Of a stretch of DNA of 48,538 nucleotides, positions 1 to 48,538 are shown in pieces. The stretch is taken from contig JASHSJ010000018.1 in NCBI GenBank assembly GCA_030040895.1, forward strand, positions 1 to 48,538, in the 5' to 3' direction. This DNA comes from Microcaldota archaeon (GTDB lineage Archaea > Micrarchaeota > Micrarchaeia > Micrarchaeales > Micrarchaeaceae). Position numbers and translations under genes: made by a program. The first letter of the stretch is position 1. Each line of letters starts with the position of its first letter. The notes under the pieces are model-generated. The model was not told the origin of the DNA. It worked only from the letters and a program-made list of their open reading frames with translations, and ran no database searches.

Positions 1-182
1 ACCAATCTATCTACAGCTGAACTGATCCTTCTGTCCAATGCATTGTAATCAGGACTTACGTAAAAGATTATTTCGCCACGCGTCAGAGGCCTGAGTTTAT
101 TTGCAGTGGCTATGGTCCTGAGCGTTTCCATCTCAAGAGATTCTAGCTTCGCCGGAACAATGGCTATAGCAGTTTCTGGCAT
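1..182 (-). CDS. hypothetical protein, C-terminus cut by the window edge (MPETAIAIVPAKLESLEMETLRTIATANKLRPLTRGEIIFYVSPDYNALDRRI...)
   Basis: Open frame on minus strand from ATG at 182 to the window edge without a stop; read by hand. Confidence 0.55.
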   Translation of the reverse strand, partial: MPETAIAIVPAKLESLEMETLRTIATANKLRPLTRGEIIFYVSPDYNALDRRISSAVDRL

Positions 183-229
183 CGTATCACAGAAAACGAT
201 GTATTATCAGATATATAAGTCTTCATTGC

Positions 230-2008
230 CTAGCTGCCAGAATCTTCCATCCTGACTTTCTTCTGCTGTCCGTACATCTCTATGATCTCCTTTGTCGTAG
301 TAGCTTCTTCTACGCTCTTGTCCTTTCTGAAAGTTTCCTCTCCGACCAGCCTCGGGAATCTCAGCGCATATCCTACTTCGCTTCCATCTTCTTGCTTCTC
401 CCTCCCGCATGTATGCATTGGGCTCTTTGTTATCTCATCTGCCTTTACCGTTACAACATACTTTGGAATAACCCAGAAATCGGGCTTGACAATGGAATCA
501 ACTCTTGCCGGCCTGTTGTCAACCTTTATCTTGTCAAGAGTTTGCTTGAATTCACGCATCTGGGCTTCGGTGAAGCCGCTGCCTATCCTGGATATTGTCT
601 CAAACATATCGCGCTTCTTGTTGTAAACTGCGCCAAGCAATCCCCCGAACTTGAACTCTGCCCTCATGCCCCTGCCAAGATAATACCCGACTATGACAAG
701 GTCTACCGTGTCTTCTAGCTCTCCCCTGTAGCTCCTCTTCATCTTTATCCATGAGAACTTCCTTGCTCCTGCAACGTAGGGCGCGTTCATGTCCTTTGCT
801 ATTATGCCCTCAAGGCCCTCCTCTATGCTCTCCTGAAAGAACTGCTGCAGTTCCTTGGAGCTCTTCGCTATTGTGGATCCTGCAGGCCTTATCACCCCTC
901 CCTTTATGACCTTCTCGAGCCTGCCCCTCCTCTCCTTGTATGGCTCTTCCATGTAGCTCTCTCCATCAAGGTACATCATGTCAAAAGCGAAAAGATGAAG
1001 CGGCATCTCCTGAACCTTTTCTTCAACTCCATGCTTTCTCTTCCTCCGTATCGTTTCCTGGAATGGAAGAAACTCTCTAGTGTCTTCATTGTACGCCAGC
1101 GCCTCTCCCTCAAATATTATGGAATCGGCCTTCATCTCGCCAATCACGGCCTGAGCCAAGTCAGGATACATCTCAGTTGTGTCTTCAAGCCTCCTTGAGT
1201 ATATCTTGACCTTCTTTCCGGACTTGTGGACCTGGCATCTGAATCCATCATATTTCTGGTCAACTGAGCATTCGCCGTGCATCTTCTCCATTATCTCATC
1301 GGCTGTCGGAAGCCTCTCTGCAAGCGCGGGCCTTATCGGCTTGAAAAGTCCTATCTTGAACCTCTCGATGGCGCTCTCTCCCTTTTCCGCAAGCACCTCT
1401 CCAACATATCCCAGGTCGCTGCACAGGTTATAGGCTCTCTCTAGCTTGTCCTTGATCTTCCTGTGGCCAGTCGCCATTATTGAGAGCGCTTCAAGCATTG
1501 TTGAGTCTCCAACTCCGAGCCTTAGCTCATCAAGAGGATACTTGACAAGATACTTTGCCTCCAGCGGAGTTGCTGTTGCTATCAAGCTCGCCAGCATCTT
1601 TGTCTTTGCCTCCTTGCTTCCCTGGCCAGATGTAATGGCCATCTTGACCATTATCTCATAGACATCGTTGATCGTGTGCTCCTTTGACGATATGCCCCTG
1701 ACCTTCGTATCTTTCTTGAGCTCCATCGCAGCGACTCCCATGTCCCCGTGCTTTCTGTATAAACTTTCCACCTTTTCCTTCGGATGTCCCGTCGCCTCTG
1801 ATATCGAATCTTCTACAGTTTTCTCTGCCATCCCAAACTCTATGCCCTCGAACGGTGGCGCGAGAACTCCCTGTGTTATGTATATGGCATTCTTGACCTC
1901 GTTTGGCCTGAGCCTCTTGAACAGCTCGCCCATAACGTCTATCATGCTAAGTCTTGACGATATGGATTCGAGCTTTTCATAATACTCCGATAGCTCTCTG
2001 AACAGCAT
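230..2008 (-). CDS. lig: ATP-dependent DNA ligase (archaeal type)
   Basis: 592 aa with the nucleotidyltransferase motif DQKYDGFRCQVHK and downstream motifs IIFEGEALAYN, EGLEGIIAKD, SWIKMKR. Confidence 0.96.
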   Translation of the reverse strand: MLFRELSEYYEKLESISSRLSMIDVMGELFKRLRPNEVKNAIYITQGVLAPPFEGIEFGMAEKTVEDSISEATGHPKEKVESLYRKHGDMGVAAMELKKDTKVRGISSKEHTINDVYEIMVKMAITSGQGSKEAKTKMLASLIATATPLEAKYLVKYPLDELRLGVGDSTMLEALSIMATGHRKIKDKLERAYNLCSDLGYVGEVLAEKGESAIERFKIGLFKPIRPALAERLPTADEIMEKMHGECSVDQKYDGFRCQVHKSGKKVKIYSRRLEDTTEMYPDLAQAVIGEMKADSIIFEGEALAYNEDTREFLPFQETIRRKRKHGVEEKVQEMPLHLFAFDMMYLDGESYMEEPYKERRGRLEKVIKGGVIRPAGSTIAKSSKELQQFFQESIEEGLEGIIAKDMNAPYVAGARKFSWIKMKRSYRGELEDTVDLVIVGYYLGRGMRAEFKFGGLLGAVYNKKRDMFETISRIGSGFTEAQMREFKQTLDKIKVDNRPARVDSIVKPDFWVIPKYVVTVKADEITKSPMHTCGREKQEDGSEVGYALRFPRLVGEETFRKDKSVEEATTTKEIIEMYGQQKKVRMEDSGS

Positions 2009-2012
2009 GGTA

Positions 2013-5000
2013 TCAGCTTGAGCACGATGCCGATGACTGCGTTATCCAGCCGCAGCCCGTTTCCTTTGAACAGTAGTTCTGCCCCTCATCCGTGTTATTG
2101 ACGGCTCCGCTCGACTTTGTGCTGCACAGCATTCCGTAGGTTAGGCCTCCGAACCTGTTTCCCTGGAACAGGTTCTGCGTGGAATTTGAAAGGAAGATGC
2201 CGACGCCGCTGGATGCAGATGCTATGTTGTTGTCGAACTGAAGGCCTACGCTGTTTGTTACATAATACGCGGTTCCGCTCGATGACACGTTGTTGTATTC
2301 CAGGGTGCCGGTTTTCATCCCGGTCAGGCTTATGCCCTCTCCGGCGGTCGCTATGCTGAGCGAGTTTAGCATGGCGTCGCTTCCCCCGCTCATGGTTACT
2401 GCTGGGAAGGCGGCGGTAGACGCATTCTGGTATATTGTGTCATTGTACAGCGTGACGCCGCCCAACTCTGACATAACTGGCTGCGTGAAGCCCTCAAGGT
2501 AGCAGTTCTCAAGCGTTGATCCCTGGGACCTTACAAAATTTGCGAAAGTGCCGCCGTTTAACGCTGCTATAGTGTGTCCTTCGCAGTTTATGGTAGTGGT
2601 ATTAGCGTATATGCTGTAGCAGATCGCGCCAGTGGAATAAAATCCATCAGTCTGTATTACATATGTGGATGCGCCAGTGGCAACCGGGCACTGTATTGGT
2701 GCGGCGCCGGGCAGCACTACCACCATCCAGTTGCAGCCATCCTTCTTTCCTCCGTAGTTTATTATCCCGTATTCAGAGCCGAGCGCCGAATCCTGGGCGT
2801 CGCAGGCGTAGTCGGCCTGCGCGCTGCCGGTGAAGTTGTTGTACTGGACCGTATTATTGAAAGATTTCTGTTCTATCATTATCCCGACGTGGTTTGCTAT
2901 GCCCCTGTTATAGGTTATCTCGTTGTTCTTTGATGCTGAGCTGACCAGTATTCCGGTGTTTGGCCCTCCGCCGCTCACGTTGTTGCGCGTTATTATGTTA
3001 TGCGATGAGTTGTACATAGCTATGCTCACGTTCGACGCAGTGGTGAACATGGCGTTTTGGACCGTGCTGAGCATTACGTTCCTGAGCGTTATGCCGTATT
3101 CCACTGCCCCGTAGCCGGTGCTGTTCATGATGTTTATGTCGTAAGCATTCGAAACGTTTATCGCATATTGGAATCCGGATGCCCTGCAGTTGTTCAGGGT
3201 TACATTTGTCACGTTCTGCAGCAGGAACGCCGGTCCCGCTCCGGTTCCACCCGATGATGCAACTGTCCTCGACCCGCAGTTTAGCACTACGTCGCTAGTC
3301 TCCACGTCTATGCAGTCGTCCTGGTCTGTCACTATGCTCTGCGAAAGGAAGTATGAGCCTGGTTTGACTATCCTTATGCACGAAAACACCTGTATGGAGT
3401 TTGTTGTGGCGTTGGCTGTGCGGCGTGCGCACGTGGCCCAGGCTGTATTCGTAAGCCCGCACGAGGTTAGCAGCATGAGATTGGTGTTTTGTCCGGCGGA
3501 ATCTGGAGTTGCATAAACATCGTAGTTGGTATTGTTCCTCGATATGCCGGAGCTGAAGATATTTGATTCCGATTGGGTCAGATAAACGCCGTAGAGATTG
3601 TACAGCATGTGCATGTTGTATACCTGGGAGCTTGATGTATTCGTGAGGTAGAGCCCGTAGCTGCTGTTCGTGGAGCTCGCGTTCTGAAGGATGGTACCTG
3701 CGCTGCCGTTCAGGAATATAGCATACGTGTCGTTGTTGCCGGATTGGCTTACAAGCTTGTTCTGGGCAGAGTCCTTTACTGCAATTCCTATTATAGACGA
3801 GTCAACCGTGCAGTTGCGCACGGTGACATTGGGGGCGTGCACCAGTATGCCCTCAAATGCCGATGATATGGTATAGCCAGTGCAGCTGAGCGTCACGCTG
3901 GGCGCCATTATGCTTATGCAGGGTATGTTATACTGCTCCTGCAGCTGCTGGGATATCCCGAGATACGTGCTAGGGCTTATGTCGCTGGACAGCGCATAGG
4001 TGCCCGGACTCCTTATCGTTCCACAGCTGTTTATCGAAGGGCCTAGCACTGTCTGAGATATGTTGGCCGGTATGTTGGCGCCAACACAGGTGAGGAAGCT
4101 GCAGCCGCTCTGGTTGTAGCAGATGTTGCCCTGCGCGTAGCTGCTGAACTTGTATCCGCTGCCTGGCCCGCATACAAACGACAGCTGCGATCCGGCGACA
4201 TAGTTGTCTATGAACTGGTTGTTGGATGCGCTGACGTTGAATCCTATTACGTAATCCTGTATCAGCGTGTTGTTCCTGAACACTATGCTTGAATTCTGGC
4301 CTGTAACATAAACTGCACCGTATGGGCTGGCTGAGCTGCTGAGGAGATTATCGGCAACGTTTCCGGTACTGTTGTCAAGATTTATGTTTGAGATGTAGTT
4401 GGTGCTTATGTTGCTGTTCAGTATGCTGAGATCCTGTACCCTGTACGCGTATACGCCGTACGAGAAGTTTGATATGGTGCAGCCCTGCACGCTGAAGTTG
4501 CTCTGGTTGGCGACAAATATCCCATAGCTGAATGGAGGAATGCCTGTATATGGGCCAGATCCCTGTATGGTGTTGGTGCCGCACATTATGCTGACATCTG
4601 GAGACGCGACTGCTATGCAGGGTGCGGCAGTGTTTGACGTCTTCACATTCTCGCTGAGATAGTACGTGCCTGGGCTGGTTATCGACTGGCAGCTGGAAAG
4701 GTATGCTGCTGATACCTTTGAAGCAGTAGTTGTGGATTGCGGAGTGTTGCTTGGCGTTGGGATTATGTGTGCAAAATACGAATATGCAAGTATCCCTACT
4801 ATAAGCACCGCAATAACGCCAACAAGTATAAACTTGCGCCTGCTTGAGGAAAACTCGACTTTTGGAGTGTAGATTATGGATGGAGTAGGTTGGGACTTTG
4901 GGGGTGGAGGTGTGGGAGTAGGTTGGGGAGCGGGCTGCTCAGTAGGCGGTGAAGTAGGCTGGGGCGGTGGGGATGGAGCACCGGGCTGCGGTTGCGGTGC

Positions 5001-5096
5001 GGGGGATGTAGGCTGGGTTGGAATATATGGCTGCACCGGCTGTTGCGGCTGCTGGGCCGGTTGGCTCTGTCCAGTAGGATCTGACTGTCCCATCAT
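2013..5096 (-). CDS. membrane-anchored surface protein with parallel beta-helix (NosD/CASH-like) repeats and Pro-rich N-terminal segment
   Basis: Repeated motifs such as 'N.ISTNYISNINLDNST..', 'GILVSSASKNNEITYN', 'SSGVGIFLSNSTQNLFQGNRF'; Pro/Gln-rich tail then TM 'KFILVGVIAVLIVGILAYSYFA'. ORF track starts at 5117, but a TATA-like TTTAAATA lies at about 5119-5127, so the start is more likely MMGQSD (5096/5093). Confidence 0.8.
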   Translation of the reverse strand: MMGQSDPTGQSQPAQQPQQPVQPYIPTQPTSPAPQPQPGAPSPPPQPTSPPTEQPAPQPTPTPPPPKSQPTPSIIYTPKVEFSSSRRKFILVGVIAVLIVGILAYSYFAHIIPTPSNTPQSTTTASKVSAAYLSSCQSITSPGTYYLSENVKTSNTAAPCIAVASPDVSIMCGTNTIQGSGPYTGIPPFSYGIFVANQSNFSVQGCTISNFSYGVYAYRVQDLSILNSNISTNYISNINLDNSTGNVADNLLSSSASPYGAVYVTGQNSSIVFRNNTLIQDYVIGFNVSASNNQFIDNYVAGSQLSFVCGPGSGYKFSSYAQGNICYNQSGCSFLTCVGANIPANISQTVLGPSINSCGTIRSPGTYALSSDISPSTYLGISQQLQEQYNIPCISIMAPSVTLSCTGYTISSAFEGILVHAPNVTVRNCTVDSSIIGIAVKDSAQNKLVSQSGNNDTYAIFLNGSAGTILQNASSTNSSYGLYLTNTSSSQVYNMHMLYNLYGVYLTQSESNIFSSGISRNNTNYDVYATPDSAGQNTNLMLLTSCGLTNTAWATCARRTANATTNSIQVFSCIRIVKPGSYFLSQSIVTDQDDCIDVETSDVVLNCGSRTVASSGGTGAGPAFLLQNVTNVTLNNCRASGFQYAINVSNAYDINIMNSTGYGAVEYGITLRNVMLSTVQNAMFTTASNVSIAMYNSSHNIITRNNVSGGGPNTGILVSSASKNNEITYNRGIANHVGIMIEQKSFNNTVQYNNFTGSAQADYACDAQDSALGSEYGIINYGGKKDGCNWMVVVLPGAAPIQCPVATGASTYVIQTDGFYSTGAICYSIYANTTTINCEGHTIAALNGGTFANFVRSQGSTLENCYLEGFTQPVMSELGGVTLYNDTIYQNASTAAFPAVTMSGGSDAMLNSLSIATAGEGISLTGMKTGTLEYNNVSSSGTAYYVTNSVGLQFDNNIASASSGVGIFLSNSTQNLFQGNRFGGLTYGMLCSTKSSGAVNNTDEGQNYCSKETGCGWITQSSASCSS

Positions 5097-5172
5097 GAAG
5101 AAGCATATGTCAGCCAATATTTAAAAACCATACAAAGAAACCTTATTTAAAAGAAAAAGCAATAACATATGG

Positions 5173-5247
5173 GCCCGGGTAGCTCAGTCTGGTAGTAGCG
5201 CTTGTCTCGTAAACAAGAGGCCGAGGGTTCAAATCCCTCTCCGGGCT
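5173..5247 (+). tRNA. tRNA-Thr (anticodon CGT)
   Basis: Acceptor GCCCGGG/TCCGGGC with discriminator T; anticodon arm CTTGT-CTCGTAA-ACAAG; T arm GAGGG-TTCAAAT-CCCTC. Confidence 0.96.
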
Positions 5248-5250
5248 TAT

Positions 5251-6855
5251 TTATTTTCCAGAAACCGACCATAGTCCTACTTCGGGATTGCTATAGTTTG
5301 CGATGTTTGATATGGTGCAGTTGCTCCCAAGCCAGTTCTCCGTTAGCACTGTCGTGTTCGTCACGTTACCCTTGTAAAGCGTTATCAAATATTGGCCGGG
5401 GATCGACCCGTCGCAATGATTTCCTTCCGTATAATTCACTGTGATGCTGCTGTTGTATCCGGTTAGAAATTGTAGATATGTTTCAACCGTAGGAACCCCG
5501 TATTCATAGAGCAGCAGGCTTATCGGAAGCGGATCAGCCACCCATACACGTGCAGGATGGACAGCGCTGCCGGCCGTGACGTTGCCCATAACCTCAGAAA
5601 AGACTTTCGTTGCTGAATAGATGGATGCGTTGTACTGATAAAGTGTTAGCATCACTGATGCATTGAAACCTAGCGTTATGATGATGAACACGCAGAGCAC
5701 CATCATTCCAATCCTATCAGAGAAGACGATTGTGAATGCATGAGAAATGTCAGAGACAGCAAATGCGGCTAGTATGGAGAGCGGAGCAGCAACCACCATG
5801 AGGTATCTTGTCACAACCGTGGCTGTCGAGTAGCTGGAAAGTGATATCGTACCGAAGAACAGATAGAGCATGAAGCCGATGCCTATTATGGCGTTCATCA
5901 TTGCTGGTCTGTCGCGCTTCTTAAATCCTATAATCAGGCCCGCTATTGCCCAGAGTGCCATAGGTCCGATCGGAGGCACCTCCCCCCCTGTTACAGAAGT
6001 GGCGGTATGGCCTATGCCAGGCAGCCCGTAGCCATATGTTATAGATATGAATTCTACGATATTATACAAAATTCCCACTGTGCCTGAGCTCTGGAACTGC
6101 GAGTAATGGAGTAGATAAAGCGGACTGCCGCTCTGCCAATAGAATATCAGCAGGTAGATGATGGCCATGACAAAAATTCCAGAAATAAAGAACAGTGCAC
6201 TTGCCCTGGAAAGCCTAAGCATGGCATGTACTTCTTTCTTTGGAGACTCTGCACTGAACGAAAGGAATATGACTGCACACGCAAAGAAGAAAACAAAAAG
6301 CACGGAAAGCAGCTGGGCATAGACAGCCAACATGGAAACTGCACCAGCCACAAAGTAGAGCATAGGTTTCTGTTTTTGAGATTGCGCATTTGCAACGAAA
6401 ATGTATATTGAAAAACATGCAATAGCCCCTTGCAGCATGTCTGGAACCACCCTTGTTGCGTATGCAACTATGAAAGGCGCTGAAGCCACGAACAATAGTG
6501 ATATGGTAGCGAGCTTCGTATCGTACAATTTCTTTGCAATAAGGAAAGTAAATGCCATTATGGCAACATATTCGATGATGCCTGGAAGCGACGCCGAATA
6601 TATGTTGGCTCCAAATGCAAGGAATGAAAAGGCAATTGTGAGCGGGAACAGGAAACCGTAGGTGTATGTGGACTGGGTAAGATGGAAGGTCCCAATAAGG
6701 ATTTCATGGGCATATGCAAGGTATGCGACATCATCATACCCCACAAATGGGCCTGAGTACATGAGCAGTGCGAGCACTAAGCCACAAAGAATAATGAGAA
6801 CCGGCAATAGGACAGCGTTGCCACCGGTTTTTTTATCCTTCAACATATAAAGCAT
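5251..6855 (-). CDS. polytopic membrane protein, GT39/ArnT-like glycosyltransferase family (paralogue 1)
   Basis: Many TM segments, N-terminal lumenal-loop acidic motif 'GPFVGYDDVAYLAYAHEIL'; strongly similar to the protein at 7423-9018. Confidence 0.75.
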   Translation of the reverse strand: MLYMLKDKKTGGNAVLLPVLIILCGLVLALLMYSGPFVGYDDVAYLAYAHEILIGTFHLTQSTYTYGFLFPLTIAFSFLAFGANIYSASLPGIIEYVAIMAFTFLIAKKLYDTKLATISLLFVASAPFIVAYATRVVPDMLQGAIACFSIYIFVANAQSQKQKPMLYFVAGAVSMLAVYAQLLSVLFVFFFACAVIFLSFSAESPKKEVHAMLRLSRASALFFISGIFVMAIIYLLIFYWQSGSPLYLLHYSQFQSSGTVGILYNIVEFISITYGYGLPGIGHTATSVTGGEVPPIGPMALWAIAGLIIGFKKRDRPAMMNAIIGIGFMLYLFFGTISLSSYSTATVVTRYLMVVAAPLSILAAFAVSDISHAFTIVFSDRIGMMVLCVFIIITLGFNASVMLTLYQYNASIYSATKVFSEVMGNVTAGSAVHPARVWVADPLPISLLLYEYGVPTVETYLQFLTGYNSSITVNYTEGNHCDGSIPGQYLITLYKGNVTNTTVLTENWLGSNCTISNIANYSNPEVGLWSVSGK

Positions 6856-6904
6856 AATCCACTGTGGATTATTTATCAGTTATGGATGTTTGTCGAAGGC
6901 ACCA

Positions 6905-7327
6905 TCAGAATGCGGCAGCAGGAAGCGGGACCCCGGGCTCAAGCACGCCGTATTTCTTCTCCGAGGCCAAGAATCCTTGCGCAGTAAACGCCGTTTCCAT
7001 TATGTCGCAGAGCTTTGATATGTCCCTATCGTAGTTAAATCCTGCTCCGCTGAATACATCCTTTGAAAAGTTTACTTCGAAATAAGGATTTTCATATGGC
7101 CTGCTGTCACTACGCAAGCGAGGTATGATTTCTTTGAACTTTACCAGTAAGCCGCCATCTTCTAGCCTTATCTCGGCTGCGAAGTTTAAGCCAGGCTCGC
7201 TGTCAAATCTGCTTAGCACTTTCCTGTCCAGAAGATTAGCTATATCATCCGACGCCAAGGCTATAACGGACTCCAGCCTTTGGGACCTGCTTCTTTCAGG
7301 GGCCTGACCAGTTTTAGTACCTCCCAT
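6905..7327 (-). CDS. hypothetical protein, start reassigned to MGGTKTGQAPERSRS
   Basis: ORF continues upstream to 7513 but overlaps the neighbouring gene. A TATA-like TTATAAATA on the minus strand (about 7363-7373) sits 35-45 nt upstream of the ATG at 7327. Confidence 0.6.
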   Translation of the reverse strand: MGGTKTGQAPERSRSQRLESVIALASDDIANLLDRKVLSRFDSEPGLNFAAEIRLEDGGLLVKFKEIIPRLRSDSRPYENPYFEVNFSKDVFSGAGFNYDRDISKLCDIMETAFTAQGFLASEKKYGVLEPGVPLPAAAF

Positions 7328-7422
7328 AAACACACACTTAGTAAATTCATTTTGCTGGTTCAGATATTTATAAGTGCACATGACTGCGATTTCAGGAACT
7401 TTTTTCGGATTTTGAAAGACGG

Positions 7423-9018
7423 CTATCCTACCTTGTACAGCTCTATCCTGATCGGAGTGGTCATACTGGTGTAATTGCCTATATATGAGATTGTGCAATT
7501 TGTGCCGAGCCAAGCGTCCATGATCAAAGTCGTGTTCTGTGTGTTGGCCGCATACAACGCAGCCAGGTATTGGTTTGATATGGAAGGGTTGCAGCTTGTG
7601 CCAGCCGTATTCCTGACAATGACACTGCTGTTAAAGCCGGTAACAAACCAAAGAAACGACGCCACCGGGTCTATCCCATAGCCTCCAGCCGAGAAGTTCA
7701 GTATTATTGGATCCGCCACCCAGAACTGCGTGGTTGCGTTCGGATTGCTTGCGATTGCTGCCTTGGCAGCATCGGAAAAAATCATGGTTGTATGGTATAT
7801 GGACTGGTTGTAAACGTAAAGCGATGAGAGCACCAGCGCGTTGAATCCCAATGTTATGGCCAGGAATGCGCCGATAACCGCCAGCCTGCCCTTCTCCCTG
7901 AACACTATTGCAAATACGTCTGCTATGTCCGATATTGCATATGCAGAAAGTATTGCAAGGGGTGCGGCTACCACCATGAAGTACCTTGTTACAACATATG
8001 CGGTAGTGTAGCTGGACAGCGATATTGTACCAAAGAACAAATACAACAAAAATCCAATCCCGATTATGGAGCACAATATTGCGGCCCTGTCTCTTTTCTT
8101 GTATCCTATGAAAACTCCGGCTATGGCCCAGAGCGCCATTGGTCCTATCGGGGGTATCTCGCCGGCAAGTGATGAAGGAGCCAGTCCAGCAGAGGCAGGG
8201 GATCCATAGCTGTATATCGTGATTATGAACTCTAGTGTATTGTAGAGTATCCCTGGAGTGTTTGTGCTCTCAAAGCTGGAATAATGGTATATGTAAAGTG
8301 GATTGCCTGTAAGCCAGTAGAATATCATTAGATATATCACTAACATCAGTACCATACCGGCAACAACATATGCAGAATCGTGGACGGTAAGTTCAAGAGG
8401 GCGGGCTTTCTTGCCGTTGGTCTTGAAGAATATGGCAAGCGCGAATACGGCACAGGCAAAGAAGAAAACAAACAGCAGCGACAGCAGCTGAGCGTAAACG
8501 CACAGCATGGCAACCACGCCGCTTGCAAAATATAGAATGTGTTTGTGGCCTTTTGACTGTGTGGCCATGACAAATATGTATATGGCTGCAGCAGCGAGAG
8601 CACCCTGCAGCATGTCAGGAAGCGCCCTGGTGACATACGCAACAACGAACGGCGCTGTTGCAACAGCAAGCAGCGACATGTTTGCTATTCTTTTATTGTA
8701 CAGCCTTCTCGCAATGAGGAACGTGAACAGCATTATTGCTACATATTCAACGACTCCAGGAAGTGAAATGGCGTATATGTTGGCTCCGAAGATGTATACT
8801 GATAGAGCAAGAGTGGATGTAAACAGCAGCCCGTAGTCGTACGGGGATTGCGTTATGTTAAACGTTCCGGCCAGTATCTGATGTGCGTATGCTATGTAAG
8901 CGGCGTCGTCATATCCAACATAAGGGCCGGAGTACATGAACAGTGCAAGCGCAACGCCCGCAATGACAATCAATGCAGGAACAAGATACTGGTGCTGGCA
9001 CTTTGTCATGATATTCAC
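7423..9018 (-). CDS. polytopic membrane protein, GT39/ArnT-like glycosyltransferase family (paralogue 2)
   Basis: 'GPYVGYDDAAYIAYAHQILAGTFNITQSPYDYGLLF' matches paralogue 1 'GPFVGYDDVAYLAYAHEILIGTFHLTQSTYTYGFLF'. Confidence 0.75.
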   Translation of the reverse strand: MNIMTKCQHQYLVPALIVIAGVALALFMYSGPYVGYDDAAYIAYAHQILAGTFNITQSPYDYGLLFTSTLALSVYIFGANIYAISLPGVVEYVAIMLFTFLIARRLYNKRIANMSLLAVATAPFVVAYVTRALPDMLQGALAAAAIYIFVMATQSKGHKHILYFASGVVAMLCVYAQLLSLLFVFFFACAVFALAIFFKTNGKKARPLELTVHDSAYVVAGMVLMLVIYLMIFYWLTGNPLYIYHYSSFESTNTPGILYNTLEFIITIYSYGSPASAGLAPSSLAGEIPPIGPMALWAIAGVFIGYKKRDRAAILCSIIGIGFLLYLFFGTISLSSYTTAYVVTRYFMVVAAPLAILSAYAISDIADVFAIVFREKGRLAVIGAFLAITLGFNALVLSSLYVYNQSIYHTTMIFSDAAKAAIASNPNATTQFWVADPIILNFSAGGYGIDPVASFLWFVTGFNSSVIVRNTAGTSCNPSISNQYLAALYAANTQNTTLIMDAWLGTNCTISYIGNYTSMTTPIRIELYKVG

Positions 9019-9112
9019 CGGCTGGCATTGGCTAGGATACTAATATGGCTGCAAAACAAAAGTTAATAAATGCGCCCGTGGAAATAAAGATTCGGGATTC
9101 CTACTGATTTTT

Positions 9113-10078
9113 ATGAAGAAGCCAGAGGACCTTGTATGGTCTGAAAAGTACAGGCCGAAGAGCCTTTCAGAGATAATAGGGCAGAAGCAGATAGTCGAAA
9201 GACTCTCATCATTCGTGCAGAAGAGGAAGTTCACAAGCATGATATTTGCCGGAGAGCCGGGAATAGGAAAGACGACAGCTGCCATAGCATTCGCAAACGA
9301 TCTCTATGGGGCGGACTTCAGCGCAGCTTTCAAGGAGCTGAACGCATCTGATGATAGGGGCATAGATGTGGTAAGGGGAGCGATAAAGGAGTTTGCAAAG
9401 ACCGTTGCGCTGGCGAGCGTTCCAATGAAGATAATATTCCTTGACGAGGCCGATGCGCTAACAAGCGACGCGCAGCACGCGCTAAGGAGGATAATGGAGA
9501 AGTATGCAAGTGAGACGGTATTCATACTGAGCGCAAACTATGCAAGCAAGATAATCGAGCCTATCCAGAGCAGGTGCATAGTCTTCCGGTTCAGGCATCT
9601 TAACGAGGGCGAGATGCGCGAATACATTGATAGGATAGCAAAGGGAGAGGATCTCGAGATAACAGACAGTGCCGCAAACGCCCTGATAGATGTGAGCGAA
9701 GGTGATCTGAGGAAGCTGACCAATCTGCTGCAGTCAGCGTCTGCTCATGGGAGAAAAGTAACAGATGACAGGATCTATGATGTTGCTGCAAGAGCAAGGC
9801 CAAAGGAGATAAGCGCCATGCTGAAGCATGCGCTTGATGGCAGTTTCGATAATGCAAGGATCCAGCTGGATGAAGTGATGCTGAAGCACGGCATGAGGGC
9901 GGAAGATGTGCTAACGCAGTGCTACAAAGAGGTACAGGGCATGGGAGTAGATGAGAAGATAAAGCTCAATGTGATAAAGCGCATAGGAGAGTGCAATTTC
10001 AGGATAGTGGAGGGTGCAAACGAGAGGATACAGCTTGAGGCATTCCTTGCCGAGCTTGCACTCCTGAACGGCAAATAG
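9113..10078 (+). CDS. rfcS: replication factor C small subunit
   Basis: Walker A GEPGIGKTTAA, Walker B IIFLDEADAL, sensor/SRC motif QSRCIVFRF; no intein. Confidence 0.97.
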   Translation: MKKPEDLVWSEKYRPKSLSEIIGQKQIVERLSSFVQKRKFTSMIFAGEPGIGKTTAAIAFANDLYGADFSAAFKELNASDDRGIDVVRGAIKEFAKTVALASVPMKIIFLDEADALTSDAQHALRRIMEKYASETVFILSANYASKIIEPIQSRCIVFRFRHLNEGEMREYIDRIAKGEDLEITDSAANALIDVSEGDLRKLTNLLQSASAHGRKVTDDRIYDVAARARPKEISAMLKHALDGSFDNARIQLDEVMLKHGMRAEDVLTQCYKEVQGMGVDEKIKLNVIKRIGECNFRIVEGANERIQLEAFLAELALLNGK

Positions 10079-10083
10079 CTGGC

Positions 10084-10752
10084 TCAGCTTATCTCTATTT
10101 CCAGCGGTCCTCCATAATTGGATTTTGGGCTTTCAAGATATACATCTACCATGAAGCCCGTCTTCTTGTCTATCTTGAACGGAGCTGCAGGATCTGAGCT
10201 CACAAACAGAAACGGTTTATTGACGCTTACTTTCTTTATCTCTGTTCCGAATTCTGCAAATCCAAGAAGATGAATCGTTTGCCTGAACACCTGGCCCTTT
10301 GGAAGATCAAGTATCATTGGCTTTATTGGAAGCTCTGCCTCCTTCCCGCCTCTAGTTACCATTACCTTTGTTATCTCTATGTGGGCAAGGTCAGTTGCAT
10401 CTGACTTCAGCTCTACGTTGAGTGGTCCTTCATAGCCCATGTCTGGTGCTGCCAACTTCAGCTTGAAGACAGCTTTCTCGTCTTCCTTTATTACTACTGG
10501 GGTTTGTGGCTCTACTGAAACAAGCTTGAATGGTTCCTTGACCTCTATTCCCGTAATTACAACTGGGGGAACTGTCTGTGTCTTTATGTATGATAAAGTA
10601 TAGTCGCGCTGTGGCTTGTTATGGAAAGGTATTGATACCTCGAATTCCTTTGACTTGACCTCCATCTTTCCCATATTGTGGACTGCTCCCCTCCATCTCA
10701 GGTTTATTGCGGTTATTCCGACCTTGCTTCCCTTGAATATGTTGAACTTCAC
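10084..10752 (-). CDS. hypothetical beta-rich protein with two internal repeats
   Basis: 'EPFKLVSVEPQTPVVIKEDEKAVFKLKLAAPDMGYEGPLNVEL' resembles 'KPFLFVSSDPAAPFKIDKKTGFMVDVYLESPKSNYGGPLEIEI'. Confidence 0.65.
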   Translation of the reverse strand: MKFNIFKGSKVGITAINLRWRGAVHNMGKMEVKSKEFEVSIPFHNKPQRDYTLSYIKTQTVPPVVITGIEVKEPFKLVSVEPQTPVVIKEDEKAVFKLKLAAPDMGYEGPLNVELKSDATDLAHIEITKVMVTRGGKEAELPIKPMILDLPKGQVFRQTIHLLGFAEFGTEIKKVSVNKPFLFVSSDPAAPFKIDKKTGFMVDVYLESPKSNYGGPLEIEIS

Positions 10753-10823
10753 GTTAACACTAGATCATGATATTCTGCGCCCACCTTTTTATATTTTCAT
10801 GACATGAACATTATGGTGATACA

Positions 10824-11276
10824 ATGCCAGTAGAAGGGGACGTAGCGCCAGATTTCAAGCTGATGGGAGATGACAAGAAGATACACAAGCTAGCTGATTT
10901 CAAAGGAAAATATCTTGTCCTTTATTTCTATCCTAGGGACAACACTGCCGGATGCACCATTGAAGCTAAGGAATTCACTAGCATGATCTCTGATTTCAGG
11001 AAAGCAGGTGCCGAGATAGCCGGCGTTAGCGATGACAGCGTCGATTCTCATTGTGACTTCAGGGACAAACAAGGTCTCAAGGTGCTTCTGCTTGCAGATC
11101 CTGGAGCCAAAGTGATAAAGGCATATGATTCATGGGGCAACAAAGGAGTATTTGGCCAAGGTACGATAAGGAACACATTCCTAATTGGAAAGGATGGCAA
11201 GATACTCAAGGCGTTCATGAGAGTCAATCCGCTAGGCCATGCCGATTCTGTGCTCTCATTCATAAAGCAGCTGTAG
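10824..11276 (+). CDS. bcp: peroxiredoxin, BCP/AhpC-TSA family
   Basis: YFYPRDNTAGCTIEAKEF peroxidatic motif; RBS GGTGAT 3 nt before the ATG. Confidence 0.94.
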   Translation: MPVEGDVAPDFKLMGDDKKIHKLADFKGKYLVLYFYPRDNTAGCTIEAKEFTSMISDFRKAGAEIAGVSDDSVDSHCDFRDKQGLKVLLLADPGAKVIKAYDSWGNKGVFGQGTIRNTFLIGKDGKILKAFMRVNPLGHADSVLSFIKQL

Positions 11277-11284
11277 GTAGTCTT

Positions 11285-11971
11285 GTGAGCGAGGAAAACA
11301 GGAGGATATTCTCAAAGATAGCGAAGAATTACGATGCTGTCAACACAATAATAAGCATGGGAATGGACAAGGATTGGAGGAAACGTGTCGCAGAACTTAG
11401 CCTTGAGGGCAAGGGCAGCATGATACTTGATGCAGCGACAGGAACTGCAGAAATACCAATAGCAATAAGCAAGAAGGCTGATGAGAAGCACATAAAAGTT
11501 CGCATAACCGGAATAGACTTCACGAACGGCATGCTTGAAGTAGGAAGGAAAAAGATAAAGGAACTGGGAATAGGTAATGTAAAACTTCAAAACGGGGATG
11601 CGCTCAGGATGAAGTTCAAGAGCAATACATTCGACAGCATAACGAGCGGCTTTGCGCTCAGGAACTTCGATAGCCTGGATAAGTTCTTCAAGGAATCATA
11701 TAGGGTTTTGAAGCCCGGAGGCAGGATCGCATTCCTTGATGCTGGAAAACCGGGAACGAAATTCGACTTTGTCTACTGGTTCTATTACAATACCTTTTTC
11801 CCGCTAGTTGGGATGATATATAGCAGGCACGCGTATTCCTGGCTCAGGTCCAGCGTGTGGAGATTTGACAAAAGCCGCGCTGCAGAGCTTGCAAGGAAGG
11901 CAGGCTTCAAGGAGGTTAGCATAGAAAACCTATCTGGGGGAGTCGCGTTCATAATCAAAGGCAGGAAGTAA
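11285..11971 (+). CDS. UbiE/MenG-like class I SAM-dependent methyltransferase
   Basis: 'SEENRRIFSKIAKNYDAVNTIISMGMDKDWRKR', 'LDAATGTAEIPIAIS', 'VLKPGGRIAFLDAGKP'. GTG start chosen at 11285; the upstream extension overlaps the peroxiredoxin gene. Confidence 0.88.
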   Translation: MSEENRRIFSKIAKNYDAVNTIISMGMDKDWRKRVAELSLEGKGSMILDAATGTAEIPIAISKKADEKHIKVRITGIDFTNGMLEVGRKKIKELGIGNVKLQNGDALRMKFKSNTFDSITSGFALRNFDSLDKFFKESYRVLKPGGRIAFLDAGKPGTKFDFVYWFYYNTFFPLVGMIYSRHAYSWLRSSVWRFDKSRAAELARKAGFKEVSIENLSGGVAFIIKGRK

Positions 11972-11980
11972 GGTGGTTCA

Positions 11981-13030
11981 TTGATTGTACTTTTCGTTGA
12001 CATGGACTCGTTCTATGCATCATGCGAACTGCTAAGGCATCCTGAACTCAGGGGCAAGGCCTTCATAGTAGGAACAGGAGATGAGCAGAACAAGCTGAGA
12101 GGAGTAGTGGAGACAGCGAGCTATGAGGCAAAAAGGCTTGGAATACACAGCGCCATGCCAGTAGCATTTGCCCTGAAAATAAAGCCTGACATAGCATACG
12201 TGCCATCAGACCATAACTACTATGACGTCATGTCAGCAAAGGTCATGGCACTGCTTAAGTCATTTGGCATGAGGACTGAAGTCCTGAGTGTTGATGAAGC
12301 AGCAATTGATCTTGAATCCATGGAGTATGACAAAGCTGGAGAGCTTGCCAAGAAGATAAAGGACAGGATAGGCAAGGAGCTAGGACTCCAGTGCACTATA
12401 GGGATATCAAGCGGGAAGGTTTTTGCAAAGATGGTGTGCGACAGCGCCAAGCCTGACGGGCTCAAGGTTGTAAGAGATCAGGAGATAGTAGCGTTCATCA
12501 GCGGCAAGAAAGTTGATGCAATACCAGGCGTTGGCCAGAAAACTGCAGAGCGTCTCTCTGAGATGGGCATACGCAAGATAGGAGATATAGCGGATTCGAA
12601 TGTGGCACAGCTGATGGGTAAGGTAGGCTCATTCGGAAGAGAGCTCTTCAACCTTGCAAATGGTAGGGACGACAGTGTAGTAATGGAGACATATGAAGTC
12701 CTCTCCATAGGTAGGGAGAGAACGCTTCCTGCAAAGACAACTAACATGAACGAAATATCTAGAATGCTTGACCTGCTTGCTGATGAGGTCCACGTTGAAC
12801 TCTTAAAGCAGGGCAAGGTTTTCAAGACGGTGACAGTGAAGGGAAAGTATGAGGACTTCAGCGAGAAGCTCAAGAGCAAGAGCTTCAAGGATTATTCTGA
12901 CTCAATTGAGCTCATGAAGAGCACATCTCACACGCTCATACAATTGATCATAGACAAAAACCTCCAGTTTAGAAAGGTGGGAGTTAGGGTGTCAGCACTC
13001 GCTGACAAGAAGGGCCAGAAGACCCTTTAA
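11981..13030 (+). CDS. dinB: DNA polymerase IV, Y-family translesion polymerase
   Basis: FVDMDSFYASCE, LSVDEAAIDL, CTIGISSGKVFAKMVCDSAKPDG, IPGVGQKTAERL; TTG start preceded by GGTGGT-TCA. Confidence 0.96.
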   Translation: MIVLFVDMDSFYASCELLRHPELRGKAFIVGTGDEQNKLRGVVETASYEAKRLGIHSAMPVAFALKIKPDIAYVPSDHNYYDVMSAKVMALLKSFGMRTEVLSVDEAAIDLESMEYDKAGELAKKIKDRIGKELGLQCTIGISSGKVFAKMVCDSAKPDGLKVVRDQEIVAFISGKKVDAIPGVGQKTAERLSEMGIRKIGDIADSNVAQLMGKVGSFGRELFNLANGRDDSVVMETYEVLSIGRERTLPAKTTNMNEISRMLDLLADEVHVELLKQGKVFKTVTVKGKYEDFSEKLKSKSFKDYSDSIELMKSTSHTLIQLIIDKNLQFRKVGVRVSALADKKGQKTL

Positions 13031-13108
13031 TATTACAAAAGTGTGGTTTTTGTCATCGGTTTTTGATCATGAATAGTTGATAAATATCATGAAAGGCGCA
13101 TAATCATT

Positions 13109-13684
13109 ATGACATTTGCAGAGATGGAAGCTAGGACTAGCATCGCCTCAATGGTGGTTGCTAATCCGTCGGCCGTGCCCCTATATCACGGATCTCCGAT
13201 AGCGGGCATCAGAAGGCTAGCTTCTTCTTCGGAACAAAAACGTTACGGAGCTGGTGTATACCTGTCTACTGACATAAGTGTTGCTGGAACACGCGCCATA
13301 ACCACAGCCGATTCAGAACCACGCATATATGAATGCCAGGTCGCAGGCAATATACTTGATATGGATAGAGCACGATCGAGATATCTCAGAAGCGATGACC
13401 TTAATACTGCATTTCGTCTGGCTTTGACTTCGGTTGGAAGAGACCCGGCTACAAGTCCGGAAGTCACAAAAGACGTTAGAGAGGCACGTGACAGGGTTTT
13501 GCACGAATGCAGGGGAGGCGGAGATATATTTGAATATCAGGGCCTTGGCGCAAGAGTTCTATCTTTGCTTGGATTTGATGGCATGAAAGCCGGCCAGATC
13601 TGGATTGTATTCAACCCAGAGAAGGTCAGGATACTGGCAGAAAAGGGACTTGAGCGCGTACTCGGAGAGCTATCAAGGAAGTGA
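13109..13684 (+). CDS. ADP-ribosyltransferase-like (ART-fold) protein
   Basis: LYHGSP...YGAGVYLSTDISVAGTRA...IYECQVAGNILDMD...GQIWIVFNPEKVRIL resembles the H-Y-[EDQ] ART pattern of stand-alone/PolyVal-type ART domains. Confidence 0.55.
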   Translation: MTFAEMEARTSIASMVVANPSAVPLYHGSPIAGIRRLASSSEQKRYGAGVYLSTDISVAGTRAITTADSEPRIYECQVAGNILDMDRARSRYLRSDDLNTAFRLALTSVGRDPATSPEVTKDVREARDRVLHECRGGGDIFEYQGLGARVLSLLGFDGMKAGQIWIVFNPEKVRILAEKGLERVLGELSRK

Positions 13685-13739
13685 GCTTCAGCAAGCTATA
13701 TAAACTCTTTAGTGGAATAGCTTCCTTGGGGATGATCCT

Positions 13740-14579
13740 ATGGCACAAAGAGCAAGCCAGAGCAAAAGCGCTCCTGCACCCGCCCAGACAAGGCAGGGAG
13801 GACACACGCTCAGAAATATTGGACTGATAATAATCGCAGTATTTGTGATTGGAGGAGGTTATTTTTACTATGAATACCTGAGCGGCGGTATAGGAGGGGC
13901 TGTTTACGCCGCCCTTACATCAGGAAACCCGGCGCAGGCAATACAGACTGCAGCGCTGCAGAAGATAAGCTCTACTCCACAGCTGACACTCACATACCAG
14001 GGAACAATAACAGAGAACGTCACAGTGAACGGCACTGATCCGGTTGAAAGCTTTCCTTTCTACATGACGTATGAGAAATACTACAACGTCACGAGGACAA
14101 CGGCATCGTTCTCAGGACTGCCGGGGCTTGGAAACTACAGTGTTGTGATAATAAACGAGAACAGCAGCGCAGGCCTTACTGTTTACGCGTGCCTGAACCA
14201 GGGAAGCGGCTTCACCTGCACCCAGTCCAGCGGAAGCGCAAAGCTGATAGAAAAGAATCTCTCAAGCTCCTTTGGGCTGTCAAACCTTGGCAATGTCAAC
14301 GTAGGAACGCCAAGCCCTTCTTATTACAACGGCATGCCGTGCTTCCAGGTACAGGGAACGGGAATACTCTACGGCAGAACAAGGTTGCTCCAGGAGGCAA
14401 ACAACGCAACTGTGAACTTTGCGGCGTGCTTCTCGTCCAAGTACTACGTGCCGCTGGTGCTCAATGCAACGGCAACTCCAAGCGGCGGAGCTCCTATAAC
14501 CCTGCACGTGGTAGCAACAAACCTCACCGGTGCATCAAACTATACAGCAATAACGACACTGCCGGGGCCTCTGAGCTAG
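13740..14579 (+). CDS. membrane-anchored extracytoplasmic hypothetical protein
   Basis: N-terminal TM 'NIGLIIIAVFVIGGGYFYYEYL', then a Ser/Thr/Asn-rich domain with several N-x-S/T sites. Confidence 0.7.
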   Translation: MAQRASQSKSAPAPAQTRQGGHTLRNIGLIIIAVFVIGGGYFYYEYLSGGIGGAVYAALTSGNPAQAIQTAALQKISSTPQLTLTYQGTITENVTVNGTDPVESFPFYMTYEKYYNVTRTTASFSGLPGLGNYSVVIINENSSAGLTVYACLNQGSGFTCTQSSGSAKLIEKNLSSSFGLSNLGNVNVGTPSPSYYNGMPCFQVQGTGILYGRTRLLQEANNATVNFAACFSSKYYVPLVLNATATPSGGAPITLHVVATNLTGASNYTAITTLPGPLS

Positions 14580-15553
14580 GCTTTTAGGTTCTGCAGGTAT
14601 TCGCGCGCCTTGAGCGCTGCCTTTATTCCTGCTCCTGACGCGGTTCCAGCCTGCCTGTAATGCCTGTCCTGGTTGTCACCAGCCACGAATACTCCAGGAT
14701 ATTCTGTGACAACCTCGTCCTTTGCGACTATGTAGCCCAGATCGTCAAGCTTGAGTTTGCCATGCAAAAACTTCGTATTTGGAGAATGGCCTATTGCTAT
14801 GAACACCCCCTGAGCAACCACTACTTGGGTCTTGTTTGTAACTGTGTCTCTGATCTTTACTCCGCTAACGCCTTTCTCTCCCTGCTTTCCATAGATTTCC
14901 TCGACCACACTGTTCCACATGACCTTGATTTGCGGATTTGAAAGCACTTTATGCTGCATTATCTTGCTTGCCCTGAACTCATTTCTCCTGTGGATTATTG
15001 TAACGTGGGGGCAGAACCTTGTCAGGAACAATGAGTCTTCCATCGCGGTGTCTCCTCCGCCTACTACAACTACGTCCTTGCCCTTAAATAGTGCCCCGTC
15101 ACACGTGGCGCACGTACTAACTCCAGTTCCCATATGCTCCATCTCTGATGGTATGCCGAGCATCCTTGAGTTTGCCCCGGTTGCTATTATTATTGCATTG
15201 GCATCAAAAGCCTGGCTGTCTGTCCTCACCTTGTACGGCCTTGACGAGAAGTCAATGTCAACAACATTTTCCTTGACAAGCCTGGCTCCGAACTTCTCAG
15301 CCTGCTTTATCATGCGCTCAATCAGCTCAAACCCGTCTATGCCATCAGGGAATCCAGGCATGTTCTCAACTTTTGTCGTGAGGAGCAGTTGCCCGCCTGC
15401 AGGAACTCCGGTTATTAGAAGCGGTTTGAATTCTTCCCTTGCGGTGTATATCGCTGCGCTGAGGCCGGCTGGTCCGGACCCTATTATTATTACATTCTCT
15501 GCCAGAAAAGCACCTTCAATATATTTTGAACACGAAATAATAAAAGGATTCAT
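14576..15553 (-). CDS. trxB: thioredoxin reductase
   Basis: IIIGSGPAGLSAAIYTARE, active-site CATCDG, GGGDTAMEDSLFLT, GVFVAGDNQD. Confidence 0.95.
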   Translation of the reverse strand: MNPFIISCSKYIEGAFLAENVIIIGSGPAGLSAAIYTAREEFKPLLITGVPAGGQLLLTTKVENMPGFPDGIDGFELIERMIKQAEKFGARLVKENVVDIDFSSRPYKVRTDSQAFDANAIIIATGANSRMLGIPSEMEHMGTGVSTCATCDGALFKGKDVVVVGGGDTAMEDSLFLTRFCPHVTIIHRRNEFRASKIMQHKVLSNPQIKVMWNSVVEEIYGKQGEKGVSGVKIRDTVTNKTQVVVAQGVFIAIGHSPNTKFLHGKLKLDDLGYIVAKDEVVTEYPGVFVAGDNQDRHYRQAGTASGAGIKAALKAREYLQNLKA

Positions 15554-15578
15554 AATAAGTTAAATAGCTTTTCATCCA

Positions 15579-16529
15579 TTGCTGTGTGGCGACTTGATGC
15601 TTTCAGCTGGCGGCGGTCTCGGCATTTCACTTGACAAGAAGGAGAGCGGAGCCAGCATAGATTTCGTATCCCATGCTCATTCTGACCATATAGCTGCGGC
15701 AAAATCCTCAAAGAGGATGCTTGCAAGCGAAGTCACAAAGGAGCTCCTGGAAGAGCTCAGGGACATAGAGCCTCAGGAAGGCTTTGAAGTTCCAAGCAAT
15801 ATCAAGATGATAAACGCAGGCCACATCCTCGGATCGAAACAGTTGGTGGTAACAAACTCGGAAACCGGAACTAAGACTGTATATACTGGAGACTATCAAA
15901 TGCAGAAATCTAGGACCTGCGATAGCGTAGAGATAGAGAGAGCAGATGTCGCTATAGTGGATTCGACGTACTTCCACCGGAACCTCAAATTTGATGAAAG
16001 ATCAGAGGTTGAGAGCGCGATGCAGGCGTGGACCGAGAGCAAGCTCAACTCCGGCATAGTGCTGTTTGGCGTGTACGCACTGGGAAAGGCGCAGGAAGTC
16101 ATATCAATACTTAACGAGAAAGGAATCCTGCCGATAGTCAGCAAGAAGATAAGCGGGATAAATAAAATATATACAAAAAATGGGGTGCGGCTGGACTACG
16201 CATCAGTCTATGATGAAGGAAACGATTATCAGGCTCTGCTAAGGGGGAATTTTGCGGGCATAGTGGAAAACCATCTCCTTGGCAGCATGAGAGTGGCCCT
16301 TGCAGAGCTCTACAACAGGCCAGTATATACGGCTGTTGCCACAGGATTCGCGAAGATGATCAAATTTGACGTTGATGTCCAGTTCCCCCTGAGCGACCAT
16401 GCGGATTTCATGCAGTGCATGGACTACATAGATGCAACAGCGGCCAAGAAGGTCATGACATATGGGCCCAACAGACTAGATCTTGCAGCCGAGCTGTCAA
16501 ACTCTGGATACGATGCGCTTCCTTTCTGA
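15579..16529 (+). CDS. metallo-beta-lactamase fold protein, RNA 3'-processing exonuclease-like
   Basis: DFVSHAHSDHIAA (HxHxDH), NAGHILGS, YTGDYQ, VDSTYF, PLSDHADF. Confidence 0.85.
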   Translation: MLCGDLMLSAGGGLGISLDKKESGASIDFVSHAHSDHIAAAKSSKRMLASEVTKELLEELRDIEPQEGFEVPSNIKMINAGHILGSKQLVVTNSETGTKTVYTGDYQMQKSRTCDSVEIERADVAIVDSTYFHRNLKFDERSEVESAMQAWTESKLNSGIVLFGVYALGKAQEVISILNEKGILPIVSKKISGINKIYTKNGVRLDYASVYDEGNDYQALLRGNFAGIVENHLLGSMRVALAELYNRPVYTAVATGFAKMIKFDVDVQFPLSDHADFMQCMDYIDATAAKKVMTYGPNRLDLAAELSNSGYDALPF

Positions 16530-17189
16530 TCAGGCTGCGCTTATTGCGGCCAGCAATGATGTATTTCTGAGCAGCGTCTCGCGAGTCGGAACCCCCAGGG
16601 CCTCTCTTGCCCCTCTTGGCAGCACTGCCAAGCTGGCAGGCCGGCCTTTGGCAATAGTTATTGCTGCGCTTATAACTATTCCGGGGTTTCTGCATATAAA
16701 AAGAGGTTGGTGCTGTGGCACGAGCCTGAGCAGTTTTCTTACCTTGGCCCCTTCCGTTTCAGAAAGCCCAAGGGAATCTGAATGACGCTCGAACAATGGC
16801 ATTGGATCTGGCATGCCGAGTGTAGCTTGGATTGTCTTCACCCTCCTATGAAGTAAGGAAAACTCGCGCTCGTTTCCGCCCAACTTTTGTGCAACTTGAG
16901 CAAGTTTCTCCCTGTCTACGCCAAGTTCTACGCAAGCCGAATAGATAAAACACCTTGCTGTAAAGTCGATACCGCGATTATTGGGACTCTTTATCCTGCT
17001 CATCGAATACGCAAACTCGCAGGAAGTGTCCTTTACCCTTTCCAGCATATTTGGACTAAAATCCAGCTGCGCTGCAACCCCAGCTATTACTGGGCGGATG
17101 TCAGAAAGAAACTTCACTTGTTTTTGTGAAGTCGTTATGGTACTGAAATCTATCTTGCCTAGCTTCTCCATAACAAACGGTTTGGGCAA
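16530..17189 (-). CDS. divergent TFB-like cyclin-repeat protein without zinc ribbon (copy A)
   Basis: 'DFTARCFIYSACVELGVDREKLAQVAQKLGGNEREFSLLHRRVKTIQATLGMPDPMPLFERHSDSLGLSE...PGIVISAAITIAKG' follows the TFB cyclin-repeat pattern. Confidence 0.6.
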   Translation of the reverse strand: MPKPFVMEKLGKIDFSTITTSQKQVKFLSDIRPVIAGVAAQLDFSPNMLERVKDTSCEFAYSMSRIKSPNNRGIDFTARCFIYSACVELGVDREKLAQVAQKLGGNEREFSLLHRRVKTIQATLGMPDPMPLFERHSDSLGLSETEGAKVRKLLRLVPQHQPLFICRNPGIVISAAITIAKGRPASLAVLPRGAREALGVPTRETLLRNTSLLAAISAA

Positions 17190-17212
17190 TTCTGATATTT
17201 AATAATATGGGG

Positions 17213-17875
17213 TTATTGCGGACTTATCTTTCTCAGTAACTTGCCTATGTTATGGATGGATGCATGATTATCCATGTCGTGAATCGCTTCATGGTATCTC
17301 TTCATGCCAGGATTCTTGCCTGTCGTGTCTTCCTCGGCAATGTGCAAAGCGGCAAGCACAACTTTGACGGGGTCTTTGCGCAGGAATAGAAAAGAATGGG
17401 AAGTGACTGTATCAAGAATCTGCTTGGCCCTGCCTTCGGCTTGGGGGGAAACTCCGACCCTGCCGGCATAGTCGTGTAGAAGTGGCAGCGGATCTGGCAT
17501 TTCAAGTCTCTTCTGCAATGCCTTTACCTGCCTGTGGCTCATCTCTAGTATCTTTCGGTTGGCACCAAGGCTCTCTGCCACGTCATCTAGATCACGTCCG
17601 CTTATCCCGCTCTCGATGCACGCAGAGAAAACGCATGTCTTGAAAATGAAGTTTTGGTCTCTCCTGCGAAATGCGCGATTGCATTTCACAGCCTGATATA
17701 TCTCGAATGAAAGCGCGCTTATGGAATCCGTTGTCCTATCATCAAGGAATAGGCGACCGACATGGAATCTCAGTTCCTCCTCTGCAGCACGTAACTGGGC
17801 TTCTTTGCTCGGCTTGGCCGGCAATGGGCCCAAATTATGAATACTGACTTTCTGTGAAGTTAACATGCCAGTCAT
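17213..17875 (-). CDS. divergent TFB-like cyclin-repeat protein without zinc ribbon (copy B)
   Basis: 'KTCVFSACIESGISGRDLDDVAESLGANRKILEMSHRQVKALQKRLEMPDPLPLLHDYAGRVGVS...DPVKVVLAALHIAEED', paralogous to the adjacent gene. Confidence 0.6.
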   Translation of the reverse strand: MTGMLTSQKVSIHNLGPLPAKPSKEAQLRAAEEELRFHVGRLFLDDRTTDSISALSFEIYQAVKCNRAFRRRDQNFIFKTCVFSACIESGISGRDLDDVAESLGANRKILEMSHRQVKALQKRLEMPDPLPLLHDYAGRVGVSPQAEGRAKQILDTVTSHSFLFLRKDPVKVVLAALHIAEEDTTGKNPGMKRYHEAIHDMDNHASIHNIGKLLRKISPQ

Positions 17876-18010
17876 GCATTTTTTTCATATTTAAGACTAT
17901 TGTAGGGGTTCGATGCCTGTAAGTGAAATACTTGCATGGGCAGACATGCATCGGCGAAACGAAAGGATAGAAATCGATTTAAGCTGTTTCCACGATATTG
18001 TATAGGTAGT

Positions 18011-18580
18011 ATGATAGAGAAAGACAACCCGGAGATACCTGCGTGGATGGTAGCGCAGGCACTTATAATAAAAGTAAAAAATGTGCTAATAGAAGAGGCT
18101 GTAAACCTTCTCTACAGGGAGATAGAGGAGAAAAGGATGGCGGTGAAGGGCAAGTTCGTGAAGATGTCGGACACTGACGGCGAGATGGAGCAGGGAATGT
18201 TCCTCATAAGAAACCTGATGAATCAGAAGGATGAGATTTTGGACCAGTTCCTGAGGTACATAGAGACCCACAAGGAGGAGGCGAAGAGCAATGCGGTAGA
18301 GGCAAGCAAGATAAGAGACGCAAGAAAGTTCATAGACGCCGTTGATTCGATAACGGCCATGGCCAGGGCCAGCATGATATTCGATGCGTGGTTCAATGGG
18401 GTCAGCATGCAGATACATGAAAAAGATCCGGCTGCGATACTGGCAGGCACAGCAAAAGAGGATAATGATAGGAGAGATGCGTTGAGCTTTCTTGTCACAA
18501 ACCAGATATTCAAGTCTGCAGAACTCTTCACAAAGGATGAGAGGGCAGTGCTGACAAAGACCCATGAACTTCTGAAATAA
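18011..18580 (+). CDS. hypothetical helical protein
   Basis: 189 aa from ATG at 18011 (preceded by GGTAGT); an upstream in-frame ATG at 17936 is less likely. Confidence 0.65.
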   Translation: MIEKDNPEIPAWMVAQALIIKVKNVLIEEAVNLLYREIEEKRMAVKGKFVKMSDTDGEMEQGMFLIRNLMNQKDEILDQFLRYIETHKEEAKSNAVEASKIRDARKFIDAVDSITAMARASMIFDAWFNGVSMQIHEKDPAAILAGTAKEDNDRRDALSFLVTNQIFKSAELFTKDERAVLTKTHELLK

Positions 18581-18640
18581 GGAACCGTATTCACGAAGTA
18601 TATGAAAAACTATTTGTATTGCTACAACAAATAGCAAATA

Positions 18641-19846
18641 GTGTCAATCTTCGGAAGGCCGGAACCAAAAGAGGAAATTGGTACAGCGGAGCTTGAGCTC
18701 CGCCTAAACGCATGCTTTGACAAGAAAGTCCAAAAGCTGTCGGCAAAAACCACAGTTATGGAGAGGGAATTGGCGCAGGCCCTTTCAGCATTTGGAAGTG
18801 CTATACAAAAGGCATCAAAGTCTGACTTCAAGCCCAATATGGACTATCTGTATCGCATAAACGATGCAAATGTAAGGACCCAGAAGCAGAGCTACACCGC
18901 TTCAATACTAAGGATAATATCAGCAAAACTAGCCATCAGTAACACGAATGCCTACTATGCAGCAGAAAGCATTGCCAATTCCTATGAAGACCTTATTATG
19001 AAAGTCATGAGCACGAATAGCACATTCAAGCCCGTGCTGCTCGCCTACGCCAATGAGCTTGCAAGCGCAAAAACACACTTCAATGCCATGGAGCGCATGT
19101 GCAAGGAACTTCGCGATGAACTTGCAGCGTGCACTCAGCAGTTCGACGAATACAAGGAAATAGAAAAAAAGGTAGCAGAAATGCTAGAGATCATGTCAAA
19201 AATCGATTTCTTGAAACTGCTACAGCCGGGCAAAGCAAAAACGATGCCGCATGAGGACGCGGCAGACCGGCAAATTGCAGCCATGGTAAGCGAAAGGGAA
19301 AAAGAATTTGAATCTGTCAGAAAACTCTATGATGACACAAATATGGTTCTGGCTGGCATGCTCCTTCCCATCGAGAGAATAGCGAGGATGCACGATCACG
19401 CGTCAGCATCAAAAAGGAAGATAATCCCGTATATAGAGGACCCCCGCACTGCAATAAAGAGTAAAAGCGATGAGGATGAACTTAACCGCCAAATTTCTGA
19501 AATGATAGATGAGGTCAAAACCGGAAAATTTGCTGTCAAGAGCAAAGAAGACATGATACTGCTACTTGAAGCAATAAGAAATGCGAACCTGCTTGCAATG
19601 GTGGGCCTGCTCCATCAGTGTGCCGCAGACATGCGGGCAGCAGAGGCTGACATGAAAAAGCTGAAAGCGCAGCTGCATGAGATAGAGGAAGCTAAGGACG
19701 AAGAAGAACGGATCCTGAATAGGAAAGACGAAGTAGAAAGAGCCTTACAGGATATGATAACATCAGCCCACACAAAGGGGAGCGAGATAGAGAGGCTCTT
19801 CAGTAGTTGCTACAAGAAAAACGTTGTTGTAAAGATTGACGTATAA
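18641..19846 (+). CDS. hypothetical coiled-coil protein
   Basis: GTG start; 401 aa with long heptad-like stretches (MERMCKELRDELAACTQQFDEYKEIEKKVAEMLEIM). Confidence 0.7.
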   Translation: MSIFGRPEPKEEIGTAELELRLNACFDKKVQKLSAKTTVMERELAQALSAFGSAIQKASKSDFKPNMDYLYRINDANVRTQKQSYTASILRIISAKLAISNTNAYYAAESIANSYEDLIMKVMSTNSTFKPVLLAYANELASAKTHFNAMERMCKELRDELAACTQQFDEYKEIEKKVAEMLEIMSKIDFLKLLQPGKAKTMPHEDAADRQIAAMVSEREKEFESVRKLYDDTNMVLAGMLLPIERIARMHDHASASKRKIIPYIEDPRTAIKSKSDEDELNRQISEMIDEVKTGKFAVKSKEDMILLLEAIRNANLLAMVGLLHQCAADMRAAEADMKKLKAQLHEIEEAKDEEERILNRKDEVERALQDMITSAHTKGSEIERLFSSCYKKNVVVKIDV

Positions 19847-19900
19847 GACGAAACAAATGTCATTATATTTAAGGCTTATCAGCTAGATAAAATAGGTTAC

Positions 19901-20200
19901 ATGGCAAGAACGGTTACAATCCTCGGGTTGGTTATATTAGTAGTTGACCTTCTGTGGCTTTATGGTAGCGTAACAGGTCCATCCATGTTAGTCGGAGGAA
20001 ATGGCTTTTACCGTAATTCTACCGCAGCTCCCAATTTTACAAGGCCGGGTTTTAACTCCTCGGCGATGTTACCAGGCGCAAGGTCTTATGGTGACCTAGA
20101 CCTGATATACGGCGTAGTAATACTAGTTGCAGATGTAGCACTGATATACCTGAGTTACAGCAAGCCGGAGCCCGCTAAAAAGAAATCAAAGCAGCAATGA
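19901..20200 (+). CDS. small two-TM membrane protein
   Basis: 99 aa, hydrophobic segments at both ends and Lys-rich tail EPAKKKSKQQ; TATA-like TTATATTTAAGG upstream. Confidence 0.65.
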   Translation: MARTVTILGLVILVVDLLWLYGSVTGPSMLVGGNGFYRNSTAAPNFTRPGFNSSAMLPGARSYGDLDLIYGVVILVADVALIYLSYSKPEPAKKKSKQQ

Positions 20201-20215
20201 GTATGTAAATACTGG

Positions 20216-20290
20216 TGCTCCAATCGGGATTTGAACCCGAGTTTCGGACTTGAGAGGCCCGTGTCCTTGACCGAGCTAGACGATTGGAGC
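20216..20290 (-). tRNA. tRNA-Glu (anticodon CTC)
   Basis: Reverse complement GCTCCAATCGTCTAGCTCGGTCAAGGACACGGGCCTCTCAAGTCCG...TTGGAGCA; anticodon loop CTCTCAA. Confidence 0.96.
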
Positions 20291-20348
20291 TCGAATAAGT
20301 TGCCCTTGCAACCTATTTATTGGTTTCTTGCGCATTATCTGCGATTGC

Positions 20349-22235
20349 ATGGTGCATTCTCCATACTACAAGGCCAGGGATGGGATAGTCAAGGCGCTGA
20401 AGAATGCAGTTAAGTCCTGTGGCTATCCCACAACGGAGCTCGCCGCGTCAGTTGACCTCTCGAGGGCATTTGGGGACATATCATCATCAATATCATTCAG
20501 GATAGCAAAAGAACTGAAGCTAAACCCAAACGAGGTTGCTCAGAAGATCATAGCCGCTTTCAAGAAGCCAGATTACGTTGAAAGCGTGGCGCCAGCAAGC
20601 GGATACATGAACTTTTCGCTGAAGAGGCCGAAGTTCTCTTCTGATGTAATAAAATATGCTTTAAGGCTTGCAGCTGGAACCCCCATATCTGATCTTGGCG
20701 GCGATGAAAAGATAATAATAGAATATCCCAGCGTCAATCCAAACAAGCCATGGCACCTTGGCCACCTGAAGAATGCTGTGCTCGGGGATTCTGTGGCGAG
20801 GATTCACTCGGCCTACGGCTACAATGTGGAGCGCGAAGATTTCATAGAAGATCTTGGATCTCAGGTAGTTGAGAGCCTGTGGGGTTATCTCAACATGGAC
20901 AACGATCCCAAGGGCAAGAAATTCGACCAGTGGCTTGGCGAAGAATATGTCAGGGTAAACAAGTTCATGGAGAGCAATGACATAAAGGGCCAGTTATCAA
21001 GGCTTCTCCAGAACATGGAGCAGCATGGAACCAAGGAAGCCCAGCTTGCCAGGCAGATAGCTGAGAAATGTGTAATGGCGCAGAACGAAACCGCGTCCTC
21101 GTATGGAATATACCGCGACATATTGGTCTGGGAAACTGACATAATGTCAAAGATCTACGACAACGCACTTGAGATGCTGCTGAAGAGCGGAGTAGCGGAA
21201 AAAGTTGACAGAGGGGAGAACAAGGACTGCATAATAATGGACCTTTCGAAGGTCAAGAAGCTCCCTCCGGAATTCAGGGGCCTGAAGGAAAAGATAAAGG
21301 TCCTCGTCAGGAACGATGGAACTCCTACGTATGTGGCGAAGGACATAGCCTTCCACATGTGGAAGTTCGGCATTATTGAAAATTCATTTGGATACATTAA
21401 GTTCATAGAGCAGCCAAGCGGCAGAATATTGTACACGACAACTCCAAGCCCAAATGCAGTCAAGATGGACTTTGCCGGAGTGAAGAAAGCCATAAACATC
21501 ATAGACTCGCGCCAGGAATATCCACAGGGACTTCTCAGGCTTGCTTTCTCGTGCATGGATAGAAATGATGTTGCGGAGAATATCGTGCACCTTTCCTATG
21601 GGCCGCTGGAGCTCGAATCCGGGGCCGCTATGTCAGGGAGGAAGGGAACTTGGATTGGCAATTCTGCGGATGACCTTCTATCAGCAACAAAGGCCAAGGC
21701 AGCGGAAATACTTTCTGAATCGAGGTTCAAGCTGACCGATGTGGAGAAGAAGGAGGTGTCTCGGAAGGTATCCATTGCTGCCATAAAGTTTGACCTGCTC
21801 AAGCAATCACCGGAAAAGAAAACTTTGTTCTCATGGACAAAGGCGCTCAACTTCGATGGCAATTCCGGTCCTTACTGCCAGTACATGTACGCGAGGGCGT
21901 TCAGGCTCATAGAATCAGCTGGAATCAGGGAGGAGCAGATCGCAAAGGCAGATCTATCAGTAATAACCGATGATAATGAATTCGCGCTTGTCAAGCTGAT
22001 ATCCCAGCTTGGCGACATTGTGGAGAAGGCATGCACGGAGCTAAGGCCAAACGTGGTTGCTGAGTATGCCAATGAACTCGCGTATGGATTCAGCAAGTTC
22101 TACGAGAATGTGCCGGTCCTAAAGGCAGAGTCTGATGCCGAAAAAGCCGCGAGGCTTGCGCTCTGCGCTGCGTTCATAAAATCATTGGCATATGCCCTTG
22201 ACCTCCTTGGCATAGAAGTGGCCCAGAGGATGTGA
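20349..22235 (+). CDS. argS: arginyl-tRNA synthetase
   Basis: VNPNKPWHLGHLKNAVLGDSVARI signature, SYGPLELESGAAMSGRKGTW, C-terminal anticodon-binding region. ORF opens at TTG 20328; ATG 20349 preferred. Confidence 0.96.
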   Translation: MVHSPYYKARDGIVKALKNAVKSCGYPTTELAASVDLSRAFGDISSSISFRIAKELKLNPNEVAQKIIAAFKKPDYVESVAPASGYMNFSLKRPKFSSDVIKYALRLAAGTPISDLGGDEKIIIEYPSVNPNKPWHLGHLKNAVLGDSVARIHSAYGYNVEREDFIEDLGSQVVESLWGYLNMDNDPKGKKFDQWLGEEYVRVNKFMESNDIKGQLSRLLQNMEQHGTKEAQLARQIAEKCVMAQNETASSYGIYRDILVWETDIMSKIYDNALEMLLKSGVAEKVDRGENKDCIIMDLSKVKKLPPEFRGLKEKIKVLVRNDGTPTYVAKDIAFHMWKFGIIENSFGYIKFIEQPSGRILYTTTPSPNAVKMDFAGVKKAINIIDSRQEYPQGLLRLAFSCMDRNDVAENIVHLSYGPLELESGAAMSGRKGTWIGNSADDLLSATKAKAAEILSESRFKLTDVEKKEVSRKVSIAAIKFDLLKQSPEKKTLFSWTKALNFDGNSGPYCQYMYARAFRLIESAGIREEQIAKADLSVITDDNEFALVKLISQLGDIVEKACTELRPNVVAEYANELAYGFSKFYENVPVLKAESDAEKAARLALCAAFIKSLAYALDLLGIEVAQRM

Positions 22236-22241
22236 TTGTAA

Positions 22242-22724
22242 TCAGCGGGATGTCACAGTTATTGAGCCTATTTCTACTATGTGCTCCGTGTTGTTGGATG
22301 GTGTCTGATAGCCGGCCCACAGGTTTCCGGTTACTATCTGGTTGGGCGTTGTTGGAAATCCGAAGCAGGTACTGTTGTAGGAATAGGAATCGAGCATTAT
22401 CTCAACAGAAGAGCTGGGCGCAAGGCCCGCGAACCCGCTTTCGCATGGAAGCGGAGGCACTGATGTGGGAGAAACACTTCCGGATGCGACAAAGAAAACA
22501 TTGACCTGGCCCCACCTGATTCCGCTGTTCTGCGCTATCAGAACGGAGAGGTTTCCATTTGTCAATGACGGCCCAGAGCAGGAATATGTCAGTGTCGGGG
22601 TGCACTGGTTGAGGTATTGCGTGCTGTTGCTGCTCGAGGGGAGGAACGTTATGACTACTAGGTATGCAACAGCTGCCACTATTACCAGCTTCAACAGGTT
22701 CCATGCAGCGGCTTCAGCGTCCAT
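22242..22724 (-). CDS. secreted/membrane-anchored hypothetical protein (tandem paralogue 1)
   Basis: 'NGNLSVLIAQNSGIRWGQVNVFFVASGSVSPTSVPPLPCESGF' aligns with the next gene. Confidence 0.72.
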   Translation of the reverse strand: MDAEAAAWNLLKLVIVAAVAYLVVITFLPSSSNSTQYLNQCTPTLTYSCSGPSLTNGNLSVLIAQNSGIRWGQVNVFFVASGSVSPTSVPPLPCESGFAGLAPSSSVEIMLDSYSYNSTCFGFPTTPNQIVTGNLWAGYQTPSNNTEHIVEIGSITVTSR

Positions 22725-22740
22725 CAGATCAGATCCACGG

Positions 22741-23253
22741 TTACGAAGTTGTGGCGCTTATAGTGCCTATCTCAACAAACTGTTCTGTTCCTGTTGACGA
22801 GTTTTGATAACCGACCCACAATGCTCCTGTTACCGCCTGGCCAGCGGTGTTTGGAAACCCTATGCAGACGTCAGAGCTTGCGTATGATGGCAATACTACG
22901 TTGACATACTGTCCTGACGTTATGCCATTTGGAAATCCTTCCTCACATGGAAGTGGAGGAACCGCTGTCGGATTTGGGCTTCCAGAATATACCATGAATA
23001 TGTTTGCCTGCGCCCAGTTGAAGCCTGTTGATTGCGCAAAAGTAAAAGCAAGGTTGCCGTTGTGTATGGTTGCATTAAGGCATACGTACCCTGGTGCCGA
23101 GATGCACGAAGATCCAAGTAGCACTGGTTGGGGAGAACTTCTCATGCCAAAAAGTAGCAGGCCGGCTACTATTATTACCACTGCTATGCCACCGACTATC
23201 CATATCGTCTTGCCCCCCTTTTTTTGTGGCTGTTGCGTGTTTGTAGCCACCAT
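22741..23253 (-). CDS. secreted/membrane-anchored hypothetical protein (tandem paralogue 2)
   Basis: 'NGNLAFTFAQSTGFNWAQANIFMVYSGSPNPTAVPPLPCEEGF'; GGTGAT-ATG-ATG favours the second ATG as start. Confidence 0.72.
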   Translation of the reverse strand: MVATNTQQPQKKGGKTIWIVGGIAVVIIVAGLLLFGMRSSPQPVLLGSSCISAPGYVCLNATIHNGNLAFTFAQSTGFNWAQANIFMVYSGSPNPTAVPPLPCEEGFPNGITSGQYVNVVLPSYASSDVCIGFPNTAGQAVTGALWVGYQNSSTGTEQFVEIGTISATTS

Positions 23254-23319
23254 CATATCACCGTATCAAATCTCTGCATCATTATTAATATCTATCTGCA
23301 CATCTCTGTTAATGTCTAT

Positions 23320-23412
23320 GGGCTCCTAGCTCAGCTTGGATAGAGCGATGTCCTCCTATACGTTGAAGATGAAGAAAGACATAGGTCGCGGGTTCAAATC
23401 CCGCGGAGCCCG
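23320..23412 (+). tRNA. tRNA-Arg (anticodon CCT) with a putative 18-nt intron
   Basis: Acceptor GGGCTCC/GGAGCCC; T arm GCGGG-TTCAAAT-CCCGC; anticodon stem ATGTC/GACAT enclosing 25 nt instead of 7. Intron modelled as 23359-23376 after position 37. Confidence 0.92.
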
Positions 23413-23463
23413 TAGCAATACATCAATATTAAATAATCCTGCTTCATAGGATAGTCTGATATC

Positions 23464-24510
23464 ATGGAGAGCCAGAGAAACGAGGCAAAGAAGGGACCAA
23501 AGGAGTCGTTGCTCATAGTAAGGCCGGCGATAAGATCGCTTGGACTTGACTATCTGCATGTCACGCTGATAGCGCTGATCATAGTGCTAATTGCGTTTGC
23601 ATTCGGGCTCTCGCAGTTCAAGCAGGGAATCCTTATCCAGAGCTGTTCCTACGGGGCTTACGCAAACCAGACCTGTATAACGCCAGTGCACAACAGCTCG
23701 CAGGCTTTGGCAGCTGCACAGCAGATATTGGCAAGCTACACGAGCGTAAACACAAGCCTGTCATTGCTTCCATACTACACCTACGCCAACAGGGCCAACG
23801 TATCGTATATTGCAAACCAGAGCGAATGGCTGGTGACATTCCCATATTCAAACCCGCTGGTAAACAACGAAACGCAGTATTTCTCGATCCTTCTTTATGA
23901 CTCAAATCTGTCTGTTGCTATGCCGCTGATACAGACAATACCGCCAACGCTCTACACAAAGAACATGGTGATAAGCAAGGGTGTTGTAAAAATCTATAAC
24001 AAGGTTGCGTGCACCCAGGGCGGGCCTATGCAGGTTTACGCCTTCGTGGATCCGTACGCGCCGCAGGCCCTCCAGGGAATAAGCAGCGCACTAAACGCGA
24101 CTTCTAGATACGGCAACAGCATAAACCTGACGTACAAGTTCATATTCACTGGATATGCCATCAGCCAGTACAAAGGATATGGAATAAATGAAACCCAGGC
24201 AATGGCAGAATACCTGTGGTGCGCATCTACGCAGCCGAGGTTCCAGGCGTTCATTGCAAACTTCAGCCTGGTATACAATGGAAGGCCGATGCAGAACTAC
24301 ACTCTCGAGCAGGTGGCACAGGGATCGGGGCTCAACACCGGCACGCTCAATGCATGCGTGGAAAATTCCACGAGCGTGCTGGACGCGCAGGCAACCATAG
24401 CACAGTTCTACGGGATAATAACGACTCCAAGCTACGTTGTTGACTGCCAGTACGACGCGATTCCGGTAACCCTCAATGAATCAATAGCTTATGCTCTGAA
24501 TTCCAGATAG
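23464..24510 (+). CDS. DsbA/thioredoxin-fold membrane-anchored protein lacking the catalytic CxxC
   Basis: TM 'VTLIALIIVLIAFAFGLS', 'MQVYAFVDPYAPQALQGI' at the active-site position, 'AQFYGIITTPSYVVDCQ' cis-Pro region. Confidence 0.65.
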   Translation: MESQRNEAKKGPKESLLIVRPAIRSLGLDYLHVTLIALIIVLIAFAFGLSQFKQGILIQSCSYGAYANQTCITPVHNSSQALAAAQQILASYTSVNTSLSLLPYYTYANRANVSYIANQSEWLVTFPYSNPLVNNETQYFSILLYDSNLSVAMPLIQTIPPTLYTKNMVISKGVVKIYNKVACTQGGPMQVYAFVDPYAPQALQGISSALNATSRYGNSINLTYKFIFTGYAISQYKGYGINETQAMAEYLWCASTQPRFQAFIANFSLVYNGRPMQNYTLEQVAQGSGLNTGTLNACVENSTSVLDAQATIAQFYGIITTPSYVVDCQYDAIPVTLNESIAYALNSR

Positions 24511-24517
24511 GGATTTA

Positions 24518-24988
24518 TTGCACATAATAGCGGGAATAGACACTGGAAAGACTTGCGCGGTAGCGTGCCTGGGGCTTGACGGACGATTGCTATACTCATC
24601 GCACAAGACGTTCGCTGGTGTGGAGTGGATGATAAATGAGATAAAGGACATAGGGATACCTTCCATAATCGCATGCGACAAGGAGCCGAACGACATAGCG
24701 AGAAAGGTAAAAGCAGCTTTCAATGCAAGGCTGTACTATCCCGGGCGCATGATAACGTCCGACGAGAAACACGAAATGGCAAGACCATACATGCTGGACA
24801 ACGCCCACGAAAAGGACGCGTGCGCAGCTGCGGTCAAGGCCTACAGGTCATACGCAAACAAGTTCAAGCAGGCGGAGCACGTAGCAAGAATCATGAAAGC
24901 AGGTGACGTTGACATGATAAGGGCCAAGGTAGTGTCCAAGTTCTCCATAAAAGAGGCCATACTTGACATGAAGGCAAATAGGAAGTAG
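24518..24988 (+). CDS. RNase H-fold protein, DUF460-like
   Basis: 'IIAGIDTGKTCAVACLGLDGRLL' and 'NAHEKDACAAAVKAYRSY'; TTG start. Confidence 0.65.
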   Translation: MHIIAGIDTGKTCAVACLGLDGRLLYSSHKTFAGVEWMINEIKDIGIPSIIACDKEPNDIARKVKAAFNARLYYPGRMITSDEKHEMARPYMLDNAHEKDACAAAVKAYRSYANKFKQAEHVARIMKAGDVDMIRAKVVSKFSIKEAILDMKANRK

Positions 24989-25426
24989 CTAGTAATTGTG
25001 TGTTGCCTTCCTGGTTGCGACAACTATCTGGTTCAAATATTCGTATATCGCAAGCGCGTCGCCTCGAGTAAGCCCGTCTATCTGGCCTTCCCGCCTTTTT
25101 CTGCCCAGGAATTCGGAAACACCAACTGGTTCTCCTCCTACTCTCAAGTAGATTGAAGATGATATGAATCCGTTTTCAAGCCTGACGCTGACTATGCTCT
25201 CAAATGGTATCGACTCTATGTCCTTCCTCATGCCAAGAGTGACCCTGTTAAGTATTATCACGCGCTTGCTTGTCACAACAACGGTGGTTGGATTTATCGG
25301 TGCCATGCCGGGCCCGAGCGCCCTCTGAGTGGCAGTGACCATGACCTTCTCCTGGTCGTCGAGCAGCGTTTTGACGGCGTTAACGTCCTTGTCATATATC
25401 GGCATTGGTCTCAATATTACTGACAT
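24989..25426 (-). CDS. bacterial-type PH-domain protein
   Basis: 'TTVVVTSKRVIILNRVTLGMRKDIESIPFESIVSVRLENGFISSSIYLRVGG'. Confidence 0.65.
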   Translation of the reverse strand: MSVILRPMPIYDKDVNAVKTLLDDQEKVMVTATQRALGPGMAPINPTTVVVTSKRVIILNRVTLGMRKDIESIPFESIVSVRLENGFISSSIYLRVGGEPVGVSEFLGRKRREGQIDGLTRGDALAIYEYLNQIVVATRKATHNY

Positions 25427-25448
25427 CGTTCATTTAATAAGTATCGCA

Positions 25449-26333
25449 TTATCTCGATATTCTATCAAACTTCTTGAGCACCCGCGGAAGTGCCCCGATA
25501 ATATCCGTCGCCAGTATGTGGACTCCCTTTTCCTTGGATAGAATATCACCGGCAAGCGAATGGGCTCTAACGCCCGCAACTGCGCTCTCAAAAAGATCGT
25601 TGTGCTGGGCTGCGTAGCTTGCAATTATTCCGGCGAGAACGTCGCCAGTCCCCATTGTTGCTAGCGCTGGAGATTTTGCGATATTGACTTTGAGTCTTGT
25701 CCCGTCAGTTATAATTGTCTCGTGGCCCTTGAGCACTAGAGTACAGCCATGCTTGTTGGAGAAATTCCTGGCCGCCCCAATCCTATCAGCCGTATCTCTG
25801 CCCTCAAGCTCAATTCCGGTAAGCGTTTTGAATTCTCCGTCATGCGGCGTTAGGATCATGTTGCGCGTTATAATGCTTTTCTTTTTGCTAACCAAACCTA
25901 TCACGCCCGCATCTATGATTATAGGCTTTCCGGCCCTTTCTTCGGCCCTTACGAGCCTTTCGAGAAGCGCCATTTGAAGCTTCTGGATGCCCGGGCCCAT
26001 TACTATTGCGTCGTGTCTTATTCCTTCAATTGTTTTTACATAGTCACTTTCGTTGCCAGTGAGTTCTTTCAGCACAAAAACAGGTGAAAGATCAGAAAGG
26101 GCTTGGAAAAGCCCTTTTGGGGCTGCAACAGTGACAAATCCTGACACAGTCCTCAGGGCAGCTATTGCGTTGTTTGCGGCGTATGCTGCCATAACTGCCG
26201 CTCCGCGCCACTCCCTGCTATCTGCTATAATTAGCACCCTGCCCCTTGAGTATTTGTAGGAATGCAATCCAACTGGTTTGGTTGCCTTTCTTATGTCTTT
26301 GTCGGCCGTGAGTATGCCTTTTAAGCTTTGCAT
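25449..26333 (-). CDS. nnrD: ADP/ATP-dependent NAD(P)H-hydrate dehydratase (stand-alone kinase-fold domain)
   Basis: 'MGPGIQ', 'ILTPHDGEFKTLTG', 'VLKGHETIITDG', 'ALATMGTGDVLAGIIASYAAQ'. Start MQSLKG at 26333 preferred to 26369. Confidence 0.9.
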   Translation of the reverse strand: MQSLKGILTADKDIRKATKPVGLHSYKYSRGRVLIIADSREWRGAAVMAAYAANNAIAALRTVSGFVTVAAPKGLFQALSDLSPVFVLKELTGNESDYVKTIEGIRHDAIVMGPGIQKLQMALLERLVRAEERAGKPIIIDAGVIGLVSKKKSIITRNMILTPHDGEFKTLTGIELEGRDTADRIGAARNFSNKHGCTLVLKGHETIITDGTRLKVNIAKSPALATMGTGDVLAGIIASYAAQHNDLFESAVAGVRAHSLAGDILSKEKGVHILATDIIGALPRVLKKFDRISR

Positions 26334-26380
26334 GGTATAGATGATGTAGCAGTGTTTAAATTCCTGCATCGGGTGATGCG

Positions 26381-27226
26381 ATTTCTAGGATCTACAGGGT
26401 GAAGGACAAGCTGGCGGTCTATCTTCCATACGACATGGTGAAGGCACTGGAGCTGAAGGAGGGAGAGGAAATAGACTTCCTGCCCAGAGGCACTTACTAC
26501 ATGGTAGCGAAGAAGAGCGCGCTTGCCGACATGATGATTGGGATGGCACAACCAGCGGCCAAGGATGGAAAGCCGCAGCAGCCGGGGATAAGCCAGGAAG
26601 AACTGGCAGTCCTGAAGAAGATAGATACCATAAGATACAATGATAGGACGAAGGAACGATTGAAAAAGCTGCTTGACATAGACGAAAGGAAGATATTGGT
26701 AAGGCTGATAAAGAAGAAATACGTCTCGGCATTCAAGAAGCAAGGAGAGACGGAGTTCAAGTACGGAATAGCAAAGTCGATTTACAACAAGTTCTTGATG
26801 AGAACCGGCCAGCAAACAGCCACACAACAGGCATCACAGCAAACAAGAACCGAGCCAAGGAAGTGGGAACAGAAACTTGGATCTGATACATCATATGTGG
26901 ATCTCCTCGAGTCAAATGGTTACATAGTCATACCAAACCAGATTGAGGCAACAAACGTGTCAAAGTCTCTGGAGGCGAGCATAAGGGGGGGCATGGTAGT
27001 GGGAATACGCGCGTTCAACAGAAAATACTACATAGCACTAAAGTCATTTGTCGCGAAGAACGCGCCAAAGATAATGAAGCTGATACAGCAGAGGGCAAGG
27101 CCAGTGGAAGAGATATCAAAGGAAACTGACATAGATGAAGAAGGAGCAAGGGCTGTCCTCTACATACTATCAGAGAGTGGAGAGGTAGCTGAGGTAAAGC
27201 GTGATGTTTTCAGGGCCGTATCCTGA
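26381..27226 (+). CDS. hypothetical protein with AbrB-like N-terminus and C-terminal helical region; proposed ATT start
   Basis: In-frame ISRIYRVKDKLAVYLPYDMVKALELKEGEEIDFLPRG. ORF track starts at GTG 26399; GGTGAT-GCG precedes ATT at 26381. Confidence 0.6.
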   Translation: MSRIYRVKDKLAVYLPYDMVKALELKEGEEIDFLPRGTYYMVAKKSALADMMIGMAQPAAKDGKPQQPGISQEELAVLKKIDTIRYNDRTKERLKKLLDIDERKILVRLIKKKYVSAFKKQGETEFKYGIAKSIYNKFLMRTGQQTATQQASQQTRTEPRKWEQKLGSDTSYVDLLESNGYIVIPNQIEATNVSKSLEASIRGGMVVGIRAFNRKYYIALKSFVAKNAPKIMKLIQQRARPVEEISKETDIDEEGARAVLYILSESGEVAEVKRDVFRAVS

Positions 27227-27382
27227 TTAGCCGACAAGGAAGTGGTTTGCCACGATCACTACTATGGCAAAGGCTACAACTACGACTACCACTAGCTTGG
27301 GATTAAGCTTTGGCCCGTTTGTCTGGGCGTCATAAAAGTTTATGATTCCTGCCTGTGACTGCGGCGATCCTATTCCTGCCAT
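27227..27382 (-). CDS. preprotein translocase subunit Sec61beta-like
   Basis: MAGIGSPQSQAGIINFYDAQTNGPKLNPKLVVVVVVAFAIVVIVANHFLVG*, 51 aa, single C-terminal TM and AGIINFYD...KLNPKLVVV; not in the ORF track. Confidence 0.8.
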   Translation of the reverse strand: MAGIGSPQSQAGIINFYDAQTNGPKLNPKLVVVVVVAFAIVVIVANHFLVG

Positions 27383-27439
27383 GTATTCACTTAATTAGAT
27401 TGTGGCGATAGTATTCTTAGTCTTTACGCTAGGTTACAT

Positions 27440-27673
27440 TTATTTGCCAAGATACTTAAATCTGGGAACTCTCTTTCCTCCAGCAAGAACCTTCTCTAGG
27501 AACATCTTCTTGGGGCGTATCCAGATAGAATTGTTTCCAAACTCCCTACTGTAGTATAAGGCTTGGTAAACAACAAACTCCTGTGATGGCCTTTCGCTAT
27601 GTCTAGCTACACCGATAACCCTGTAGAGGCCTCCCTTGTAGTGCTTGTATCTGCCGAGTTTTATTCTTTGCAT
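27440..27673 (-). CDS. DUF1653-like small protein
   Basis: 'GRYKHYKGGLYRVIGVARHSERPSQEFVVYQALYYSREFGNNSIWIRPKKMF'. Confidence 0.85.
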   Translation of the reverse strand: MQRIKLGRYKHYKGGLYRVIGVARHSERPSQEFVVYQALYYSREFGNNSIWIRPKKMFLEKVLAGGKRVPRFKYLGK

Positions 27674-27699
27674 ATTCTTTCATCAGATTAAACATTTAG

Positions 27700-28872
27700 C
27701 TACTTCACAGCGCTTACTATCTTTAATACATCCTCGTCCTGAAGGACGTAATCTTTTGCAAGCCTCTTCTTTGTCTTTGTGTCTATTGCATACAGCATCT
27801 TGTTCGCTATCTCAGTATGTATCTTCATGGCGAGGTCGTGTGCCGTAGATCCGCTGTTAATGAGCACGCAGTCCGGCAGCACGTTGCCGAAGTGGTCAGA
27901 ATATTTGTTCTCATCTTCAACAGGATAAACTGTAATGTTGCCAAGAAGACCAAAAACAACTCGATTGACAAGTTCTTGGACATTTGTGCCCTTGCTCTTT
28001 ATGAAGTCCTGCATGTATTTGAGTGCCTGCTTTCGTTCCTCGGATTCATTTTCATCAAGCCACTTGAAATCACGGGCCCCTGGCTTGTAGTCTATGAGCC
28101 CCATCTTTGCCGCCTTCCTCAATGCCAGCTCCATTGCCCCAGAGCACGCAACGACATTTTCCCTGCCAAACTCCCTCTCGAGAAGCGCGACATTCTGCTC
28201 AGAACCGTGGACATCTGACTTGTTTGCGGCTATGAGAATAGGCTTCGTTTCCTCAAGCAGCTCTGCGGAGAATCTCTCTATGCCCTCATCAGACCACTCT
28301 GGCTTGTTTGTTGACAATGAGACTGCGTTCGCGGCCTTTGCTATGCCATCCTTTGTGACCTTGAAGCTGGTAAGGACTTCGTATAGCGCCTCATCTCCAT
28401 CCTTTCTCTTGGATATGGCATTCATGTGTTTCTCGATTATCCCGGCAAGCCACTGCACCAGTTCATTCTTCACCATATTGACATCGTCAACTGGATTAGA
28501 TCCGGTGCTCTTGTTTCCTGCAGGGTCTGTCTTGCCACTGGCATCAACGACGATTATCAGCGCATCGGCAGCCACCAGGTCATTGAGAAACTGGTTTCCC
28601 ATTCCCTTGCCTTCATGGGCCCCTTCGACAAGTCCTGCCACATCTGTCACATTCACTGGTATCAGTCTTGTCCCGGATACGCAAAGCGAGTTCCTCGCAT
28701 TGCACTGGACTCCAAGCTTCACGTGTGCGCACTCTGTTGTTGCATACGTTATGCCGGTATTGGGCTGGATGGTAGTGAACGGATAATCAGCAATGGCCAC
28801 GTCGTTCATCGTCATGGCTGAGAACAGCGTGCTCTTTCCTTTGTTCGGTGCCCCGATGATCCCAATCAGCAT
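27700..28872 (-). CDS. OBG/YchF-family GTPase
   Basis: GAPNKGKSTLFSAMT (G1), NVTDVAGLVEGAHEGKGMGNQFLNDL (G3 region), AANKSD (G4), C-terminal TGS-like domain. Confidence 0.95.
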   Translation of the reverse strand: MLIGIIGAPNKGKSTLFSAMTMNDVAIADYPFTTIQPNTGITYATTECAHVKLGVQCNARNSLCVSGTRLIPVNVTDVAGLVEGAHEGKGMGNQFLNDLVAADALIIVVDASGKTDPAGNKSTGSNPVDDVNMVKNELVQWLAGIIEKHMNAISKRKDGDEALYEVLTSFKVTKDGIAKAANAVSLSTNKPEWSDEGIERFSAELLEETKPILIAANKSDVHGSEQNVALLEREFGRENVVACSGAMELALRKAAKMGLIDYKPGARDFKWLDENESEERKQALKYMQDFIKSKGTNVQELVNRVVFGLLGNITVYPVEDENKYSDHFGNVLPDCVLINSGSTAHDLAMKIHTEIANKMLYAIDTKTKKRLAKDYVLQDEDVLKIVSAVK

Positions 28873-28876
28873 AAAG

Positions 28877-30196
28877 TCACTTGAACAGCTTCCTCCTTAC
28901 TATCTTCTTTTGCCCTTTCTCCACAAGGCCGTAGTATGTTATCATCGATGCCAGTATAAATACGATCCCTATTATGAGAGGTATAGTTGGCATCCCGATC
29001 ATGAACAGCAGCAGCGCTATCACTGCCACGACCGGTAGATACGGATATCCTGGCATCTTGAATTCTCCGACTACTCCCGCCCTCCTGTAGTGTATAAGCG
29101 CCAGGCTTCCCATCATATAAGCAAAGAGCAGGCCGAAATTGCTTATCGATGCTATGACATAGATGTTTCCAGTGAACAGCATCACTATCCCTATGGCAGA
29201 CGAGAGTAGTATAGCTGTCGGGGCAACATCGCGTTTTTTGTTGAAGTTCCTGAGCCACGAGGGAAGCAGCCTGTCTTCTGCCATCTGATAAAGGACACGC
29301 GACGCGCTGAGTATTCTCGCTATTGTCGCAGACGCAGTGGCTATCAGGGCGCCGATCGCAACAAGTATAAGCAGCCATTCTGGCGCTGATGCCTGCTGCA
29401 GCGCAGCCGCAAGCGGGTCTGCTATCGAAACAGAATACTGGCTTGTGGGAAGTAGCCATATCATGCCAACAACTATCATGACATAGAGCACTATGCTTAT
29501 GATGACAGAAAGCAGTATCGCGAGTGCTGCCTTTTTCGGCCCTCCCCTCACATCAGAGGTGAACGTTGAAACGGTCTGGAATCCTGAATAAGCGAAGAAT
29601 ATCACAATGCTCGCAGCAAAGAGAGATGAAAGGCTTCCCTGTTCTGCCGTTGTCTGGAAGTTAGAAATACTGAATCCATTTCCAAGCGCAAACATCAGCG
29701 CAAAGCCTATGAAGGCAAGCAGCACGAACGCCTTTATCACTACCAGAACAAAATCCGTCTCTATGGCGCTCCTTATCCCGATAAGGTTTATGACTGCCAG
29801 TGCTATTATCAGTGCGATAGCGAAGATTATCTCGTATGAGGCTACGCTTATCCCAAGCACTGTGGCGAGATAAGATCCAAACCCAAGGGCTATCACAGCT
29901 ATTCCGGATGAATAGCTGAAATACTGCACTATTCCTGTCATGAATCCGAGTTCGCTGCCAAATGCATTATACGCATATGAGTATGATGCGCCCTTTGTTT
30001 TCGGCAGTATCGACCCGAGTTCCCCCACCTCAAGCGCTATTATTATTGCGACTATTCCGACAAGAAGGAAAGCGAGAAGGGAATTTGCTCCGGCGAGGGC
30101 TATTGTCGTGCCGCTCAGGACGAATATTCCCGCCCCTATTATCGCAGCGAGGCCTGCGCCAGTTGCAAGAGCAAGGCTGAGCTTTCCATCTCCCAT
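28877..30196 (-). CDS. APC-family amino acid permease
   Basis: 12-TM pattern, 'GAGIFVLSGTTIALAGANSLLAFLLVGIVAIIIALEVGELGSILPKTKGASYSYAYNAFG'. Confidence 0.92.
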   Translation of the reverse strand: MGDGKLSLALATGAGLAAIIGAGIFVLSGTTIALAGANSLLAFLLVGIVAIIIALEVGELGSILPKTKGASYSYAYNAFGSELGFMTGIVQYFSYSSGIAVIALGFGSYLATVLGISVASYEIIFAIALIIALAVINLIGIRSAIETDFVLVVIKAFVLLAFIGFALMFALGNGFSISNFQTTAEQGSLSSLFAASIVIFFAYSGFQTVSTFTSDVRGGPKKAALAILLSVIISIVLYVMIVVGMIWLLPTSQYSVSIADPLAAALQQASAPEWLLILVAIGALIATASATIARILSASRVLYQMAEDRLLPSWLRNFNKKRDVAPTAILLSSAIGIVMLFTGNIYVIASISNFGLLFAYMMGSLALIHYRRAGVVGEFKMPGYPYLPVVAVIALLLFMIGMPTIPLIIGIVFILASMITYYGLVEKGQKKIVRRKLFK

Positions 30197-30257
30197 GAAG
30201 CCACTAGAAACCTTATTATAGTGAATGTTAAATATAAAGCCGTTGATTAACGATGGC

Positions 30258-30342
30258 GCAGGGGTGGCGGAGCCCGGTCAAACGCGCTAGGTTCAGGGCC
30301 TAGTGTCTTAGGACTACGTGAGTTCAAATCTCACCCCCTGCA
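30258..30342 (+). tRNA. tRNA-Leu (anticodon CAG)
   Basis: Acceptor GCAGGGG/CCCCTGC-A, anticodon arm CTAGG-TTCAGGG-CCTAG, long variable arm, T arm GTGAG-TTCAAAT-CTCAC. Confidence 0.96.
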
Positions 30343-30353
30343 TATGTGATATT

Positions 30354-30845
30354 ATGAATAGGGTCAGGATTCCAAAGTGCGTGAAAATAAACAGAAACGT
30401 AAATGGCACCGTAAGGTTCCTTGATGTGTTTGGAGGATTTGACAAAGTTCCTGCTGTCAAGCGGATATTTCACGCAAAAACGAGGAAGACTATGCAAACT
30501 CTTATGCTCAGGATAAGCTCAAGGCCAATGGGCTACCTTTGGATTGATGACAAGAAGGGCCGTGTCTGCATAGTATCACGCTACCTGAGAAAAGGTAATG
30601 TAGTTCATCTCTATCTTGATGCCGTGCACGAGCTTGTCCACATAAGGCAGCTGCATCAAGGCAAGAAACTGTTTCATTTCCCAATGAAATACGTGGATTG
30701 GCCAACAGAGATAGAGGCATACAAGCTTACAGTGAAGGAGGCTAAGCGCATAGGCATGAAAAAACCAGAGATAAGGGACTATCTCAAAGTTTTCTGGGCT
30801 AGCGAGAATGACATGGAAAGACTGCACAAAAAAGTAGGACTCTAA
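30354..30845 (+). CDS. putative minimal zinc metallopeptidase-like protein (HELVH)
   Basis: 'AVHELVHIRQLHQGKKLFHFPMKYVDWPTEIEAYKLT': HExxH plus downstream Glu. Start ATG 30354 (GTGAT-ATT-ATG); the ORF-track start at 30318 lies inside the tRNA. Confidence 0.6.
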   Translation: MNRVRIPKCVKINRNVNGTVRFLDVFGGFDKVPAVKRIFHAKTRKTMQTLMLRISSRPMGYLWIDDKKGRVCIVSRYLRKGNVVHLYLDAVHELVHIRQLHQGKKLFHFPMKYVDWPTEIEAYKLTVKEAKRIGMKKPEIRDYLKVFWASENDMERLHKKVGL

Positions 30846-31634
30846 TCATTTTTCTGCAGATACCTTGAAAGAACCTGGTGGAAGCTGCTGCATTATGTAA
30901 TCGAGATCATCGTAGGAGAGCAGCTTTGATACATACTTTGCTGCGTCCGATTTCTTGTCCTTGCCTATTCTCACAATGATGTGTTTTTCTATTTTGCTCT
31001 TTTCAAATCTGCTGAATGCAGATGACGGCACCGTAAACAATTTTCCTTCCTTAACAAACATGACAAGTGCAAGCTGCACATTTCTGTGCCACTCACGCTC
31101 GCCGCTTAGCAGGAAGCTTCCAGTCCCGAGTGAACCTTTGCTTGTTGACTTGCTTACTTGGTTTCTTTTCATCGCGTATACATCAACAGTGTTTAGGCCA
31201 TCCTTCCAAGCACTGGAATTACATGCAGCAAACTGCGCCGCTTCTTCCCTAGCCTCAGGTGGAGAATCAATCCCGCCCTTCATTATGGTCACAGAGCCAC
31301 CGAATATATTGGCATGGAAAAATAGATCATTATCATCAAAGTGCTTGCCATTGAGCAGCTCATTCTGGTGAGAATCTCTCCCTCCTATGACAAGAAGGCC
31401 ATTTGAAGTAAAGAACCAATGAAACTTCTCGTACCACTCGCGCTTTTGCTTCTCTATCAACTGCTTTGGCTTTTTCTCAACTGCTTTCTTCTCTGATAGT
31501 TCCTTTAGGCTCTTCTTCAGGTCTCCTATTGCCCTCTCTGCTCCCTGTTTCTTCTGTGCCAACTTCTTGGCCTTCTGATAATAAGCATTAGCATTGTCCT
31601 GGGCACTCTCAGTAAAGTCTATCTCTATCTCCAT
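30846..31634 (-). CDS. NFACT-R (DUF814) domain protein, truncated Rqc2/NEMF homologue
   Basis: 'EKFHWFFTSNGLLVIGGRDSHQNELLNGKHFDDNDLFFHANIFGGSVTIMKGG' preceded by coiled coil; no NFACT-N domain in the 262 aa. Confidence 0.88.
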   Translation of the reverse strand: MEIEIDFTESAQDNANAYYQKAKKLAQKKQGAERAIGDLKKSLKELSEKKAVEKKPKQLIEKQKREWYEKFHWFFTSNGLLVIGGRDSHQNELLNGKHFDDNDLFFHANIFGGSVTIMKGGIDSPPEAREEAAQFAACNSSAWKDGLNTVDVYAMKRNQVSKSTSKGSLGTGSFLLSGEREWHRNVQLALVMFVKEGKLFTVPSSAFSRFEKSKIEKHIIVRIGKDKKSDAAKYVSKLLSYDDLDYIMQQLPPGSFKVSAEK

Positions 31635-31638
31635 GCTC

Positions 31639-31842
31639 TCAGATTGGAATACCAGTGATATATCCTACTATCACAGATATGACGAAGCCGAGCAGGCCTA
31701 TGAGAAGGATTCCTAGCAGTATTATCCTTGCTGTCTTGTTGAATTCTGATGCATCAGGCTTGTAGCTAACATTGAGTATGTGCCGCGAGTTTGACAGGAA
31801 CGCCTTGATTCTTGGTATTGGATTTAAGTTCACTGATAACAC
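31639..31842 (-). CDS. secE: preprotein translocase subunit SecE/Sec61gamma
   Basis: 'FLSNSRHILNVSYKPDASEFNKTARIILLGILLIGLLGFVISVIVGYI', typical amphipathic helix plus one TM. Confidence 0.85.
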   Translation of the reverse strand: MLSVNLNPIPRIKAFLSNSRHILNVSYKPDASEFNKTARIILLGILLIGLLGFVISVIVGYITGIPI

Positions 31843-31912
31843 TGCTGTTAATTTAACAAGTATCTATATATTGCTTGATTCCTTTAATAATATTTCTGTG
31901 GGAGGTAAGCGC

Positions 31913-33061
31913 ATGAAATACGATGCCATAGCCATACATTTCGGGGAGATCTGGCTGAAGGGCAGGAACAGAGGTGCTTTTGTCAAGAGGCTCTATCGGA
32001 ATATAATGGCAGCGATAGAGGGAGAGAGCTTCGACAAGCTGGTAAACGAGAGAGACAGGCTCATGCTCTATCTTAGCAAGGATTCCGACATAGAGAGAAT
32101 AGAAAGTTCACTCGGGAGGGTTTTTGGCGTATCATGGTACGCACCAGTGCTCATAGTTACAAACAAGATACCGGACATATTAAAGGCTGGAAAGGCAGTT
32201 GTAAATAATTCTGGAGTTGAAAAGGTAAAGATATCTGCATCGCGTTCATACAAAGGCCTTTCATATGACTCGACTGATGTTGTAAGCGCTTTCTTGAAGG
32301 ACAAGAAGCTGGGTTTTGATGCTGACAAGAATTCGGAACATGAGCTAAACATAAACATAAGGGCAAATGACGCACTTCTGCGCATGGGAAAGATCAAGGG
32401 ACGCGGCGGGCTGCCAGTCGGATCATCAGGAAAGGCAGTAATACTACTGTCTGGCGGAATAGACTCACCGTTGTCTGCATTTTATGCCATGAAAAAGGGC
32501 CTGATCCCAATCTATCTCCACATTCATGCATTCCCTAGCAACGACATTGCGGAGAAATCAAAGATCGGATCGATAGTCTCTATGCTCTCAAGATATTCAA
32601 ATGGGGCAAAGATTTACTATGTACCTGCACATGTTTTCCAAGCGCACACAGTCAAGATTCCAAAGAGCCATGAACTCGTTCTTTTCAAATACTTTGCATA
32701 CATGCTTGCTGAACAGGTAGCAAAGAAGGAAGGGGCAAAAGTCATAGTGACTGGAGAAAGCCTCGCGCAAGTCGCTTCGCAGACTGTTGACAATCTTATC
32801 GCCTCTGAACAGGACACAAAGCTTTTCATAATGAGGCCACTCATCGGCTTCGACAAACAGCAGATAATCAACGAAGCCAAGAACCTGGGAACCTATGAAC
32901 TTTCCATACAGGAATATCCTGATGTTTGTTCCTTCAGGGCCAGGCACCCATCAACGGCTGCTAATGCTTCCTTTGTGAAGAAGCTTGTGAGGAGCGCGAA
33001 GCTTCGTACTGCACTAGGTACAACACTCAGGAAATCTATTTCCCTTGATGTTGGGATGTAA
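31913..33061 (+). CDS. thiI: tRNA 4-thiouridine synthetase ThiI (THUMP + PP-loop, no rhodanese domain)
   Basis: 'AIHFGEIWLKGRNRGAFVKRL', PP-loop 'VILLSGGIDSPLSAF', 'IVTGESLAQVASQT'. Start ATG 31913 after GGTAAG-CGC; ORF-track extension from 31772 rejected. Confidence 0.93.
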   Translation: MKYDAIAIHFGEIWLKGRNRGAFVKRLYRNIMAAIEGESFDKLVNERDRLMLYLSKDSDIERIESSLGRVFGVSWYAPVLIVTNKIPDILKAGKAVVNNSGVEKVKISASRSYKGLSYDSTDVVSAFLKDKKLGFDADKNSEHELNINIRANDALLRMGKIKGRGGLPVGSSGKAVILLSGGIDSPLSAFYAMKKGLIPIYLHIHAFPSNDIAEKSKIGSIVSMLSRYSNGAKIYYVPAHVFQAHTVKIPKSHELVLFKYFAYMLAEQVAKKEGAKVIVTGESLAQVASQTVDNLIASEQDTKLFIMRPLIGFDKQQIINEAKNLGTYELSIQEYPDVCSFRARHPSTAANASFVKKLVRSAKLRTALGTTLRKSISLDVGM

Positions 33062-33824
33062 TCGAATCCAGTATTGCATGTGGATCCCTTTTTATGCCAT
33101 AGGCCTTGGCAAAATACTGGACTATGTTGCTTATATCGCGTCTTAGAAAGTCCATCGCCTTTGGATGCCGGGTTACAACAGCCTGCCCGAAGTCTATGAA
33201 CACGGGCTTTCCTTTGTCTATCAGTATATTGTACTCGCTCATGTCGCTGTGGACAAGGCCTGCCGTATACAGCTTTGCTATGTTCTTGATTATCAATGAT
33301 AGAACTGCATCCGGGTTTTCCAACTCTACATCTTTGAGCTGGGGGGCCGGGTTACCTGTTTCTGGATCCCCGACAAAAGAGAGCGCCAGTATGCTTCCAT
33401 TGAACATAATTGGTTTTGGCGCGCTGACCTTGGCCAACTGAGCAATTTCTAGATTTCCAAACTCCTTCCTGCACCACGTCATTATTATTCCGTATTTGCT
33501 CCTGCTTATCTTGCTGAATCTTGGATCTCCTAGTATGTATTCGTCCATCTTGTAGAACGATGACGTCTCTATCCTGAAGAACTTGAGTACTATGAACCTG
33601 CCAAACTTTGTTGCCTTCGAACCTGCGTCTGCAATATACAGATCTGCTTCCTTGCCTCTTGCTATTGGAAAGCCAAGCTTCTCCACAATGCCCTTGTTGA
33701 AGAACTTGCTGAGGAAGAGCATTGTCTTGTTATCAAAAACCCCTCCTGACTCTACCTTCACCTGCTCGCTGAGCATATGCTCTTCTCTTCCTGGTCTCTT
33801 CCTCTTGCTTCTCCTTTGCGACAT
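33036..33824 (-). CDS. RIO1-family serine/threonine kinase
   Basis: 'ARGKEADLYIA', 'LVHSDMSEYNILID', 'PVFIDFGQAV'. Confidence 0.93.
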   Translation of the reverse strand: MSQRRSKRKRPGREEHMLSEQVKVESGGVFDNKTMLFLSKFFNKGIVEKLGFPIARGKEADLYIADAGSKATKFGRFIVLKFFRIETSSFYKMDEYILGDPRFSKISRSKYGIIMTWCRKEFGNLEIAQLAKVSAPKPIMFNGSILALSFVGDPETGNPAPQLKDVELENPDAVLSLIIKNIAKLYTAGLVHSDMSEYNILIDKGKPVFIDFGQAVVTRHPKAMDFLRRDISNIVQYFAKAYGIKRDPHAILDSITSQHQGK

Positions 33825-33938
33825 CTATATCATTACTGTGATGAATCTTCGTTACTAATATATATGTTCGTTATCAATGATTTATTCATTCTTTGCACAG
33901 TGCATTTGCTGATTTTGCGGTTTTTGCTGTGGGTCTAG

Positions 33939-35084
33939 ATGAAAAATATTTATGAAAACAGAAGGTACAAGCTGTATGCGATACTTCCCGTAGCCCTGCT
34001 TCTGATAAGCCTCTATTTCATACCAAAGATACCGCTGGATTCGACGCTAAGGGGAGGCATACAGGTGCAGCTGCAGACGAACCAGACGATCAACACGCAG
34101 AATCTTACTAATTACATAAATTCCAAGGTGTCACAGGCACAGGCAAGCGTTCTTATATCGCCAGGAGGGGTATCAGTTACAATAGCCACAAATTCGAGCC
34201 TTGCAAACGCGCAGGATATTCTAGTCAATCTTTACGGTGCAGATTCCAACTATTCGCAGCAGGCAGTATTTGTTGCTACATACCAGAATGCACTAAGGTC
34301 TGGGCCAAATGTGACTGCGCAAGCGGCACTTAATTCATCACTTGCTAACGAGAGCCGGATAGCAGTCTACATGGCAGGGCAGACGCAGTTGCTCATGTCT
34401 ACGCTCAGCCCATTCCTGGCAAGTGGCACATATCCTTACAATGCGACAAACCCGACTTCAATGCTCGCAGCGGCTAACAATGCATATTCAGACGCATCTT
34501 CTGTTTACAAATCACAGGTAATATCAGTATTGCAGCAAGCGGTGCAGTTCTCATCATATTCGTATGATGAAGTGACCCCCACACTCGGCACATACTTCCT
34601 GCAGCAGATGGAATACATAATTATAGCCGCGTTCATAATAGTCGCCGTAGCCGTCTTCTTCATATTCAGGACTCCGATCCCATCGCTCGCCGTGGTGTTT
34701 GGCGCTGGCAATGACATACTGGTTGCACTCGGGGCTATGGGTGCATTCGGCATACCGCTTGGAGTGGCATCTATAGGGGGACTTCTCATGCTGATAGGAT
34801 TTTCAATAGATACTGACATGCTTTCAGCCATCAGGATAATAAAGAGGACGGAGGGAACGCCAACGGACAGGGCTTTCTCGACAATGAAGACCGGCCTTAC
34901 CATGACGTCGGCTGCAATAATATCGTTTGGAATTCTTCTCATAGTTTCATACTTCGCTTTCATACCAACATACTACGAGATCGCCAGCGTAGTGATATTC
35001 GGGCTGATAGCCGACGTGTTCACAACATGGTTCGGCAATACTGTAATGGTGTTGTGGTACAAGCAGAGAAAGGAGTCGATATAA
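33939..35084 (+). CDS. secF: protein-export membrane protein SecF
   Basis: 'IPLDSTLRGGIQVQLQ', 'FIFRTPIPSLAVVFGAGNDILVALGAMGAFGIPLGVASIGGLLMLIGFSIDTDM'. Confidence 0.86.
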   Translation: MKNIYENRRYKLYAILPVALLLISLYFIPKIPLDSTLRGGIQVQLQTNQTINTQNLTNYINSKVSQAQASVLISPGGVSVTIATNSSLANAQDILVNLYGADSNYSQQAVFVATYQNALRSGPNVTAQAALNSSLANESRIAVYMAGQTQLLMSTLSPFLASGTYPYNATNPTSMLAAANNAYSDASSVYKSQVISVLQQAVQFSSYSYDEVTPTLGTYFLQQMEYIIIAAFIIVAVAVFFIFRTPIPSLAVVFGAGNDILVALGAMGAFGIPLGVASIGGLLMLIGFSIDTDMLSAIRIIKRTEGTPTDRAFSTMKTGLTMTSAAIISFGILLIVSYFAFIPTYYEIASVVIFGLIADVFTTWFGNTVMVLWYKQRKESI

Positions 35085-36661
35085 TGGCCAAGATTAGCGA
35101 TTATTTGAAGGACAGGAGGATAATAACGCTAGTTGTAATAGTAGTGGCTCTGGCTGGCCTCGACTATTATTATGGAATTCATTTTGGGATAGAGTTCGTT
35201 GGCGGCACCCAGATACCGCTGCAGCTGCAATCCCCAGTCAATGTAACAACCATGAGCGCACTAATATCAGCCCTTCAACAAAGGCTCTCTACTTTCGGAC
35301 TGCAGGAAGTAACCGTTGAGGGCATAGGAAGCTCGGAGGTTTATGTGATCATACCAAAGGCATCGCAGAGCCAGATAAACCAGACCATAAGCCTGATACA
35401 ATCGCAAGGAAGATTTGACGGCATAGTCAATGGAAGGGAGGCGATCAATGGCAGCTCCATACTCAGAGACAGCATAGGAATAGTGCCGACGCAGATAGAG
35501 AATGGAAGTGCAGTCTGGCAAGTAGATTTTTACATCGCAACATCTGCTGAGCGGCCGTTCGCAAGCGCTGTATTCGGCCAGGCAAACCAACCCCTTTACA
35601 TGTTCCTTGACAGGCCGACAAATGCAATAATACTAATGAACTCAAGCCAGCTTGGCGTTACAACAGCAAGTGGCTCAGGCGCCAGCGCAGCGCTGACAGC
35701 CATCCAGAGGGCGTTGCTGTTTGGCAACCAGACAATACCAGTCATAGTGGTAGGGTCTGACAATGCAAGTATAGCGAGCGCAAAAACCTTCTTCGCCAAC
35801 AACCAGGGCAAGTACAATACAGTATTCGCGAGCAGCAACATAAACTCTACACTTATAAGCTACATAGAAGGCATGAACTACACGGTCAAGCTGGTCAGCA
35901 AGGAAAACATGACGCCGACATATTTCAACCCACTTGCAAACCAGACAGACGTTTCATCATGGCCGCTGGTCGGGCTGCTCAATGCGCCAATATTATCTCC
36001 ATCAATAACAAACGGCAATGTTAGCAACAGCTATCAGATAAGCGGAGCTGCGCCATCAACACTCTCCGGGGCTGCCGCTGCAGCATACTCAACCAACCAG
36101 AGCAAGACTATAGCAAGCATATTGAGCGGAGGGGCCCTTCCAGTCGCGGTCATACCAGGAACTCCAACGGTAATACCGCCAACTCTTGGAACTCACTTCC
36201 TGAACATAAGTGCGATAGCGGGAATCGCAGCTGTCGTGGCGGTATCGCTTTTCATAACCATTAGATACAAGAGATTGTTCCTAGTTGCGCCAATACTCCT
36301 GACCACCGCGATGGAGCTGTTTATCATACTATCCGTCATAGGCCTCATAGGAACCATCGATCTGTCAGCGGTTGCCGGAATGATAGCCGTAATAGGAACA
36401 GGAGTTGACGCCCAGATAATAATAACGGACGAGATAATAGCCAAGAAGGTAGATCTGTCCGGATCCATGCTGCTGGGAAAGGCCTTCTACATTGTGTGGA
36501 CGGACGCTGCGCTGCTGATAATTGCAATGCTGCCGCTGTTCCTGTCAACTTCACTGGTAGATGTAATCGGGTTCTCAGAGGCAACAATATTCGGTGCGCT
36601 ACTCAGCGTCTTGATAACCAGGCCGGCATACGGAGCGATAATAAGCAAGAGATATTCGTAA
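35084..36661 (+). CDS. secD: protein-export membrane protein SecD
   Basis: 'GIEFVGGTQIPLQL', periplasmic domain, 'AVAGMIAVIGTGVDAQIIITDEIIAKK'; start overlaps the secF stop (TAATG). Confidence 0.88.
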   Translation: MAKISDYLKDRRIITLVVIVVALAGLDYYYGIHFGIEFVGGTQIPLQLQSPVNVTTMSALISALQQRLSTFGLQEVTVEGIGSSEVYVIIPKASQSQINQTISLIQSQGRFDGIVNGREAINGSSILRDSIGIVPTQIENGSAVWQVDFYIATSAERPFASAVFGQANQPLYMFLDRPTNAIILMNSSQLGVTTASGSGASAALTAIQRALLFGNQTIPVIVVGSDNASIASAKTFFANNQGKYNTVFASSNINSTLISYIEGMNYTVKLVSKENMTPTYFNPLANQTDVSSWPLVGLLNAPILSPSITNGNVSNSYQISGAAPSTLSGAAAAAYSTNQSKTIASILSGGALPVAVIPGTPTVIPPTLGTHFLNISAIAGIAAVVAVSLFITIRYKRLFLVAPILLTTAMELFIILSVIGLIGTIDLSAVAGMIAVIGTGVDAQIIITDEIIAKKVDLSGSMLLGKAFYIVWTDAALLIIAMLPLFLSTSLVDVIGFSEATIFGALLSVLITRPAYGAIISKRYS

Positions 36662-36670
36662 GGTGTTCTT

Positions 36671-37318
36671 ATCATAAGGTATTGCCCGACCTGCAACAGG
36701 TCAAGCAACGATATCAGGTTCATCGGCGAGTTCTGCGAAGCGTGCGCGATAAAGAAGATAGAAAAAGGAATTAAGAGATCAGTGAAGCTGAAATACTGCA
36801 AGAGGTGCGGCAGAATCGGCACCCCGCTGGGGATGAGGGCAATAACAAATGAAGCACTGGGGCTTGCGCTTGCAAAAGAGCTGTTCAGCTCGAAGTGCCG
36901 GGTAAAGGTAAGATCTTTTGAGCATGGAAACGCAAAAGTCGAAGTGGAAGGATATAAGGTTGATGAAGACAGCATCAACTTCCCGCTCGACCTTGAAGTG
37001 GCAATGATTCATGAGATATGCCAGGATGACTACAGGAGGAGCTCGGGTTATTACGAAGCAATAGTCCAGATTCGCGGCAACGCAGATAAAGCCCAGAGAC
37101 TGTTCAAAAGGATAGACAAGTTCCTTGCCGCAAGAGGGGCATTCATAGGCAAGGTAGAAACAAAGGAGCTTACCGGCATGGATCTCTATGTCAGCGACAA
37201 GGCGTTATTGAACGACTTCATGAAAAGAACCAAGACAAAGTCGAAGAGATCATACACGCTCTATAGCGTCAAGGGCGGCAAGAGGATATTCAGAAACACA
37301 TACCTAGTGGAGCTCTAA
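36671..37318 (+). CDS. NMD3-like ribosome export/biogenesis protein, proposed ATC (or ATA 36674) start
   Basis: In-frame IIRYCPTCNRSSNDIRFIGEFCEACAIKKIEKGIKRSVKLKYCKRCGRIGTP...; zinc-finger Cys pairs lie upstream of the ORF-track GTG at 36782. Confidence 0.78.
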   Translation: MIRYCPTCNRSSNDIRFIGEFCEACAIKKIEKGIKRSVKLKYCKRCGRIGTPLGMRAITNEALGLALAKELFSSKCRVKVRSFEHGNAKVEVEGYKVDEDSINFPLDLEVAMIHEICQDDYRRSSGYYEAIVQIRGNADKAQRLFKRIDKFLAARGAFIGKVETKELTGMDLYVSDKALLNDFMKRTKTKSKRSYTLYSVKGGKRIFRNTYLVEL

Positions 37319-37320
37319 CC

Positions 37321-37674
37321 CTAATTTATCACTCTTACCTGCTTGCTCACTTTCTTCTTGAAAGCGGCTTTTATCATGTTAAAAGCGAGCCTGTCTTCTC
37401 CGTGTTCCTTGTACCTTGTTGGAATGCCTATCACAGCATTGCAATCATTGCATACGAGCTTAGGCATTTCCTTGACATAGCTAATTCCTTCCGATAGGTA
37501 GTGCTTTGGGTATATGATCCTATCTGCATAGCATCTCAGCAATGGCCCCGGACCATCCTTCTGGTATATTATTACAACGTTGTTGCACTTGTTGCAGAAA
37601 ACGTCCAATGCTTTTGAACCGCCTCCGCGCCTTGCACTGAATCTATCCCTCTTGAGTTTGACCCTGATCATCAT
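37321..37674 (-). CDS. zinc-ribbon hypothetical protein
   Basis: Two Cys pairs CNKC...CNDC in MMIRVKLKRDRFSARRGGGSKALDVFCNKCNNVVIIYQKDGPGP...; start trimmed from 37725. Confidence 0.65.
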   Translation of the reverse strand: MMIRVKLKRDRFSARRGGGSKALDVFCNKCNNVVIIYQKDGPGPLLRCYADRIIYPKHYLSEGISYVKEMPKLVCNDCNAVIGIPTRYKEHGEDRLAFNMIKAAFKKKVSKQVRVIN

Positions 37675-37676
37675 AA

Positions 37677-38153
37677 CTAGGACGGAATTATGTACACACA
37701 CGATGCAGACGGCGCTGGCGGGCATGCGCTCTGGGCGCTTACATTGACAAGATAAGTCCCGGCTGCCGTTATTCCCTCCAGATTGCCACTTACATTTATT
37801 GGGGTGTACGCAGTAACGTAGCTCTGGCCTGCGTTCGTATTTACAACCAATACTATCTCGTGGCCAACTATGTTATTCGTGCCTCCGACATAGATATTTG
37901 AGACCCCTTGTGGTATTTGGATGAGGACCAGCTGTTTCGCTGGCGCTCCCTGGGATCCGACAGTAGCTGATATGCTTGCAAGTTTGCTGGCCGTTGCCTG
38001 AGCCTCTGTTGTTGATAGCGTGGAAGTCGAATTTGCAATCTGGATGAATGCGAGAACTACTATGGGGAGCAGTATTATCAATCCGAATGACAGTGTTACC
38101 AGCAGTTCAAGGCTTGACTGCGCTCTCTTTGTCTTGATTGTGAACATGGTCAT
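37677..38153 (-). CDS. class III signal peptide (type IV pilin-like) protein
   Basis: 'KRAQSSLELLVTLSFGLIILLPIVVLAFIQ': archaeal QxSxE prepilin cleavage motif plus hydrophobic H-domain. Confidence 0.8.
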   Translation of the reverse strand: MTMFTIKTKRAQSSLELLVTLSFGLIILLPIVVLAFIQIANSTSTLSTTEAQATASKLASISATVGSQGAPAKQLVLIQIPQGVSNIYVGGTNNIVGHEIVLVVNTNAGQSYVTAYTPINVSGNLEGITAAGTYLVNVSAQSACPPAPSASCVYIIPS

Positions 38154-39292
38154 TCCTGGTTTTCTGATGTGCCTCCCTGGGTTCTCCACATCTTTATGCT
38201 GATCTCCTTTTCCTTCTTGAGGTTATTCTCAAGGGTTCTGATCGTGTCAGAGAATGTCCTCTCGAATATATGGCCAGTCTTGTACACGCTGACACTCGAA
38301 CCCTTCCCAAATGACACTCTTGCGTGTATGTCATATGAATTGCTCTTGAACTTCCTGATAACCACGCTTACGTAGTTTATCTTTATGTTCTTCATGCGCT
38401 CTGCCTTCTTGAGAAATGATTTGAGCGCTTCCCTTGCCTCGTCCTCGTAGATGTACGTTGCTTGGTCCAATCCTGATATGAAGATCTTGCTGCCAACATC
38501 GCTCTGAGACGCCATGACACCGGTTATTATGTCTAGTTCGGTGAGTATGCCAGCTGGCTTGCCGTTCTTTGTTATTATTATTGATGATATATTGTTCTCA
38601 ACCAGTGCCCTTGCGGCATCTGACAGTGGCTTCTTCGCGTCTATTGTCATTGGATTTGATAGGGCTATGCTGCTGACCACAATGTTCGACGGGGAATACG
38701 TTGAGCTTTTCATTTCGGGCAGGCGCTCCGATACGCGCGCAATGTTGTGCACCATGTCATAACTAGTGAGCACGCCCACAAACCTGTCTTTTTCAAAAAC
38801 GGCCAGTCTGTCTATCTTGTGCTTCTTCATCGCAGACCTTGCCTGCGTGACAGTGGATGCTGCATCGATTCCTATTAGCGGATACGACATAACATCTTCG
38901 GTGGACATTCCTGATAGCATGCCCTTTGAAAGGAGCACCTTTATCATGGTCGGGCGCATGACCAGGCCTATGACCTTGTCGTTCTTTGAGAATGGAAGTG
39001 CTCTCGTCCTGTTCTTGTAGAAATAATAAAGGGCATCGTTTATCTCGGTGCTGCTGGTTATTGTTGGAACTCTCAGCGATATCCTTCCCGCCCTGTCCTT
39101 CTTGTCCAGCCTGAAATCCTGAATATGCCTGTATATCGCATATGAATCTATGATTCCGGAGTATGCGCCGCTCCTCGTGATTATCACGGCAGAATTCTCG
39201 AGCGCAGGAGTTAGTACCTTCGTAAGCGGGGTATTTTCATCGAACGACGGTACTTTTGATGCAAGCCCATCTGGTATAGTATCCCTTGGCAT
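38150..39292 (-). CDS. CBS-domain protein (multiple CBS repeats)
   Basis: Repeats such as 'VTQARSAMKKHKIDRLAVFEKDRFVGVLTSYDMVHNI' and 'SDAARALVENNISSIIITKNGKPAGILTELDII'. TATA-like TATTTATATTTTG at 39320-39333 places the start at 39292 (MPRDTIPD). Confidence 0.86.
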   Translation of the reverse strand: MPRDTIPDGLASKVPSFDENTPLTKVLTPALENSAVIITRSGAYSGIIDSYAIYRHIQDFRLDKKDRAGRISLRVPTITSSTEINDALYYFYKNRTRALPFSKNDKVIGLVMRPTMIKVLLSKGMLSGMSTEDVMSYPLIGIDAASTVTQARSAMKKHKIDRLAVFEKDRFVGVLTSYDMVHNIARVSERLPEMKSSTYSPSNIVVSSIALSNPMTIDAKKPLSDAARALVENNISSIIITKNGKPAGILTELDIITGVMASQSDVGSKIFISGLDQATYIYEDEAREALKSFLKKAERMKNIKINYVSVVIRKFKSNSYDIHARVSFGKGSSVSVYKTGHIFERTFSDTIRTLENNLKKEKEISIKMWRTQGGTSENQE

Positions 39293-39356
39293 TAAACCAC
39301 AACACTTTGGATTAGCAAACAAAATATAAATACTAAGGGCTATAAAGATGAGTTGT

Positions 39357-39427
39357 GCCAGGATGGCAGAGCGGCTATGCGCCCGCCTGCAGAGCGGAGA
39401 AGGGGGATTCGACTTCCCCTCCTGGCT
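39357..39427 (+). tRNA. tRNA-Cys (anticodon GCA)
   Basis: Acceptor GCCAGGA/TCCTGGC with discriminator T, anticodon loop CTGCAGA, T arm GGGGA-TTCGACT-TCCCC. Confidence 0.93.
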
Positions 39428-39530
39428 TTTTGCTTATTTATACAGGAATAAAATGGTCGAAAATTCACGCCAAAGTTCCCGTAAAACCAATACTTTAAAT
39501 ACGTATCTTTCGTAGTAATCGCGTGATATT

Positions 39531-39785
39531 ATGCACAAGACATTGAAGATAATAGCTGGACTAGTAATACTTGGAGCAGGCGCAGCAGTGGCATGGCAGA
39601 GTTACAACACGTATTCGACGTGCAACACGCTTGGAGGCCAGATATCAACATTCCTGAACTCGATAATCGGCGGTGGAGCAGCGCAAGCATGTTACAACGC
39701 ACAGATCCTTACAATTGCAGGAGTCATAGTGGCAATAGTGGGACTTGCGGTCTTGTTCCTGGCATTCAGGAGCAAGGATAAGTGA
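39531..39785 (+). CDS. small two-TM membrane protein
   Basis: 84 aa; TATA-like CTTTAAATA about 30 nt upstream; GTGAT-ATT-ATG. Confidence 0.7.
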   Translation: MHKTLKIIAGLVILGAGAAVAWQSYNTYSTCNTLGGQISTFLNSIIGGGAAQACYNAQILTIAGVIVAIVGLAVLFLAFRSKDK

Positions 39786-39789
39786 AGGC

Positions 39790-39987
39790 ATGGCTGACAA
39801 GTGTGTTATTTGCGGGAAAAGCGCGCCGAAGTACGTGTCTAATCCCAGCCATCCCGGCAAGAAGGTCTGCGTGAACTGCCTGAATGGCCTGGTGTTTAAC
39901 GCAGGAACACTCAATGAGGCGATGGAGCCGATAACATCGGCCTTCAACAAGGCATTGAAGGACATAAAGGAAGGGATGGAAAAGTAA
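39790..39987 (+). CDS. small treble-clef-like zinc-finger protein
   Basis: MADKCVICGKSAPKYVSNPSHPGKKVCVNCLNGL: CxxC...CxxC; start trimmed from 39745. Confidence 0.7.
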   Translation: MADKCVICGKSAPKYVSNPSHPGKKVCVNCLNGLVFNAGTLNEAMEPITSAFNKALKDIKEGMEK

Positions 39988-40005
39988 CACGATTATGGTG
40001 ATATT

Positions 40006-40221
40006 ATGGCAACAAAGCAAAGGAAAACAACTAAGTCAACAACTACAAAGAAGAAGAACAACACGTACAGAGTTATCGCAGGCGCGATAATGATCATAAT
40101 AGGACTGGTGCTCATGATAATGAACTTGTCAGGGCTCCTGCTCGCGCTAGTGGGACTTGTGTTAGTGTACTTCGGTTACAAGGTACTTGGAGGAATGCCA
40201 ACAAGCTTCATAACCCCATAA
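40006..40221 (+). CDS. small membrane protein with Lys/Thr-rich N-terminus
   Basis: MATKQRKTTKSTTTKKKNNTYR followed by two TM helices; GGTGAT-ATT-ATG. Confidence 0.7.
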   Translation: MATKQRKTTKSTTTKKKNNTYRVIAGAIMIIIGLVLMIMNLSGLLLALVGLVLVYFGYKVLGGMPTSFITP

Positions 40222-40228
40222 GATTTAC

Positions 40229-40300
40229 ATGGCTCATCTATCAAAGTCGAGGGCCGTAAGGGCTAGGAGGAGGAGGGCGAAGCGTAGGCTTGCTAAGTAG
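40229..40300 (+). CDS. 23-aa ultra-basic peptide, candidate small ribosomal/RNA-binding protein
   Basis: ATG GCT CAT ... TAG = MAHLSKSRAVRARRRRAKRRLAK; 7 nt after the preceding stop; not in the ORF track because of length. Confidence 0.45.
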   Translation: MAHLSKSRAVRARRRRAKRRLAK

Positions 40301-40302
40301 TG

Positions 40303-40758
40303 CTATACGTCCAGCACTACGCTTACTTCGAAGTTGTGGCTCTTATCAGTATAGTCTATCCCTGATTCTCTGAACTTAAGGTCGAACTTTGAAACTCCTT
40401 TTACTTCTAGCTTTGACAAGGCTGGTTTCTTTGGCTTGGCAAGGCATTCCGCAAAGAAAAGGTATTCCTTCCTATAAAACTTGTAGAAAGGCTTTTCCAC
40501 TTTGTAGGCAAATAGCCCTTCAGCCTCGACCTTAGAGAGCGCTTGTTGCAGCGTCTCCCAGACCAAGCCTGTTGTATCACTTGACTTGGCTTCTATCTTG
40601 ATCCTCTGGATGGTTCCAGGGTCCTTGGCCACTTTCTTTATGTCTGCAATCGTATCGAACATCGCAAGAAGCGCATTCTCAAAGAGGTCATCAAAGTCAT
40701 CGGCATAAGCAACGAACTCAACGTCAGCAGTATGATCAAGATATCTGTAGCCTTCCAT
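40303..40758 (-). CDS. archease (RtcB co-factor)
   Basis: 'YRYLDHTADVEFVAYADDFDDLFENALLAMFDTI', C-terminal 'VVLDV'. Start MEGYRY 40758, or 40773 as in the ORF track. Confidence 0.92.
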   Translation of the reverse strand: MEGYRYLDHTADVEFVAYADDFDDLFENALLAMFDTIADIKKVAKDPGTIQRIKIEAKSSDTTGLVWETLQQALSKVEAEGLFAYKVEKPFYKFYRKEYLFFAECLAKPKKPALSKLEVKGVSKFDLKFRESGIDYTDKSHNFEVSVVLDV

Positions 40759-40889
40759 GAATTCACTCTCCAACTATAAGCTATAAATGTTAACTAATAA
40801 TAAATAAGTGTCCGATGAAGAAAAGAGTAACTACTGATACTTGATGATACCCATATCGGCTGAGGACAAGCTTGTTTATTGGTGGCACT

Positions 40890-41858
40890 TTGGAATTCGA
40901 GTTCTCTGCTGGAGTGATTGTTTTCCGAATGGCAAACAATGGACTTGAATTTCTGTTCCTTGAAAGAGAAGGAGGATGGCTAGATACACCGAAGGGCCAT
41001 ATAGAGAAGGGTGAGAGTGCAGAAGCCGCAGCAAGAAGAGAACTAAGGGAAGAAACGGGGCTTGTGCTTACTCCGTATACTTATTTCATGCACCAGATAC
41101 AGTATTTCTACATTGGAAACAAAAAGGAAAAAATCAGGAAAACGGTAAAATACTTTATGGCTGAGGCGGACTCAGGTGCAAAAGTAAAGATATCGGATGA
41201 GCACGTAGGTTACAAATGGCTTACAACACAGGAAATGGAGAAGCATGTAAAGTTCAAGACACAGAAGGAAGTGATATACGCTGCTAACGATTACGCTGCC
41301 AGGGACTTCAAGCTCAAAGACACCAACAATATGTACGCTATGTTGACAAAAAGAAATGGATGGGATCTAAGCAAGAGACTTGTTCCTGGCGAAGGGCCAG
41401 CAAATGCAAAGATACTAGTTCTCGGGCAGGCGCCGGGCCAGAATGAAGACGAGAAAGGAAGACCTTTCATAGGAAGAGCGGGTCAGCTGCTTGACCATCT
41501 GCTCAGACTTGCAGGAATCAGACGCGAATCTGTTTACATAACCAGCGTGGTACAATTCTTCCCTCCGAAGAACAGGATGCCAACAAAGGAGGAAGTAAAG
41601 TTATGTGAAGGATTTCTTGATGCCCAGATAGATATCATAAAACCAAAATTGATAATCGCACTCGGCAACCTTGCTGCGGAAGCAGCCACTGGAACATCAA
41701 AAGTGAAAACCAACCATGGAAAGATTGTACAAAGCAAAAGATTCGGATGCAAAGTATTTGTGACACTTCATCCTGCAGCTGCAGTCAGAATAAGAACGAA
41801 CATGCCAATCATTGAAAAAGACTTTAGAGATCTTAAGGCAATAGCCAAGAAGCTCTAG
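40890..41858 (+). CDS. Nudix hydrolase - uracil-DNA glycosylase (family 4-like) fusion
   Basis: Nudix box GHIEKGESAEAAARRELREETGL; UDG motifs GQAPGQNEDEKGRPFIGRAGQLLD, VYITSVVQFFPPKNRMP, HPAAAVR. TTG 40890 preceded by GGTGGC-ACT; ORF track opens at 40872. Confidence 0.9.
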   Translation: MEFEFSAGVIVFRMANNGLEFLFLEREGGWLDTPKGHIEKGESAEAAARRELREETGLVLTPYTYFMHQIQYFYIGNKKEKIRKTVKYFMAEADSGAKVKISDEHVGYKWLTTQEMEKHVKFKTQKEVIYAANDYAARDFKLKDTNNMYAMLTKRNGWDLSKRLVPGEGPANAKILVLGQAPGQNEDEKGRPFIGRAGQLLDHLLRLAGIRRESVYITSVVQFFPPKNRMPTKEEVKLCEGFLDAQIDIIKPKLIIALGNLAAEAATGTSKVKTNHGKIVQSKRFGCKVFVTLHPAAAVRIRTNMPIIEKDFRDLKAIAKKL

Positions 41859-43295
41859 TTACTTCTTTCCTCTCTTTTCCATTGGGAAGAGTATTACTTC
41901 CTTTATCGACGCTCTATCAGTAAGAAGCATGACTAGCCTGTCTATGCCCATGCCAAGCCCCCCCATTGGCGGCATTCCATATTCCATTGCCTCCAGGAAA
42001 TCAGCGTCGGTTGGTTCTGCCTCGGAATCACCTGCCTTCAGCTTCTTCTCTTCACGCTCGAAGTTCTCTTTCTGTATTATTGGATTTTGCAACTCTGAAT
42101 AAGCATTTGCAAGCTCTACTCCATCTACATAAAGCTCAAACCTCTCTACAAGTGCTGGATTGCCGCGTTTTGGCCTAGTTAACGTCGCCGTCTCCTTCGG
42201 AAAGTCTATCACGAATGTTGGATGGATTAGCTCTGGCTGCACCAGTACTTCAAGCAATTTGCCGTATGCATGGCCCCTATTCTTCTTTCCCTTCTCAAAC
42301 TTTATGCCATTGCCCTCCGCAAGCTTGAACAGTTCTTCATCGCTGAGCTTTAGTATGTCCTTGCCAACCCTTTCATTTATTGCATCCACGAACTTTATCC
42401 TCTTGAATGGAGCCTTCATGCTTATCGTCTTGCCCTGATATTGCAGCTCTGTATTTCCAGTTACTTCCTTTGCTACAAATGCAAGAAGTACTTCTGCAAG
42501 TTCCATCATCTCATTGTAGTCAGCATATGCCTGATACCACTCTATCATTGTGAACTCCGGGCTGTGAGTTGTATCAAGGTCTTCGTTCCTGAAATCCTTG
42601 CATATCTCGAATACTTTTTCAAACCCTCCGATTACTAGTCTCTTCAGATAGAGCTCATCTGCTATCCTTAGGAACTGCTGTTCGTTGAGTGTCTTGACAG
42701 TCGTAGTGAACGGCTCTGCATCTCCTCCCCCATATACTGGCTGTATTGTTGGGGTTTCAAACTCTATGAAACCGTTCTTTGCAAGGAAAGCCCTTATCGT
42801 GTTTATTGCTTTGCTGCGCTTCAGAAACACTTCTCTGCTCTCAGGATTCATGATAAGGTCAAGGTACCTCTTCCTGTATCTGAGCTCTATGTCCTGCAAC
42901 CCATGCCACTTGTCTGGAAGTGGCCTTACTGCCTTTGCAAGCTGCTGGAACTTCTCTACGTTTATGCTGATCTCTCCTGCGCTTGTCTTGAACACTTTTC
43001 CAGTAACACCTACCATGTCTCCAGGATTGAATGACTTGGCAGCACCAAATTCCTTCTCGCCAAGCGCCTTGTATTCAAAATATCCCTGAATCTTGCCACT
43101 ACTGTCCTGAACATCTGCGAAAACAATCTTTCCTGACTTTCTTACCGACATGATCCTTCCTGCAACTGATACTTCTCTTCCTTCCTTGTAATCACTCTTT
43201 ATCTCTCCGGCCTTTGCAGTAACCTTGTATGAATAAGGAAGAGCTGATATAAACTCCTTAATCTGTGCGTCGTCGCTGCTCGGCATAAAAACCAT
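41859..43295 (-). CDS. lysS: lysyl-tRNA synthetase, class II
   Basis: 'RKRYLDLIMNPESREVFLKRSKAINTIRAFL', 'FRNEDLDTTHSPEFTMIEWYQAYADY', 'GMPPMGGLGMGIDRLVMLLTD'. Confidence 0.96.
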   Translation of the reverse strand: MVFMPSSDDAQIKEFISALPYSYKVTAKAGEIKSDYKEGREVSVAGRIMSVRKSGKIVFADVQDSSGKIQGYFEYKALGEKEFGAAKSFNPGDMVGVTGKVFKTSAGEISINVEKFQQLAKAVRPLPDKWHGLQDIELRYRKRYLDLIMNPESREVFLKRSKAINTIRAFLAKNGFIEFETPTIQPVYGGGDAEPFTTTVKTLNEQQFLRIADELYLKRLVIGGFEKVFEICKDFRNEDLDTTHSPEFTMIEWYQAYADYNEMMELAEVLLAFVAKEVTGNTELQYQGKTISMKAPFKRIKFVDAINERVGKDILKLSDEELFKLAEGNGIKFEKGKKNRGHAYGKLLEVLVQPELIHPTFVIDFPKETATLTRPKRGNPALVERFELYVDGVELANAYSELQNPIIQKENFEREEKKLKAGDSEAEPTDADFLEAMEYGMPPMGGLGMGIDRLVMLLTDRASIKEVILFPMEKRGKK

Positions 43296-43339
43296 AGTAG
43301 CTTGACTGCAAATGTATAAATCGCTTATGGATTTGCAAC

Positions 43340-44002
43340 TTATGCTTCTGGTATTGGATCAAGTCGCAAGCTCGTTGTTGCTCCAACTGCCAAATGACGC
43401 GAATATGACCTCAATTCTTGTAGGGCTGCATTATGGGTTGCAGTGCCTGCAGTCGGTATGGTGAAGTTCATATTTGCATCCATAACTAATGCTGCAACCT
43501 CTATTGATAGCGCTTTTGGCACTCCAAAGAAAGGAAGTAGAGTATTTTGTGTTGGAAGATCAGGATGTAGTATCATGCGACTTGGAGAACCTGAATCAGA
43601 ACCAGCCTGGTATATGCGATCAAGCCCTTCTTTTAGAACTGATGCTGCCATTAAAATCTCAGAAAATTTAGGCTGATGGTGCTCTAGGCCGTAGTTGTAA
43701 TCTTCACGACTTTTTAGTGCTCTATGTGCATAATTGAAGCCTCTTGACACGTTCTCTTCGAATGTTTTCTTGTCAAATGGACTGCGGAACGCAGTTGCAA
43801 AGCTTGTTAAGGCATCTGCGGTATAATCAAAGAACTTGTAACCACGACTTCCTGTTATAGCCTTTGCAGACGCATCAAGGCTATCGGCTATTCCTTCAAG
43901 GTCTGCCTTTAGTTTAGATACTAACTGTCTTTGCTCGGTTCTAGAGAATGGGACTGGCTTATCAACCATGTTTCTAGAGAATGGGACTGGTTTATCAACC
44001 AT
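43340..44002 (-). CDS. hypothetical protein
   Basis: MVDKPVPFSRNMVDKPVPFSRTEQRQLVSKLKADLEG...; TATA-like TCATATATAT at 44031-44040 about 30 nt upstream of the ATG at 44002. Confidence 0.65.
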   Translation of the reverse strand: MVDKPVPFSRNMVDKPVPFSRTEQRQLVSKLKADLEGIADSLDASAKAITGSRGYKFFDYTADALTSFATAFRSPFDKKTFEENVSRGFNYAHRALKSREDYNYGLEHHQPKFSEILMAASVLKEGLDRIYQAGSDSGSPSRMILHPDLPTQNTLLPFFGVPKALSIEVAALVMDANMNFTIPTAGTATHNAALQELRSYSRHLAVGATTSLRLDPIPEA

Positions 44003-44004
44003 GT
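43939..44004. repeat. tandem duplication of 33 nt (two copies, one mismatch)
   Basis: ttctagagaatgggactgg[c/t]ttatcaaccatgt at 43939-43971 and 43972-44004. Confidence 0.97.
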
Positions 44005-44070
44005 TATCACAGAAATCATTCCTTTTCCAGATATATATGACTTTCTTTGCTTCGCTATAGAGCATAAAAC

Positions 44071-44102
44071 GGGCCTGCCCATGGGGAAGGTGAGACAGGC
44101 CC
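44071..44102. promoter_or_regulatory. inverted repeat GGGCCTG...CAGGCCC between the two minus-strand genes (hairpin or regulator site)
   Basis: gggcctg (44071-44077) and caggccc (44096-44102), 18-nt spacer, overlapping the end of the wHTH gene. Confidence 0.45.
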
Positions 44103-44656
44103 TACTGTGGGGGTGATACAATTAGCAGATTGGTCGCTTTGCCAGCATCAAATTGATAATAAACCTTGTGGCCTACTTGCATCCTGTTGAGAAGGCCGAG
44201 TGCCTGCAGCCTCTTGAGCCTCGCCGACGCCGCATTCCTCCCCCTGTAGTTCATATAACTCTTTATGTCATCGGCGCATGCCATGCCGTTGTTCAGCTGC
44301 ACGAACTGGATGACTTTTGAATCTTGATCAGACAGAGGAACTGGTTTCCTCTGCTGACTTTGGTCGCCTTGCTGAGCTGTGTATTGGGAAGCATCATAAG
44401 CGTCATCGCCGAAAAACAGGTTCTCCATTTCAGCTATTTTGTCGCTTATGTTGTTGAGAGCTCGCCTAGTCTCTATATTCTCCTTTATAACCAGCTCAAG
44501 TATCTTAAGGAGGTTCTTGGCATTTTCATCCTTGTCATTGCCTGATAGGCTGTCAAGGACTTCCTTGTGGCCTATGGCCTCAAGCTGCCTCCTTATTTCT
44601 ATTAATTCATTTTTAAGCTCATTCTTGGGTTGCATCCTATCCCCGTAATCAATCAT
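44102..44656 (-). CDS. winged-helix DNA-binding protein
   Basis: C-terminal 'DQDSKVIQFVQLNNGMACADDIKSYMNYRGRNAASARLKRLQALGLLNRMQVGHKVYYQF'. Start uncertain (44734, 44656 or 44635). Confidence 0.7.
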   Translation of the reverse strand: MIDYGDRMQPKNELKNELIEIRRQLEAIGHKEVLDSLSGNDKDENAKNLLKILELVIKENIETRRALNNISDKIAEMENLFFGDDAYDASQYTAQQGDQSQQRKPVPLSDQDSKVIQFVQLNNGMACADDIKSYMNYRGRNAASARLKRLQALGLLNRMQVGHKVYYQFDAGKATNLLIVSPPQ

Positions 44657-44875
44657 GAGCGTTCTGTGACTCTTGCATGAACATCGTGCAACAATCATGA
44701 GCAAATCACGATTGATATTGCTATGAATAGTCACATATTTAAACCTTGTGATATAGAGGAATTGCGGAATCGATGAGAAAACGAGTTTTTACGACGTGTT
44801 GCAGAGGATTATGGCGGCTCGTATAATACTACTAAAACACAGAAAACAACTTTTATAGCTTTCATTGCATTAACT

Positions 44876-45412
44876 ATGGGAAGTATGCAACAGCTCTATA
44901 TAACGTCCGAAAGGCTGAAGTCGCTTAAGAAGAATCCTAAGGAACTTGAGCTCGTGGGCAGGATATGCAACTGCGCGATAGCCATAGGCGACGATGATCT
45001 GATAATGATCGAAGGCCATGACGCCTATGGAGAGTTCACCGCAAAGAACGTGATATTCGCATATGGAAGGGGCTTTGAAATGAAGATTGCTCTGACCCTT
45101 TGCCATGATGACAGCTACTTCGAGTCAATAGACCTTGAACAGCTACTTGGCAACGAACGCCAGATAAGCAGGGTGAAATCACGCATCATAGGCGAGAATG
45201 GGCGTGCCAAAACGTATATGGAAACTGTCAGCGGCGCGAAGATCAGTGTATATGGAAATACAGTAAGCTTCATAGGCTCATCGTTGCAAATAAATGAGGC
45301 GCAAACGGCCGTCAACACTCTGATCGAGGGAGGAACGCACAAACTTGCATATCTCAAGATGGAAGCAGCTCATAGGAAGAACAAGGCGGCACAGCTCAAC
45401 ATACCTTCATGA
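44876..45412 (+). CDS. KH-domain protein, Pno1/Dim2-like rRNA processing factor
   Basis: 'ISRVKSRIIGENGRAKTYMETVSGAKISVYGNTVSFIGSSLQINEAQTAVNTLIEGGTHKLAYLKME'. Confidence 0.86.
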   Translation: MGSMQQLYITSERLKSLKKNPKELELVGRICNCAIAIGDDDLIMIEGHDAYGEFTAKNVIFAYGRGFEMKIALTLCHDDSYFESIDLEQLLGNERQISRVKSRIIGENGRAKTYMETVSGAKISVYGNTVSFIGSSLQINEAQTAVNTLIEGGTHKLAYLKMEAAHRKNKAAQLNIPS

Positions 45413-45416
45413 TTGC

Positions 45417-47036
45417 ATGGCAGAGACAAGGGACGCAGACGAAATATTCAAGGAATTCAAGGAACACAGCATAGCGGAGTTCTTCAAGAAGAACAGGCAG
45501 ATGCTCGGATATTCCGGCATGGTAAGATCTCTTGTAACCGTTGTCCATGAATACGTTACAAACAATCTTGATGCATGCGAGGAAGCAAACATACTTCCAA
45601 ACATAGAGGTCAGGATAAAGGAAACCGGAGAGAACAAGTATTCTGTCTATGTTGCAGACAATGGGCCGGGGATACCAAAGAAATACATAGGAAAGGCTCT
45701 TGGCACTGTTCTTGCAGGAACAAAATTCCACAGATATATGCAGCAGCGCGGCCAGCAGGGAATAGGAGGATCCGGCTGCACACTGTTCGCGCTGACGACA
45801 ACAGGAAAGCCAATCTGGATAAAATCATCGACAGGCAGCAGCAAGACATACACCTGCAGGCTGTCTATGGACCTTGTCAAGAACGCGCCGATCATAGACG
45901 AATACAGGGAAACCGATGAAAACTTCAAGGGCCTAGTTGTGGAAGGAGAGTTTGCGGAAGTGAAGTATGAGAACAGCGATCATGGAGTCTATGAGTACCT
46001 CAGGAGGACCGCGCTTGCAAATCCTCACGCACAAATCAAGCTCATAGGCCCCGATGGAAGGGAGAATGTCTTCATAAGGGCAGTAATGCAGATGCCACCA
46101 AGGCCGAAGCCGGCTAAACCCCATCCGCTTGGCCTTTCCGTTAATGACCTGCTCGACTTTGCAAGGGTAAGCGATAGCCGCAAGATATCATCATTCCTCG
46201 TTGACACTTTTGCAAGGCTTACTTCGAACAAGGTAGATGAACTGAAGACGCTGTGCAAGGACGTCGACTTTGACAAGAAACCTGGCGCGCTCAGCTGGTC
46301 CGACAGCGAGACTTTAGTAAAGGCAATAAAACAGATAAAGTGGATAGCCCCGGATTCCAGTTCTATAGTGCCTATCGGGGAGGAACAGATAAAAACAGCG
46401 ATAAAAAACATACTGAACCCGGAATTCATGAACGTCGTTGAGAGGAAGCCAGCAATACTCAGGGGCGGCATTCCCTTCATAGTTGAAGCCGCAGTCGCGT
46501 ATGGAGGCAACGCAGGATATTCTTCAGAGCAGGGAAGCTCTGGTGCGATCCTCAGGTTTGCAAACCGCGCTCCGCTCCTCTTTGATGCCGGCAACTGTGC
46601 AATAACTGAGGCCGTAAAATCGATAGACTGGAAGAGGTACAACATAGACATGGAAAATCAGCCTGTCAGCGTGTTCGTGAATGTGTCATCGGTCTATGTT
46701 CCGTATGCCGGAGTGGGAAAGGAGGCCATAGCAAAGGAAGAAGAAGTAATCCAGGAGATAAAGCTGGCTGTCCAGGAAGCTGCGCGCGGAGTCCAGGGAT
46801 TCATAAGAGGAAAACAGCACGTGAGCTTCGAGGCAAACCGCTACAAGACAACGATGAGGTATGCAAAGCAGCTTGCAAAGGACCTCTCTGAAATCACCGG
46901 TGACAAGGAAGAGGACATACACCAGAACATAGAGAAGCTGATACTGAAACACTATCCCCATTTCAAGAAGTCGATGGAAGAAGGGGAAGGAACCGGGGAA
47001 GAGAATACTTCCTCCGAACAGGAAGGAGAACGATGA
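45417..47036 (+). CDS. top6B: type II DNA topoisomerase VI subunit B
   Basis: GHKL motifs 'VHEYVTNNLDACEEANILPNIEV', 'VADNGPGIPKKYIGKALGTVLAGTKFHRYMQQRGQQGIGGSGCTLFALTTTG'; start MAETRDADEIF at 45417. Confidence 0.95.
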   Translation: MAETRDADEIFKEFKEHSIAEFFKKNRQMLGYSGMVRSLVTVVHEYVTNNLDACEEANILPNIEVRIKETGENKYSVYVADNGPGIPKKYIGKALGTVLAGTKFHRYMQQRGQQGIGGSGCTLFALTTTGKPIWIKSSTGSSKTYTCRLSMDLVKNAPIIDEYRETDENFKGLVVEGEFAEVKYENSDHGVYEYLRRTALANPHAQIKLIGPDGRENVFIRAVMQMPPRPKPAKPHPLGLSVNDLLDFARVSDSRKISSFLVDTFARLTSNKVDELKTLCKDVDFDKKPGALSWSDSETLVKAIKQIKWIAPDSSSIVPIGEEQIKTAIKNILNPEFMNVVERKPAILRGGIPFIVEAAVAYGGNAGYSSEQGSSGAILRFANRAPLLFDAGNCAITEAVKSIDWKRYNIDMENQPVSVFVNVSSVYVPYAGVGKEAIAKEEEVIQEIKLAVQEAARGVQGFIRGKQHVSFEANRYKTTMRYAKQLAKDLSEITGDKEEDIHQNIEKLILKHYPHFKKSMEEGEGTGEENTSSEQEGER

Positions 47037-47039
47037 TCC

Positions 47040-48538
47040 TTACGTAAGTATTTGCTGCGGATTATCTGCATCAACCAGCACAAGGTCGCCAACCGACAGA
47101 TATATCTTGACGAGTTCGGCCTTCTCAGACGTCGATGTGTATAGTTTCTGCCTGAATTCCTCGAGCCTGTCGGAGTTCAGGAATGCAAGATACGTCTTGG
47201 TTCCGCTGTGCATCGGTAGGTCTATGAACCTGCTGGTCTTCGAGTATATTATTATGTTCGCCTTTTCATTGTGCAGCGTTGTCACTATGTCGGCGAGGTC
47301 GCTCTTGTCCAGGTCAGAGAATATGTGGCCCCTGCTGGCGAGATAGATTCTCAGCTTCTTGAACGTCGCCAAATATTCTATATCGTGTTTGCTCTGCTCG
47401 AGCCACGCGGCCGGGGCGTAGAGGTCGTCGATGCTCACGACGTAGTTCTTGCTCACCAGTGTATTCAGGACCAGCTCAGTATTAGTATATGTAAGCATCA
47501 CCGGCATTCCGGTGACGGTTACGTTGTTCTCGACTCCCATGCCGAACTCGCCAACTGACAGCGGCATGAACCTCCACTTGTACAGCAGGTTCATTTTGTC
47601 GAATATGGACATGAACTGCGCGTAGTTGACGGTGACGTCTACGGCCTTGGGCCTTGGTATCGTTGGTATGTCTATGTAGAAGTCATCCCTTATGGGCGCC
47701 TTTATTATCGTGACTTCTATCATGACAAGAAGTATCACCACTATGAAGTCTATGTACTGGGTGCTTATGACTATGTTGAGCTGCGGCCTCGGGAGCAGGT
47801 ACGTATAGTTCCTGGACAGTATGTTGAACGTGAAATTAAGCTCTGGCGTTGAAGGCAGAGTGCCGCCCGAGGGAAGAGTGTAGACCAGTGCTCCGTTCTG
47901 TATCTGCTCGGTCCTCGAATACTTCCCGTTGACGCTGACCGTGGCATTATAGTTTGACAGCGGAAGCCTCTGCGACGTTATGTAGAATGTGAACGTGCTG
48001 GTGTTTATGTCAGTGCTGGTCAGTGTCACGTTTACCTGCGGAACCTGGAAATATGCGCTCGCGTACACCTGGCCTGAAAAGCCAACTAGCCTGGCTATGT
48101 AAGAACCGCCCGGCCCTATCGCAAAATCAAGGGTCTGGTAGAACGTGTAATTCGGCGGCGATATAGACCCTGAAAACAGCGGAGGAGTCGAATACACGAC
48201 GTGCTGTGACAGATCGAGCACCTCTATGTGCGGCTCTATCTGCTGGGTCGTGTTCGTATCTATTACTATGGTAGCGTTGACAGGCCTGGTTGGCGGGGCT
48301 ATTATCGGCATCGAGAACAGACCATGTGAAACTGGCTCTGGCCTGAAATATATTGTGTCTATTGCGGTGGCGAACGTGCCCGGCGACTTTCCTGTTATCT
48401 GTATCCTTCCGTAGAGCTTTGATATGTTGGCTATGGTCGCCTGGTAGTTCTTGTTTATAGCTATGGGAGACAGAGCCACTGGTATGGGCCCAGCGCTTTT
48501 CGAATAGTTGCTCAGGGCCAGGTTGGAATACGTTGACG
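47040..48538 (-). CDS. membrane-associated hypothetical protein, 5' end beyond the window
   Basis: Frame stays open upstream of the ORF-track GTG at 48479 (STYSNLALSNYSKSAGPIPVALSPIAINKNYQ...) to the window edge; one TM 'YIDFIVVILLVMIEVTIIKAP'. Confidence 0.7.
   Translation of the reverse strand, partial: STYSNLALSNYSKSAGPIPVALSPIAINKNYQATIANISKLYGRIQITGKSPGTFATAIDTIYFRPEPVSHGLFSMPIIAPPTRPVNATIVIDTNTTQQIEPHIEVLDLSQHVVYSTPPLFSGSISPPNYTFYQTLDFAIGPGGSYIARLVGFSGQVYASAYFQVPQVNVTLTSTDINTSTFTFYITSQRLPLSNYNATVSVNGKYSRTEQIQNGALVYTLPSGGTLPSTPELNFTFNILSRNYTYLLPRPQLNIVISTQYIDFIVVILLVMIEVTIIKAPIRDDFYIDIPTIPRPKAVDVTVNYAQFMSIFDKMNLLYKWRFMPLSVGEFGMGVENNVTVTGMPVMLTYTNTELVLNTLVSKNYVVSIDDLYAPAAWLEQSKHDIEYLATFKKLRIYLASRGHIFSDLDKSDLADIVTTLHNEKANIIIYSKTSRFIDLPMHSGTKTYLAFLNSDRLEEFRQKLYTSTSEKAELVKIYLSVGDLVLVDADNPQQILT

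Follow-up and report, generated by a model that had tools for sequence, protein, structure and literature searches.

TFBc, a laboratory tool consisting of the TFB core only, associates with TBP and promoter DNA without recruiting polymerase; it inhibits transcription and blocks re-initiation (PMC8448881). Among natural TFB paralogs with trans-regulatory roles is Sulfolobus TFB3 (PMC7289017), which retains the zinc ribbon but is missing the B-finger, the helix-turn-helix, and some of the core (PMC2246294). In haloarchaea with multiple TFBs, homologues are described as pairing with different TBPs to select promoters (PMC7289017). TFB paralogs are thus already known in haloarchaea and Sulfolobus; in the open-licence literature, a limited corpus, no description of ribbon-less TFB cores from Micrarchaeota turned up. 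Here, we report a pair of genes for such cores, whose products are probably regulators derived from TFB, not start factors.

The window (the whole stretch of DNA that was analysed, 48,538 nucleotides) comes from a 764-kb genome (34 contigs, 92% complete) belonging to the order of "Candidatus Micrarchaeum." Two genes for ribbon-less TFB-core paralogs lie head to tail on the minus strand, separated by 23 bp: P0002, the first (upstream) gene (17213..17875; 220 aa as listed), and P0001, the second (downstream) gene (16530..17189; 219 aa as listed). A preliminary description had noticed a common block in these neighboring co-directional reading frames, and the likeness is genuine, with 38 of 110 residues identical (35%, ungapped, E = 1e-22) and a score of 79 bits, against 25.8 bits for the top of 2,000 shuffles of P0002 compared with P0001. 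The two proteins are paralogs of common origin, and they are joined firmly in the tree (support 99/99). Convergent with the pair is a gene for a metallo-beta-lactamase-fold exonuclease-like protein (15579..16529, plus strand), which is conserved in sister genomes and anchors the locus there. Two co-directional plus-strand genes of unknown family are also present in the window (17936-18580 and 18641-19846), neither with a Pfam match; the second has diverged homologs (22 to 26% identity) at other positions in 8 of 13 congeners.

The start of P0002 is probably ATG 17866, giving 217 aa, and that of P0001 is probably ATG 17171, giving 213 aa. A TATA-like box identified by consensus match only, TTAAATAT (17887..17894, minus strand), is centered 24 nt before the P0002 ATG and is a candidate leaderless promoter of that gene; a TATA-like stretch found likewise by consensus match only, TATTATTAAATATC (17194..17207, minus strand), is centered about 29 to 32 nt before the P0001 ATG and is a candidate promoter of P0001's own. 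Such positions before both start codons suggest that each gene has its own leaderless transcript and that the proteins are slightly shorter than listed.

Pfam gave no domain in P0001 or P0002. The NCBIfam TFB model, however, matches P0002 (5e-8, residues 52 to 181), which among PDB sequences matches the Pyrococcus TFB core best (3e-5). An HMM trained solely on canonical TFBs from related genomes ranked P0002 first (30.3 bits) and P0001 second (18.3 bits) among the 204 open reading frames of the window, the next reaching 6.3 bits; the best of 2,000 shuffles of each protein reached 5.3 bits (P0002) and 3.2 bits (P0001). E-values of the pair from alignment A2, which contains the window proteins, were left out as evidence. 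In profile-profile comparison, a profile of P0001 and P0002 alone matched canonical TFB (probability, 96.7%; E = 3e-10), and the reverse search with this pair-only profile, run on 295 genomes of the phylum, hit TFB-type genes in 98. Identity of the pair to canonical TFB is 20 to 28%.

The AlphaFold models (mean pLDDT, 88.5 for P0002 and 85.2 for P0001), for which the supplied alignments included TFBs, have ten core helices each, forming the two cyclin repeats of a TFB core. In P0002, repeat 1 spans residues 24 to 124 (17504..17806, minus strand; helices 24-40, 46-66, 74-88, 94-103, and 107-124), and repeat 2, delimited by the model together with the canonical TFB alignment, spans residues 130 to 217 (17225..17488, minus strand; helices 130-140, 144-159, 169-185, 190-201, and 204-217). 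The corresponding repeats of P0001 are residues 22 to 124 (16818..17126, minus strand; from the model) and 129 to 218 (16536..16805, minus strand; from the model and the alignment). For each protein, the top Foldseek match is Pyrococcus woesei TFB (1ais_B; probability, 1.00), and TFB/TFIIB structures are the best matches. The whole-chain TM-score against TFB is low (0.34 to 0.35; root mean square deviation, about 16 Å) while both domains align, probably because the two repeats are placed differently in the models, so that the match is one by domain. The TFB-derived two-cyclin core proposed in the preliminary description is therefore borne out by the canonical HMM, profile-profile comparison, AlphaFold, and Foldseek; the shortened second repeat proposed alongside it is not, since alignment and models give five helices and near-normal length in each protein. 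The last helix-turn-helix of repeat 2 is degenerate in both (in P0001, GVPTRETLLRN versus canonical GVTEVTIRN). We are highly confident in identifying P0001 and P0002 as ribbon-less TFB-core paralogs; the explanation as a whole, in which these lineage-specific, fast-evolving duplicates of the TFB C-terminal core with two complete cyclin repeats act as regulators, is an evenly balanced judgment.

The polymerase-recruiting half of TFB is missing from both proteins. Just 20 to 25 or so residues precede the core, the B-reader and B-linker are absent in alignment to canonical TFB, and neither sequence contains a CxxC...CxxC zinc-ribbon motif; the lack of N-terminal cysteines stated in the preliminary description holds for the zinc-ribbon pairs, though not for every cysteine. 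Counting canonical tfb genes gave a single one in the genome (contig C33), and its own zinc ribbon is the sole TFB ribbon above the family cut-off genome-wide. A split TFB with its ribbon supplied in trans was accordingly rejected for this genome. Without this half, P0001 and P0002 would not be initiation factors. Of the three roles first suggested, that of alternative initiation factor becomes unlikely in the absence of ribbon, reader, linker, and trans ribbon, and the pair may be antagonists or adaptors.

Measured against canonical TFB/TFIIB, the likeness lies in the two cyclin repeats, the D-P linker, and sequence kinship that covers repeat 1 and the greater part of repeat 2, whereas zinc ribbon, B-reader, and B-linker are missing, the docking residues are lost, and the last helix-turn-helix is degenerate. 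Core-only, ribbon-less domain content is common to the pair and TFBc, but TFBc is engineered and the pair is natural and strongly diverged, and may not bind TBP-promoter complexes. Like Sulfolobus TFB3, each protein is a shortened TFB paralog beside a full TFB and a possible trans-acting regulator; yet the TFB3-type architecture (ribbon kept, B-finger and helix-turn-helix absent) was not found, and the pair is its mirror image, keeping the whole core without the ribbon. With the multiple TFBs of haloarchaea, the pair shares TFB paralog expansion in one genome, but not the polymerase-recruiting half.

Human TFIIB docks on TBP through R169, and the R169E substitution prevents association with TBP-TATA (PMC6004067); the TFB/TFIIB arginine and a nearby threonine pair with conserved glutamates of TBP (PMC7221094). 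Arginine and threonine are both kept in eight canonical TFBs of relatives, and the TBPs of the source genome retain the acidic stirrup YEPEQFPG. The threonine, which we take from the alignment to be the one meant, is replaced by Asp in P0002 and Lys in P0001, and the arginine is replaced by Ile and Val, respectively, so that neither protein has the Arg and Thr with which TFB docks on the TBP stirrup. Contacts with the upstream BRE, made by the equivalents of human TFIIB V283 and R286, are mostly lost: P0002 has Ala and His, and P0001 has Thr and an ambiguously placed Arg. The downstream-BRE (BREd) arginine, equivalent to R154, is kept in both. The net charge of the P0002 core is +3, versus about +7 to +14 in canonical cores.

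Loss of the docking residues while the TBPs keep their stirrup argues against plain competition for TBP. The best reading is that P0001 and P0002 would be neither initiation factors nor simple TBP competitors, and promoter binding via TBP, the basis for TFBc-like action, may be gone. The same substitutions, at the TBP-contacting Arg (I/V) and Thr (D/K), together with loss of the upstream-BRE Val from both proteins and the His in place of Arg in P0002, make it doubtful that the pair is a natural TFBc, that is, a dominant-negative factor that occupies TBP-promoter complexes instead of TFB and blocks polymerase recruitment, despite the full core and the retained R154 equivalent of both proteins.

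Similarity between the copies is strongest in repeat 1 and the inter-repeat linker, and 20 residues identical in P0001 and P0002 are missing from the eight canonical TFBs of relatives, among them the linker MPDP-PL and the helix before it. We tentatively propose that the pair, which would be unable to recruit RNA polymerase, works in trans on a subset of promoters as accessory regulators, most probably with a negative effect, through a shared surface. This surface would comprise helix 5 of repeat 1 and the inter-repeat linker (HR-VK--Q--L-MPDP-PL), kept by both copies and missing from canonical TFB, and would bind a presumed partner; the basic core may retain residual binding to the DNA backbone. 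The pair would thereby interfere with or modulate canonical TFB and not replace it, the negative sign of the effect being the presumed one. The 20 shared residues and the conservation peak in repeat 1 and the linker would also suit two-cyclin adaptors repurposed for work other than transcription initiation, perhaps in heterodimeric form, whose protein partners have no relation to TBP or promoters. The loss of canonical TBP and BRE contacts points the same way, as does the whole-chain TM-score of 0.35 with both domains aligning, which suggests that repeat placement may differ from that of TFB in the models. The neighborhood names no partner, however, the proteins encoded at 17936-18580 and 18641-19846 having no Pfam match, and we consider such adaptors unlikely.

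Among 14 congeners, only one (G005) has another ribbon-less TFB core, and it lies at the matching chromosomal place (L033:1569-2255; 228 aa), beside and convergent with the exonuclease-like gene in the orientation seen in the window. Its product is 21% identical to P0002, scores above the Pfam TFIIB cut-off (43.5 bits), and consists of the core only, with the TBP-docking Arg lost (Glu) and Asp for Thr, as in P0002. The preliminary description had proposed looking for the pair in sister genomes, and conservation extends to this one core at a like place, with no second core after it. Common ancestry of the pair with the G005 gene is neither supported nor rejected by the tree, in which placement relative to that gene or to canonical TFB is unsettled (p-AU, 0.21 for monophyly of the three genes). 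The G005 gene is followed by one for a 560-aa protein (L033:2294-3976; G005:C19) that combines a winged helix of the MarR/ArsR type with long disordered regions and may be a functional partner; it was rejected as the counterpart of P0001 given its winged-helix domain and lack of a TFB score. Likewise rejected as a ribbon-less gene was a 186-aa TFB of G053, a fragment at a contig end.

Nearly all congeners lack the pair, which makes any function it may have dispensable for the genus. In two of them (G003 and G010), a saccharopine-dehydrogenase-like gene comes within 14 to 42 bp after the exonuclease gene; in G005 this gene lies directly past the cassette, and in the window's genome (G000) it is on another contig. 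This arrangement, in which two congeners have a ribbon-less TFB core immediately after the exonuclease gene and others have none there, would fit a TFB-like core encoded by a virus or other mobile element that introduced it at a variable position of the chromosome. Single-sequence searches nevertheless found no match in viral contigs and phages and just ordinary haloarchaeal TFBs on plasmids, and no Pfam integrase or viral domain occurs in the neighbors tested, which leaves a mobile origin quite improbable. A single-sequence search of genome contigs gave no relative of the pair.

Decay of TFB duplicates under relaxed selection, with no present function, would account for the long branches, patchy occurrence, and weak likeness to canonical TFB, but it is very unlikely: both frames are open and the folds complete, the 20 noncanonical residues were retained after duplication, a ribbon-less TFB core occupies the equivalent place in a second species, and in the block common to P0001 and P0002 pN (0.45) is unsaturated and far below the saturated pS (0.84), which indicates selection on the protein sequence since duplication.

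Of 164 genomes in the order, the majority carry a single TFB-type gene and a minority have extra, divergent ones. These extra genes include tandem arrays by rps13-rps4-rps11 (G079, G090, and G105), genes for multi-core TFB proteins of more than 860 aa (G090 and G146), and several with no ribbon or a degenerate one. Genus g38 has divergent TFB paralogs, often in tandem, beside rps13-rps4-rps11 and lysyl-tRNA-synthetase genes (L126 [G090:C23], L127 [G090:C41], L128 [G105:C22], L034 [G079:C28], L131 [G104:C33], and L134 [G106:C11]); one open reading frame in this genus, of at least 1,007 aa (cut by the contig end), strings several TFB cores behind a single zinc ribbon. On G112:C100 (L137:3607-4398 and 4455-5681), a 408-aa ribbon-less TFB-core protein has as its next neighbor a 263-aa protein whose CxxC...CxxC motif resembles a zinc ribbon and goes unrecognized by Pfam; the two may be a split TFB. 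In the same family, an 864-aa protein (G146:C50; L139:4713-7307) has several weak TFB-type cyclin cores without a zinc ribbon.

TBP in the order is mostly single-lobe (about 100 to 140 aa), and all these proteins carry the acidic stirrup for TFB docking, YEPEQFPG; PMC7221094 refers to single-lobe archaeal TBPs in a single sentence. The single-lobe TBP genes of the source genome are C16:5109-5354 (L222:1411-1773) and C1:36187-36432 (L223:1429-1794), with relatives in L225 to L235. Nearly all genomes of family f1 have two such genes, and most of family f2 have exactly one; G022 additionally has an ordinary two-lobe TBP (185 aa). Because single-lobe TBPs carry the TFB-docking glutamates, a dimer of them bound at a TATA box could present TFB with a site on each of its sides, and core-only TFB relatives might occupy or block one side of the symmetric dimer to give promoter direction or silencing, with the pair as a diverged product; we regard this last idea as a long shot.

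Known shortened TFB paralogs such as TFB3 retain the polymerase-binding ribbon, from which natural core-only TFBs would differ; as regulators derived from TFB, they would be the genetic counterpart of the laboratory inhibitor, subverting a basal factor for regulation. If single-lobe TBP has replaced the two-lobe form order-wide, the TBP-TATA complex would be either symmetric or heterodimeric, and promoter direction with a symmetric TBP becomes a testable question in this order. Together with single-lobe TBP, the recurrent ribbon-less, tandem, and multi-core relatives of TFB suggest that these very small archaea have an unusually fluid initiation machinery.
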